Positions 1-64,000 of a stretch of DNA of 64,000 nucleotides are shown in pieces; positions within the stretch are counted from its first letter, which is position 1, and the number at the start of each line of letters is the position of its first letter. The notes beneath the pieces were generated by a model. The model made no database searches. It saw only the letters and a list, made by a program, of their open reading frames with translations, and was not told the DNA's origin. The position numbers and the translations under genes were made by a program. Source of the stretch: Hexactinellida sp. DTS-2022. Taxonomy: Eukaryota > Porifera > Hexactinellida. Where the stretch lies: contig JAPNXP010000002.1 in the NCBI GenBank assembly GCA_028753945.1, positions 14,136,001-14,200,000 of the forward strand, in the 5' to 3' direction.

Positions 1-144
1 TATGCTTTTGAATATATGGTAGAGTGTCCTCAATGCAAACAGTGGTTCCATTATCTTTGTGTCGGTTTTTCAAATGTGAACAAGCAGGTGAAGACATTCA
101 AATGCAGTCTTTGTAAAGCATTGAAGTTAAATCTTGACGCTTAA
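1..144 (+). CDS. 3' end of a PHD-finger protein (partial, runs off the left edge)
   Basis: Frame 1 is open from the first base to a TAA at 142-144 and encodes 47 residues. They hold the second half of a PHD-type zinc finger: VECPQCKQWFHYLCVGF followed by KTFKCSLCK, i.e. Cys-x2-Cys, Trp-Phe-His-x2-Cys and a final Cys-x2-Cys. The remaining residues form a short tail. PHD fingers usually read histone tails, and in invertebrates are also common in transposon-encoded proteins. A second, different PHD fragment lies 1.2 kb downstream, so this could be the last exon of a host gene or a piece of a mobile element. The upstream part is not visible. Confidence 0.5.
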   Translation, partial: YAFEYMVECPQCKQWFHYLCVGFSNVNKQVKTFKCSLCKALKLNLDA

Positions 145-586
145 TTTTTGGATAATGAACGGATTAGGCCGTCAACTTAAATTGGTAATTTTTATACGTA
201 CTTATTGCACATGTTAGGTAAGATAAAATGTTTAAAAGGTTGTTTATATCCACCAGATAATAACTTGGGTGGCTTTAGCTGGCTAGCAAACAATTTCAAT
301 GTTACTTTATATAAAAAAGTAAACAAAAAAACTTTACATTAGTTGTGAAACCGGTTCACAAACACTCAGGTAATACCCGGTTCTTAAATTTTGATTACTA
401 TTCGATACCCGGGTATGAATAGCTTCTAACCCGGTATTACATTTTTTGAATGGGACATTAAATATTAAATTGAATTCGTAGTCAGCATAATTGTTACCCA
501 TTTGGAAATATGCAAAAGACAAATTTCCAATGTATCAGCAGTAGTGGTGGTAGTAAGACTGCAACTACATGAATCTAATCTCCGTA
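145..586. other. Intergenic, no gene seen
   Basis: AT-rich. Around 345-450 the motif ACCCGG(T/G) recurs four times in both orientations, which looks like the worn remains of a small inverted-repeat element. No coding exon is recognisable. Confidence 0.4.
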
Positions 587-715
587 CAGTCGGCCTATTC
601 AACCCCCAGAGCACTAAATACATTAATTATTATCCGCTTAATCCGCTTAGCGAATATCCGATATAACGAAGGAATTTACAGGTCCCAAGCACTTTGTTAT
701 AACGAGAGTTGACTG
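587..715. mobile_element. pogo-like MITE, family E1
   Basis: Begins CAGTCGGCC and ends GAGAGTTGACTG, with TA on each side (585-586 and 716-717), the target duplication of Tc1/mariner/pogo elements. The right half (ATATAACGAAGGAATTTACA and onward) is nearly identical to the 82-bp copy at 51761-51842, so the family has at least two copies here. Non-coding. Confidence 0.7.
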
Positions 716-819
716 TATACATTTTTATCAAATACTTGGGTATAGGGAACAAAAATCGAGAGATGTTAAAAATTTAAGATTCGTCTGACAGCCTACTTAA
801 TATGTGGCATGTACTTTTA

Positions 820-1212
820 TATTACATGTTGTATGTATGTACATATATTACACAGGGTTTTTTTTAAGGCCGATCTTGGTGTAAATTTTGCACCAAGATT
901 TTTTGGAATTACACCACGATTCGGATCGGCCGCGGCCGCTGTAGTTTTGAGTTACACCACGGCCCCGCTGAGTTACACCAAGCTCTCAACCTAAAAAACC
1001 CCCTGTATTACATGTTGTATGTACTGTTATATTACATGTATGTACTTTTATATTACATGTTGTATGTACTTATATTACATGTTGTATGTACTTTTATATT
1101 ACATGTTGTATGTACTTTTATATTACATGTTGTATGTACTTATATTGCATGTTGTATGTACTTATATTACATGTTGTATGTACTTATATTACATGTTGTA
1201 TGTACTTTTTAA
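820..1212. repeat. Minisatellite of 23-26 bp, split by a transposon
   Basis: The unit TATATTACATGTTGTATGTA plus CTT or CTTTTA is repeated about nine times from 1006 to 1210, with one earlier partial copy at 820-852. A 153-bp transposon (853-1005) is inserted within the array. The unit happens to be open in two frames, giving spurious open frames. Confidence 0.85.
853..1005. mobile_element. CAGGG-ended MITE, family A (7-bp target duplication)
   Basis: Starts CAGGGTTTTTT and ends AAAAAACCCCCTG. The inner inverted repeat CTTGGTGTAA is readable at both ends. It is flanked by TATTACA at 846-852 and 1006-1012, although the same heptamer is part of the host minisatellite. A GC-rich core with CGGCCGCGGCCG is shared, in opposite orientation, with the copy at 42476-42590. 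Confidence 0.75.
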
Positions 1213-1280
1213 TACCTCCAAATCCTTCACTATCTTTAGTTTGTGAGTGAAAATAGAAAAATAGAAAGTGAAAAATCTAA

Positions 1281-1427
1281 GTCAAAAATAGAAAGAGGAT
1301 CGATATATTTTGTAAATGCCGTACTCAGGAAGGAGGCAAAATGATGCAATGTGCAGATTGTCAAGAATGGTTTCACGAAGAATGTATGCGGATCCCGATA
1401 CTGGCGTGGACAGACCCAAAACTATAA
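1281..1427 (+). pseudogene. PHD-finger gene fragment
   Basis: An open stretch reads VKNRKRIDIFCKC, then MMQCADCQEWFHEECMRIP, and stops at 1425-1427. The spacing Cys-x-Cys, Cys-x2-Cys, Trp-Phe-His-x2-Cys is the first two-thirds of a PHD finger; the last cysteine pair is absent before the stop. There is no start codon in frame and no clear continuation. It differs from the finger at 1-144, so it is a separate domain or copy. It could be an exon with an unseen splice donor, but a worn fragment in this repeat-rich stretch is more likely. Confidence 0.5.
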
Positions 1428-1449
1428 GTTGGCGAGTGAAATTTTGTAG

Positions 1450-1485
1450 TAGGCCTAACTAACAATGTAGTGTTAGTTAGGCCTA
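1450..1485. repeat. Perfect 15-bp inverted repeat
   Basis: TAGGCCTAACTAACA at 1450-1464 is followed by a 6-base loop and its exact complement at 1471-1485. It may be a tiny foldback insertion. Confidence 0.7.
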
Positions 1486-1574
1486 CCGTAGGAAGTATAA
1501 TTACATATCTATATATCATCAAGTAATCATAGGTACTTTAGATAATTAGGGCACAGAAACGAGGATACCCAAAA

Positions 1575-1740
1575 CACTGGCGTACCTGTATCACTAGCGA
1601 TTTAGGGACCCCACGACCACAAAACGCTAGCGATATAGGGACCCTACGATCACAAAACGCTAGCGATTTAGGGATCCCCGTCTCTATATCGCTAGCGTTT
1701 TAGGGACGGGGATCCCTAAATCGCTGGATACCCAAAACGC
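1575..1740. repeat. Compound repeat of the AACGCTAGCGAT-TTAGGGA motif
   Basis: The motif ACGCTAGCGA followed by TTTAGGGA or TATAGGGA occurs at least three times direct and twice inverted. The arms at about 1660-1684 and 1703-1725 (around GGGATCCCCGTC) form a long hairpin. It is probably a degraded foldback element; no coding content. Confidence 0.6.
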
Positions 1741-1744
1741 GCTT

Positions 1745-1855
1745 ACACCTGGACCAATATTTTGGGTTAAATTGGCCCCCCGGACCAAAATTCCATGGAA
1801 TATTGGTCCACAGGACCAATTATTTCGGGGACCAATTTTCCAGTGACATACCAAC
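1745..1855. repeat. GGACCAAT-rich palindromic repeat
   Basis: Alternating direct and inverted copies of GGACCAA occur here. Similar GGACCAAA units lie in the small element at 42009-42079 and near 40480-40510, suggesting one family of short foldback elements. Confidence 0.45.
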
Positions 1856-1924
1856 TATATTCCCTGTTCACTAGCCTTAGCATGCTGCGCTGCTCTCTCG
1901 CCATGAGCTGTCCCGGCAAATGGT

Positions 1925-2105
1925 ACAATGTACATATTTTCAATGTATATGAGAGCTCCGTGGTGTAGGACTCTCAGTGCTAACTGGAGCTCGTTAGCTA
2001 AGAATGAGGGGCATCCGAGTCCGGTGAGAAGCCGCTGATCCCCGATCGGAGACCGGATAAAGACCTGGTTTTACTTCCTGTCTTATAGCAAGCCGCCAGG
2101 CCTTC
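1925..2105 (+). mobile_element. Possible tRNA-derived SINE
   Basis: A GC-balanced block in AT-rich DNA. TGGTGTAGGACTC near 1960 resembles a pol III A box, and GCATCCGAGTCC near 2009 resembles a B box at a suitable distance. No convincing cloverleaf and no clear tail were found, so this is a weak call. Confidence 0.3.
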
Positions 2106-2119
2106 ATCTAGCCCTAAGA

Positions 2120-2310
2120 GATCCGCGCACCCTAGGAAATGTTTATTTTACAATCGCGCACCCAAATAAACCAAAAAAAGACCAAATTTAGTATTAAAAA
2201 TACTCTGGGTGCGCACTGCGCACCCAATTAATTCCAATTTCACGCACCCTTCCAGCATTTTCCTTAAAACCACGCACTCCTGGGTGCGCGCCGCGCACCC
2301 AGATGAAGGC
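2120..2310. repeat. GCGCACCC repeat cluster
   Basis: GCGCACCC or its complement GGGTGCGC occurs about seven times, including two head-to-head pairs (near 2210-2227 and 2281-2302). The cluster abuts the foldback element to its right. No gene. Confidence 0.6.
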
Positions 2311-2385
2311 CTGCAAGCCGCCCACCGCCTGAGACATAGAGGTGGACAAACAGGCCTCGACCGCTACGAGAGCCTCCTGACAGAG

Positions 2386-3352
2386 GCCGGTGTCATAGTA
2401 AATCCTGTTCCCCCATCTTTTTGTTCCCCCGAACAATATTTCCTAGGAAATACTGTTCCCCCGAACAATATTTCCTAGGAAATAATGTTCCCCCCGAGTG
2501 TTTCCCCCTGGGAAATTTTGTTCCCCCGAACAGTTTTCACTAGTAAATATTGTTCCCCCGAACAGTTTTCACTAGTAAATATTGTTCCCCCGAACAGTTT
2601 TCACTAGTAAATATTGTTCCCCCGAATAGTATTCGCTTGTAAATATTGTTCCCCCGAACAGTGCAGATTCACTATAAAATTATCTTCCCCTCAATACAAA
2701 ATGGAACTAAGGCATAAGGTTACTAGAATATGTAGAAAAGTTTTGAATTACCTATTATTACATACTTCTCCCTCTTTGAACACCCTGCTGTATACTTTCC
2801 TCCCGGAAGATATAGGCGAATATGGAGGTATTTTGAAAAGTACACAACACATGTACCTAAGGCACATGTGTTGTCTACTTTTCAATATATGGAATATGGT
2901 AATACTGTTTAGTTTCTATAATTGTTTAATTAATTTATGGATAACTACTAATTGAATTTTCTCGAATTCACTTTTGATTGTGTCATATCAATATAACATA
3001 CTGTACGGATGTTAATATTACTATACTGTACTAAAAGGGGAAACAGTATTCCCTAGTGATTACTGTTCGGGGGAACAATATTTACTAGCGAATACTGTTC
3101 GGGGGAACAATATTTTCTAGTGATTACTGTTCGGGGGAACAATATTTACTAGCGAATACTGTTCGGGGGAACAATATTTTCTAGTGAATACTGTTCGGGG
3201 GAACAATATTTTCTATTAGGCAGAGGGGAACAAGATTCCCTAGAGGGGAACAATATTTCCTAGGAAAAATAGTTCGGGGAACAATATTTCCTAGGAAATA
3301 TTGTTCGGGGGAACAATTTTCACGGGGGAACAGGATCTCCTCTGACACCGGC
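2386..3352. mobile_element. Foldback DNA element with repeat-array arms
   Basis: Starts GCCGGTGTCATAG and ends with the complement CTGACACCGGC. The left arm (about 2405-2665) is a tandem array of a 38-39-bp unit made of TGTTCCCCCGAACA plus CACTAGTAAATAT spacers. The right arm (about 3035-3330) is the same array in inverse orientation. The middle (2666-3034) is unique and holds a second hairpin at 2832-2884 (AAGTACACAACACATGT and its complement). Open frames inside are by-products of the repeats. This is the architecture of foldback elements; no transposase is encoded. Confidence 0.8.
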
Positions 3353-3454
3353 ATTGAGTATCTCACGGTATTGACTGTTGTGTCCCAAGTGTATTAAATG
3401 CGATAATAATGGAAATACTTGTAAATTATGTTATATTTATTACCATAAATAGTA

Positions 3455-4654
3455 ATGCCTTCAAAGAATTCCAAGAACAGAAAGAAATCGTGGAAGAAGA
3501 TAGGTGGAACGGGTGAAGTGAATAAATACTTTTCTAATGTGAACTTTGATATCAGGTTTGGAGGTTCTATAAACTCTCGTCCTGACACTCAATTCTTCAA
3601 ACTTTCAAAGGCTCCCCACGAGTCTCCTGCTCCTCTAACCGCTCCAACAAAGATACAGAAATCCTGTATCCATTTCTATCCGGACACCAGCGTGCAACCC
3701 ATAAAGCTACCTGCTCGCTCTCCTCGCCAGTCAGCAAACCCTCTCTGCAAGAAGAGAGCAGCTGCCCTGCTGCCGCGCGAACAGCCGCAGATCGGGAAGA
3801 AGAGAGCCCGGCTCCGGGAGTGGGAGCTGTTCCGGAACCCTCTCTGGACAGACGAATCTCCTTCTGCAGTTCCCTGCGATTCAGACTTCCTGCAGCACGC
3901 GAGAGAGACGGTGAGGCCGCGGCGCGTTAGAGTCCCGGAGAGTCTGCTGTCCGCCCGGAGGGAGCGGCCCCTGGTGCCCGCAGTGCTGCTCCCCGACCCC
4001 GGCGCCTCCTACAGGCCCGGCGAGGAGGCGCACGGACGGCTGCTGGAGAGGGTCGAGCGGGGCGAGGCGCGGAGACTGAGAGCCGAGCGCAAGGTGAGAC
4101 ATAGTCTGAGGGGCATGCGCCGCTTGAGCGCGAGAGAGATGGAGAGGGAGAACGAGAGACAGCTGATGGAGGGGCTGGGAGAGGGAGCGCAAAGCGACAG
4201 CGGGGAGAGTGATGGTTCTACCGCGGCGCCAGCAGCTATAAATACGAGTAAGAAGAGAAAGAAGAAGCGAAAGGGAATCGCGCTTGAGAGGCGGAGAGAG
4301 ACGCTGGAGCGCGATAAGAAGCGTCTAGAGAAGAGACAGAGCGAAGATATCAGAAACATAGTCTCTCTCACCAAGAGGCTGGATAGCGAGGTCCCCGTCA
4401 AGCCGAAGCGGAGCAGCGCGCCTCTGACGAAGAGGCTGGGGCGACTGCGCTATAGAGAGGCGGCGCGGGACTTCCAGTTGAGCAGCGAGATATCCGGCAG
4501 TCTGAGGGGACTCGTGTCGGAGGGAAATCTCCTGCGAGACAGGTACAGGAGTCTGCAGAAAAGGAATATTATAGAAGTGAGGAAGAAATTTAGAGGAAAG
4601 AGGAAGTATAGACTCAAGACTTTTATAAGGAATTCATATAAAGAAGTTACTTAG
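3455..4654 (+). CDS. NOP53: NOP53 homologue (ribosome biogenesis factor, GLTSCR2)
   Basis: 399 residues, one exon. NOP53 proteins act in the nucleolus during late 60S ribosomal subunit maturation, linking the exosome and Mtr4 to pre-60S particles. The N-terminus (SRNKK-like NRKKSWKK, then NKYF, IRFGG) matches the family start. The best match is the C-terminal 80 residues: LGRLRYREAARDFQLSSEI, SLRGLVSEGNLLRDRYRSLQ, KRNIIE and KRKYRLK, the signature block of NOP53. The middle is very rich in Arg and Glu and probably coiled, as usual. Length is close to the human protein. The ATG at 3455 gives the conserved start. Codons are GC-rich from about 3700 on. PSMD3 follows on the same strand only 185 bp after the stop. 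Confidence 0.88.
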   Translation: MPSKNSKNRKKSWKKIGGTGEVNKYFSNVNFDIRFGGSINSRPDTQFFKLSKAPHESPAPLTAPTKIQKSCIHFYPDTSVQPIKLPARSPRQSANPLCKKRAAALLPREQPQIGKKRARLREWELFRNPLWTDESPSAVPCDSDFLQHARETVRPRRVRVPESLLSARRERPLVPAVLLPDPGASYRPGEEAHGRLLERVERGEARRLRAERKVRHSLRGMRRLSAREMERENERQLMEGLGEGAQSDSGESDGSTAAPAAINTSKKRKKKRKGIALERRRETLERDKKRLEKRQSEDIRNIVSLTKRLDSEVPVKPKRSSAPLTKRLGRLRYREAARDFQLSSEISGSLRGLVSEGNLLRDRYRSLQKRNIIEVRKKFRGKRKYRLKTFIRNSYKEVT

Positions 4655-4736
4655 AGTTTATTTGAGCCCTTAGTCAATTGAATATCACATCGAGATCGTA
4701 TTGATCTCCTAAATACATTTGTCTGTGTCTAATTTC

Positions 4737-4760
4737 CCCACTTAAAAACACCTAAGTGGG
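4737..4760 (+). other. Hairpin between NOP53 and PSMD3
   Basis: CCCACTTA (4737-4744) and its exact complement TAAGTGGG (4753-4760) are separated by an 8-base loop. It lies in the 185-bp spacer of two same-strand genes. Function unknown; could be chance. Confidence 0.4.
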
Positions 4761-4839
4761 TAAGTGGTTCTGTAGACTGACCCAGTTGTGTGTGATTGCT
4801 TGCAAATAGCTCACATAGCCAGTTAGTGTATCAGGTGAG

Positions 4840-6330
4840 ATGGCCACCGAGCAGACACCCGCTTCAGGGGACACGGCCGAGGGGATGGAAGTGGACGCAG
4901 ATAAAGCAGATCCTCCCGCGCCCGCGGACAAGGACTCTCTGACCGCCGGCGACATTAGGGACCAGATACGCCTGCTGGAGCGATCCGTGCAGCTGCAGGA
5001 GAACAGGTTCATATTCCGTGTGCTGCGGGCTCTCAACTCGACTCGCAAGCGTCTAAACATCGCTGTTCTCCGGAAACTGATCTCTGCTAGCTACCCGCCG
5101 GACTCCCCGCTGCAGACGGAGATATCCTCCTACCTGCCCGCCCCGGGCCCCGAGCCGACCGCCGAGCCCCAGTCCCCCGAGCCCCTCCCCAAGAAGCCGC
5201 CCTCCTGCATCCTCCCCGAGGCGGACACCTACCTGCACCTCCTGGTGCTGCTCTTCCTGCTGGACGCGGACGCGCCCCCGGACCCGCGGGCCCGCGCCTG
5301 CGCCGACGCGCTCTCCGCTAAGCTGGGTGCGCACAACAGACGCAGCCTGGACATGCTGGCCTCCAAGTGCTACTTCTACCACGCGCGCGTCTACGAGCTG
5401 GAGGGGGACCTGCACGCACTGAGAGGGTTCCTGCACGCGCGACTGCGCACCTGCACGCTTCGCCGCGACGAGTACGGACAGGCCGTGCTCATGAACCTGC
5501 TCCTGCGAAACTACATTCACTACAACCTATTCTCCCAGGCCAGCAAGCTGGTCAGCAAGGCTAGCTTCCCCGAGCACGCGAGCAACAACGAGAGTGCTCG
5601 CTACCTGTTCTACGTGGGCAGGATAAAGGCCATACAGCTGGAGTATGCCGAGGCGCAGCGCTGTCTGCTGCAAGCCATGCGCAAGGCGCCGCAAGACACG
5701 GCCATTGGGTTCAAGCAGACCGCCAACAAGTTCGCTATCGTGGTGCAGCTGCTGCTGGGCGAGATCCCGGACAGAAACATATTCTACGACAAGCACCTCG
5801 TGAAGCCCCTGGCGCCCTACTTCCAGCTGGTGCAGAACGTGCGCAGCGGAGATCTGAACAAGTTCAGCCAGCTGCTGGAGGAGAGCCGGGGCAGGTTCCT
5901 GGAGGACCGCACCTACACACTGATCATGCGCCTGAGACACAACGTTATCAAGACCGGGATTAAGATGATCTCCATGTCCTACTCACGGATTTCTCTCGAG
6001 GAGCTGAGCAGCAAGCTGGGGTTGGGAAGTGCTGAGAATGCAGAGTTTATCGTAGCAAAGGCTATTCGTGACAAAGTTATAGACGCTACCATTGACCATG
6101 AGGCGGGGTTCATGCGGTCCCGAGAGGTGAGGGACATCTACATGACCTCGGAGCCGCAGGCTGCCTTCCACCAGCGCATCTGCTTCTGTCTCGAGGTGAG
6201 GAACGAAGCGGTTAAGGCCATGAGGTTCCCTCCCAAGGCTTATAGACAGCAGGGGGACAAAGAGCCCAGAGACTTTTCAGACCAGATAGACCTGGTGGAG
6301 CTGGTGGAAGACGAAGACGACTTCTCCTAG
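4840..6330 (+). CDS. PSMD3: 26S proteasome non-ATPase regulatory subunit 3 (Rpn3)
   Basis: 496 residues, one exon. Rpn3/PSMD3 is a PCI-domain scaffold subunit of the lid of the 19S regulatory particle. Family-specific stretches are plain: ASKCYFYHARVYELEGDL, LLLRNYIHYNLFSQASKLVS, GRIKAIQLEYAEAQR, LLLGEIPDRNIF, and the PCI/winged-helix part MRLRHNVIKTGIKMISMSYS followed by AEFIVAKAIRDKVIDA and VKAMRFPPKAYR. The tail is acidic (VELVEDEDDFS), as in other Rpn3 proteins. The N-terminal 100 residues are low-complexity Pro/Ala/Glu/Asp. Residues 35-500 align over the whole family length. Very GC-rich third codon positions. A YAG trinucleotide stands 5 bases before the ATG. Confidence 0.96.
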   Translation: MATEQTPASGDTAEGMEVDADKADPPAPADKDSLTAGDIRDQIRLLERSVQLQENRFIFRVLRALNSTRKRLNIAVLRKLISASYPPDSPLQTEISSYLPAPGPEPTAEPQSPEPLPKKPPSCILPEADTYLHLLVLLFLLDADAPPDPRARACADALSAKLGAHNRRSLDMLASKCYFYHARVYELEGDLHALRGFLHARLRTCTLRRDEYGQAVLMNLLLRNYIHYNLFSQASKLVSKASFPEHASNNESARYLFYVGRIKAIQLEYAEAQRCLLQAMRKAPQDTAIGFKQTANKFAIVVQLLLGEIPDRNIFYDKHLVKPLAPYFQLVQNVRSGDLNKFSQLLEESRGRFLEDRTYTLIMRLRHNVIKTGIKMISMSYSRISLEELSSKLGLGSAENAEFIVAKAIRDKVIDATIDHEAGFMRSREVRDIYMTSEPQAAFHQRICFCLEVRNEAVKAMRFPPKAYRQQGDKEPRDFSDQIDLVELVEDEDDFS

Positions 6331-6762
6331 CGCACCGGATGCTCTATTCTGCGTAGATCTTAATGGTATTGTGAGAGAGTTATAGCAGATCTGTGATAAC
6401 AGTGCTATTAGTCTCACTTGAGTGTAGAATGTTATTGAGAGTAGAGTTGGATAATTTAGTATCAAATATGTTATTAACACATTTCAAAATCGCCTTACCA
6501 CGTTTATATTAGCCACATTTAGCTGCAATGGTATCTTGCACCAATTTTCTCTTTCGGTTAATTTACTGTCAACGATATCGAGTCCTGTTTTCGGAGATAT
6601 TTTGGAACATCATCACTTCTAAAGAGAATGTAGTATGCCATTTAATTTGCATCAATCAGTCAACTAATGGCTGCTGAAATGTAGGTATAACGTGATATTC
6701 CTTTGTTGTATTAATTGGATACGTACTTAATTGATTTTTAATGCTTAATGTAGTTAAATGAC
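6331..6762. other. Intergenic, no gene seen
   Basis: AT-rich 3' flank of PSMD3; no exon, repeat or hairpin stands out. Confidence 0.5.
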
Positions 6763-7011
6763 TTAACGTTTATCTGAAACTTTAAACGGGCCATTACACT
6801 TTGGCATTCTTTTGTTCCAGGCATTTTTTTCTTTAGTTTTGTCCAAGACCAAAAATTGATCCCCATCTTTAAACAGTGATCTAATGGATATAACACAAAT
6901 GTATATAATTATTACAGTATTGCCTACCTTCCTGTCATATTTCAAGTCTGTAGCTTTTACCTGTTCCTCAATCAATTCTGAACAAACACACAAACAAACA
7001 AACAAAAACAT
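6763..7011 (-). mobile_element. Possible retroelement integrase-tail fossil
   Basis: A short minus-strand reading frame carries the pattern Gly-Asp-x-Phe-Leu-Val followed by Lys-rich residues and GPFKVSD, which resembles the C-terminal domain of integrases of LTR or Polinton-type elements. It is an isolated, broken remnant with no other recognisable parts or terminal repeats nearby. Weak call. Confidence 0.25.
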
Positions 7012-7067
7012 TGTGATTTAATTTACGTATAAGACCAAAAGACCAAATATATATATGTAGAGCCTTT

Positions 7068-7180
7068 CTAAAACTTGAGTAGATCTGTGAATTTATTGAA
7101 AAGTTGAGTAGATTTGGAATTTCATGACAAAAACTTGAGCAGAATTGGAATTATTTTGTAAAACTTGAGTAGATTCAGAA
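7068..7180. repeat. Degenerate tandem repeat (AAAACTTGAGTAGAT)
   Basis: Four imperfect copies, about 35 bp apart, of AAACTTGAGTAGAT(T/C)(T/C)G plus an AT-rich spacer. They abut the left end of the transposon at 7191. Confidence 0.6.
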
Positions 7181-7190
7181 ATATCTAATT

Positions 7191-8153
7191 ATACGAGCCC
7201 TTCAGTCTCGGTCGCTTTGCGACAGATCGGTGCTACGCACCTCAAGTTAACGGCCGCTACGCGGCCTTACTCCTCACTAAACAATTAATTACATTGTTAG
7301 TAATATTTGTCATAGTTATATACTTATAATACCCGTTGAAAGCCAACTTCTAGGTTGATTTTGAATTTTCATTAATTTGTTTACCTAATTGTATAAACAA
7401 CACCGACAAATATTCATATATCTATCTATCAATCTCTATACTAAAATTGTTGTCTGTGTGTGTGTGTGTTTGTCCAGAATTAATTGAAAAGACTACGAGT
7501 CCCAGAAACCTGAAAATTGGCATGCAGGGGTAATTTTGTACTGCGACAACGATCTATTGGTTTTTGAAACAAAATAACGGGATTATGACGTCACAGTTGC
7601 GAAAAACAGATATTTTGTACTAGCTTCCCAATTTTGCTCCGATCTGTAGAAAATTGAAATCATTAGACGTACACTAAATTTCTACACCTGATAGCAGTTC
7701 ACGAATTCCCATTTTTCTTCTGAACGTGACACAGTTAATTAATTAATCCCTACACTAATCAACCATAAATAGTGTATCGTACCAACACAGGTATAGCAAA
7801 GTGCAAGTGTGTGTGTGTGTTTCCGAAATTGCATACTTGATTAAGCTATTAATTAACTAATAATTAATAACTATTGACCAATGAAATAACTTACTCAACA
7901 TAATTCCCCAAACAAATTACAGTAACCACAACCCAAAATGAATTTTAGGCACGCGCGTTATTAAGTAATAGTGTGGAATTCACTAGCCACAGGTGAACTC
8001 ATTAGTAATATTATAGCTTTTTGGGAAGGGAAAGGCCGCGAAGCGGCCGTTAATTGTATTACGTAGTGCCTAACACGAACGAACAAAAGTCGCGAAGCGA
8101 CTTTTGTGAGAGAGTGATCCGTCGCGAAGCGACCGAGACCGAAGGGCTCGTAT
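7191..8153. mobile_element. Family C triloop-palindrome element, complete copy
   Basis: 963 bp with ends ATACGAGCCCTTC and GAAGGGCTCGTAT. Just inside each end lie GC-rich palindromes with three-base loops: GTCGC-TTT-GCGAC, GGTGC-TAC-GCACC and GGCCGC-TAC-GCGGCC on the left; GGCCGC-GAA-GCGGCC, AGTCGC-GAA-GCGACT and GTCGC-GAA-GCGAC on the right. The interior has one copy of a roughly 145-bp unit (CCCGTTGAAAGCC to TTTACCTAATTG), a (GT)n tract near 7455 and no open frame. Fragments of the same family occur at 10487-12198, 12199-12390, 17970-18036, 42240-42748 and 60373. Confidence 0.75.
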
Positions 8154-8383
8154 AGTTTAATATTCAAAATTCTGCATTTACGAATCCGTTGATTTCGGTG
8201 GGAATTAGTTTAATGTATTGGGTTTATTTGGCTCTTTCAACAACAATAATATTAATTGTAAACACGAGGTATTTCTTACACTATAACATAAACTGAGAAC
8301 AAACAAACGAAAACAATGATCGAGTTTAGAAAATCATGATTTGTTTATTATTGTTAACTTATATAATCTGATTAGCTTACATA

Positions 8384-10235
8384 ATGAATTACAGCCTGCT
8401 ATTCTTAATAATTCCCTTGCTTATACAAAATGTTCTAACTCGTATGCTGGTTGTGAACACCTGGCCATTTAGAGATGCTACTCTAACTGCCGGAGATTAT
8501 CTTCGTAAGTATTCAACTGCTACAGCTATTGATGCCGTTGTAAAAGGTTGTAGTGTATGTGAAGTTGAACAGTGCGATCTCTCAGTTGGTTATGGTGGTA
8601 GTCCTGATGAGACTGGAGAAACTACATTAGATGCAATGATCATGGATGGTGATTCCCTAAACGTAGGTTAGTTCTATTATTTTAAATTAGAAAGCTTTTA
8701 GTTTTCCACATATTTTTTCAGAAATTCCACATTTTTTACAATTTTTGTTATAATATTTATTTCAATCCAGGTGCAGTAGGTGACTTGAGGAATATAAAGA
8801 ATGCTATTAAAGTAGCTCGTGCTGTGCTAGAGCATACTAACCATACATTATTAGCTGGAGAATCTGCTACAAACTTTGCTACTGAACTATTGAAACTAAA
8901 TAAAACTAGCTTAACGACCAATACTTCTGAAACAATGTGGAAAAAATGGTTGATAAATTCGTGCCAACCGAACTTTTGGGCAAACGTATTTCCAGATAGC
9001 ACAAAATTATGTGGACCTTATTCAGAAGAGAAAATTCAAGGAAAGCATCCCATTCAAAATGAGAGGATTTTTATTGGTATTATATTAATTATCAATATTT
9101 TTACAACTTTTAGATATAGTTCAAGGTCCAAATTTTATTAAGTTCAGTAGGTTTTATTTATATTATTTAATCAGCCTCTATTTTTTCGATATCATTTAGT
9201 CATTACATACTCATACCCAAAAACACCTCCTTAGTTTTAACAATTAATTACAGTTGAAACCGGATATTTTTAACACATTCTTTTAACGAAAATTTGTTAA
9301 AAATATCCGATTGTTAAAAATACCCGATTTTACAACAACAACAATAATTAATTATTTACAAGAAAATGTGTTAAATATATCCGGTTTCAACTGTAGTTGC
9401 TAACCATCTGAAAAGTACTGTGTTTGACACCGGTTATAATTATATTCAACGTTGGCATCTTGAACTTTTATATGCATAATATTATGTCTAATTTCTATTA
9501 CCATATCCCCGAATTAGCAAACTCAGTTCTTATTTTCCCAACATCAATGTTCTTAAGAAAACAGCTGTTAAAACAAACTTTAAGACAGTAGACTAGACTC
9601 TCGCGAATACGAACACGAAATTGAAGCGAAATATCGGTTAAGGTGTACTATGTTTATGTCCCCTAACTTACAAATGCATGCAAGTGACTCCGGTTAATAC
9701 AAAAAATTACGGCGCTTCCTTGGTATTCCTATTAACGAGAATCTACTGTATTTATATCTCTAATTTTGGTGTAGATCGTACATCTGAGGAGAAGTTACCA
9801 ATTAACCACGACACAATAGGAATGATCGCTATTGACTCGAGAGGTAAAATAGTTGCTGGAACAACTACAAACGGTCTAAAACATAAAATTCCCGGACGTG
9901 TAGGTGATAGTCCTATTATGGGCGCCGGTGCTTATGCAGATTCGACTGTAGGCGCAGCTGTAGCTACAGGTGATGGTGACGTAATGATGCGGTTTCTACC
10001 TACATTTCTTATTGTAGAGTTAATGCGTGGAGGTATTACAGTGCAATCTGCTTGTGAAATAGCAATTGAACGTATTAGATTGAGATATCCAAAATTTCAA
10101 GGTGCAGTAGTTGGTGTGAGTAAAGATTTTGAAATAGGTGCGGCCACCTGGGGATTTAATCCATTTACTTACACACAATATAATTTTACAAGTGGGGAAA
10201 CATATACTGTTAAAATATATCCTAAATATAATTAG
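8384..10235 (+). CDS. AGA: Aspartylglucosaminidase (glycosylasparaginase), three exons
   Basis: Exons 8384-8666, 8771-9076 and 9775-10235 join in frame to 349 codons plus stop (1050 nt); both introns are GT-AG (104 and 698 bp). AGA is a lysosomal N-terminal-nucleophile hydrolase that cleaves the GlcNAc-Asn link of glycoproteins. Residues 1-20 form a signal peptide. Family blocks follow: [57 protein letters not shown], then [10 protein letters not shown] with the predicted nucleophile Thr210 (autocleavage between Asp209 and Thr210), and [16 protein letters not shown]. The spacing matches human AGA. Codons are AT-rich, unlike PSMD3 or aPKC. Intron 2 holds a pogo-like MITE. A canonical AATAAA lies at 10298-10303. 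Confidence 0.93.
9251..9393. mobile_element. pogo-like MITE in AGA intron 2
   Basis: CAGTTGAAACCGGATAT at the left and ATATCCGGTTTCAACTG at the right, with flanking TA on both sides; 143 bp. The interior repeats the AATATCCGATT motif. Non-coding. Confidence 0.8.
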
Positions 10236-10362
10236 CTGTTTATATTTGTATCAATTGTATGGTATATAAAAATGTGATTACTGTGTTGATATTTCATAAT
10301 AAACTTTAGTACAAACTCTATTAATACTATTTCATTAATCTTAAACAGTTTTATTTAATAAA

Positions 10363-10448
10363 CACTAGCGCGCTACGTGTGGCACCCCACACAACAACCG
10401 CTTCGCAGTTGTTGTGTGTTGCACTCGGCACTTCGTGCCTCGCGAAGG
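10363..10448. mobile_element. Family B palindrome-bearing element end
   Basis: AGCGCGCTACGTG, then CAACCGC-TTC-GCAGTTG, then GGCAC-TTC-GTGCC: GC-rich palindromes with a TTC loop. The same modules in inverse order are at 27446-27544, and a short start is at 26122. It lies just after the AGA polyadenylation signal. Confidence 0.55.
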
Positions 10449-11013
10449 AGAAAACTATTAATTTTTATTTATATATGAGATAGAAACAAAATTCCAAATG
10501 TTTAATAGGTAAACAAGTATGCTGTACAGGAATTTCGCATTTCTAAATTTCTATTATGAATATTTATTATTGTTGTTTACACAAATAGGTAAACAAATTA
10601 ATCCAAATTCAAAAACAACCTAGAAGTTTGCTTTCAACGGGTATTATAGGTAAACAAGTATGCTAAACACGAATTTCGCATTTAAAAATTTCTAATATGA
10701 ATATTTACTGTGTTGTTTATAAAAATAGATAAACAAATTAATGAAAATTCAAAATCAACCTAGAAGTTTGCTTCAACGGGTATTATTAAGTAAACAAATT
10801 ATAAGTATGGAAAATGGTTGAAGTGATGTATATAACTATGACAAATATTTACTAACTATGTAATCAATTATTTAGTAAGGAGCAGTCATGGGGTCAAATA
10901 CTTTGAAAAATATTTAATTACAAATACAAATACATGTGAAATTCTTAAATACAAATACAAATACTCCTGAATGACAATGTATTTAAATACAAATACAAAT
11001 ACTTTGGAATGTA

Positions 11014-11372
11014 CCTTATTATAGGAAATTAACGCGCCATGATATTAACGCGAAGGAAATTAACGCTCCATGAAATTAACGCGAATTGGAGCTGAACATT
11101 TTCAAATACATGAAAGGATTATTAATCTCCGTTCGAATACTATTTATTTATTGTGCCCAAATAGGCTTCCAATCTATCTACTTGATAGACATGGTATATC
11201 CTCTCAAACTAGTTGCACATCTTAAAATATGTAGCTCGGAAGTTTGTCCATCCATTATATAATTTTGCTAAATAGCAGGAAATTAAGGTCATGGAAATTA
11301 ACGCGAAGGAAATTAACGCGATTTGGAGAAATTCGCGTTAATTTCATGGCGCGTTAATTTCCTATAATAAGG
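11014..11372. mobile_element. Foldback MITE with TA duplication, nested
   Basis: CCTTATTATAGGAAATTAAC at the left and its complement at the right, with inverted similarity of about 40 bp (ATTAACGCG repeated four times per side). TA flanks both ends. 359 bp, inside the hAT-like element. Confidence 0.85.
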
Positions 11373-11561
11373 TATTTAATTACAAATACAAATACAATTT
11401 GCAAAAACCGATGCTAATCAACATATTCTAATACGATCCGCCTGGACCAGGCCATGGTTATTATAATAAAAATAATTCTCTATCCCCCTGTCTCCGTCTC
11501 TAAATAATAGAACAATAATGAATATCAATATCAATGAGTGGGACTTTGCCATTTTGTTGGG

Positions 11562-11866
11562 CAGGGGCGGCGCCAGCACAGACCAATGCACTGGAGGGGC
11601 AAACCCAAAAGTGTAAACATTCCAAAAATTCACATTCAAACCAAAATCGCTATTTTTAATGACAAACTGAGTTAAATAATCTGTCCCATAATAGTATACG
11701 GTGGGGCATCTCAGCAAAACAGCTAATTATGGACTCCCTGTCCAGGGCGTATAGCATTTCCGCATTAATATTAAGTACTCCTATATCAGATAAGCGAGTT
11801 CCCGCCCCTCACGAGGGGGGCGGATCAAAAGCACTGGGGGGCGGCCGCCCCCTCGCGCCGCCACTG
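11562..11866. mobile_element. hAT-like MITE (CAGGGGCGGCGC ends), nested
   Basis: CAGGGGCGGCGCCAGC at the left; the right end is the complement of CAGTGGCGGCGCGAGGGGG. TGTTGGG lies near both sides, so the target duplication is close to but not exactly at the ends. These are typical hAT termini. A minus-strand open frame across it shows no domain. Confidence 0.6.
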
Positions 11867-12198
11867 TAATGTTGGGTAAAACTTATATTCATCTACCTCA
11901 ATATGATAACATGAACTTATCTTGGGTATATCATTAATATTTGATTGTATTTATAGTATTTGAATATTTTAAATACTTTTTGATAGTATTTAAATTTAAA
12001 TACAAATACTCTCATTTAGATAAAGTTAAAATACAAATATAGTACAAACACTTCAAAAAAAGTATTTAAAACTCTCAAATACAAATACATATGTATTTGA
12101 TCCCATGTCTGGTAGGGAGTAAGGCCGCAGAGCGGCCGTTAACTTGAGGTGTCTAGCACCGATCTGTCGCAAAGCGACCGAGACCGAAGGGCTCGTAT

Positions 12199-12390
12199 TA
12201 TAAATTTGTAAATACGAAATTCGTGATCAGCATCCTTGTTTACCTATAATACCCGTTGAAAGCTAACTTCTAGGTTGATTTGGAATTTCATTAATTTGTT
12301 TACCTGTTTGTGTAAACAACAACAATAAATATTCATACACGTATTATAAATTTGTAAATGCGAAATTCGTGATCAGCATACTTGTTTCTA
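12199..12390. repeat. Tandem 146-bp units of family C
   Basis: The unit starting CGTATTATAAATTTGTAAAT begins at 12194 and again at 12340 (146-bp period; the second copy is partial). These are the interior units of family C in the orientation opposite to the pair at 10505-10790, so units bracket the nested locus. Confidence 0.7.
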
Positions 12391-12882
12391 ATATCTCCTT
12401 ATCCGCCATCTTATTCGTAGGGTCTTCAAGTGTATCGAATTCCTCATCATTATTATCGATATCTTCTTCAAGGTGTTCTTTTTAGGGTAAAATTTATGAT
12501 TTGCGATCAAACAAAAAACGTCTGTTAAACTTACCATCCTTTAATTATTGTATACAATCATACATACCGCAACAGTGCAATAAATTGATACAATTTAATC
12601 AAATCTCGGTTACCGTATGCTAGCTAGCGTTGCAGAAATCAAAGAATAATTACGGACCGGACGAGATAAATATATTGTATCTATACTAGTATACGAATCC
12701 TTCGGTCTCGATTTATTCGTTAAAATGTATTTTAGTTACTTAACAACAAGCATTCTCTCGAGTGGACAATTTTAACAAAACACAACAATCCAATTATAAC
12801 AATACAGTTTAAAATTATTTTGTATTTCACATCTTAGCAAAAATCAGGAGTTAATGTATTTGTCATTGCAAATATATTAACT

Positions 12883-13183
12883 AGTGTTGTAAAATTTCCA
12901 AAAAATTTGTTTTCTATGGAAATTTCCGGAAATTTCTGGAAAGATTACATATTTCAAAAATTATGCTAGGAACTTTATTTGAAATTGCCAAAATTTTTGT
13001 GCTACTTAAGTTAGACTGTCATGAGTGAAAATAACAAGCGCACAGTAACAACTCTACATTATAGATATGGTTTATCAAAATTAAAAAAACTTGGTATATT
13101 TAATGATTTTTCCTTGTAAAATTTCCGGAAATTTAGCTATTTTATGGAAATTTCCTAGGAAATTTTCCGACTTTACAACACTA
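12883..13183. mobile_element. hAT-like MITE with perfect 8-bp duplication
   Basis: TAGTGTTGTAAAATTTCC at the left, GGAAAATTTCC-like sequence and TTTACAACACTA at the right. Flanked by ATATTAAC at 12875-12882 and 13184-13191. 301 bp, AT-rich, filled with GGAAATTTCC motifs, non-coding. Confidence 0.85.
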
Positions 13184-13585
13184 ATATTAACATTTGGTAG
13201 CAACCAGCAATCGAACTGGAAAATACGTACATTAAAAATTTCCAAGAAAATCAATCTTTATTTGCAATACGTAATTAGAATTTGTGTGTAGTTGACAAAT
13301 TCATTAAAGAATGTCCATGAATTATGAATAATTAATAAATAATTCATTATTCATCAATTAGTCAACTTAGGTGTTGGTATACTGGCTTAAATAATAAATG
13401 CAACTTATGACGCAAACACGAAAATATTTCCATATTTCTATATAACATGTTTACAATAATCATTCAACTTAAACTATTGGTGAACTTTGTTCCAAGATAT
13501 TTCAGCATACGCATTACATCAGTCATATATGCAATTAGTTGTACTAGTAATATGTTCGACATTGCAGAACGATCGTCCACGTTTA

Positions 13586-13643
13586 ACGAAGTGTGGCACT
13601 GCTTGAATTCCTAAATAGGAATTCAAGCAGTTCCACACTTCGT
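13586..13643. repeat. 27-bp inverted repeat with 4-base loop
   Basis: ACGAAGTGTGGCACTGCTTG continuing to AATTCCT pairs with its complement across AAAT with one mismatch. It stands alone in AT-rich DNA upstream of aPKC. It could be a minimal foldback insertion; the loop is small for a microRNA precursor. Confidence 0.7.
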
Positions 13644-14003
13644 ATAAATATTTGTTTATTAAAAAGTTTGAATATTCTGAACTATTCATTGGTTGTTGTA
13701 AATTTGAATTCGGGAATAAAAATTTCGCAAATCAAGACTACATTAGGATAGAGCGTTTTACAATTGCATAAACTTGTGAAAGGAACTAACTAGTTATGCG
13801 AGTCACATCAAAGAAGTAATTAATTAATAAACTGTAATAAAAAGTAGTAATTCTGCATAGCTTGTACATCCATTGACAAGGTAGTAATTCTGTCATGGTA
13901 GTAAAACTGTCATACAACAGTTATACCTTGTACCGTATTAGTATCCATTGTTCCAATCCTCCTAATTCATAAGCCCTATTCTAACAATTATACAGCTCTG
14001 CGA

Positions 14004-15728
14004 ATGGCTACGGACATCACCCGCACTGAGACGGATCATGTCCGGAATGAGGGGTTGACGCAGCTCCCTATCAACCTGGTGTACAAGGGGAAGGACCGCA
14101 AATGCACCATTCCCACCTACAAGAAGGTGGAGCACGTGGTTCCGTTCGTGAGAGACTCCCTGAAGCTGCACCCGCACCAGGCCATCAACCTGAAGTGGAT
14201 AGACGACGACGGAGATCCCATCACCCTGGAGACCCAGAGGGACTGGGAGGAGCTGCTGCGACTCTTCCCCTACAACCAGGACGGGGTTGTGTTCATCCAC
14301 GTGTTCGAGGGACCCAGGCCGCTGCCCGGGCAGCTCTGCGAGGGCGAAGACATAAACCTGTACAAGCGGAGAGGCGCCAAGCGATGGAAAAAGCAGCTAC
14401 GTCTCAACGGCCACATATTTCAAGCCAAGCGACTCAACACTGCGTATTGCATAATCTGTAACGACCATATCTGGGGCCTGGGGAGGCAGGGCTTCAAGTG
14501 CACCCAGTGCAGGATCATTGTGCACAAGAGGTGCGTCAAGTTCGTGCGACAGATTTGCGAGGGCCCGTCCCAGCCCTCCCGTCCGGACAGCGCGGCGGTC
14601 TCCAACGCGCAGCCCTCCCCCCGCGACGACAGGATACGCAGAATGAGACAGCAGCCCAAAACCAACCCAGTCTTCGACTCCACCATCTCCATAGATGACT
14701 TCAATATCCTGAAAGTGATAGGGAGAGGCTCGTACGCCAAGGTGCTGCTGGCCGAGCAGAAGAAGCGCTCCAAGCTCTACGCGATGAAAGTCGTGAAGAA
14801 GGAGCTGCTGACTGACGAGGAGGACTTCGACTGGGTGCAGACGGAGAAGCACGTGTTCGAAGTGGCGTCCAACCATCCGTACCTGGTCGGTCTGCACTCC
14901 TGCTTCCAGTCGGAGTCCCGTCTCTTCTTCGTTATCGAGTACGTGAGGGGCGGAGACCTGATGTTCCACATGCAGCGACAGCGAAAGCTGCCCGAGGACC
15001 ACGCCCGCTTCTACGCGTCGGAGATCTCTCTCGCGCTGAACTTCCTGCACGAGAGAGGCATCATCTACAGAGACCTGAAGCTGGACAACGTGCTGCTGGA
15101 CGAGGACGGACACATTAAGCTCACGGACTACGGGATGTGCAAGGAGGGGCTCCTCAAGGACGACACGACAAACACCTTCTGCGGAACTCCCAACTACATC
15201 GCCCCGGAGATTATCCGCGGCCAGAGCTACTCCTACTCGGTGGACTGGTGGGCCCTCGGAGTGCTGCTCTACGAGATGCTCGTCGGCCGGTCTCCCTTCG
15301 ATGTGACCGGACACCACGAAGCGGGCGACGCGACCGAAGATCTCCTCTTCCAGATGATCCTTGAGAAGACCATCAGGGTGCCGAGGAGCTTGTCGGTGCG
15401 AGCCGCTAACGTGTTGAAAGGATTCCTCACGAAGAACCCCAAAGAGAGACTTGGCTGCCATCCGGATACCGGAATTAGCGACATAAAGTCGCATCAGTTT
15501 TTCCGCTCTATCGACTGGAAGCAGCTGGAAATGCGGGAATTGGAGTCTCCATTCATCCCTCGCACTGAGGACGAGAGAGACGTGGCAAATTTCGATCCTC
15601 AGTTCACCAACGAACCTCTGGAATTCACACCGGTGGACAAAAGTGTGCTAGATCGCATCGACCAAGCAGAGTTTGAAGGGTTTGAGTATGTGAACCCTCT
15701 CTTCATGACGCAGGAGGACCAGGTGTAG
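14004..15728 (+). CDS. Atypical protein kinase C (PKC zeta/iota type)
   Basis: 574 residues, one exon. aPKC is the Ser/Thr kinase of the Par-3/Par-6 polarity complex. Domains: PB1 at about 21-103 with the acidic OPCA stretch WIDDDGDPITLETQRDWEE, which pairs with Par-6; pseudosubstrate YKRRGAKRWKK (120-130); a single C1 zinc finger (about 136-184, HIFQAKR to HKRCVKF); AGC kinase from about 233. Kinase landmarks are GRGSYAKV (240-247), Lys262, YRDLKLDN (355-362), DYG (375-377, Tyr in place of Phe as in known aPKCs), activation-loop Thr391 in TFCGTPNY, the turn-motif region LEFTP, and FEGFEYV with Glu in place of the phospho-site. The protein ends EDQV, a likely PDZ ligand. All catalytic residues are intact. 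Very GC-rich codons. Confidence 0.97.
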   Translation: MATDITRTETDHVRNEGLTQLPINLVYKGKDRKCTIPTYKKVEHVVPFVRDSLKLHPHQAINLKWIDDDGDPITLETQRDWEELLRLFPYNQDGVVFIHVFEGPRPLPGQLCEGEDINLYKRRGAKRWKKQLRLNGHIFQAKRLNTAYCIICNDHIWGLGRQGFKCTQCRIIVHKRCVKFVRQICEGPSQPSRPDSAAVSNAQPSPRDDRIRRMRQQPKTNPVFDSTISIDDFNILKVIGRGSYAKVLLAEQKKRSKLYAMKVVKKELLTDEEDFDWVQTEKHVFEVASNHPYLVGLHSCFQSESRLFFVIEYVRGGDLMFHMQRQRKLPEDHARFYASEISLALNFLHERGIIYRDLKLDNVLLDEDGHIKLTDYGMCKEGLLKDDTTNTFCGTPNYIAPEIIRGQSYSYSVDWWALGVLLYEMLVGRSPFDVTGHHEAGDATEDLLFQMILEKTIRVPRSLSVRAANVLKGFLTKNPKERLGCHPDTGISDIKSHQFFRSIDWKQLEMRELESPFIPRTEDERDVANFDPQFTNEPLEFTPVDKSVLDRIDQAEFEGFEYVNPLFMTQEDQV

Positions 15729-16193
15729 CGCGAGGGTGACATAGATAGCACACACCGTGGGCAATCCAACTAGAGACATTTGATATTTCTGCTTTTCTTG
15801 ATGCTTCTAATGTTGGTTGTTATTTATATCATATTCAGCATTATTTTGAGTAGTATTTTTATTACAATTATCAAATTACTCGCTATTAATTAAACATGTT
15901 GGAGTGGTTTTATTTGATACCCAGTCCTTACAGATATTTAGTAATTCCTTTGTTTGGTTATGCATTAACTGATTTTATAACTAATTTAAGATACACTCAG
16001 GGTCGCTTGTTATGAACCGCTTAATATGAACGTACATTTTGGTACCCACTATAATTAAGCTTGCGAACTCGCGTTCTTTATGAAAGTTGAAGTGAATTCT
16101 GTGAATGAATTAGATTTCATTTCGTAGTTTCACTTAATTTGTCTATCTATTGTCGAAATTATATATTGCCATAGCCCACTCTATAAGTAGGCT
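15729..16193. other. Intergenic with a worn pogo-like fragment
   Basis: Near 16000-16080 the text CAGGGTCGCTTGTTATGAACC resembles the left ends of the TATGAACATTC family (39455, 60491) but no right end is visible. Otherwise AT-rich 3' flank of aPKC. Confidence 0.35.
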
Positions 16194-17267
16194 ATGCATA
16201 TTAATATTCATATTCAGCGAATTAATTTTAAAGTCATGATTCGGAGGTCCACATTCCTTTGGGTATTCAAAAAGAATTATTCAACTTCAAAATGTTTCTT
16301 TGGAATCAGAAAGATTACCCGTGTGCCAAATTTGAGTGTCATGGATGAAGAAGAAATAAAACAAATGCACAATTCTCAGGGTTTAGCCCCCAAGGGTGTT
16401 TGTACTACTGGTGCAATTTTCTCAATCGATTCTGATCCAAAAGGGCAACTACAAAAGGTATGGGTATTAGGCCGAGTTAAAGAATTTCAAAAGAAAAAAG
16501 TTGCCCCAAGTATAAAACGTAAGTGTATGTTACCTCACGCTGTGTATGCAATAAACTGCAAGAAGAAAAGAACTATAAAAGAAAAGGAAGAAGAAAACAG
16601 TTTTCTCAATACTCGTTCACGTTTATCAAGGTTCAGACTGGGTTTGCGTGATTATGGCTTCATGATGTTTGACATAATCCGAGAAATAAACAACCCGAAA
16701 GTTTATTTCCCTTACGACATTACAAAGAGTATTATTAGGAAAATAACAGGAATGCAGCTAAAATCATTGATTCCCGTTGAACATCATGGTTCCATCCTTG
16801 TTTTCATTGATCAGATTGAAAGACTTAAAGAGAGTCAGGATATTATTCAAAGATATTATACAAAGTTTTTGGATAAACTGTGCTTGGAATGTTTCAATAG
16901 GTTTTGGCAAACAGGAGAGTATGAATTGGTACCCTTTATTTCAGAGATCTCCACTCATGAATTAAACCCAGAGTACTTTCTACAGGATTTAGAAATGCAA
17001 GATATATTAATAGATCCTAAAATCGGATACAACATTCCACAAGTGTGCTCTCTCGGAAATGATGAGTTATTTGAACTAATTATTTCTAATGTCAGAGCAA
17101 TCAGAGGTGAATCTACTCATTCTCTGGCTGAATTATTGTGTACCCTAAACAATGTACATTTGTTTCGTTTAGGTGTAGGCAAAATGGAGCCAGTTATAAC
17201 TTTCGTGTTAGGCCAACTTTATAAATCCCATGTTGTAGGTTTTATAGCACTTGAAAAATTAAACTAA
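16194..17267 (+). CDS. Orphan protein, probably mitochondrial
   Basis: 357 residues from the first ATG; the ATG at residue 15 (16236) is the likelier start because it opens a basic, hydroxylated amphipathic leader (MIRRSTFLWVFKKNYSTSK) typical of mitochondrial import. No domain is recognised. The body is a mix of predicted helices with a Lys/Arg-rich stretch (KKKVAPSIKRK, KKKRTIKEKEEE near 100-135), then hydrophobic segments and a Leu-rich C-terminus (LAELLCTLNNVHLFRLGVG). A long intact frame with ordinary composition and its own intergenic space argue that it is real. Codons are AT-rich. It could be a diverged mitochondrial RNA-handling or ribosomal protein, but nothing in the sequence proves this. 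Confidence 0.6.
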   Translation: MHINIHIQRINFKVMIRRSTFLWVFKKNYSTSKCFFGIRKITRVPNLSVMDEEEIKQMHNSQGLAPKGVCTTGAIFSIDSDPKGQLQKVWVLGRVKEFQKKKVAPSIKRKCMLPHAVYAINCKKKRTIKEKEEENSFLNTRSRLSRFRLGLRDYGFMMFDIIREINNPKVYFPYDITKSIIRKITGMQLKSLIPVEHHGSILVFIDQIERLKESQDIIQRYYTKFLDKLCLECFNRFWQTGEYELVPFISEISTHELNPEYFLQDLEMQDILIDPKIGYNIPQVCSLGNDELFELIISNVRAIRGESTHSLAELLCTLNNVHLFRLGVGKMEPVITFVLGQLYKSHVVGFIALEKLN

Positions 17268-18375
17268 TTATTCTTTCTGATTCGTAAATTTTAAGTAGTT
17301 TTGATTAAGTACAAGATAAATAATCCTAGTGTATTGATTGCAATCAGAATTAGTTTCCATTTTAAACTTTGAACATAAACAAACTATCGATTTCTAACGA
17401 GTTCTCTCACCTGTTTGTTCACTTAACTGTGTGCTCAATGTTCTTGATGTGTTTGCGTTTCTTTGTGCCCTAGATATGTGGACATTTACCTGCGTTTATT
17501 CGCGGAATTTAGTGAAAATACCATCGACTTGGAGTGCTGAAATTTGGTCTTTAGGTGTGTTTTGCATGGCAACAAGGATTTATCGGTTTTTCTAAGCAGC
17601 CAACCATATGCACTTGTCGACACATTTTAACGCCACTTGTATATTTGTTTGGCTCATAACACAATTCTGAATAGTGACATGTAAAATATTATGCATTTAA
17701 TCAATGTATGCAAAACTCTACACATTATGGTAGTTTTTCGATTCTCTTCTGGTTGCTCCGCAATAATTATTTGTCTGTTTAGAACCACAATGGTTACAAC
17801 TAAACTGAGAATCAACTTTCAATTGATTGGTATTCGGCTTCAATTACAGATTGGTATTCGATAACTACAATTACTAACACAACAACATTCAAAATTGAAT
17901 TATTCAATTCTCTGGTGTATTGTTTATTTCGTTACACTTATATTGTTTCATATGAAAGAATATTTAAAGAGAGTAAGGTCGCGTAGCGGCCGTTAATCGT
18001 GGCGTATAGCGCCAAGCACGAACAAAGAATGGCCACAAAATATTACTAGTAACTAGCAAATTGCTAGTTACTATTAGAATAGTCAGAGGAACTAAGGTTT
18101 GGTTAAGAATAATATCATATATGGCACTCTCCAAGGCTATCGACATACAATGTGGTCACCTATGGACTTTATGCGAACACCGAGCGAACGAGCAAATTTT
18201 CTTGAAGTTTAGGAATGTGTCCACTGTCCAGGGATTTGACCGATTCCATGGCATGGAAAGTTAAACTCTCCTGGTGTGGGGTATATACCATTGCAACTCC
18301 ATTGCTTCATGGATTATCCGTTCTGATACTTTTTATGAGACCTCATCTGAGTATGAAAGAATTAGGGACGTTTGA
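17268..18375. other. Intergenic with a family C fragment
   Basis: At about 17970-18036 AGAGAGTAAGGTCGCGTAGC and GGCGTATAGCGCC match the subterminal palindromes of the family C element. Just after it, 18046-18075 is a perfect inverted repeat (TAGTAACTAGCAA and complement). Short open frames here show nothing recognisable. Confidence 0.45.
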
Positions 18376-18382
18376 GTTATAG

Positions 18383-18463
18383 CAGTGTTTCATCCAGACA
18401 TTTAGGCAAGGGGGGGGGGGGGGGGGGGGCAAAGTAGAGACCCCCCCCCTAAATGAAACCCTG
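18383..18463. mobile_element. Mini-element with poly-G tract (7-bp duplication)
   Basis: CAGTGTTTCATCCAGACATT at the left and CTAAATGAAACCCTG at the right; flanked by GTTATAG at 18376-18382 and 18464-18470. The 81-bp interior is dominated by about 20 consecutive G (around 18411-18429) and a later run of nine C. Confidence 0.7.
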
Positions 18464-18920
18464 GTTATAGTAAATAAATATTCATTTAATTTTAATAGGT
18501 ATCTTAACTTTCCAAAAGAATTCGAACTATTTATTCAGCAGATATTGCGAATTAGCATTAACATGAATTATTAAGTCAATAAATTATTAAATTTAACGCT
18601 TTTGTTAATTCGTTCAGAATTTTACGTTAGCGTTTCGGTTAATTAAGAATAATAATATCATATTATATCAGCACATTAAGTCAGAAAATTAGCATAACTT
18701 TAAACTATAACAGTTGGTTTATATTAATTGTCTGAAAAGGATAAATTTGTGGCTAATAGAAAACATCTGAAAATAATCAAAACGCTAAATTTAGTCTAAC
18801 TTTGTTACGTTTATCATTTTAAAATTATCTACCTTTTGCTAATGGCTACTATAACCTAAAATCTAAATCCTTATAAATATCAGGGAGTTCTACTTTATTT
18901 AACCCTCGCCTGAACTAACA

Positions 18921-20018
18921 ATGTATAAGTTACTGGAAAGCATGCTTCGACAGATTACACCTCTCATAATAATCCCATATATCATTGCCGCTTTGGTCAT
19001 AATACCTTATTACGTGTTTCTAAAGTATACAAATTGGAGAAAAATTAGAAATTTTCCTACTTCAACAATGTTTGGAGTTGATTTAAGCAAAGTTAAGAAG
19101 AATCTACAGGTAAAATCTACGGTTTATGACTTGATTATATTCTTATCAATATATGAGTTGATTGTTATCGTTTTAGTGATTGCTTGTGAAATATATAAAT
19201 TCGATTTTAATCACCATTTTAAGTACTCAATCCCTATATCCGATTCTTGTGTCATCAAGGATAGAGATTTGATTAATTTTGATAATAAATCAACATTCTG
19301 GGCAGATAGAGCGTTAAGTATTGGTATTGTCTTGACCAGCCTTCTTCCCATAATTTTATCTCTTTTCCTTGTAATCATTCGACGCTTATACATCAATTAT
19401 CCCTACTTTCGATACATACGGAAATACATATTGTATATTATTATACAATTTCTCTTGAAGGCCGGTTTAACGTGTTTCTTCCAGACCAGGTACTTTGAGC
19501 AGCTTATACTGTTCCCTCTAGCTGTGATTGACACTAGCATTTACATATCCACAGCTCACAAATTTTACCTTCTTCTGAAAGGGAGAATGCATGAGGCACG
19601 TATCCACTTCTCTAAACGCGATTATTTTAATAAACAACAACTTGTGACTCAATTCTATTTCGCTCAAGTTTATACTTTATTTCTCTTCTCCTTCCTAGTA
19701 TTTTCAACTTTTCTCTCTTTCATTTCTGTTCCTCTCGACATATTATCTCACAATCCATGTTATTTATCTTATATTTCTCTCGGGTACATTCCTGATGTGA
19801 AACTCCCGAAACATATTAGAAAAATGTTTGGCTTAATAACGCATAGCTTCTTCTATACAGAACTAGTATTAGCCTCCGTATCTGAAATACTACTTGTCTT
19901 TGTATATGTAGCTTTAGGTATTTTCATAATAAAGAATCTGATTGGACGAAGGAGGAGGTTTATACACATCAACGACATTATTCCACCTCTCATGAAAAGG
20001 TATAGAAACGACAACTAA
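18921..20018 (+). CDS. Orphan membrane protein with about seven transmembrane helices
   Basis: 365 residues, one exon. Hydrophobic segments at about 12-34, 67-92, 131-154, 165-187, 193-215, 246-272 and 311-340 give seven predicted helices. The segment between helices 2 and 3 (about 93-130) is polar with one Cys (110); between 6 and 7 there is another (280). The C-terminus is short and basic (GRRRRF, KRYRNDN). No signal peptide is obvious. There is no DRY, NPxxY or other known receptor motif and no transporter signature that I recognise. The intact frame and regular helix spacing support a real gene. AT-rich codons. Possibly a chemoreceptor-like or lineage-specific family; function not assigned. 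Confidence 0.7.
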   Translation: MYKLLESMLRQITPLIIIPYIIAALVIIPYYVFLKYTNWRKIRNFPTSTMFGVDLSKVKKNLQVKSTVYDLIIFLSIYELIVIVLVIACEIYKFDFNHHFKYSIPISDSCVIKDRDLINFDNKSTFWADRALSIGIVLTSLLPIILSLFLVIIRRLYINYPYFRYIRKYILYIIIQFLLKAGLTCFFQTRYFEQLILFPLAVIDTSIYISTAHKFYLLLKGRMHEARIHFSKRDYFNKQQLVTQFYFAQVYTLFLFSFLVFSTFLSFISVPLDILSHNPCYLSYISLGYIPDVKLPKHIRKMFGLITHSFFYTELVLASVSEILLVFVYVALGIFIIKNLIGRRRRFIHINDIIPPLMKRYRNDN

Positions 20019-20468
20019 TGAGGTCGTACCATTTGAAACCTTTATAAAGATTAGTTATTTATAAAGTGAATCTATTTCTGCCAGTGAATACAACTATTAT
20101 ACTAGATTTATGAGTAGTTCCTTCTGTTTATGCTAAATTTACATTATATGTGTTTATGATTTAATTGAGTACAAATTTACTGTAAAATACAATGCTGAGC
20201 ATGCTCCAATTAAAGCTCTTTTAATAAGATGTAAGATGTATTGTGAAATTATTGTCATTTTCCTACATATTCCACTTGTGCACATCCCGGTAATTCGCTA
20301 CCTTTCCACACTTCTACTAATCCTAGTCCAATTTTGTATTGAAGGGAACATTATTCACTCTGACAACCATACTGACTAATCAATACGCGGAGTAACAAGT
20401 TTAGTCAGGGCTATTGACCGTAACATATCTAATACATTGCAAACTAATAGATTAGATCGGCGACTCGA

Positions 20469-21005
20469 ATGATTGCGTCTCAGATTAGACTCGGTTTCAG
20501 AGGGAAGATGGCTGGTATGAAGTTCAGCATTAAGGTAGGGGAAACGCTCCCAAGTAAGGAACTATCGGAAGATTCTCCTGCAAACAAAGTAAATGTTAAA
20601 GAACTGTTTACTGGCAAGAAGGGAATATTATTCGCTGTCCCGGGAGCATATACGCCAACTTGCTCAAAGATACATTTGCCAGGCTTTGTTGAAGACTCGG
20701 GAAAGTGGAAAGTTAAGGGATTCGACCCGATCGTATGTGTATCGGTTAACGACGTGTTTGTGATGTCAGCATGGGGACAGGAGCATCGGGTTGGTGGGAA
20801 GGTGCGCATGCTCTCAGACACTGACGCGCTCTTTACAAAGGCTTTAGGCCTGGATTTTGATGCAACTGGAGTACTGGGAGGCACCCGCTCCAAGCGCTAT
20901 TCAATGGTAGTAGAAGATGGCGTAATCACCAGCCTCAACGTCGAGTCAGATCCTGGGAAGGCTACCGTCAGTTCCTCTCAGGCCATGCTGGAGTCTGGGC
21001 CGTAG
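20469..21005 (+). CDS. PRDX5: Peroxiredoxin-5 (atypical, resolving cysteine missing)
   Basis: 178 residues, one exon. Reduces H2O2, alkyl hydroperoxides and peroxynitrite. The family core is clear: NKVNVKELFTGKKGILFAVP, GAYTPTCSKIHLPGF with peroxidatic Cys65, VSVNDVFVMSAWG, and KRYSMVVEDGVITSLNVE. The human enzyme forms an intramolecular disulfide with a Cys near the C-terminus (in GLTCSLA); here that stretch reads KATVSSSQA without Cys. The only other Cys is 90 (IVCVSVND), at the position of the second Cys of plant type II peroxiredoxins. The enzyme is thus 1-Cys or plant-like. Residues 1-13 may be a weak mitochondrial leader, with Met14 or Met17 as alternative cytosolic starts. Confidence 0.9.
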   Translation: MIASQIRLGFRGKMAGMKFSIKVGETLPSKELSEDSPANKVNVKELFTGKKGILFAVPGAYTPTCSKIHLPGFVEDSGKWKVKGFDPIVCVSVNDVFVMSAWGQEHRVGGKVRMLSDTDALFTKALGLDFDATGVLGGTRSKRYSMVVEDGVITSLNVESDPGKATVSSSQAMLESGP

Positions 21006-21829
21006 AGGCTTATATAACAACCAATTTGCCTTTAGAGTTTTCGAACTAACGATTTTGTTATCCTTAATAATGTATTATATATTTAAGCCACTTACTAAAA
21101 TCTTATATTCGAGATAAATAGTATATTAAACTTCCTATAACTAATATAATTATTGCAAATCATTACCTACTGTACGTATAATAGCCTAACATATTGATAT
21201 ATTAGAAGTACAGGCAACCTCGATAATTCGACTTTCGATTATCCGAACAAACCTGGCTGGTCCCAACGAGGTGGCATAATCGAGGCTGCACTGTAAATTT
21301 GAGACGCATGCATAATTGCATATTTCCGAAAAGCTTTTTAAGTTAAAAGTTATTACAATAATTTTAACAATGGCAATTAAGTGTGGTAAGAAATAAAATA
21401 GCATGCGGTGCGGGGGGATCTGAAAGTAGTATAAAGAGTGGCCTTATATAGTAATCAAGCGCAAGTGCATAGTATAATAGACAAATCATCCAATTTTCTT
21501 AAATTTATAATAATAATATCTATTGAAAATTACTATTTCTTGATTCAGCAGTGAGTTAAGCAGCTTTTTAATTTCCTTTTGCCAATTCATACTGTTTATA
21601 TAATTATACGCGTACTATGTAGGCTTGAATTTAAAGTTGTCGTGTGTGAAATGATTGAAAGAACCACTTAGCTAACTATACTCCAATAATTAATGAATTA
21701 ATAATGGATATATTGGAGATGATTGAGCCACAACTTGCAACACTATATATAGTTTAGATTCTTGTAATAATCTATACTATAGTCTCTATATCCATTATCT
21801 ATCATTAACAGGGCTATCTCTTCATTGCG
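21006..21829. other. Intergenic with one MITE
   Basis: AT-rich; apart from the MITE at 21211-21293 no gene or repeat is seen. A pyrimidine-rich tract ending AACAG at about 21811 lies 19 bases before the next start codon. Confidence 0.4.
21211..21293. mobile_element. pogo-like MITE, 83 bp
   Basis: CAGGCAACCTCGATAATTCG at the left; CATAATCGAGGCTGCACTG at the right; TA on both sides (21209-21210 and 21294-21295). The ends resemble Tigger/pogo termini. Confidence 0.8.
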
Positions 21830-23476
21830 ATGCTAGCAACAGCTTGTCTATTTGCTCTTTCGCTACTCTTGCAATGCAGCAGCTGTTCCGGGTGTTCCAG
21901 CTCCTTAATCACGATTACTCAGCTGGTGCCACCGGGTTCTTCTTCCTTACACAAGCCGCCCTCTCTCTTCAACATGACCCTGCCCACCTACTCCCTCACG
22001 CTAACAGGGATCTCTCTCTCTTGCGAGACGCCCGCGGGCTGCGGCTCTCTCGCCTCCATCACTATCTCTCACGCAGACCAGCAGCTCACCTTGCGGCGAG
22101 ATCTCCTACAGCTCTATGTATCGCACAACTGGACCTATGAAGCCAGCTTCAAGCTATACCTGGGCCCGGCCTCGTCGCGTTACCTCGCTCTATCGATACA
22201 CTTCGATTCTGTGTCCCCTGTGTCCCCTGTGACTGTTAGCTCCACTCTCTACGGGTGCGAGGCTGACAGGGAGGCTGTCCCAACTCGACAGATACTGCAG
22301 TACGACCTCATACCAGCGCCCTCAACTCCAGATCCCGAGTACACTGGCTTGGTTAATAATAGGCTAGTTAGTGGCGGCGTGGGAATTCTGACTGACCAAA
22401 AGACTGAAACTATAATGACTTGGCACCTAGCAGAGGAGAAGGAAGTATCCCTATTGTTCCGTTTGGATAAGAACTACAGTTTGACTTCTGTCAACATTCT
22501 CTCGCCTAACCATTCTTCTTTTGAGCTGACACGAGTTAGAGCTGAGCTCACAGACTGTGAGTTTACACTACAGCCGTCTCTGTTGTTGGAAAGTTGCGCA
22601 GGAAGCTACTTCCTATTAACTGTAAAGTCTAAACATTCTTCTTTCTCGATCAGTGAAGTGCAGCTGTTGACAGAGCAGGGACAGCTTTCTGGGAAGAAAT
22701 ACCCGATAAGCATTACGAGCTCAAATGACAGTGCGGTAGTGTTAGTATTTATAGTCTCTTTCGTTACTTTCCTTCTCACCTCTCTCCTCTGTATCATCCT
22801 CGCGGCATGCGCCTACGCCTGCTATCGTAGCCGCAGGGGATACCAACGTTGGTCGTTCCGTTCTTTAAACTTGCAGAGACGGAAAGGGGATTATGAAACC
22901 ATGAAGATGAGCAGTAGATCCTCCGACCCTGCGCAGCCCACACCTGAGAAAGTTGACCACGATTACTGCACACTAAAGATTGCAGGAGAACTGGAAGCCT
23001 CTCTCTACGTAGATATGTCCAGCAGTGTGATCCCCATGCCTGCTGACACGCCCTCCTCCCCGCCCCCTAAACCTCCCCCTCCCAAAGCTGTCCGCGCAGA
23101 GCGCAACTACATGTCCATGCGGATACGGGCTGGCTCCTCTGCTGGGTCGGGCCCCGGGGGATTCCTGGCTCGCCTCAAGCACTGGGGCTCGCGGCCACAG
23201 GGCGCACAGCTGGCGGAGGGGGGAGAAGTCGACACAGAAAGTGCGGGCGATAATGCTGGAACAACAAAATCTCTAAGCAGGAGGGGAGGGTTCAAAGTGA
23301 AGTCCGGCAGTTCTCACACCTCTCGGCCTCCCCCTTCCCCCTCTCGGCCTCCCCCTCCCCCCGCTCGGGCCTCCAGCCAGCCCCCAGCGCCAGCTGATGA
23401 CGCTCCTGTCTGCGAGAAAGAAGCAACTGAAGTCTCTGGAGAGAAGGAAGCTGCCGAACTCAAAAACTCAAAGTAA
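21830..23476 (+). CDS. Kinase-less discoidin-domain-receptor-like membrane protein
   Basis: 548 residues, one exon. Signal peptide 1-20; a shortened discoidin-like region (about 30-143) ending TLYGC, as discoidin domains of DDR receptors do; a second region (about 145-290) matching the DDR DS-like domain (PEYTGLVNNRLVSGGVGILT, MTWHL, EVSLLFRLDK). Five N-glycosylation sequons (48, 100, 215, 227, 299). One transmembrane helix at about 302-331. The 217-residue cytoplasmic tail has no kinase domain but holds Y355ETM, Y379CTL, Y393VDM and Y427MSM. Three of these are YxxM, the docking motif of PI3-kinase p85 SH2 domains. Proline runs (PPPKPPPPK; PPPSPSRPPPPP) are potential SH3 ligands. DDRs are collagen-receptor tyrosine kinases; this one could only signal through partners. 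Confidence 0.65.
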   Translation: MLATACLFALSLLLQCSSCSGCSSSLITITQLVPPGSSSLHKPPSLFNMTLPTYSLTLTGISLSCETPAGCGSLASITISHADQQLTLRRDLLQLYVSHNWTYEASFKLYLGPASSRYLALSIHFDSVSPVSPVTVSSTLYGCEADREAVPTRQILQYDLIPAPSTPDPEYTGLVNNRLVSGGVGILTDQKTETIMTWHLAEEKEVSLLFRLDKNYSLTSVNILSPNHSSFELTRVRAELTDCEFTLQPSLLLESCAGSYFLLTVKSKHSSFSISEVQLLTEQGQLSGKKYPISITSSNDSAVVLVFIVSFVTFLLTSLLCIILAACAYACYRSRRGYQRWSFRSLNLQRRKGDYETMKMSSRSSDPAQPTPEKVDHDYCTLKIAGELEASLYVDMSSSVIPMPADTPSSPPPKPPPPKAVRAERNYMSMRIRAGSSAGSGPGGFLARLKHWGSRPQGAQLAEGGEVDTESAGDNAGTTKSLSRRGGFKVKSGSSHTSRPPPSPSRPPPPPARASSQPPAPADDAPVCEKEATEVSGEKEAAELKNSK

Positions 23477-24080
23477 TTCAATTTGTACATATGGCTAGCA
23501 ATTGCTGTCTATATTTGTTCTTGTAGTTACTTTTTACTTTTTAAATACAGTGTAAATATTTTTATCATTTCAAGTACTACGTATAATTAATTTCCTAACC
23601 CGAATCACAATTGTAGAGGTCTCTAATTAGCTCACTTCAAAATATCCTATATTTATAACGAGTTATTTAATTGCTAAATATAATACATTCACCCAATTTA
23701 TTAATCTTTTATACACAAACATGGCTAATTTGAGTCCCAGGGTCCAAAGTATTGAGTTAGATATCTGTGTACAACGACTTTCTTTTCTAGGAAAGTTCTT
23801 ATTCTGAATATGCATCCAATTTGATTCATTGACTATATTGCCCTTATTCTATTTCCGTTAGATTACTCAGCCAGTTCGAGATTTGTTGCTTTTATATAGT
23901 AGTATTGGAGAGAAAACTTACCTAAACAACAAAAACATGTTTTTTGCCTCGACTGAAAATCATTAATGCAGTTTTTCTAAACTTAATATAGTGTAAATAC
24001 ACATCAGTGTGTTACAATAATCAGGAGCGAGTCTGGAAATAAAAGAAATACCAATTTGATTAGCGTTTATAGTTCTCAAA
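23477..24080. other. Intergenic, no gene seen
   Basis: AT-rich spacer between the DDR-like gene and DAP3; no repeat with readable ends. Confidence 0.5.
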
Positions 24081-26076
24081 ATGCAGAGAATATTCACAAG
24101 TTGCACAACCAGGTCGCTTATTGCGAGGAGTTACAGCACTAACCAGGTTCTGTTTGGAGATCAAGGGTTGGTAGGAAATCTACTGAAACTCCCAAAGTCC
24201 CAACTCAAACCTTTCCTCTCTTCCCTCCCACCAGAATACACCAAGTTCCTAGACCAGTGCAGGGAGAGCCACCTACTATATACGGATAAGATGCAACAGC
24301 TGTTGCAGTCTGTCAAGCAGGAAACGGAGAATCACAAACGCTTTCTAATCACAGGTGATACAAGTTGTTATAAAATCATATTTAATTGTAATCAATGTCA
24401 TCCGTTGCTCAATAAGTTCATTCTCTTGGTTACAATCTACCATTGAGTAACAATAATAATTGACACTAACAGATCTTATAACTTCTGGACTTAGCATGCC
24501 TGGATTATACATATGGCCCTTTATATCTGAAAACTATCCAGATAATTAAGCATTAGTTACTGGAGACTTCTTATACACTGATTTAACTCATCAACTACCA
24601 TTATTTGCACTTCAATGCACTCAAAACCCAATTTATTATCTTAATTCACAAATCTTAATTCGATATTCATTCATTCACAGTTCACTTGCTTTCTACATTA
24701 ATTCATATTCAATTCTGTATGGGCACCTTTGGACTTTCACGGTATTTTATTCCAATATCAACCATTTGAATATCCAACTAGCCTATTGGCTTGTATTAGA
24801 GAGCTCTGTCCGGTAAATTTGTATCTGGCGATACAACTTCAACAATTGTTATTCTCTAGGTCCCAAAGGATCAGGTAAGTCTATGAGTCTGCTGAGTGCT
24901 TTGCTGTACTCTCAACAGAAAGGAATGATACTAATTCACTTCCCAACTCTGTTCTCCTTCACACACAGCAACCACACAGTGGAGCCTTACTCAAGCGATG
25001 AGGGCACTCACTATGAGCAAGACGAGTATGTAGTGAATTGGCTGAAATACTTTCTCGAATTGAATCCTATAATTGGGAACAGTTTAGCTACTGACGCGTG
25101 TCAGTATGGAGATGAACACATGGTTAAATATACAGTGGAGAGAGGCGAGAAGATCGGTGACGTCATAGAACGTGCAATCATCTCTCATTCCTACCCGAGC
25201 AAAGTGTTAGGCTACATTCTAGAACAGATATTGAAAATTCCAAATAGGCCTCCGTTAATGATAGCGATGGATGGACTGAATGCGTTGTTCTGTAGAACGG
25301 ATGTGAGATTGGAGCAGTTCGGGCCCCCACTGATGCCAAGAGAGTTAACTGTAATGCGGACAATCTATGATTTAGTGTTCTCAGAAAAATATACCAAGTT
25401 GTTGACGGGAAATGACTCAATAGTTGCAAGTGTTACTAATCGCGGGGTCCTGGGCGTGAAGGGAAGGCGAAATGAAGATCGATTATTAACTGGCAGAGAG
25501 AAGAGTGAAGATTTCCATAAAGTATTCAGACCGCAAGCCCTGAGGGAATCTCCCACTTTAAATCTTAGCGAGGAAACCACACCTTTCTACTCAGACGGCA
25601 AGAGCTACAGACTGGTTGGCATAGAGGGAGAACTAAGGGAGATGGATAGGCTAGTTGAGTTTGAAGTTGGACAGGGAGAAACAACTAGGAAAATAGGAAT
25701 TGAGAAGTTGCAAACTCAGTGCAAGGATTGGGAGGTTAGCATCGAGGTGCGAGACAAGCTACTGTTTCTGCATTACAAACACCTAGATGAGGTGGCTAAG
25801 GAAAAGGTGTTCCAAGCTAATTATGTTTGGAAAGCAGAGAGACTACTTGGTGAAGAAGGAATGCGAAAAATGTTTGATCCTCCGCAACCTTTCGAAACAA
25901 TTGAGCTACGAAATTGGCAGAAATCCGAAGTTGATGTGGCTATAAGGGAAGCGGTTAAGGATTTGTGGGGGAGACAGGAGTTGAATACGGAAGTAGTCGA
26001 AGAGGTATACCCATTGAGTTCGTATGGGAACCCCAGACTAGTATACAATCTGTGTAGAATGGTGTTTGAACATTAA
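24081..26076 (+). CDS. DAP3: DAP3 / mitochondrial ribosomal protein S29, two exons
   Basis: Exons 24081-24354 and 24860-26076 join in frame to 496 codons plus stop; the 505-bp intron is GT-AG and splits the P-loop. DAP3 is the GTP-binding protein of the small mitoribosomal subunit. Residues 1-20 form a mitochondrial leader (MQRIFTSCTTRSLIARSYST). The P-loop GPKGSGKS is at 92-99, followed by SLLSALLYSQQKGMILIHFP, matching the DAP3 arrangement. Walker B-like LMIAMDGLNALF corresponds to the family's VDGINALW. IVASVTNRGVLG and the C-terminal GNPRLVYNLCRMVFEH also fit. A YAG trinucleotide lies 8-9 bases before the ATG. The region around 285-370 is less conserved than in vertebrates. Confidence 0.85.
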
Positions 26077-27646
26077 CACTGTAGTATCAAATTAATCGAT
26101 TTATAGTTTTATTGCTATTTAGGAACTAGCGCGCTTCGCTTGCTAAGTCAACTCAAATTCTAGTTTGTCTCGAAAATCACCCCACCCCAGTGTATTATGC
26201 AGTCATTTGTAAATACGCTTCTAATCCTGGTCTGACCCAATTTTAATACGCATAAATCACATTAACGTTATGGTATAGGAGAAGATTCCAAATTTTCGCG
26301 CTCCTAGTTAATATTTTTCCAAAAAATCATAATCCCATAGGAGCGTCTCGCGGATAATCCCTTGTTCCACCCCACCCCCCCTAGGGTCTAATATTATTAA
26401 TAGCACGGGCTAATACTCTTGTAAATACGGTATGTAGTTTTTCAATCTATATAGTAGTAGCCTTTTAGTATAAGTAAGCGGAACTATTACCTGACAATTA
26501 TTGGCAATCTGATGATTCCTAGGGTTAGATTGGAGATTCTAAAATCCGAATGCTCATTTGACTAATTGCAAAATTGATTTTCTGTTTTCTAAACACTTTT
26601 GAAGCGTCACATCCAGGCTTTCATCCAGGAAAAAATTACCCCGCTCCTAGATTTTGTTAGACCTCGTTCAGTATTTATTTTGTACGCCTAGATTAGTCAT
26701 CTTGTATTCAGTCTACGGGAGCATCTCTCGATATTGTAGGCCTAGAATCGATTTTTGTACGCCTAGATAAAAATCCTGCCAAATTACGCTCCTTTAGGCG
26801 CGCCCAGCACGCCTGGATAACACCCTGGTCACATCTTTGTGCACAACGGGTAATAACCAGTGATGTGCTCCGTTACTAAATCTCCCGTTACTCCGTTACT
26901 TTTACTTTATTTGTTCCGTTACAGTTACTTTTGTTCAGTTACTAGAATTAGAATTGGCTGTCTAGGGATTCTCTTATATAGTCGACTCCGGAAATCGAAT
27001 TGCTTCGAATAAGCGCCCCGTCGCTTATTGTTTTCGGGGACCAAAATTATCCTGAATTTTTTTGAAAGCCCAGAAAATAATAATTAGATCAGTTCTAATG
27101 GTTCTCACCGACAGTAACATACTGAAGTTGCCAAAATCACTGGAATTACACTCCAGTGATCAACTAATGTGTTAAATAAGCCCCCGGCGCTTATTCAGGG
27201 AAATACGGTAATTGGGTTTTGACCCAATTAGCCGAGACTATTTTATTAGCTTCTAGTGGCGTAATTCTGTTCCTGAAAATGACCCAATTAATTAAGTGGG
27301 ATCGACTGTTCCTAACCTTACACCACTATTTAGATGATAATGATGCATACTCTTGTTTGTATATACCGAATGGGTAACCTTTGATACAATACAAATAATA
27401 GACTTGAGGGACTAAGTTCGCGGAAAAATATTATTTTCGTAGACGACCCGAGGCACGAAGTGCCGAGCGCAATCACTCAACAACCGCTTCGCTTGTTGTG
27501 TGGGTTGTCCTTTCGTTAATCAACCTTACAAGGCAGCGCGCGTATATGATTATTTGTCAGATATTTCAATGTTATACACTTGTATGATACGCACCCTTCT
27601 TGGAAAGCAAAATGTGTAGGTATTATCTGATTATACTGTATATATC
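26077..27646. other. Intergenic transposon debris
   Basis: Several worn repeats: a family B start at 26122; GATTCCAAATTTTCGCGCTCC and GGAGCGTCTCGCGGATAAT (26286-26360), also found at 55193-55255; several TTTTGTACGCCTAGAT units at 26675-26800, shared with 60745-60860; a GTTACT-rich piece (26895-26945) like the ends of a common hAT MITE; and a pogo-like block at about 26981-27311 (GTCGACTCC to GGGATCGACTG). No gene is seen. Confidence 0.5.
27446..27544. mobile_element. Family B palindrome-bearing element end (inverted)
   Basis: GGCAC-GAA-GTGCC, then CAACCGC-TTC-GCTTGTTG, then AGCGCGCG: the modules of 10363-10448 in reverse order. Confidence 0.55.
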
Positions 27647-28013
27647 GTGGACCATGGGTCAATATTGGTGACCCATGACCCATCTGACCCATCCCATTTC
27701 TGACCCATGACCCATCACACAATTTTAGATATCTAAATACGATACTGTGACATTAACAGAATAACAGAGTATAAATTACCTCAACAAACCTACTTGTTGC
27801 AATGTCGAATATGTTTAATAGTTCAATACACATCAATGTTATAATAATTATGATGATGATGATGAGTGATTCGTATTTTAACTGAAGAATACATTGAAAT
27901 TCCAAATGGATCATGGGTCATGGGTCACGGAGCCGTGACCCATGACCCATCGACCCATCGATTTAGGTGACCCATCTGACCCCTGACCCATGACCCATCG
28001 ACCCATGGTCCAC
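27647..28013. mobile_element. MITE with GACCCAT heptamer arrays in its ends
   Basis: GTGGACCATGGGTC at the left and GACCCATGGTCCAC at the right; 367 bp. Each subterminal region is an array of GACCCAT(GACCCATC) heptamers, and a palindrome CACGGAGCCGTG lies at about 27928. The centre (27730-27900) is AT-rich with a short (GAT)n run near 27853. Non-coding. Confidence 0.8.
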
Positions 28014-29211
28014 TCTGGTATATTCAGTAATCTTACATTTAATCCCATCCGTAAGCTTCTAATTGTAACTAATCGACGAGCCTACTTTATACGTTCGCTT
28101 TCAAGGTCAGAGGTCCCTTATTACATAAAAATTGTGGTCCGTACGCAAGTTGTGCAAGGCAGGCACATGGTCCCTTAAAATAGCGACTTAACGATCGACC
28201 AATCCTTTAATCATAAACTCTATTACATTAGCTATTTCAATTCATGAACCAAACAAAATTGCATGATTCAAACCATTCCATCGGGCTGTACTTTAATCAG
28301 ACTTAATCCGATGTAATCCAGGCATTTGACCAATCGTCTGAGTTGCCAGATCATTCATACATTTTCAAGCCTGAACAATGCTATTGACTTTTGGCTTTGA
28401 TGTTTTGAATATTATGATATCTTTTGCCATTATGTAGTTTTTGTCCAGTTTTTCATTAACGGTCGGTCACCCTGGAATAACGGCCACTCCGATATTCCGG
28501 GCATTTTAATATATCGTTTGACTTCTATAAGTAGATATGTACTAATGTTTTGACAAAAGCTAACATTCATTTGAATCATTTCACAATTACGGCCATTTTA
28601 TCGGTCCCGAGGGTAACCGTATTAATTACGGCGTGTAAACTTTTTAGTTTTGACATGAACTGGAAGAGTCTCACATAATATTTTTCCAAAAATTGATATA
28701 AATTGTAGGTAGAAAACTAAATAAACCTGAGCATAATATTGGAAGGTGTCGCCACTTCACCTCATGCTGGCTATGGCAGGTATCAAAATTAAATAACACA
28801 CGGCACGTGTCAGGCGCCTAGCGCTTTATAATATTTAATTCATAATTCCTAAGTTACAATTATCAGTTCCATATTATATGTAATATTTACAAATTTGTTC
28901 ATTCTAAAAATAGAATACCTAAATCCAGTTTGCAACAGAATCTACTATTGGATCAAGAGACGTTACACTAGTTTGGAATATAACCGTTGGATACAAGTCA
29001 TACAGCCAGTTTCCTACTTATTTGAGGGGAGTTTGTTTCTCTGTTTGAGTTGTTCTGCTTCAGTCTATCGCGGATACACCAGTAAGTTACTTTGATAAAG
29101 TATACTACATTAGTACTACCTATTGCAAGTTACTACACTACACCTGATAGTTACGTAGATAAATAGGAGCGTTGTTTCTTTCCTGTATTCGTATTGTATA
29201 ACTCTACTCTT
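28014..29211. other. Intergenic, possible worn element
   Basis: At 28455-28640 GGTCGGTCACCCTGGAATAACG and TCCCGAGGGTAACCG suggest the ends of an old TA-flanked MITE. Otherwise AT-rich with no recognisable exon. Confidence 0.35.
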
Positions 29212-32200
29212 ATGGCAACTGAGAGCCTCGACGCAGATTTGGAGCCAGGACTATCAGGCATGGAGCTAGTCAAATGTTTCAACTCAGATCTGAATTCCAT
29301 GTGCGAAACCAAGCCCCCCGTCTCAAAGGCGAAGATGATTTCGGTTACGAAATCAGCCATGAAGGCTAACCGTATGTATAAGCACGTGGTGCACTGCGTG
29401 GAGAAGTTCATCCAGAAGTGCAGGCCCGAGTACAAGGTGCCCGGCTTGTACGTGATGGACTCAATCGTGCGACAGGCCAGACACCAGTTCCCCAACGAGA
29501 AAGACGTCTTCGCTCCTCGCTTCGCTAAAAACATTCAAACATCCTTCAGGAACCTGCTGCGTTGCAGGGAATCCGAAATTCCAAAGTTAGTCAGAGTCCT
29601 GAATCTCTGGCAGAAGAACGGCATATACTCCCCCTCAGTGATTCAGCCGCTGCTGGGCATGGTGGCGCCGCGCCCCGGGACCCGCTCTCTCCCCAGGACC
29701 GCCTCCAGTCAGGACCCCTCCCTCAACGCGGCCGAGGTGGTCGCCGCGAACGCGGTGGCTATAATACAGCAGCAGCAGACGCACATCCAGGCGCTCCTGC
29801 AGCAGCAGGCCCAGCAGCAGCTCGCCAACCTCTCTCCCAACCTCCTGCAGAACATACAGTCCCTGCAGTCCCTGCTCTCCAACGCTAACATCGTAACGCC
29901 CGTCACCTCTGCCCCCGCCATAACGGCTAACGCGGCCATCTCCATTCCGCTCTCGAGCACGCTGGAGAAGCTGAAGGAGGCGGCGAGCAGCGTGCTGGGG
30001 CTCACGGGCAGCACGGCCTCTGGCACTGCGCACTCGAGCAGCATGGCGGACCTGGAGCCGCCGGTCGAGTTCAAGCCAAAGCTGAAGCCGCACCAGCTGC
30101 AGCACATTAACCAGTTCCTGGAGCAGCAGGAGACCGCGCAGAACCACGAGTACATAAACGACGTCACGCGTCCGCCGCCGCCGCCGCCGCCCCCCCCGCC
30201 GGTGCCCGACAGCCAGCAGCGACGCATGGAGCGGAACCTGCGCGAGTTCGAGCGCGAGCACAAGATCTCCCATCGGAGACCGGCGCACGAGCCGTGGCCC
30301 GAGAAGCGCGGGCGGCAGTTCGAGGCGCGCGTGCACGAGCTGGAGAGACACGTGCAGATCTCCGACGACGAGGAGGGCGGCGTGGACATGGAGGTGGGCA
30401 CCCCCTCCCCGCCGCTGTTCGAGGACACCACGCGCTCGTTCCTCGATGATTTCGACTATGGAGACGATCAGGGCGAAGAGGAGCGCATTGAGGAGCAAAA
30501 GCGCAGAGTGTCACAGGAGCGCAACAGAGTAGCCAAACTATCGGAACGCAATAGAACCCATTTCCCCCCTCCCGCCAGCCCCCCTCTGCTGCCGACTCCG
30601 GCCCGGTTGGCCCCGCCCCCGCACGCCAAGCAGCACGAAGAGAAGGTGGGGGACTCCATCCCTACCATCTCCCGGATCCAGTTGGGTCCCTCCAGGGGCT
30701 CTCCCGAGAAGCAGACTCCCTTTCTGCAGAACGTTGTTCCCATCACCTCTCCCCACCAGCCCGTGCCGCCCGTGCGTCTCCCGTGGATGGACCCCTCTCT
30801 CCGCCCGCCTCCGCCCATGCCTATGCACCAGTTCCCGAGACCCATGCTCTCCTCTCTGCCCCCTGGCATGCCCCCCCAGCACATATTCCCTCCGCCCCCC
30901 TTCATTCCCCCGCAGCAGCACCGACCCGCGTTCCCGCTCCCGCCCCCTCCGGGCGCTGTCCGGCCGCAGTTCCGTCCGCGCGCCGAGTTCCGTCCGCTCG
31001 CCGAGTTCCCCCCCGGCCCCGGCCCCCGCCCGCCCTCGCGGCATGCCAACCCGCCGGACCTGTATCCACGGGAGCGGGAGAGCTACCCGTCAGGCCCGCC
31101 CCTTGACTCTCCTCTCAGAGAGAACTCCGGGTCCCCCAGAGGGGCGTTCTCCCGCTGGCGACACGAGCCCTCCCCGCCCGAGTCCAGAGAGCGCGACAAG
31201 AAGCGACAGCGGCCGCGCAAGGAGCCGAAGGAGAGCCACGAGTTCGAGGAGCGGCGGCGCTACCGGTCCCGCTCCCGGAGTCCGGACCGCGACAAGGAGC
31301 GCGAGCGGCGCGTCCGCAAGCGCCAGAAGTCCGACTCTCCGCCCGAGCGGAAGGACAGAAACAAGAGGAGAGAGAAGTCACGATCTCCGCGCGACAAACG
31401 CAAGAGACGCGAGTTTGAAATGAAAGAGAGAGAGCGCGTGCGCGCGGACAGAGATGGCGAGGGGAGACCCGCGCCTAACTCCCTCCAGTCGCCGCCTAAG
31501 TGGAAGGCCCTGGAGCAGGTCGGACAGGAGCGCTCCCGACAGCGGGAGCCGGAGGGGGAGAGGCCGGCAGAGAGCTCGAGAAAAGAGAAGGATAAGAGAA
31601 AGCACTGCTTCTCTCTCGCCAAGAACAAATGTATCTCAGTTCTCTCCACAACTATTTGGGTCCAAATTAAAAAGGTAGCTCCAAACATCGAGCGAGTAAT
31701 CCGAGAAAAGTGCGAGGAGTTCGGCCGCGTGCTTTCGTTCGACTTAATCCCGTCCCGCGGCTGCGCCTACGTTGACATGGCAACCAGGGAGTCAGCAGAT
31801 ATGCTGGTTAATGAGGAGCGGGAGATCAGACTCGGAGGGGTAACTTCCAAGTTTGTCTACGCCCCTGGGAAAGGCGTTAAGGAGAAAAGCTTCAAGCCCC
31901 ACTGGGACGCCGCGAACGGAATAACCTACCTGCCCTGGAGCATTATTTCGAACGAGGAGTTTGACCTAAGCGAGTTCCAAGAGGGCGGAATTTTGGATCC
32001 GGACACTCTCCCTCCCGGGGTGGAGGTTCCAGAAAAGAAACTAACCCCTGACCCCGCCCCCCCAGCTGCCACGATATTCATGCAGATCCCTCCTCCACTG
32101 ATCCCGCCCTTCCCTCCCAACCTGCCTCCCTCCTCTGCCCCCGTCATCCCGCCCTCCCAGCCCTTCCCCGGGCCGTCCATGGGCATCCGCCCGCCAGACG

Positions 32201-33066
32201 CCCTGCTGCCTCCGCCCTCCGGCCCTGAGGCCCGACAGGCCTCGCCTCTGGCTCCCGATCTCGAGCCCCCAGTCCCTGTCCCCTCTCTCTTCCCCCCTGC
32301 CCACGTGCCAGCCGCTCCCGCCGAGTTTAAGTTTAACGGAGAGGATCTCCCATCCGGCCTGCCGTTCCCGCCTCCCTTCCGGCCCCCTCCCCCTCCCCGC
32401 GGCGCCCGCCCCGACCTGGAGCCGGGGCCAGATCCGTTCCGCCATCCGGCCCCTCGCGCAGAGGCCTTCTTCCGGCCGCCTCCGCCTCTCAGGGTCCCGA
32501 TGCCTCCGCGGCCACAAGACTTGCCATTCCGACCGCCGCCATTTCCCAACATGAGGCCCCCCTCGCTGCCACACCCAGACAATAGGTTCAGAGTCCCCCC
32601 TCCCCCCTCTGCGCCCATGCGGCCTCCTTTTCCCCGGCCCTTCGACTTCCGGTTCCCCTCCCCCCGGCCGCACCGACCGCCGACTCAGCACCACGAGTTC
32701 CGGGTGCCCGCCCCCCCAGCGGAGTATAAGCACCACCACCTCGCGGACTCAGCCAACAACGCAGAGAAACTCTCCGCTCCCGCGTTCGCCCGTCCCTCCA
32801 CGCCGCCCGGCTACAGGTCCCCTCAGAGGGAGGCGCCAGGGGACCAGTCTGACCTCTGCACCCATATCCCTCTCCCGCAGGAGACCGCACCCTCGCCCCC
32901 TGACTCCTCCCAGGGCCCCGAGGAGGAGCCGGGGTCCCCCGGGCGGCCCAAGCCACTCGTAGCAGAGTACTCAGACGTGTACTCTCCGCGCTCAGAAGAC
33001 GCGGAAGCAAATGAATTCCGCGAGTCGGCACAGGAGAGCGTGCCCATCTCCCCTCCTCAGATATAA
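29212..33066 (+). CDS. SCAF4/SCAF8 homologue (CTD-interaction and RRM protein)
   Basis: 1284 residues from the ATG at 29212, one exon. SCAF4 and SCAF8 bind the phosphorylated RNA polymerase II C-terminal domain and prevent early termination. The CID spans about 17-150: MELVKCFNS, KYKHVVHCVEKFIQKC-like MYKHVVHCVEKFIQKCRPEY, VPGLYVMDSIVRQARHQFP, EKDVFAPRFAKNIQTSFRNL and VRVLNLWQKN, which align without gaps to human SCAF8. An Arg/Ser/Asp/Glu block follows at about 640-800. One RRM lies at about 811-885 (STTIWVQIKK; RGCAYVDMATRE), followed by the family tail SFKPHWDAANGITYLPWSII. The last 370 residues are Pro-rich. GC-rich codons make long false frames on the minus strand. An AATAAA lies near 33358. 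Confidence 0.93.
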   Translation: MATESLDADLEPGLSGMELVKCFNSDLNSMCETKPPVSKAKMISVTKSAMKANRMYKHVVHCVEKFIQKCRPEYKVPGLYVMDSIVRQARHQFPNEKDVFAPRFAKNIQTSFRNLLRCRESEIPKLVRVLNLWQKNGIYSPSVIQPLLGMVAPRPGTRSLPRTASSQDPSLNAAEVVAANAVAIIQQQQTHIQALLQQQAQQQLANLSPNLLQNIQSLQSLLSNANIVTPVTSAPAITANAAISIPLSSTLEKLKEAASSVLGLTGSTASGTAHSSSMADLEPPVEFKPKLKPHQLQHINQFLEQQETAQNHEYINDVTRPPPPPPPPPPVPDSQQRRMERNLREFEREHKISHRRPAHEPWPEKRGRQFEARVHELERHVQISDDEEGGVDMEVGTPSPPLFEDTTRSFLDDFDYGDDQGEEERIEEQKRRVSQERNRVAKLSERNRTHFPPPASPPLLPTPARLAPPPHAKQHEEKVGDSIPTISRIQLGPSRGSPEKQTPFLQNVVPITSPHQPVPPVRLPWMDPSLRPPPPMPMHQFPRPMLSSLPPGMPPQHIFPPPPFIPPQQHRPAFPLPPPPGAVRPQFRPRAEFRPLAEFPPGPGPRPPSRHANPPDLYPRERESYPSGPPLDSPLRENSGSPRGAFSRWRHEPSPPESRERDKKRQRPRKEPKESHEFEERRRYRSRSRSPDRDKERERRVRKRQKSDSPPERKDRNKRREKSRSPRDKRKRREFEMKERERVRADRDGEGRPAPNSLQSPPKWKALEQVGQERSRQREPEGERPAESSRKEKDKRKHCFSLAKNKCISVLSTTIWVQIKKVAPNIERVIREKCEEFGRVLSFDLIPSRGCAYVDMATRESADMLVNEEREIRLGGVTSKFVYAPGKGVKEKSFKPHWDAANGITYLPWSIISNEEFDLSEFQEGGILDPDTLPPGVEVPEKKLTPDPAPPAATIFMQIPPPLIPPFPPNLPPSSAPVIPPSQPFPGPSMGIRPPDALLPPPSGPEARQASPLAPDLEPPVPVPSLFPPAHVPAAPAEFKFNGEDLPSGLPFPPPFRPPPPPRGARPDLEPGPDPFRHPAPRAEAFFRPPPPLRVPMPPRPQDLPFRPPPFPNMRPPSLPHPDNRFRVPPPPSAPMRPPFPRPFDFRFPSPRPHRPPTQHHEFRVPAPPAEYKHHHLADSANNAEKLSAPAFARPSTPPGYRSPQREAPGDQSDLCTHIPLPQETAPSPPDSSQGPEEEPGSPGRPKPLVAEYSDVYSPRSEDAEANEFRESAQESVPISPPQI

Positions 33067-33618
33067 TTATGGACGAATCTAACTTATTATTAGGTGATAT
33101 TATAGGCCAGTCCAGTGACTGCATCATGTGTAGTAACTTGCTCATAGGTTGCGTTGTTTGCCTGTGGTGTTGGTTTAATGAGACATTATTCTTACGATTC
33201 TAACCAACTGGCAGAGAGCCAGGCCAGGTTAACAAACTTAACTTGTGTAATCTTATGCGCTCTGAAACTCGGAACATAATTATTATTAGTCATATACATA
33301 TATAATTTTGTAAGATTGAAGTTGTGAAAGGAAACAAATGATAACTTATGAACTAATTAATAAAATTAACTGGGTTTAACCACTACTAACGAGAGTTTCA
33401 TTTGATTTAATATTAGGGCCAGAACTAGAAATTCTGCAATGTTTTATAATATTTTGTTTAACTTATAATTCCTAATTGACTTATATCTGCCGACTTATGG
33501 TGCTACACTTTAACCTATTACACTCTGGTTAACTATTCATTTAACTATTCATATTCCTAGTACATTTCTACTGTAGTTTATGAACTAGTTTTATTGTGCT
33601 CTCTTATAGAGATTGTCA
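33067..33618. other. Intergenic, no gene seen
   Basis: AT-rich; ends in a pyrimidine-rich tract TTTTATTGTGCTCTCTTATAG, a plausible splice acceptor 9 bases before the next start. Confidence 0.4.
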
Positions 33619-34326
33619 ATGATTATCGTGGGTCTGACAGGAGGAATCGCGACTGGCAAAAGCACTGTGAGCGCGAGCCTCGGTCGGTTCGCGGAGGTCT
33701 CAGTTGTGGACGCGGACCTGATAGCCCGCGAGGTGGTGGCGCCCGGACAGCCGGCGCTCGCTAGGATCGTATCCCAGTTCGGCGCTTCGGTTCTCTGTCC
33801 AGACGGTCAGCTCGACAGGAAGGCTCTCGGAGAGATAATATTCTCAGATCCTATCTCCCGCATGAAGCTGAACAGTATTACACATCCCTATATCCGTAGG
33901 AAAATGCTATGGCAAACCCTGCTGGCTTTCCTGAGAGGGAAGCAGTATGTAGTGCTAGACTCGCCGCTGCTCTTCGAGACCGGAAAGCTGTACTCCCGAT
34001 TAAACGCGTGCGTCGTTGTGTACTGCGGGGAAGAGACGCAGAGACAGAGACTGATGCAGAGGGACCAGCTGAGCGAGCGGGAAGCCAACGACAGAATCGG
34101 GGCTCAAATGCCACTCAAACTCAAGTGTAAGATGGCGGACTTTGTTATCAACAATTCTATGAGCAGAGAGCAGACCGCGGAGCAGACTGTGGAGTTCCAT
34201 GCGAAGATGTTGGGTTTGGCTAGGGTCAAAGGTATTTCTCGAAACTTGTGTATACTCATTGTAGTAATACTCATTATTGTTATCTTTTTAATTTTACCTA
34301 AAACCCTCAAGCTCTTAATAAGTTGA
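33619..34326 (+). CDS. DCAKD: Dephospho-CoA kinase (DCAKD type) with C-terminal membrane anchor
   Basis: 235 residues from the ATG at 33619, one exon. Catalyses the last step of CoA synthesis, ATP plus dephospho-CoA to CoA. The P-loop GGIATGKST is at residues 8-16, followed by VVDADLIAREVV (the substrate-contacting DAD motif), LDRKALGEIIFSD, MKLNSITHPYIRRKM, VVLDSPLLFET and QRLMQRDQLSEREANDRI of the lid region, then ADFVINNS. All are hallmarks of the CoaE fold. After the usual end, residues about 205-230 form one hydrophobic helix (ILIVVILIIVIFLIL) and a short basic tail, so the enzyme is probably tail-anchored to a membrane. Confidence 0.93.
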   Translation: MIIVGLTGGIATGKSTVSASLGRFAEVSVVDADLIAREVVAPGQPALARIVSQFGASVLCPDGQLDRKALGEIIFSDPISRMKLNSITHPYIRRKMLWQTLLAFLRGKQYVVLDSPLLFETGKLYSRLNACVVVYCGEETQRQRLMQRDQLSEREANDRIGAQMPLKLKCKMADFVINNSMSREQTAEQTVEFHAKMLGLARVKGISRNLCILIVVILIIVIFLILPKTLKLLIS

Positions 34327-35222
34327 TACTGTATTCTGACGGAGCATCTATTGTAAACAGTATTCACAATTGAATATTAAATTTATCTTTATTCAGTTAC
34401 GCACATTGTCCCTTCATTTATTTATTTACTATTTCACATGCCGCGATTTGATTGTTATTGCAGGATGCCAATACAGAAGTTACGATAGTATTTCGATTGT
34501 CAATTCCTGAATTTGATGATGGGTCTTGACTCTTGACTCACTATAAACGATTTAAATTGATTTATCAATTCTCAATGCTTTTCTGCTAATACCAAAGTGG
34601 GCGATACAGTTGGCTCACTTCATTGGACGACAGTTAAATATAATTATCTCGATCTCTTTTCCGATTACTTAAGAATTAATTGGGCTTTTTTACAGCAGTT
34701 AGGTTAAGGTACACTGTGAATTGAAACAGTCTTATACTCCCAATTGTAGCCATCTCGTCCCGACTAAATGTAAAAAAATTGTATATTGGGACCTGTTTGT
34801 ACATTTGGCTCGATTAACTAGATAAAGGCAACACTACTATTTACATTTAACAAACAGTTCATACAAATAGTTATGTAGATAATTGTAGTTAGAAATTCAA
34901 TAAGTTGCAAGATTAATCAATATGGTAGTGTGAAAGCATTTCTAATTTTCATTGGGTTCTATCAATTCCAGAAGAGTGCTGGGTCGTGCAAATAATTCCT
35001 ACGGCCCTGGCGCTGCGGGGTGACAAACTGTATTTAGTATTTATTAATTTATTGGATTACTTGTAATCTAATTAGCAGCCATACAATTACTCGTTATCCT
35101 ATTATTGAATTTCAGTTCTTACTTCATCCAAGTAGGTACCATAGTATTGGTAGTCTCTATATTGAATACAAGAATAACTAAATTGAGTGGTTGGACCGAT
35201 ATAACATTTGCTTCCTATCAAG
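34327..35222. other. Intergenic, no gene seen
   Basis: AT-rich; no repeats with clear ends. Open frames upstream of 35223 overlap the start of the next gene but show no domain. Confidence 0.45.
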
Positions 35223-36215
35223 ATGCTGTCTCTATTAATGTATATAATTGTTCCTCTGCTGCTGCTTCTGGCCATAGTCGGGTACTCGCACTGGAGACAA
35301 GACCTGTACTCGCTGCTGTACTCCCTGTTAGGGGGCGGGGCTCGTAAGCTGGCGGGAAAGAGGGTCTGGGTGGTGGGCTGCTCTCAGGGGATCGGAGAGG
35401 AGATCGTGTACCAATTAGCTGCTGCGAAATGCGAGTTGGTGCTGTCAGCTAGGAGCAGCGATAAGCTAGCTACGGTAGCCAAGGCTTGCGAAGAGTTCGA
35501 AACAGTTAACAAGGTTCCGAACAAACCGCTAATAGTCCCGTTCGACATAACTCAGTGCTCGCAGCACCCCGAGGTGGTCCGGGGGCTGCTGCGAAGGGCG
35601 GGGAGGGTGGACGCGGTTGTGCTGTGTGCAGGCAGGTCTCAGAGGGGCCTCATCGCAGACATGGACTTCGGAGTGGTCGAGGAACTGTTCCAACTGAATA
35701 CCCTCGCGCTAATTAGCTTAACACAAGCGATACTGCCTCACTTCAAGGCGAATAACAGCGGGCACATCCTTGTGATCGGCTCTCTCTCTGCCAGGATCCC
35801 GGCTACAATAATGGCTGCCTACGGAGCGTCAAAAGCCGCGATTCAGAGCTACTTCACAACCCTCAGATACGAGGCACAAGCTTACAACGTCAAAGTTACT
35901 ATTGTCCATCCAGGACAGATTCACACCAATGCACCCAGGGAAGTGTTCAGAGCCAATAAGTCTCTAAACCAGCCGGTTTCTCTCGACAAGAGTCAGCAGC
36001 AGGTGCGAATGAGCAGCAGGGATTGTGCTAGGATAACAGTGACTGCTATGGGCAATGGCATGCACGAGGTGTGGCTGTCTAACCAACCTGTTCTGTTGCT
36101 AGCTTACCTTTATCATTACGGGAGCGGGTTCTCACTGGCGATAATGGAACCTTTGATTAGGAAGCTTTCGAACAAAAGGATTATTGCATTTAAGGAAGAA
36201 ACGTCGTCAATATAA
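35223..36215 (+). CDS. DHRS7: Short-chain dehydrogenase/reductase, DHRS7 family
   Basis: 330 residues from the ATG at 35223, one exon. An N-terminal membrane helix (about 5-20) precedes the SDR fold, as in DHRS7, an ER-associated NADP(H)-dependent reductase. The cofactor loop reads VGCSQGIG (51-58); the usual Thr of TGxxxGIG is Val. LCAG (134-137) stands for NNAG. The catalytic set is Ser187 or Ser189 in VIGSLSA and Tyr200-x3-Lys204 in YGASK. The C-terminal EVWLSNQPVLLLAYLYHYG and KRIIAFKEE match the DHRS7-specific tail, which separates it from 3-ketodihydrosphingosine reductase and 11-beta-HSD relatives. Confidence 0.85.
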   Translation: MLSLLMYIIVPLLLLLAIVGYSHWRQDLYSLLYSLLGGGARKLAGKRVWVVGCSQGIGEEIVYQLAAAKCELVLSARSSDKLATVAKACEEFETVNKVPNKPLIVPFDITQCSQHPEVVRGLLRRAGRVDAVVLCAGRSQRGLIADMDFGVVEELFQLNTLALISLTQAILPHFKANNSGHILVIGSLSARIPATIMAAYGASKAAIQSYFTTLRYEAQAYNVKVTIVHPGQIHTNAPREVFRANKSLNQPVSLDKSQQQVRMSSRDCARITVTAMGNGMHEVWLSNQPVLLLAYLYHYGSGFSLAIMEPLIRKLSNKRIIAFKEETSSI

Positions 36216-36933
36216 GTAGTATAAGTTTATTTATATATGTAAATTTATACTGTTGGATATAGTATTAAATTACCTCAGAAAACATTAGACGACTCCCATT
36301 TGCACACTAGTGTGATTCTTTATTGTTATGTAAATATAAATCAGCTTCTTCAACACAAGGGTTAGTGCCATTTTGCATACTCGATGGAATGCATTGTTTA
36401 ACACATTTTTATGTTATCAATAATTTGTGTTTTTGCATGCTCAATTAAATGCATTATTTCAGAACTTGTTTATGTTATAAAGTGTAAAAAACCCGAGAAG
36501 TGATCCTATTCAAACTAGTCTTACAAGGATTGTCCCATAATTAATAGGACTAGTTATCAAAAAACGAAGTTACTAATATGTTTATGAATTATTATATTAT
36601 TAAAGTCAATAATAATTAATAAATCAAAAATAAGTTTTTATTATTTAATTTACTTTAATGCAATTAATTAACCTGGAATCTAATTCATTAGCATTTAGCA
36701 AGAAATGTTGATGTAGTCGATTCCATCAATCAATAGAAATAGATATACGTAAATGTTTTCCTATTTACCAAATTTATATAAAAATAGTAATTATTGTTCT
36801 TGTGATAGCCAATAAACAAGTAAACAAATATAGTTATACGTATGAATAAATTAAGGGATATTTACGCATGTTTGTCATATACTAGCAAGCAGGCAAACAT
36901 TTCTGTATAAATAGCTGATAAAATTAACCAATC
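36216..36933. other. Intergenic, no gene seen
   Basis: Very AT-rich. A short direct repeat (TTTTGCATACTCGATGGAATG at 36372 and TTTTGCATGCTCAATTAAATG at 36432) is the only structure noticed. Confidence 0.45.
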
Positions 36934-37425
36934 ATGTACTCCCCAAAGAAATGCGGCATAAAGTACACTCCCCCAACTCTCGTGTTAATCTACGAGGATT
37001 ATATAATGCACAAAACAAAGAGGAGGTCCATGCCCTTGAGGGGATTGACTGGTAACTCTGACCCACAAGAGTTTGTCAAGAACCTCTACGAAAATCCAAA
37101 TCACTCCGTCTATCTGAAGAGAATATCCCGGACACAGATAGAAGGCCTGGTCGGTAAGGTCGTGAAGGAGCTGGCCGAGCGCCAGCCCAGGAGACTGCCA
37201 GAGCTACCGCAGACCTCCACTCCCAAGATGCAAGGACTCGATTCTGACTTGAATAAGCTGGGAGACTTTGATTTGAATGTAGAAAAAGAGAAAATGAATA
37301 TTCTTTTTGACAAAAATAAAATATCTCAAGGCGACAGAGACTACGAGTATGATATTGAATTGGACTTTGATAACGGAGTCAAGTTGGAGAGTGGATGGGA
37401 TTCTGGAGATGAGATAGACTTTTGA
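36934..37425 (+). CDS. CEP19: Centrosomal protein of 19 kDa
   Basis: 163 residues, one exon, the same length as the human protein. CEP19 sits at the mother centriole and ciliary base and recruits the IFT machinery through RABL2. Conserved blocks: KKCGIKYTPPTLVLIYED at the start, RSMPLRGL, NPNHSVYLKRISRTQIEGL, the EDLNKLGD-like SDLNKLGDFDLN, NILFDKNKI and the acidic end YEYDIELDF with GWDSGDEIDF. Its presence implies a ciliated animal. An AATAAA follows at 37572-37577, about 145 bp after the stop. Confidence 0.92.
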   Translation: MYSPKKCGIKYTPPTLVLIYEDYIMHKTKRRSMPLRGLTGNSDPQEFVKNLYENPNHSVYLKRISRTQIEGLVGKVVKELAERQPRRLPELPQTSTPKMQGLDSDLNKLGDFDLNVEKEKMNILFDKNKISQGDRDYEYDIELDFDNGVKLESGWDSGDEIDF

Positions 37426-38282
37426 TATTATTTGGGTAATAACTACGTATATTGCACAATATCACTTCATTTTGAATACAGTACTGACAGCCATTAATAA
37501 CATTATTATATATTTTATCACTTCTAATACTGGAAGGTTTTAATGTGCCATGAATTATTAGTTTCAAGGGAAATAAAGATGCTGCAAAATCTCAACATCT
37601 AGTTAATTGTATAGATAGTTAATTAATTAGATTTTAGTTCCCAGTAATTTGTATACGTTTCCTATAATACATTCCTTAAAAATAGAGTTGTGACTTGAAG
37701 TGTAACATACATCCGATAGAGAAATGATAAACACCACATTTTTGAAAATATAAGTAGATAAAATAAATCATCATTTCCAATAAATAAATAAAGTCATGTG
37801 GTTGTATGTATCTGAGTTAGATAGAAGCGATTCCAATAGTAACTTTTCTGGACCATTTGCCGATTCGATACAAACAGGACAATCAACAGCTACTATCTAC
37901 TTCGATATTTCGACTTCTAATAATAATAATCTTGGTGTTCTTTTTGTCTAGAGAGGATGTTATGGTTTGCACCTTTGGTGGAGGTTATTATGACATTATA
38001 TCCTCTGTAACCCCCTAAGTAATAGCTCTCAAACTGGGGACATAATCGTTTTCATAGGGTCCAACCACCCCAGTAATTGGACACGGCACAAAGTCCGTAG
38101 TTATATACTTCCAGTAAGTGCACAACCTGGTATGATTTTCTAAAAATATGAGAACCCTTGCCCTAAGGGATGCTAAACTGGGAATGTAAGTTGTTTTCGA
38201 TTGTTTAAAATCAGTTTAATGATTAATCTCGGTCCAAGCCTGTACTCCACACACTACAGTTCATATAGGCATTGTTATTGTT
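37426..38282. other. Intergenic, no gene seen
   Basis: AT-rich. Around 38125-38170 GTATGATTTTCTAAAAATATG followed by AGAACCC resembles the end of a common hAT MITE, but the partner end is not clear. Confidence 0.35.
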
Positions 38283-38999
38283 ATGGCTGCTGCTGATCTC
38301 AAACGCGTGTTGGTGTATGGCGGGAAGGGCGCACTGGGCTCTTGTCTTGTCAGTCACTTCAAGTCTAAGCACTGCTGGGTGGCCTCCGTTGACTTGCTAG
38401 AGAACGCAGAGGCGGACAGGAATGTGATATTGAAACAGACAGAGAGCTGGGTGGAGCAAGAGGCCGAGGCCTTGAAAGGCGTGGCCGTGGCGTGTGGAGA
38501 CTCCAAGTTGGATGCCATATTCTGCGTGGCAGGGGGCTGGGCGGGGGGCAATGCTGCCTCCGAGGAGATGGTGCGAAACGCAGATCTTATGGTGAAGCAG
38601 AGCGTCTGGTCCAGTGTGATAGCTTCCAGAATAGCCGCCAAGTTCCTGAATGCAGGCGGCATCCTGCAGCTAACCGGCGCGCAGCCCGCGCTTAAAGGCA
38701 CCTCTTTCATGATGGGGTACGGCCTGGCTAAGGCAGCTGTGCACCAACTGGTGGCCAGCCTCTCTCAGGGAGACACGGGTCTCCCAGATAATGCTGTGGT
38801 CTTCTGCATCCTGCCAGTTACCCTAGACACGCCGGGGAACCGTAAAGCCATGCCCGGTGCCGACACCTCCACATGGACGCCTCTGCTATTCGTGGCTGAG
38901 TATTTAGAGAAGGTATTGAACGGCGATGAGAAACCAGCGAACGGCAGACTGCTGCAGCTCTTCACAGAGGCTGGCTATACCAGTATTGTTCCCGTCTGA
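38283..38999 (+). CDS. QDPR: Dihydropteridine reductase
   Basis: 238 residues, one exon, close to the 244 of human QDPR. It regenerates tetrahydrobiopterin from the quinonoid dihydro form with NADH. The dinucleotide motif is YGGKGALGS (12-20), as in QDPR rather than the usual TGxxxGxG. DAIFCVAGGWAGGNA, MVKQSVWSSVIASRIAAKFL, LQLTGAQPALKGT and the catalytic Tyr146-x3-Lys150 (YGLAK) all fit. WTPLLFVAEYL and the tail GRLLQLFTEAG are family-typical. No truncation. The enzyme supports aromatic amino acid hydroxylases and suggests monoamine or phenylalanine metabolism. Confidence 0.95.
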   Translation: MAAADLKRVLVYGGKGALGSCLVSHFKSKHCWVASVDLLENAEADRNVILKQTESWVEQEAEALKGVAVACGDSKLDAIFCVAGGWAGGNAASEEMVRNADLMVKQSVWSSVIASRIAAKFLNAGGILQLTGAQPALKGTSFMMGYGLAKAAVHQLVASLSQGDTGLPDNAVVFCILPVTLDTPGNRKAMPGADTSTWTPLLFVAEYLEKVLNGDEKPANGRLLQLFTEAGYTSIVPV

Positions 39000-39454
39000 G
39001 CTCTAGCTGTGACGCTGTAATCGATATATCACTTTATACATAGAATCTTTCTATACGACTAGTAATTACTATTCTATCTCAGTATATTATTAAACGAATT
39101 TATTAGTAATTACTTGTTCGTATTTGTTACGTAGCCCTTAGTATTAGAGTGTGATATAATATCATACGTATATAATTATACATACTTTTCACATGGCTTA
39201 ATTCTTTTCCATTTTTCTCATACCCACGGCAACACGGCAATCAAAGCTAAACGTTCCAGACAGAAGATTAGCAATTAAAAGATTGAACTCTTGTAAAAGT
39301 GTGATTTGTGTTGCTGATTGAAATGAATAATTGAACTATCCTAAACTACGTGTGATTTTAATAAAATTATAATTTATCTGAGATTACAGATATTTAAAAA
39401 ATCGCCAAATTAGTTATATCTCGCCAAAACAAACTCAAATAATAAATACAGATA
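39000..39454. other. Intergenic, no gene seen
   Basis: AT-rich 3' flank of QDPR with no recognisable structure. Confidence 0.45.
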
Positions 39455-39574
39455 CAGTCAGGTTTTTCAAGTGACTAAAATTGTGTTCATAATAGAGAGA
39501 ATTCATAATAAGCGAACTCAACTTAATACATATTAAGCATACGAAAAATTGTTCACAATAAGCAGACCTGGCTG
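39455..39574. mobile_element. pogo-like MITE (TATGAACA family)
   Basis: CAGTCAGGTTTTTCAAG at the left, AAGCAGACCTGGCTG at the right, TA at both sides. Same family as 60491-60683 (shared GTGTTCATAATAGAGAGA and AAGCGAACTCAACTTAA). 120 bp. Confidence 0.75.
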
Positions 39575-40470
39575 TATGAATATCCAAATCGTTTTCTAGG
39601 GGTTGATAATACATGTAATAATCTATTGCACACATATTGAAGATTTTCCAAATTTAAAATTTTAGTTGCATAACATAAAATTTGAAATCGTTTAAACATT
39701 TGACGTTGCCAAACGATTTCTAGACAGAAAACTTCCTATATGCTATTAATTAATACTTAATTTATGGCTATTATGTACACAGATACGTTCCCTGCCAACT
39801 GCCATTTTAAGCCACTGTGAAAAGGTCTCGTATGTTGAATACAAGCTGAATTAATCGTAATTATTAATGTACGTATTATACTTTCTAGTTTAGTTGTATT
39901 AATTTCTTTGAAGCCAGTTCTTCAAAAACTTTTACCAAAATGTACTTGAACTCTTGAAGCACTCTTCGTTTGGACATTCGTTTACTTTTTACTGTTCTAA
40001 CTCCACAGCTGGGCATTTACATTATATTCTATTATATTATCAAAGGTCAACTAAAATTGGCCTAATAAATAACTGCCCTAAATCATTTTGCTGCATTGCT
40101 CTTTTCATTATTCTTTGAACATTTGAGTTTTATAATTACTAATGGAATAATTGCTTTAACTCGATCGCGATTGGCTCATGCAAATATTTGCAGAATACAT
40201 CGGTTAAGGTATTAAGGTTTTGAAGAATATAAACTATAGCGACTTAATGTAGCAAAAATATTAGTTCAATTAATCATTAGTGTACTTATTTCGTTTGGTC
40301 CCTTTGGGGAACACGCATTACAACTATTTAAAATAATGTGGTTTCAATGAATCTCTTCCCTCGAGAGTCGAGACTAATTGGTACTATTGGCACGACGGTC
40401 ACTACCAATAAGCCAAATCTCAATGTTTAAACGTAAACCCGGAGCAAAAACTATGAAATATTTAGTTCGG
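39575..40470. other. Intergenic, no gene seen
   Basis: AT-rich; nothing recognisable. Confidence 0.45.
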
Positions 40471-40745
40471 GTTAATATTGGCCTGGACGGACCAAATATT
40501 TCGTGACAAACCCATTCAAGCGCCACTGAAATGCACTCATTTATATTATCCCTCACTCTGTGTGCCCGGAGCATTAGCCAGCATTCCGCTGACATTAGCT
40601 CCGGACATACAGAGTGGCCCTCAGCCCTGCCCCACCCCAGGCACTGCATGTGGTAGCGGGGTAGCTTATGGGACAGAGCCTCGGACCCGCGACCCGCACA
40701 CGCCCCCTCAGAAGGGAGCCGTGCGGGCTAACGAAGAAAGCTTTT
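40471..40745. repeat. GC-rich island with inverted repeat, probable old element
   Basis: GGACGGACCAAATATTTCGTG (40490-40510) resembles the small element at 42009. An inverted repeat CTCTGTGTGCCCGGAGC / GCTCCGGACATACAGAG spans 40556-40613. A direct repeat GGCTAACGAAG(A/G)AAGC occurs at 40727 and 40749. The GC content contrasts with the surroundings; it may be SINE- or hAT-derived. No gene. Confidence 0.4.
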
Positions 40746-41601
40746 GAGGCTAACGAAGGAAGCTGTCGGCAATTATGATTGGTAAGTCACTATAATCTCT
40801 CTCCACTCAAGGTAGAAACACATTAGAGAAAGATAACAGTAAACTGTATCGAATCTAAATTTATTAATCAATTTATACTATTTCTATCTGCATATTGTAC
40901 CATTAGTTCCAATTTAACTATTCTAATTACAGAAATAAATATTCGGAATTACGTATTGGCTAATTTAAAACTTAAATTTAGAACTGTTTGGAATAGAGCA
41001 AATTTGCCTAACTGAGTTAATAATAAGATAGTTAACTTATTCCATACTAATATTATTCCTGGAATATAATACTACCTCTTATGGTCCCTCTTTTACATAA
41101 TTATACTTTCGGTTACTTTAAAGTTCTACGAGTATTCATAATACCTCAATTGCATAGATTTTGCATTATTGTGAATGAGTTATATTGGCTCTATCTTCTG
41201 TAATTAATTTAATCTATTATTCAATTAATGAAAGCAATTCAACGAAATAGAAACCCAGATTAATTAAGTTATTACCCAAACAGGAGCACTTATCGGTAGC
41301 TTAGCGATTGATATTTTCATTAATTCTGCTAGCTTGTTAATTCAAATAATCTCTTCACTAAGCGTACTTTCCCAAAGTTCAAATCCCATGAACATTAACA
41401 GCCAGATAATTATGCCTTCCCATGTGACAATAAGTTGCTTCTATAACCAATAATTATCTTAACTCCTAGCTCCTGGCTAGTAACAATACCCTTGATTATA
41501 TCTGAATTACCATATGAATTAAACTAGTATTTAATTTTAAAGTAACTTGTTGATTTCGATAGATATGACAAAATATAATATAATTTTAATGGTCCATTAT
41601 A
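40746..41601. other. Intergenic, no gene seen
   Basis: Very AT-rich with no recognisable exon or repeat. Confidence 0.45.
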
Positions 41602-41731
41602 CTGTGGATGCCGGTTATAATACATTGCATCGTTGTTCTTATAAATGTTCTTATAACCGGCATAAATTATGTAGGGGAATGTGGCAACCGTTTTCCGGTA
41701 GAATGTTCTTATATATATCCGGTATTTATTG
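41602..41731. mobile_element. pogo-like MITE (GGATGCCGGTTATAA family), diverged
   Basis: Left end CTGTGGATGCCGGTTATAA and right end ATATCCGGTATTTATTG between TA dinucleotides; interior CTTATAACCGGCATAAATTA is shared with the copy at 51987-52112. 130 bp. Confidence 0.65.
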
Positions 41732-42008
41732 TATGTTGTTAAATTTATTAAAAGTTGCAACAGAATACATAGTTCAGTATTTGGTTAGAACAAATACTAT
41801 TTCCTAATATGTAGTTGATATTAGATTGGTTACCGAATATCAGTATTTGGTATTTGGTTGACCCAATAGTGATATTTGTTGAGCAAATAGATTTTGTTCT
41901 TCATATTACGGAGTATAGAGTTGTTATATTTCACAAAACTATCTCTACTTGTCCAGAAAACTACAATCTATGTGTGTCCTAATCTAGAATAAATTATTTA
42001 TCTAGCCT

Positions 42009-42079
42009 TTGGCCTGTCGCGAAATAGTCGGTCCGGCCGGACCAAAACAACACGGACCGACTTTTTCGTGACAGGCCAA
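42009..42079. mobile_element. Tiny foldback element, 71 bp
   Basis: TTGGCCTGTCGCGAAATAGT at the left and its complement ending GTGACAGGCCAA at the right; GGTCCGGCCGGACC is a further inner palindrome. Similar GGACCAAA sequence occurs at 1745-1855 and 40490. Confidence 0.75.
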
Positions 42080-42239
42080 CCAGATATCACTATTCAGGTT
42101 ACCAAATATATTTGGTTGAACAACTATTCAGTTAAATCGGTATTTGCTTGAAGCGGTTTCAACCTTGATTTACTTGAACTATGCAATAAGCATCTACGAA
42201 TACCGCACTATAACTTCGTTAGAGACTAACTTCCAAATT

Positions 42240-42748
42240 TTGTAATAGGTAAACAAGTGAACAATAATTTCGCATTACAAATGTATAAGATTAATATTTA
42301 TTGTTGTTTGCAAAATAGATAAAAAATTTATACAAATACAAATACAAATGAACTTGAAATTAATATGCTGATTTTATATTTGACATTATAAATTTATAAA
42401 TGAATATTTATTGTTGTTGTTGTTTACAAAATAATTGAACAAACAATGCAATTAAAGTTTGAAATGCACATAGGGCAGGGTTTTTTAAGGTTGAGACCTT
42501 GGTGTAATTCAGCAGCGGCCGCGGCCGACCCGAATCGTGGTGTAAATCTAAAAAATCTTGGAACAAAATTTACACCAAGAATCCTCATGTCATAGGGGCT
42601 AGCTTCCAATTAATATACTAATAGGTAAACGAGTACGCTGATCTTGGCATTTATAAATTTTAAAATTTGTAATCTGAATATTATTATTGTGGTTTACAAT
42701 TGAAAGAAGTTATGCCACAAAGCGACCGAGACCGAAAGGCTCGTATCC
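42240..42748. mobile_element. Family C element, incomplete, with nested MITE
   Basis: Units ATAGGTAAACAAGT, TTTCGCATTACAAA and ATTTATTGTTGTTT recur; the right end has AAAGCGACCGAGACCGAAAG and terminates GGCTCGTAT. The family A MITE at 42476-42590 is inserted within. Left palindromes are missing. Confidence 0.6.
42476..42590. mobile_element. CAGGG-ended MITE, family A, second copy
   Basis: Reverse orientation of the 853-1005 element, with a 26-bp internal deletion and a diverged right end. CATAGGG flanks both sides (42469-42475 and 42591-42597), a clean 7-bp target duplication in non-repetitive DNA. Confidence 0.75.
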
Positions 42749-43078
42749 CATATATATATTTTGGAATATTAGAGGAAATGTTCTCTACACAATAATGCTA
42801 ATGTTCATCAGAGTATAAACTTAACAATGGTGAATATTTTATTAATTAAACTCGATTATAGCTAATGTATCTGTTAGATTGTCGGGATTTAGTATAGAGG
42901 TGTGGTTTAGAAATTCATTTGAATTTGATAATGATGATGATGATGAACTGTTATATGTCGAAAAGAGACCGATACAGAAGGAATCTTTTGAAGAATGAAA
43001 ATGGATTTGAAACAAATACTATTTGCAATTGCAACTAACCTATCGTATTAGCAATACTATATTAATTAATTAATGATA

Positions 43079-43265
43079 CAGTAGAGCCTCTGAACAACGG
43101 ACACCTTGGGACCGGAACCGTTGTCCGTTATTTAGATGTTGTCCGCTATTTAGAGGTTGCTTTTCTATTAGACATATGCTAAATACATAAATCAGTGCCA
43201 CTTGGGTTGTCCGTTATTTAGAGGTTGTCCGCTATTTGTAGTGTCCGTTATGGGAGGCTCCACTG
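43079..43265. mobile_element. pogo-like MITE (GTCCGTTATTTAGAGG family)
   Basis: CAGTAGAGCCTCTGAACAAC at the left and GGGAGGCTCCACTG at the right, TA on both sides; 187 bp. The interior has four copies of TTGTCCG(C/T)TATTTAGA. Confidence 0.85.
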
Positions 43266-43434
43266 TATATAATTTATTTATATTGTCTATATATTTTACT
43301 TATAAAGACTTGCAATCTACCGCATGGGTGTAAGCATTATGACAATTACGAAATTATATGAATACATCTTGTAGGGTTCAGTTTAGCCTACTAGCACATA
43401 ATTATCTCATTGAATTAGTGAGCATGTCGGTATA

Positions 43435-44313
43435 ATGAAGCAGAGATCTCGACCTAGGAACATCAGAAAGAGCCATGCGGTGGAATCAGTTGACGAGGGA
43501 GAAGACACTTCTGAGATTCATCGCAAGCTGGAGGAGAGCAAGAAGCTCCAAACTCTCAGAAGCAGGCCGAAGGGAGTTAATGCAACAGCTCTAGCTTTCG
43601 GAGAGGCGAGCGTTCCTTTGGAACAAAATGGCCCCAGTGACGTGTTCACGCTCTCTTCTGGGGGCCTAGTTGAGCTCGGAGATCTGCCTGGGGAGTTTGG
43701 AGAAGAGACAGATGATATTAGCAAGAAAATATCCAACAACTTTGCCGCTGAAACAAAGCAGAGAGATGAAGACGTGAATATGATAAAATACATCGAGAAA
43801 GAAATGTCGAAGCGCCAGGGGAACTGCGAGAGGGACAGTGCAAAGCAAGAGTTAGTTGTCAGCGCCTATGAGAATAAGCTGAAGGAGCTGTACGCAATCC
43901 CTGACGGTCTACAAGCGGACAAGAAGCTAAACTCGGAAGAAATGCTCTCCAACCAGATCCTGTCTGGCATCCCGGAGTTCGACCTGGGTGTAAACGAAAA
44001 GTTTAGGAATATACAAGCCACCGAAGTAGCCGTGCGCGAGCTGGTGCGGCAGCAGCTGAGACAGGAGGAGGAGGACACGTCTCTCATTCCTGTTAACCTG
44101 GCAACCAACTTCAGTGAGCATCTGCAGTGCAAACAGCAGGAGTCCGGACGGGGCGGGGGCAGTAGGAAGGGGAACAAGGGTTCCCAGGTTACAGTGCTGC
44201 CTGGCGCAGGAGACACAGCTGGGGAGAAAGGGGACAGGAAGAGACAGGGACAGGACAAGTCCAGTGATGACTTCCATTTCGATAAATTTGTTAAAAAGTC
44301 AAAGCGCCATTAA
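43435..44313 (+). CDS. C9orf78: C9orf78 / TLS1 homologue (spliceosome-associated)
   Basis: 292 residues, one exon, close to the human length of 289. The family (fission yeast Tls1, human C9orf78/HCA59) associates with the U5 protein Brr2 and the spliceosome. Matching blocks: IHRKLEESKKLQTLRSRPKGVNA, AETKQRDEDVNMIKYIEKEM, the signature EEMLSNQILSGIPEFDLGV, KFRNIQATE and the C-terminal SSDDFHFDKFVKK. The protein is mostly charged and probably helical or disordered. The segment at about 235-275 (Gly/Lys/Ser-rich) is not conserved. A YAG trinucleotide lies 16 bases before the ATG. Confidence 0.92.
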   Translation: MKQRSRPRNIRKSHAVESVDEGEDTSEIHRKLEESKKLQTLRSRPKGVNATALAFGEASVPLEQNGPSDVFTLSSGGLVELGDLPGEFGEETDDISKKISNNFAAETKQRDEDVNMIKYIEKEMSKRQGNCERDSAKQELVVSAYENKLKELYAIPDGLQADKKLNSEEMLSNQILSGIPEFDLGVNEKFRNIQATEVAVRELVRQQLRQEEEDTSLIPVNLATNFSEHLQCKQQESGRGGGSRKGNKGSQVTVLPGAGDTAGEKGDRKRQGQDKSSDDFHFDKFVKKSKRH

Positions 44314-45129
44314 TTATCTGTTAATATTACTCAGCTTAAAGTTTCTTGGTTTTGGCCGTCAAGAGTACTGGCGGGCCTTAGCCACCGGGCCCTTCTAACT
44401 TGGTTAGCACTCATTTATGAACTAATGTAGCATGATAACTGGCGGCCCGATTGGCACATACTCTCCTTCAGTTCCTTTTATACTCCAATGCCTAAGGGAA
44501 TTTCCCCCTTACGGTAACCAATGTAAACAAATTTAAACCTTGAAAATCCTGATTTTTTTTACAAAACTGATGCTAAAAGATTACTAACTGTAGCGGAGAA
44601 GGTCATTCTCCAAATTGAAATTGATTTGCAATCGCTTGCGCACTTCAATGCTGCAATTAAGGTTAAATTCACTTACTCTTATGTTAATTGAGCTACAATG
44701 TTATGCGATACATTGATTTATCAAGTGTAATCACTGAATTTGCTAATAAAAAGCAAGGAAAGTAATTTTGTAGACTCTATTAGTTTTTACGTACCTACTT
44801 ACGTACCTCGAAAAATTTGTTTCTCAGAGACGAAACTTTTACTTTTTTACTGGACAATTGAAATAAAAGGGGTCCACCATGGTAATCCGGCCCTGAGTAG
44901 GGTCCTACTATAGCTATAGTTTATTTAAACAGAATATAAACCTTTAAAATAGATGTTTAACTCATTAACTTAACATAATGAATGGTAATATAGCACCTGC
45001 TACAGTTATAAAATTGATTATAAGACATCTAATCTGAAACGTAATTGTTGCATAACATTATTTTTGGTTTTTTCAACATTTTTGAAACAAAAACTTTTTC
45101 TTTATACATTAAGCATTTATCAAAAGAAT
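44314..45129. other. Intergenic, no gene seen
   Basis: AT-rich. GGTAATCCGGCCCTGAGTAGG at about 44880 resembles the right end of the hAT MITE at 62625-62791 but is isolated. Confidence 0.4.
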
Positions 45130-45289
45130 TTACTTATACAGCGATCATCGCTATCACCGATCATCGGCGTTTGTATTAAAAAACCTGGCTAGTTTCTAGC
45201 GATGGTGTTTTTTATGAACATAAAAAAAACAATCGCTAGAAACTAGCCAGGTTTCTTAATATAAACGCCGATGATCGCTGTATAAGTAA
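45130..45289. repeat. Long near-perfect inverted repeat, 160 bp
   Basis: Arms of about 65-75 bp: TTACTTATACAGCGATCATC at the left pairs with the right end, and CCTGGCTAGTTTCTAGCGAT pairs near the centre; the loop is only a few bases. The left arm has about 16 extra bases (a repeat of GATCATCG). The transcript would fold into one long hairpin. Confidence 0.85.
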
Positions 45290-46155
45290 ACTCTTATCAA
45301 AACTACACTTTATACTGTCTACAACATTAAATCACATATACTAAGTATTTCCACAGTAGACCACATTGTTTATTCAATAAGGGGTTCCCTGTTAATTTTT
45401 CGGGTACGAATTCAGACAATAACAATTCCGATGAGAATATGTATGGACTACACTTCCTTTCAAATTATATCCTCTTTAGTTGGTACTTGCCTGTGATCGG
45501 TCGTTTGTTTCCAAAGTATTAACAGTAAACTATAATCAATTCAAATTATACTCACTATATACCATGCAACTTGTGCTTGAACTTTTGAAAGCAATCAAAT
45601 TTTAAAAGAAATCAAAATGTTTATGTGTGCAGAGCACATACTTTTCTCGACTATATAATTATAATTAATTAATTAATTAATTAATTACAATGATACCCAC
45701 TGGAGGATCACGGAAGTGGAACTAAACCAATTTTTTACCATACATGGGCATGTTCACAAGTGGCACTTAATGTTTTTAACCAAAGGTTTCTCATATCTGT
45801 TTGTTTCCTATTTGATTTACTTCCCAGTTTTTTGTTGTTAATACATAATTTATTGCTTCAGATAATAAATCTTTTATTTATAGTTCTATCAACTTATCCT
45901 AATAACTTTTGTTAGAGGAAATAATTACCTCTTTGATAAGGAATATGGAAACGAATCCATATAGGTCATGGTAGATTACAAGGATAACTGTGATTATATT
46001 TTACAGAATAAAGTTCAACAAAACTTGAGCAATACATACTAATACTGAATAAGGAACTAAACTACACTACCCTGAAATCCTGAATGAGTTTGGAATTGTA
46101 AGTTCCTGAGTTACAATAATTACAGAAAGTTGAGTTGTTTGCCTACTGTAAACTC
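45290..46155. other. 3' flank of filamin, no gene seen
   Basis: AT-rich with a (TTAA)n tract at 45660-45686. It probably includes the 3' untranslated region of the minus-strand filamin gene. Confidence 0.4.
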
Positions 46156-49134
46156 TCAATTGTCACTAGTAACTATGTTGAATGGACTCCCAGGTATGTG
46201 ATCGCCGTGCCATTTGACATTAATGGTTGTTTTACCAGGCTCGGGTAGAGCGTAATTCACATTGAATGTAAAATCACCATTGTGTTTCACGGAGACAAAG
46301 TCACAAGGAGAGTTGGGTCCACATACGCCTACCTCCAACAGCCCACACCCTCCAGCGTCCTTTGCATCGATCGCGAATGTGCCTGTCTCATCTATGCCCA
46401 TTGGGATGCACTTAGACGCATCCGGGGGTCCTCGACTCACTGGTACAGAGAAAGGAGAGGATTCAATCGGTCTGTCGCAGAATGTAATATTAACATCGTA
46501 CACACCAGCTCTCTCTGGCGTATAGCTGAGCTTGAACACATTGTTGCTCTGTGGTTCTATCAATATATTGATCTCTTCCGGTCCGTCAATCGACACTCCA
46601 AGAGATCCCTCTCCTGCCTTTGATAATTCTACGAAGAATTCAGTTGGAGTTTTTTCTACTCCCTTTTCCAACCCTGGCCCGTATGCTTTAACTCCTGATG
46701 GATCACATATACCGACACTGTAGGGACTCTCACATACCTCTACATCGGCAAGATAGATTGACACTTCGTGCACATCAGCTTCTGTTGGGATATAACTAAT
46801 TTCAAACTTGTCCTTGTCAACGTTCTTCATTTCTGTTTGTATCTCTTCCCCAGAATGTGTGTTTATAATTTTAATTTTTAAGTCTTCAGCCTCAAGGCCT
46901 CCTGTTTCGACGATAAATTCTGTCACTTCATTTTTGAAATTTCCTTTATTTTCTAGTCCAGGTCCATAAACCTTGATCCTGCTTGGGTCTAATACCTTTA
47001 TTTCACAGGGTAGTGGACATCCGCCATAGTTTATGTTGAGTTTATGGACTCCACCCGTTTTAGGCTCAAACTCCACTTTCTGAGCTGTCTCACTGGAACG
47101 TGTGACATTTGTTGGGACTCTTTTTCCATTTGGGTCGACGAGGTTAGCAGTCATTGTGTTTTTCCCAGAATCAGAGGAGTCAACAACGACATGAGTTGGT
47201 TCATTTACGTAGGCAATGCGGAGCGCAGGGCCACTCAGTTTTAGAGAATCTAAATCGCTTAGAGTAACCAAGAAAGGAGAACCAGGTATATCGTGACCTT
47301 CCATTTTGATTGTCACATTGTAATCGCCCGGTTTCGTTGGCACATACGAGCCCTGTAATTTCCCACCCTCTGCTGTGGGAGTAACTTCGAATTCCTTTTC
47401 CCCGTCCGGTCCTTCTACCGAACACTTGAAGTCTCCTTCTCCAGCTTTAGATACGTCGAGAAATACTTCTGCAGGCTCCTTCATTCTGGCACCTTCTCCA
47501 TCGATACCACTTCCGCTTGCTACTACTTTTGATGGGTCAAATACCTTGACTGTGAACGGACTGTTGTTCACTTCTTTATCATTGAATTTTAATGCTATTC
47601 TATAATCCCCTGCTTGTTTAGGAGTATAGACTACGTCACAGGTACCATTCCCATTATCGTTATATTCCGCTTCACACTTGGTTGGTCCTTCCAGTGTCAT
47701 ATCAAGATTGCCGAACCCGGCGGCCCTAGTATCAATACAGAATGCCAATGGTTCGTTTACGATTCCCTTTTCTACCCCTTTGCCTGTAATTTTGACCTTT
47801 GTAGCATCTGCTTCCTTGAGAGGTAGTACTTGCACTGAGAATGGTGATTTGGAGACTTCTTCATTATCGAACAGAACTTCGATATTATACTTTCCCGGGT
47901 ATCGGGGAGTATACTCCACATTTATCAGCCCTTTGTCATTTCGGGTAACGTCGATCTCTTCTGGTGTTAGCACTCCATCTGGGCCGTCAATTGTAATGCG
48001 AACGTCGCCTTCTAGGTCATTAGTGTCGATACAGAACTTAGTTGGCTTGTGAGAATCAAGCTTATTGCTTTCTACTCCTTCGCCGTATACTCTAATTTTG
48101 CTAATATTACTTGCTTTGCCTTGTTGTACAAACGTACAGAAGGGCGATCCCTTCACTGGGTTACCGAATGTAACGTGCACCTGATGTTCTCCCGTTTCAC
48201 TGGGATTATATTGACAGACGTATGTCCCGTCAGCTGCCTGCTCAAGCTTGATTGGCACGCTGCCATTTTCAGAGTCTAGCACTTTTACGCGGGGCACGCG
48301 ATGAGTGGCTACAGCTGTCGCATCGATATTGAAATGGGTGGGCTCCCCAGATTTCAAATCCTGGGACTCTACTCCAGGCCCGTACACCTTGACTCCGTCT
48401 ATTACCGGCAGTGGCTTTGTCAGCTTTGCATCAATGAATTCGGAGAGGTAGGTCATCATTGACTTTTCGTCAATGTTAGGATTAGCAATATCTTCAGGAT
48501 TCATGAGTTTTGGCACGTCCAGGAATTCGTTTGCTTGTTCGACCCCTTCACGTACGTTCTCAAAAGCGTCGGCTGATTTCAGGGAATCGGCATCGGGGAA
48601 TAACCCAGGTGCTATTTCGTCACAAAGCGCTGCCAACCGCAACCCATCAGTCCAATCGCTTGTCAGATTTTTAGGTGGTCCGACCGGGCGATTTTTCAAT
48701 TTATCTTGCAGCCATTTCAGCAAAGCTTGTTTGGGAGTCAATCCTGAATTATCTTTAAATCCTAAACTGATCTGGTAATGCAAGATGAGAGTCCACACTA
48801 GTCCTAGAATAAGCTTGAGGTTTCCGTCTAATATTTCTGAGCTTCTTATGTTCACTAATTTTACTTTTTCCTTCATTAAGAAGTCCAATGATTGCTGAAC
48901 GTTTTCCAACTTTTGAGCTCGAACTTTTGGATTCTTGTTGTACCTTCCAATTTTCTTCTGCGAAAGAATCTCCAGTAGCATGATCAGTTTAATTCCATCT
49001 GAAAAGCCCTCACCCAACGTGTCAAAATTTGTGTTATTCACTTTCAACTGTTCATTGCACCACCTCGTGAATGTTTTTTCTTGTACTTTTTTCCATTCAT
49101 CGCTAACGACTGCATCTCCATTGACGAATGCCAT
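46156..49134 (-). CDS. Short filamin: actin-binding domain plus eight filamin repeats
   Basis: 992 residues on the minus strand, one exon. Two calponin-homology domains form the actin-binding domain: CH1 about 15-122 (WKKVQEKTFTRWCNEQL, DGIKLIMLLEILSQKKI), CH2 about 132-238 (TPKQALLKWLQDKL, DWTDGLRLAALCDEIAPGLF). Immunoglobulin-like filamin repeats follow, each starting near a VYGPGVE or GPGLE-type strand (IDGVKVYGPGVES, SKIRVYGEGVES, TKVKITGKGVEK, SKVVASGSGIDG, LKLSGPALRI, SRIKVYGPGLEN, SGVKAYGPGLEK) and ending GSPF or SSPF; the eighth is atypical (SKCIPMGIDETG) and ends the protein. Vertebrate filamins have 24 repeats and hinges; none are seen. It resembles the length class of amoeba ABP-120. 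Codons are AT-rich. Confidence 0.93.
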   Translation of the reverse strand: MAFVNGDAVVSDEWKKVQEKTFTRWCNEQLKVNNTNFDTLGEGFSDGIKLIMLLEILSQKKIGRYNKNPKVRAQKLENVQQSLDFLMKEKVKLVNIRSSEILDGNLKLILGLVWTLILHYQISLGFKDNSGLTPKQALLKWLQDKLKNRPVGPPKNLTSDWTDGLRLAALCDEIAPGLFPDADSLKSADAFENVREGVEQANEFLDVPKLMNPEDIANPNIDEKSMMTYLSEFIDAKLTKPLPVIDGVKVYGPGVESQDLKSGEPTHFNIDATAVATHRVPRVKVLDSENGSVPIKLEQAADGTYVCQYNPSETGEHQVHVTFGNPVKGSPFCTFVQQGKASNISKIRVYGEGVESNKLDSHKPTKFCIDTNDLEGDVRITIDGPDGVLTPEEIDVTRNDKGLINVEYTPRYPGKYNIEVLFDNEEVSKSPFSVQVLPLKEADATKVKITGKGVEKGIVNEPLAFCIDTRAAGFGNLDMTLEGPTKCEAEYNDNGNGTCDVVYTPKQAGDYRIALKFNDKEVNNSPFTVKVFDPSKVVASGSGIDGEGARMKEPAEVFLDVSKAGEGDFKCSVEGPDGEKEFEVTPTAEGGKLQGSYVPTKPGDYNVTIKMEGHDIPGSPFLVTLSDLDSLKLSGPALRIAYVNEPTHVVVDSSDSGKNTMTANLVDPNGKRVPTNVTRSSETAQKVEFEPKTGGVHKLNINYGGCPLPCEIKVLDPSRIKVYGPGLENKGNFKNEVTEFIVETGGLEAEDLKIKIINTHSGEEIQTEMKNVDKDKFEISYIPTEADVHEVSIYLADVEVCESPYSVGICDPSGVKAYGPGLEKGVEKTPTEFFVELSKAGEGSLGVSIDGPEEINILIEPQSNNVFKLSYTPERAGVYDVNITFCDRPIESSPFSVPVSRGPPDASKCIPMGIDETGTFAIDAKDAGGCGLLEVGVCGPNSPCDFVSVKHNGDFTFNVNYALPEPGKTTINVKWHGDHIPGSPFNIVTSDN

Positions 49135-50178
49135 TCTGTTTGGGAGCTTTGGACTGTTTATTTTCTATAGCTAGGAACAAGATGTACTCGTTTTATTTAG
49201 TTAAATAGCTAAGTGACTTCTTTTATACAAAATGTAAATTAGCAATACGTATTATACTGTACACATATACGTATATACTAAGAAATTTCAATGTACTTTC
49301 ACAATTGACAAGAGTAAGCATCAACCTATACAATGCATACAATCTATTTGCAATGTTTTATTGAATCATTGCACTTAATGAAAAGGTACTTATTTGGACT
49401 TTATTTCGCTCTTTTCGGCGTAATTGGATGGATGCTGTGGTAGAAACATATGATGTTGCATGAATCAGTACTATTTCAGTACTGGATTTATGGCCTACTT
49501 CTCTTGGAAACGATAAAGTCATTAAATTAAATTAAATTGTACATTAATGTGGTTTATTATTCTAAGATGTTATAACTTATATGGACTAGACAAATCTGTG
49601 CTGAATACAAATTGAACTATGCACACGGTATTTGGTTGATTATGCCTCACAAAAACTACTAAAAGAATAATCTAACTCGAACTAGTTGTTGGTGAACTTT
49701 TCATTTGTATTGGACGGACTTCCTTCTCTCTACATAAAAACTGGACATTACAAATACAAATAATAATATACTTTGTGACCCTCCTAACACATAAGTAATA
49801 AATTTTTGGCAAAATATTGTAAATACCTTCATATGCTATATTTCTATGTGAATAATGTTCATATATTCTTAGCAGCTCATGTGAGACTCTGAAGTATAGA
49901 GTTTCATTTAAAGGAACGCATATAAAGGATTTTATAATAGAATTAAGAACTCCTGAGTGACTTAGGTATCAACGATGTGATGGTTTTAAATTTAATTAAC
50001 AAGATATGTATTACATAAATCTAAGTGAGCTAATCAATGCTGCAGCGTCTTATACTGGCATTAAAGTTGAAGAATTATGAATTTTCGAATAAGTGTACGT
50101 ATGAGCTTTACAAGGTTCTAATAAACGAATTTATTTATTCTAACTGTGTTAATTAATTTGATTATTTTAAAATATATG
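49135..50178. other. Intergenic, upstream of filamin, no gene seen
   Basis: AT-rich. The start codon of filamin is preceded on its strand by CCCAAACAG, then A, so an acceptor-like CAG lies one base before it. No other feature. Confidence 0.4.
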
Positions 50179-50179
50179 T

Positions 50180-50586
50180 AGAGTAGATCCTAGTTCAGGG
50201 TTCCGCAAACTTTCATTTATATCAGGCCACATAATCTTACAAAATTTTCCTCAGGCCGAAAACAATATCGAGAAATTTTTCGAAATTTAGAACAAACCTA
50301 TTATGTTGTTGTAATACTAGAACTATACTAATTTCTAAGCAAAAAGTGCATAAAGTACTCTAGTACAGGCCAGATGAAAATTAGAAATGTCTCTCAGGCC
50401 ACACATGATACAAAGTTCCATTGGGCTATCAGGCCACACATAAGGCTGTTTCAGGCCGCATGCGGCCTGAAAAACCTAGTTTGCGGAACCCTGTCCTAGT
50501 TAGTACAAACACGTTTAATGCGAAATTCCGCATAAGGCGAACAATTTTAAAGTTTCCTTGGTTTGTGTACTAACTAGGTTCTACTG
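50180..50586. mobile_element. pogo-like MITE interrupted by a hAT MITE
   Basis: Left end GAGTAGATCCTAGTT then (after the insert) AGTACAAAC; right end GTACTAACTAGGTTCTACTG, with TA flanks. The hAT-like element 50196-50493 lies 16 bases inside the left end. Without it the element is about 100 bp. Confidence 0.75.
50196..50493. mobile_element. hAT MITE (CAGGGTTCCGCAAACT), copy 1
   Basis: CAGGGTTCCGCAAACT at the left; CTAGTTTGCGGAACCCTG at the right; perfect 8-bp duplication TCCTAGTT (50188-50195, 50494-50501). 298 bp; motif CAGGCC(A/G)CA repeats inside. A second copy in inverse orientation is at 50886-51213. Confidence 0.9.
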
Positions 50587-50885
50587 TAGATTCAAAACTC
50601 TTCTAAATTATACTTATTTAGTGGCGTACAGTTGCAAAATGCCGCCCCCGTCCAGGCTTGGGATAATATTTAGCTGCAGTCTTTTCTCTAAAAAAGAGAG
50701 AGAGCCTCAGGTGGACTATTAGAGAATATAGAAATAATGTCGCACTTAAGGCTAAAATTTCCCGGCCTCTAGAATTATTCGATTGGTAATTGTAAATGTT
50801 ATTTATTTAGTTTAATGTATTAGCTATTATTTACAAAAAAAGCTAATCTCTAGCTCTCATGGTATTCTTATAGCTTCCTATATAT

Positions 50886-51213
50886 CAGGGTTCCGCAAAC
50901 TAGTTGTTTCAGGCCGCATGCGGCCTGAAACAACCTTATGTGTGGCCTGAGAGCCCAATGGAAATTGTATCATGTGTGGCCTGAGAGACATTTCTAATTT
51001 TAATCTGGCCTGTACACATATACACACTGATTAATGTACTACTAAACAGTAAAGTTTATGCACTTTTTCTTAGAAATTAGTATAGTTCAAGTATTACAAC
51101 AACATAATAGTTTTGTTATAAATTTCGAAAAATTTCTCGATATTGTTTGCGGCCTGAGGAAAATCATGTTAAGATTATGTGGCCTGATATAAAATACAGT
51201 TTGCAGAACCCTG
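50886..51213. mobile_element. hAT MITE (CAGGGTTCCGCAAACT), copy 2
   Basis: Same family as the copy 390 bp upstream but inverted; 328 bp. Ends CAGGGTTCCGCAAACTAG and TTGCAGAACCCTG. Flanks CTATATAT and GTATACAT are only an imperfect duplication, so it may be older. The pair could fold into a long hairpin with copy 1. Confidence 0.85.
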
Positions 51214-51386
51214 GTATACATCCTTAGTATTTACGTAGGGGCAATTTTTTTTTGTATAAACTATAAACTAAATTACGAAACACCAATGGTAATATACAGT
51301 GTACTCTCGTTAAAAACCCCCCACGGTACGCAACTGTGCATCCATAACTAATTAACTAGCATCAATAGCTAGCAAGCGGAGACTAT

Positions 51387-54300
51387 ATGCCTGTTAAGAG
51401 AGGCGTTGCAGCCAATAGACAAGCGCCTGTCGCCCAGAGAGGGAAGCCCGCGTCCCGCCCCGCCGTACCGGCCGCCGCTCCCGGGGCCAGAGGGACGGGA
51501 AAGCGTCCCTCTGGCTCCGTATCCTCCCGCGGGGCCGCCGGCCCGGGCAGGGGCGGAACTCGACCCGTGGCGGGGACGCAGCCCAAAGGCGCCCCTGCCA
51601 CTCAGAAGGCAGAAGCTGCCAGTGAGCAACAGACAAAGCAGCAACAGCCCACGCAACAAGATGTCATGGCTACACGCATACAGTCATTTGTGAGAGCATA
51701 CCTTTCCCGGTAACTACTGTTGTAATTAGTTTCCAACTAATGGATTAAAAATACATTCTACAGTGAACTCCCGTTATAACGAAGTCGGATATAACGAAGG
51801 AATTTACATGTCCCAAGCACTTTGTTATAACGAGAGTTACTGTATATTATACCATTATACTTTCATATTCCAACGTAAATTAAAACCTACGCTATAACAT
51901 GATGCATAAGCAGGATATCAAATATGAATACATCTCTACTATATTGCTAAGTGCTAACTATATCCAATATGGATACATCTCTAGTACAGTGGATGCCGGT
52001 TATAAGCACATCGCCGGGTACAGCATATAAAGTGCTTATAACCGGCATAAATTATAAAGGGGTATATAGCAACCGTTTTCCAACATAGTGTTCTTATATC
52101 CGATATCTACTGTATATTGCTATTAATTAAGTATATCCAATATGGATACAATACAATACTGCTGCCCTGTAGGAGACGGGTGGTGCGGCTGAGAGAGCAG
52201 CAGCGGGAGTACGACCAGCTGATGGACAGCCTGCAGCAGGAGGCCTTCCTGCAGCTGGTGCGGCTGGAGCGAGAGGCGGCGGAGCGACAGGCCGAGAGGG
52301 AGGGCAGGGAGCGGCGCCGCAAGCAGGAGATTCTCCGCAGGAAGAAGCGAATGCTAGAAGCCGCGTTCGAGGGAGATAGCGACGAGATTAAGAACGTTAG
52401 CATTGTTATACGGTATGTGGGCTATGTAGTTAGTGTTCGCAATTAGATCCTGAGTGAGGCCAGAGAGCAGTGCCTCTCGGAGGACGGGACAGCAGAGCCG
52501 CACCTGCTGCGGCGAGTGGCGCTCTCGCTGGTGGAGTGCGCCGACGCAAACGGGAACTCTCCTCTGTCCGAGGCGGCAGCCGGCGGGGCTGTCGGCGCAG
52601 TGGCGCTGCTGCTGGAGCTGGGGGCCGACCCGAACACCGTGGGGCAGTATGGGCGCACTCCGCTGTACAGGTTAGCCATAAGCTTGTTATTCATAGTACA
52701 GTGGCATTAGTTACTCTCAATTCTAGTAATCCATGGTATCTGTTAATTGCTTTTTATTCATCTATGTTTTGAGTTGGTTTTAGGTTACTCACAATTACAG
52801 TGCAACCTCTATGCGGGGAATTCTGGTCCATATTCGTTCATTTCCATACAAATGAAACCTCTATTAGCGGGGAAGTGGGGATGGGGGACCTTAATTTTCA
52901 AGGAGTTATTATCCCCATACAAAATGACCTCCATAAATGGGGGAATGGGCAAATCCTAACAAAATACTGTTGAAAATGCAGAAAATTATACTGCATTTGA
53001 CAGCATTTCTAATAGATCTACTCTGAAGTTCTACAGAACAAATATTTTCGATGACTACTCTAAAGTTTGTCAACAAATCGTCGACTGTAGAATGCTTACA
53101 TATCAGCATTTAATTAAACTGTTAGAATATACAAATAGTAACTAGTAAATACCTTAATGGGGGTGTTGTCTGTATATACACTCCAACCTCCCTTATCCGG
53201 GCACTGTGTTCCGGAGGGTGCCCGTAACTCGGAATTTGCTCGAATCTGAGAAATACAATGACTGGTACACATGCAATTCCAAAGTGTCTAATTCATATTT
53301 TCTAAATTCATTAAAAATTTAAACTGACGTTTTTAACGGGTTGTGGATAATTTAAGATATGTATCTGGTATATAACTTTGTCATTAAACTCCATTATTGA
53401 TTAAATGAATACATATTTAGTTTGTCTTTACACCAAAAGGGTGCCTGGATCTGGGAGGTGAGTGTATTGTATAATGCGACCATATGTAGTGGTTATCCAA
53501 TTGAAAATTATAACCGGGGAATGGGGGGCAAATCAAATTTTGCCCGTTCCATGCTCCCCCACGTATAGAGGTTGCACTGTATCAAGTATTATTACAGTCG
53601 AAATCGGGTTTTTTGCCACGGGTTTTTTTGCCTCCTTGCTTCTCCTTGTTTCTTCATAACCTCATAGCACTGTATAATGTTAAATACGGGTTTTTTTGCG
53701 TATCGGGTTTTTTTGCCTCTTTTTCCATGCATTTAGGGGGGCAAAAAACCCCGATTTCGACTGTACTATTAATTGACAATTATTATAATACTACTCATAT
53801 AGTACCTTGTTTGGAGGGACAGAAAACTCTTTGTATTGCGAGAAATATCTGCATTTTCTTATTTACAAGTACATTAGACTCGTTAATTACCAATACGAAC
53901 ATCAGGGAACCGTCTAACTTAGATTGTATTATCCAGGATTTCGTATTAACCGGATTATTAGCATGCATTTGCAAAGGTTAGGAGAATTATGCAACAGATG
54001 ATGGTACAATTGTTGCAGTTTAAAAAGTTATTTGTATTCATGAATAGCATGTAATGTCAGATGCTGCGAAACAATTAAATGCAACTAATTTGATGTTAAC
54101 ATTAGCTAAGAGATGTTTTATTCTGAATGAGCCAGGCCATAAATAATTGCAACAAAATGTTATTCAATCAATAAGAGCTTATAGATTATTTATTAGTCGT
54201 CATTTAGAAAGTGCAATACCAAATTTTTGTGGGTATTGAAATCACTATTTCTTAATATTAACATACTTTTCTAAGTATAATAATGAAATTAATGATTCCA

Positions 54301-56577
54301 TTGTTCTATAACCACTCGAATTCTAATGTGTTCTACGTAATACTAAACATGCTTGATCTTTTGAAGTAATTACCATATCCTGACCAAATCATGTCCTAAT
54401 CAGACACTGCTTAATTATTTTTATAAACATATGAAATTATAATTTATTCAAATTAAGCTGAGGTGTATAACAGCATTTCCACTATTAGTTCCAATTTATA
54501 CATGCTAATTCGACTCCTACGCATATTCACTTATGAAAGGAATTCTTCAAAGAGCCATTTGTATCCATTAATAAATTAACCAAAATCATTAGATAGAAAT
54601 TAATAATTTAAATTGTTATATCCAATTGCTAGTCACTCTCTCCATTTTAACTTTTCATAAAAGTTTGTCTGTTAGCTCTTTTCAATCCCAAACGCTAGGA
54701 GTCAACTGTTCAGCAAATTGTATTGATTTGAATTAAATAATTAAGATTGAACTTATATCTATTGTTAGAATCTGCGTTTTACGGTTGAAAATGGTTGGGA
54801 ATTCGTGATTAAGGGAGTAATTAATTTATATTGCATTGTTTGTAAATCTTAGTTAATTCTCAATAGCTTACACTTGGTCACAAGCTACTGGTCTATCTAT
54901 CCTAGGTCCGCGTTTGCCGGTCACCAGGCCGCGTGCGAGTGCCTGCTCGGACAGGGCGCCGACCCGCGGGTGTACGCGGAGGACGGAGCTCTCCCGCAGC
55001 ACATCGCGTCCAACGAGGAGCTGGGTCTCTTCCTGTCCGAGTGGGACCTCAAGGAGACCGAGAGGCTGCTGGGCGCCCTCTCGGAGCGGGAGGCGGAGAG
55101 GAGGGCGATAGAGGCAACTCACGAGCAGGAAGAGAAGGATATTATGCTTAAAGGTAGATTCGGGAAAGTATTGGTATTTATATAGCAAAGGATTCCAAAT
55201 TTTCCAAAAATTATGCTCCAAAGGAGCGTCTCGCCTGGATAATTCCTTGGTCTAGGCTATACCATGGATAACATTTATTAACACTGGTGTTTGTAGTCAC
55301 TCCAATGTTTCCATACAGTTATAGATGTGTTGTAAATAAATAATAATATTTGCCCTACCTTGTACTCATATTCTCATATTATGACAAATGTCTGACTGTA
55401 TGTTGCAGGCATCGAGGAGCTGGAGAAGGAGTACAACGCGCGACAGCTGACGCTAACGAAAGCGCACGAGGAGCTGCAGAAGCGCATCTGCGAGCACGAC
55501 ACGCTCCTGGCGGAGGGACACGACCGGACAGACCTGACCCTCCCGGCGATACAGGAGGCCGAGGGAGAGCTGGAGATGGCGAGGCTGCACTCAGAGGAAT
55601 CTGCTCAGAGACTGCAGGCCGCCAGGATGGACCTCAGGGAGAGGGTGGAGGTGGAGGAAGGAAGTTAGTGTGTTAATAGTACATACGCTATAGTTAATAC
55701 GTATATCATGCATCTGTTGATACCCGAACGAGAAATGGTGAATTTCCAAATGGGCCAAATTCGATTAACCAATTTAAGGAATTCATTTGACAAAATTTGT
55801 TTACATCCTCGCTTGGCCCTTTGGTGAAATTTATTTTAACTCCAATTCACAATATATTAGTAGAACTGCTATAACATGATGAATGGGAGAATTGTGTTTA
55901 CTCTTAGCGTTTCAATTACCGGTGTACATGTCTTGCGTTTATAGTCATATTCCTCAATAATACTCATTTGTAAACGACGTAGCTTATGGTGAATCTCTTT
56001 GTTTTTACCTCAAGTACTTAACTAAAGTTAATGTATATTTAATTATGAATGTCTAGGAGGGGCTGGCGTGGGTGTGAAAGCGAATATCCGCGAGTTAGAC
56101 GAGATCCTAATGCGAGATGTCGGCAACAAGATCGGAGATAGCGGGAAATGGCCTCTCATCATCGACCCCTCTGGACAGGTCTCTATCTTCCTAAAGTACA
56201 GAGACACCAACTACATCGACATGTTCATTCCTTCGCACACACAAGTCGACACGGTCCGGATGGCTCTCCTCGGAGCCATTAGGTTCGGGAAAATGCTAGT
56301 CATAGACATGCGTGACGTAGACATGTGGTACCAGGTAGCCGTCATGTTCGAACAGGTGCAGCCCGATCTCTTGGCGTCCCTCCTCTCTCGCGAAATCTTA
56401 CAGCAGGAGAGGTACATGTCCCTGGTTAAGCCAGAGGATGGAGAGGAGTATCAGAAAGTTAACTTCATGCACGGACGGGTGCACAAGTTCAGTATCGCTG
56501 TTCTAACCAAGATAGCTTATCCGCCCGATGCTCTGCTGGACATACTCTATCCAATCTCTATTGTACTCCCGCAGTGA
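51387..56577 (+). CDS. IQANK1: IQ motif and ankyrin repeat protein (IQANK1 type), six exons
   Basis: Exons 51387-51709, 52173-52395, 52447-52670, 54906-55153, 55409-55663 and 56057-56577 join in frame to 597 codons plus stop (1794 nt); every intron is GT-AG (463, 51, 2235, 255, 393 bp). Residues 1-92 are Pro/Ala/Arg-rich. An IQ motif (ATRIQSFVRAYLSRR, about 93-115) would bind calmodulin or a light chain. Then come a coiled coil (REYDQLMDSLQQEAF and on), two to three ankyrin repeats (about 195-300: GNSPLSEAAAGGAVGAVALL; GRTPLYRSAFAGHQ), a second coiled coil (about 300-425) and a conserved C-terminal domain (LDEILMRDVGNKIG; WPLIIDPSGQ; FLKYRDTNYIDMF) shared with IQANK1 and related to dynein-head regions. 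Function unknown; relatives are cilia- or testis-associated. GC-rich exons, AT-rich introns. Confidence 0.8.
51761..51842. mobile_element. pogo-like MITE E1, 82 bp, in IQANK1 intron 1
   Basis: CAGTGAACTCCCGTTATAAC at the left and TTATAACGAGAGTTACTG at the right; TA on both sides. Sister of the element at 587-715. Confidence 0.9.
51987..52112. mobile_element. pogo-like MITE (GGATGCCGGTTATAA), in IQANK1 intron 1
   Basis: CAGTGGATGCCGGTTATAA at the left, TTATATCCGATATCTACTG at the right, TA flanks; 126 bp. Sister of 41602-41731. Confidence 0.85.
52798..53579. mobile_element. pogo-like MITE, large, in IQANK1 intron 3
   Basis: CAGTGCAACCTCTATGCGGG at the left and CGTATAGAGGTTGCACTG at the right between TA dinucleotides. 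782 bp including a second nested element (53179-53464). Interior repeats of GGGGAAT-type and CCATACAAATGAAACC. Confidence 0.85.
53179..53464. mobile_element. Nested TA-flanked MITE (CACTCCAACCTCCC)
   Basis: CACTCCAACCTCCCTTATCC at the left; complement GATCTGGGAGGTGAGTG at the right; TA on both sides. 286 bp, inserted in the previous element. Confidence 0.8.
53595..53763. mobile_element. pogo-like MITE (CAGTCGAAATCGGG), in IQANK1 intron 3
   Basis: CAGTCGAAATCGGGTTTTTT at the left, CCCCGATTTCGACTG at the right, TA flanks; 169 bp. The interior repeats GGGTTTTTTTGCC three times. It starts 16 bases after the end of the preceding MITE. Confidence 0.9.
55190..55260. repeat. Fragment of the GATTCCAAATTTT / GGAGCGTCTCGC family
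   Basis: GGATTCCAAATTTTCCAAAA and GGAGCGTCTCGCCTGGATAA occur here and, in similar spacing, at 26286-26360. It lies in IQANK1 intron 4. Ends unclear. Confidence 0.5.
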
Positions 56578-61408
<4,831 letters not shown>

Positions 61409-61864
61409 GTTAGTTGGCGCTATACTAATTAGTAAACTAATAGTGCTGTTGTATAATTGTGCGTAGAACATGTTAGTTTTTCAATAAAATTTATGGTTTG
61501 TTTTTTAATATAAGAACTATGATTAATTAGACACAGCTACCTCCTGGCTGTTAGTTAATTTTATCTTATATGTAGTTCCCTTCTGCAAACATTAATTAGT
61601 TCCATAAAGCTAGGTTTTGTTTATTCTCTGCAAAGTTAAGTTAATTATTTTTTTGAAAGTTGTTATCATTAAATAATTATTCCTAGGCTGAATGGCGATT
61701 CATAGCGTTATCTCTGCTAATAAGAAATTGGTAGAAATATATATTGTAAACTCAAAGAATAACATATGGCACCAATACACGATGATCCTATTGGACGCTA
61801 TTTATTATTTTATCTAGTCCCTCAGACTTTATCCATGGTTAAATATTGGTATGAATAACAATAT

Positions 61865-62018
61865 ACAGTAAAACCTCCAAAATATGAACACTTTTCTCGG
61901 TCCCAAATTTCCCCATTGATTTAGACACACGTTATGATAAATCATGAAAAGTGAACACCTCTCAAAAGTGAACGTTTTGGCTGGTCCCCAGGGTGTTCAC
62001 TTTCTAAAGGTTTAACTG
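61865..62018. mobile_element. pogo-like MITE (CAGTAAAACCTCCAAAATATG)
   Basis: CAGTAAAACCTCCAAAATAT at the left and CTTTCTAAAGGTTTAACTG at the right; TA at the left, AC at the right (a decayed TA). The interior repeats GTGTTCACTTT and AGTGAACACC. Confidence 0.75.
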
Positions 62019-62624
62019 ACACGTTTTGTTGTTGTGAGGTAATTATTAGAAACAGCCTCCAAAAACAATGTTAACTTATCATAATGAATAACAAGATTTA
62101 TTATCCAGGTCGCAGTGCATATATTGCACCAGTTGTCATGTGTACTACAATGCAAGCTGTAGGCATGCGTGGAGATTTTTCACAAGAGTTTGCCAAATCT
62201 ATTGCATATTTAACTGGCTATCATATTTTTATTGTTATTTGAAACATAGTATAGTAGTTACCTAATTTTGTTTAACTAATAAAAATTATAAAATATAATA
62301 GTAGTTTACCTAATTTTGTTACCTCATCGAGTTGATTGTATTATTTAGCAAACATATCATAAGTAACTTATGGCAAATATAGACTAAGCATGAGTCGAAC
62401 TCTGCTATAAGCCATGCTAAACAGAGTTGTTTATAGCCACGTCATGCAATTAATGGGTTAACTGGGATGTTGATAGGCAACTAGCCACTGATATCGAGGG
62501 TATGCTATACTATCATGCATCATGGAAGTACATTGAATACTGGAGAGTGTTGTCTATGATTCTATGTAATATACTATTTGATCTCACACATCACAAATAT
62601 TGACTAGTGATCTGTTTCGTTAAT

Positions 62625-62791
62625 CAGGGCCAGACTTAAGGCAGGGAAAACGGGGCATTTGCCTCGGGGCCCCCACAAATAAGGGCCCCCACATACTACA
62701 GAGTAAGCACCTTCAAAAACAGGATGTTGGAATTTCAGGGCCCCCATAGATTGATTGCCCCGGAGCCCCCACAGATATAAATCCGGCCCTG
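62625..62791. mobile_element. hAT MITE with perfect 8-bp duplication
   Basis: CAGGGCCAGACTTAAGG at the left and AAATCCGGCCCTG at the right, flanked by TCGTTAAT at 62617-62624 and 62792-62799. 167 bp with several GGGCCCCCA runs. Confidence 0.92.
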
Positions 62792-64000
62792 TCGTTAATG
62801 TTAAGGAATTATACCGATTAATAGATACCAGAGAAACAGATCCTATCGGTTTATAATTGTCTTCTTAGCGTAAGATTTAATCTAGCCGCTATTTATTTAT
62901 TTAATTCCATTATGAGCAAACTAGAACAAGAAATTCATACATAAAGTATATACCAATTGGGAAATATTTTAACTAAAATAGGATTTGAATATATTATACA
63001 GAAGTCATATTCTTACTATACACGTGATTATAAGATAATGTTATTGACGTGGGCTCAGTTGCAATTGTTCGAGAGAATGTTTTATTATTGAAAATTTACA
63101 GAGAAAACATCATAGAATAATGATTTGAGATGCTCTAATTCGTCTAGATTACGGTAATAAATACACACTACATTAATCTTAGCATTTTACTGTGCCGACT
63201 ACCACATAGTGGGCTAGTATTGAAATTACTTCCTTTATTATTATTATTATTATTTATTTACAACATTCAGTATCATATAATACGATAAATGAAACCTAAT
63301 GGATTTTTAATGGCCATTATTATGCCAATAGTAAGACACTAACCTACCGACAGTACTTTCACCTCTGAAACATTAATTAATTATTTATAACATACTAATT
63401 TCTAATTTAATGTAAAATCACTAATCTTATGACTCTGTGTTGCGCTAATTATCAAAACTAACTATCGCATGAGTATAATTGAAATCTTAGAGTTTGCCTT
63501 GTGGGGAATCTGAATGTGATTCAATTAAAACTAATCTGTAATTAATTAGATTGATGTTCATTCTTAATTTTCAAATTTTTAATGTCACATAAAATCTTTA
63601 TGTTCAGATTTAAGCAAATTTGAAGAAATACTACTAACTAGTGTAAATATTTACAAGTTGAAGTTAGCTATTAGCCTATTTCCCAAATTTAGTTTCAAAT
63701 GACAATTTACAAACAGTACTCAGTAGTCTCCGCTTAATCGGTTCGACGTTTCACGGGATTTACAGAGAATATATTTTGGCTTGTTTTATATTCGGTAAAT
63801 TGGGTTCAACTACCCTCGGAACAATGTTATGTATTCGAGTATAATTCTATTTGTTTCCAGACCAATTGACTAAGTAATTTAGACATATTGACTTATTTGA
63901 TGATCTTAATTACATTTGATGCACTACAAATCCAATACTATATCTACGTATGGGTTTCGGCTACCCACACAGCCTTATTGGCTTATGATTATTTTAATTG

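What the first reader, a model, noticed from the sequence alone, without database searches (positions are those of the whole stretch)
21830..23476. DDR-like receptor without a kinase but with three YxxM motifs
The ectodomain ends in a discoidin-type YGC and continues into a DS-like domain (SGGVGILTD, EVSLLFRLDK) known only next to discoidin domains in DDR kinases. The tail lacks any kinase domain but has Y355ETM, Y393VDM and Y427MSM (p85 SH2 docking consensus) plus Y379CTL and two proline runs. This looks like a collagen- or matrix-sensing scaffold that recruits PI3-kinase through a partner kinase, similar in logic to IRS proteins. The frame is open to its stop, so the kinase was lost or never present.
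Basis: partly seen in the sequence, partly recalled or inferred. Interest (0 to 1): 0.75.

Follow-up and report, generated by a model that had tools for sequence, protein, structure and literature searches.

The report
Matrix receptor that lost its kinase
This animal gene encodes a cell-surface protein built partly like a collagen-sensing receptor but without its enzyme, carrying possible phosphate-docking tags instead; it belongs to a family of such receptors in the same genome, most of which lack the enzyme and may rely on enzyme-bearing cousins to switch them on.

Summary
The ORF at 21830-23476 (548 aa) is real: signal-like start, ectodomain, one transmembrane helix, and a 217-residue tail with YETM, YVDM, YMSM, YCTL and two proline runs. 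Alone it matches nothing in Pfam or the PDB, but its genome explains it: I modelled 13 paralogues (11 found by search, 2 by reading). Two, on C14, carry tyrosine-kinase exons; the one tested matches DDR1/DDR2 best (229 bits, next family 167). Twelve of 14 models have no kinase. The window's DS-like domain is homologous (58 bits; best of 2000 shuffles 5.7). Its N-terminal domain is not recognisable as discoidin (339 of 1000 shuffles score as well), unlike the 13 paralogues; the fold prediction failed. Kinase-less tails are enriched in SH2-type motifs: Yxx[MVILF] 48 of 92 tyrosines against 19.7 expected, YxxM 10 against 2.6; ectodomains and five other window proteins are not. A p85 gene is present. 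Best reading: a kinase-less DDR co-receptor phosphorylated in trans and recruiting PI3K. Ligand, phosphorylation and expression are untested. New variant of a known kind.

The parts
21830..23476 (+). Whole coding frame, 548 aa, no intron needed inside it; the 13 paralogues modelled are all split by introns
   Evidence: paralogue introns
21830..21886 (+). Probable signal peptide (residues 1-19)
   Evidence: read from sequence: hydrophobic N-terminus, in-frame stop at the eighth codon upstream; it stayed below the 1.8 hydropathy cut-off used
21887..22258 (+). N-terminal ectodomain, residues 20-143, in the place of the discoidin (DS) domain and ending in the conserved YGC; shorter than in the 12 paralogues measured (125 against 142-196 aa, counted from residue 19)
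   Evidence: position and YGC; homology to paralogue DS domains not shown: -0.2 bits, -1.5 bits with 339 of 1000 shuffles as high
22259..22678 (+). DS-like domain, residues 144-283, with QYDL, YTG, SGGVGILTD, SEVQLL
   Evidence: 58.1 bits against a 12-paralogue profile, best of 2000 shuffles 5.7; 47.4 against a 9-paralogue profile; family profile hits DDR1 ectodomain 4ag4 at 8.8e-11
22730..22822 (+). Transmembrane helix, about residues 301-331, then RSRR
   Evidence: hydropathy peak 2.79 at 306-324
22823..23473 (+). Cytoplasmic tail, 217 aa, no kinase, two proline runs
22892..22903 (+). Y355ETM
22964..22975 (+). Y379CTL
23006..23017 (+). Y393VDM
23108..23119 (+). Y427MSM

Best explanation
The gene is a kinase-less paralogue of the discoidin domain receptors. 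SHOWN: a DS-like domain homologous to that of DDRs, one TM helix, a kinase-free tail rich in SH2-type tyrosine motifs, membership of a family of at least 14 gene models of which two (both on C14) carry tyrosine-kinase exons. INFERRED: the ectodomain binds a matrix or cell-surface ligand and brings the receptor into clusters with kinase-bearing DDRs (or cytoplasmic tyrosine kinases); these phosphorylate its tail in trans; Y355, Y393 and Y427 then dock p85 and start PI3K signalling, while the proline runs hold SH3 or WW proteins. The kinase-bearing genes have no YxxM in the juxtamembrane exons read, so enzyme and PI3K docking appear to be divided between different genes.
For: DS-like homology to paralogues and, through the family profile, to DDR1. 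PF21114 DDR1-2_DS-like is the best Pfam family for 5 of 5 paralogues scanned (of 13), one over the cut-off. Gene B kinase: DDR1/DDR2 best, 229 bits against 167 for the next named family. In the five stretches scanned (window and the C14, C1, C15, C8 loci) tyrosine-kinase exons occur only in B and D, which match by construction because they built the profile; other matches were the window aPKC, also used to build it, and a Ser/Thr-type kinase on C8. Motifs in 12 kinase-less tails: YxxM 10, expected 2.57, P 0.0002; Yxx[MVILF] 48 of 92 Tyr, expected 19.7, 0 of 5000 shuffles; no enrichment in the ectodomains or in five other window proteins. Scan around tail Tyr: strongest are +3 Met (10, expected 2.4), +3 Ile, +3 Val, then -2 Asp, with -4 Glu, -4 Asp and -3 Asp also raised. 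No YxxM in the juxtamembrane exons read of B and D; one YEEM inside the B kinase domain. p85 nSH2, iSH2 and a cSH2-like exon on C11. Precedent: kinase-dead or binding-dead DDR1 'receivers' are phosphorylated in trans by donor DDR1 or DDR2 after collagen (PMC5489314: abstract, passages and Discussion read).
Against: No expression, phosphorylation or binding data. Six of 12 kinase-less tails (A, K, L, J, M, N) have no YxxM, so PI3K docking is not the common function; only this gene and E have three. The N-terminal domain of this gene is not recognisable as discoidin, alone among the 14; the DS-only profile of six paralogues finds nothing in the PDB; the fold prediction is unusable. Acidic context is mixed: a looser test at -1/-2 gave no enrichment (25 against 24.3) and Glu at -2 is depleted (2 against 7.7). 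PMC5489314 found that trans-phosphorylation needs particular TM contacts, not tested here. The window gene hits nothing in Pfam on its own.
Confidence: 0.55

Rival explanations
1. An endocytic or decoy receptor: the DDR-like ectodomain binds matrix, and the Yxx-hydrophobic motifs are AP-2 sorting signals that internalise it, without phosphotyrosine signalling.
For: Yxx[MVILF], the AP-2 consensus (recalled), is the enriched pattern; no kinase; acidic context mixed.
Against: Enrichment at +3 is strongest for Met, Ile, Val; Leu weak (10 against 6.3) and Phe not raised (2 against 1.8); Asp at -2 to -4 and Glu at -4 are raised, as expected of kinase substrates. Several motifs per tail.
Confidence: 0.2
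2. An immunoreceptor-like family: fast-evolving ectodomains recognise self or microbial ligands, and tails act like ITIM, switch or YxxM receptors under Src-family kinases, independent of the DDR kinases.
For: Very divergent ectodomains with long branches, an N-terminal domain unlike all others in this gene, tandem clusters on C8 and C14, different motif sets per member, Ig-like frames (my reading) near the C8 cluster.
Against: DS-like core and intron positions conserved; kinase-bearing genes lie directly beside kinase-less ones on C14.
Confidence: 0.15
3. Not kinase-less in the mRNA: a downstream or neighbouring kinase exon is joined by splicing, or the gene is decaying.
For: No RNA data. For paralogues A and C, which lie just upstream of kinase genes B and D on the same strand, splicing into those kinases cannot be excluded.
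Against: The window gene ends in a stop inside its own tail frame; the next ORF of 80 aa or more starts 604 bp on; no tyrosine-kinase exon found in the window on either strand. Frame intact with conserved domain and non-random tail motifs.
Confidence: 0.05

Closest known systems
Discoidin domain receptors DDR1/DDR2 (kinase-bearing collagen receptors)
   Same: DS-like domain, conserved YGC junction, one TM helix, tyrosine-rich cytoplasmic region with docking motifs
   Different: No kinase; N-terminal domain not recognisable as discoidin; short extracellular stalk; YxxM repeats; collagen binding unknown
Kinase-incompetent DDR1 isoforms and engineered kinase-dead DDR1 'receivers' (PMC5489314, passages and Discussion read)
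   Same: DDR ectodomain without working kinase, tail a substrate for neighbouring kinases
   Different: Those are isoforms or mutants of a kinase gene; here separate genes, 12 of 14 models
ErbB3 and EphB6 (kinase-impaired co-receptors; EphB6 from PMC5489314 Discussion, ErbB3 YxxM sites recalled)
   Same: Work with a kinase-active relative; YxxM docking of p85 in ErbB3
   Different: They keep a kinase-like domain (recalled); here the domain is absent
IRS proteins (recalled)
   Same: Several YxxM for PI3K, depend on another kinase
   Different: IRS are cytosolic with PH and PTB domains; this is a transmembrane receptor without a Pfam match to them

Membership tests
Discoidin domain receptor (DDR) RTK family | DS-like domain next to discoidin | tested here: met
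   58.1 bits to paralogue profile, 47.4 with a smaller one; family profile hits DDR1 4ag4 8.8e-11; below detection by Pfam alone
Discoidin domain receptor (DDR) RTK family | N-terminal discoidin (F5/8 C) domain | tested here: inconclusive
   By sequence not detected: -0.2 bits, -1.5 bits with 339 of 1000 shuffles as high while the 13 paralogues beat all theirs; model pLDDT 35, so the fold itself is untested; only position and YGC agree. Whole-ectodomain family profile gives weak factor V hits (0.029, 0.22)
Discoidin domain receptor (DDR) RTK family | Single transmembrane helix | tested here: met
Discoidin domain receptor (DDR) RTK family | Tyrosine kinase domain | tested here: not met
Discoidin domain receptor (DDR) RTK family | Collagen binding | not testable with these tools
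   needs a binding assay; a fibrillar collagen C-propeptide match exists in the genome
IRS adaptor family | PH and PTB domains | tested here: not met
   no Pfam family up to E 10
Pseudokinase co-receptors (ErbB3, EphB6 type) | Catalytically impaired kinase domain present | tested here: not met
   no kinase-like segment in the tail
PI3K-docking receptors | YxxM above chance in a cytoplasmic tail | tested here: met
   3 against 0.16 expected, P 0.0004
PI3K-docking receptors | Phosphorylation-dependent p85 binding | not testable with these tools
   needs a pull-down; only presence of a p85 gene was checked

The most novel reading that the evidence does not exclude
In this animal the DDR system is split over many genes: about two kinase-bearing DDRs act as shared enzymes for a dozen or more kinase-less DDR co-receptors, each with its own ectodomain and its own set of docking tyrosines, PI3K docking being assigned to members such as this gene and E. 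Receptor specificity and kinase activity would then be separate genes, a combinatorial RTK system not described in the papers that my searches listed.
Probability: 0.4. Interest if true: 0.78.

Novelty: new variant of a known kind. Interest (0 to 1): 0.62.

Why it matters
RTKs are normally one chain with sensor and enzyme. A gene family that keeps the DDR sensor plan and the docking tyrosines but drops the enzyme in most members would suggest that trans-phosphorylation between DDR dimers, shown with mutants in co-expression experiments (PMC5489314), is used as a standing design. It also bears on when DDRs arose: PMC5395295 reports them only in human and fly and PMC8662651 places the family's emergence in Bilateria, while PMC6485061 says sponges and ctenophores have them (passages read only). 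This genome, possibly a sponge's, has a kinase closest to DDR1/DDR2 joined to a DS-like ectodomain.

Tried and rejected
Pfam and PDB with the window protein alone: nothing useful (the one PDB row, E 2.5, is a proline-rich chance match). PF21114 over the genome: one weak exon, in gene K, so paralogue exons were used as queries. PF00754 over the genome gave 9 places, none in the DDR-like loci. DS-only profile against the PDB: nothing. Tree of 13 of the 14 models: only A/B and C/D firmly joined, window gene unplaced. Tail-to-tail alignment: window and E tails look alike (YxxM, proline run, YxxM), but 7 of 300 shuffles score as well and both are proline-rich, so not claimed. Fold of residues 20-297 without alignment: pLDDT 35.2, pTM 0.33, mostly strands; Foldseek 0 matches at E 0.001 or better and no DDR in the 50 rows shown; not used as evidence. 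Taxon: 14 homeodomain places at 1e-5 suggests a sponge (typical counts recalled); a search for silicatein gave 15 places, of which the 12 read look like ordinary cathepsins, one with Ser for the active Cys and a stop in its frame, so the phylum stays open. Two pattern scripts for that check used poor patterns and were replaced. Rejected: chance frame; a kinase nearby; IRS membership.

Literature searches for a kinase-less DDR gene: (open-licence PubMed Central only); none of the listings or passages that I saw describes one. Two more searches served other points and only their listings were seen.

Full report
WHAT IS THERE. The window is C11:14136001-14200000 of a 112.4 Mb, 18-contig genome. 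The frame at 21830-23476 encodes 548 aa with a signal-like start, an ectodomain ending about residue 300, one TM helix and a 217-aa tail. An in-frame TAA lies at the eighth codon upstream of the start. The neighbours on the same strand look like a peroxiredoxin (20469-21005) and a mitochondrial ribosomal DAP3-like gene (24081-26076); these names are recalled from the sequence and were not tested. The gap to the next ORF of 80 aa or more is 604 bp. The tyrosine/serine kinase family search lists only the aPKC-like gene in the window (143 of 391 candidates scored genome-wide), and a kinase profile run over all six frames of the window finds the same one.

THE FAMILY. Pfam and the PDB are silent on the protein alone. 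The own genome gave weak matches on C14 to residues 137-196, and one of those exons as query returned 11 places, this gene among them at 1.3e-4. Reading those regions gave 14 gene models: A to E on C14 (93-113 kb), K on C1, L on C15, F, H, I, J, M, N on C8 (2.798-2.837 Mb), and the window gene W. Eleven of the 13 paralogues were hit by a search (J at E 0.14, H at 0.32 and 0.10), and M and N were found by reading beside them. Against profiles of nine core paralogues, the DS-like domains of H, J, M, N score 44.0, 22.3, 9.3 and 26.8 bits and their DS domains 22.1, 19.7, 20.7 and 11.4, each above all 1000 of its own shuffles, M's DS-like (best shuffle 4.9) and N's DS (10.5) only narrowly. Fourteen is a lower bound. 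In the 13 paralogues a phase-0 intron follows the N-terminal domain and a phase-1 intron follows the GG.G.LTDG.IG region; E and H have one further intron each, and H's last junction is uncertain. W has no intron inside its frame.

DDR IDENTITY. The kinase exons of gene B match DDR1 and DDR2 at up to 229 bits, the next named family at 167. Gene D has a corresponding exon set, which the kinase family search also reports, but was not compared with the PDB. A profile of 10 ectodomains, W included, finds among 177635 PDB sequences DDR1 4ag4 (8.8e-11), DDR1 8pe9 (2.7e-5) and, weakly, factor V discoidin domains (0.029, 0.22). Pfam's PF21114 (DDR1-2 DS-like) is the best family for 5 of 5 paralogues scanned, 3.2e-6 to 0.0021, one of them over the curated cut-off; W gets no hit. 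W against a profile of 9 paralogues without W: 42.3 bits, best of 1000 shuffles 4.3. By domain, with 12 paralogues: DS-like 58.1 bits (best of 2000 shuffles 5.7); its C-terminal part alone 17.0 (best shuffle 8.5); DS domain -0.2 bits. With nine paralogues the DS domain of W scores -1.5 bits and 339 of 1000 shuffles do as well, whereas leave-one-out scores of those nine run from 24.3 to 182.0 bits, each above its shuffles. So the DS-like domain of W is homologous, and a discoidin domain in W is an inference from position and YGC; a replaced or heavily diverged N-terminal domain is equally open.

KINASE LOSS. In the five stretches scanned (window; C14 82-122 kb; C1 718-736 kb; C15 4108-4124 kb; C8 2792-2848 kb) tyrosine-kinase exons occur only in B and D, plus a Ser/Thr-type kinase on C8 and the window aPKC; B, D and aPKC built that profile and match by construction. 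Twelve of 14 models therefore lack a kinase as modelled. A pairs with B and C with D in the tree (100/100 and 99/98), so kinase-less and kinase-bearing genes are close copies twice. A and C lie directly upstream of B and D on the same strand and could in principle share their kinase exons; for W, E, K, L and the C8 genes no such neighbour was found in the sequence scanned.

TAILS. In 12 kinase-less tails there are 92 tyrosines. YxxM occurs 10 times (2.57 expected, P 0.0002 in 5000 shuffles): W 3, E 3, and C, F, H, I one each; A, K, L, J, M, N have none. Without W it is 7 against 2.4, P 0.005. Yxx[MVILF] occurs 48 times against 19.7 expected, with 0 of 5000 shuffles as high. The same test in the 12 ectodomains (49 against 56.3) and in five other window proteins (15 against 22.7) shows no enrichment. 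Scanning every residue at -4 to +5 around tail tyrosines, the strongest signals are Met, Ile and Val at +3, then Asp at -2, with Glu and Asp at -4 and Asp at -3 also raised; Leu and Phe at +3 are hardly raised, and Glu at -2 is depleted. A cruder acidic test found nothing. This looks like kinase substrates and SH2 sites more than AP-2 signals, without excluding the latter. Juxtamembrane exons read for B and D have no YxxM; the B kinase domain has one YEEM.

PARTNERS. A p85 gene on C11 has an nSH2 exon (104 bits to p85alpha), an iSH2 match exactly at the Pfam cut-off (31.5 bits) and a cSH2-like exon recognised by reading. A fibrillar collagen C-propeptide match is at C11:13528389.

MECHANISM. 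PMC5489314 (abstract, passages, Discussion) showed that signalling-defective DDR1 is phosphorylated in trans by functional DDR1 or DDR2 after collagen, needing the donor's kinase but not the receiver's, and depending on the TM domain. The family here has the parts for the same arrangement with separate genes. That step, p85 binding and the ligand are inferred.

LIMITS. No expression data; no orthologues outside this genome (the other collections, by their descriptions viral, metagenome and prokaryote, were not searched); no usable fold; organism unnamed. Few homeodomain places (14 at 1e-5) fit a sponge, but no clear silicatein was found.

Noticed in passing
G000:C10:1378857-1415855 and G000:C16:5493032-5512085: Dense tandem clusters of kinase-domain matches (PF07714), mostly in single long open frames, pointing to lineage-specific kinase expansions.
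   Followed up: no
G000:C8:2808287-2816125: Ig-like frames by my reading (for example 2812078-2812677, 2815499-2816125) lie among the kinase-less DDR-like genes.
   Followed up: no
G000:C8:2841661-2843385: Near-identical partial copy of gene I exon 3 with no exons 1 and 2 seen among frames of 50 aa or more; a truncated duplicate or an assembly effect.
   Followed up: partly
G000:C14:100867-103365: Long tandem array of a short unit, open in more than one frame, between kinase-less gene C and kinase gene D.
   Followed up: no
G000:C15:4038274-4042373: Receptor tyrosine kinase with a cysteine-rich, scavenger-receptor-like ectodomain by my reading, about 70 kb from DDR-like gene L.
   Followed up: no
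G000:C14:93102-95709 (gene E): Kinase-less paralogue with YTEM, YMEM, YVSM and a threefold YxxVTPP repeat, the closest tail logic to the window gene.
   Followed up: partly
window 21887-22258: The window gene is the only one of 14 whose N-terminal domain cannot be recognised as the family's discoidin domain; it may have been replaced.
   Followed up: partly
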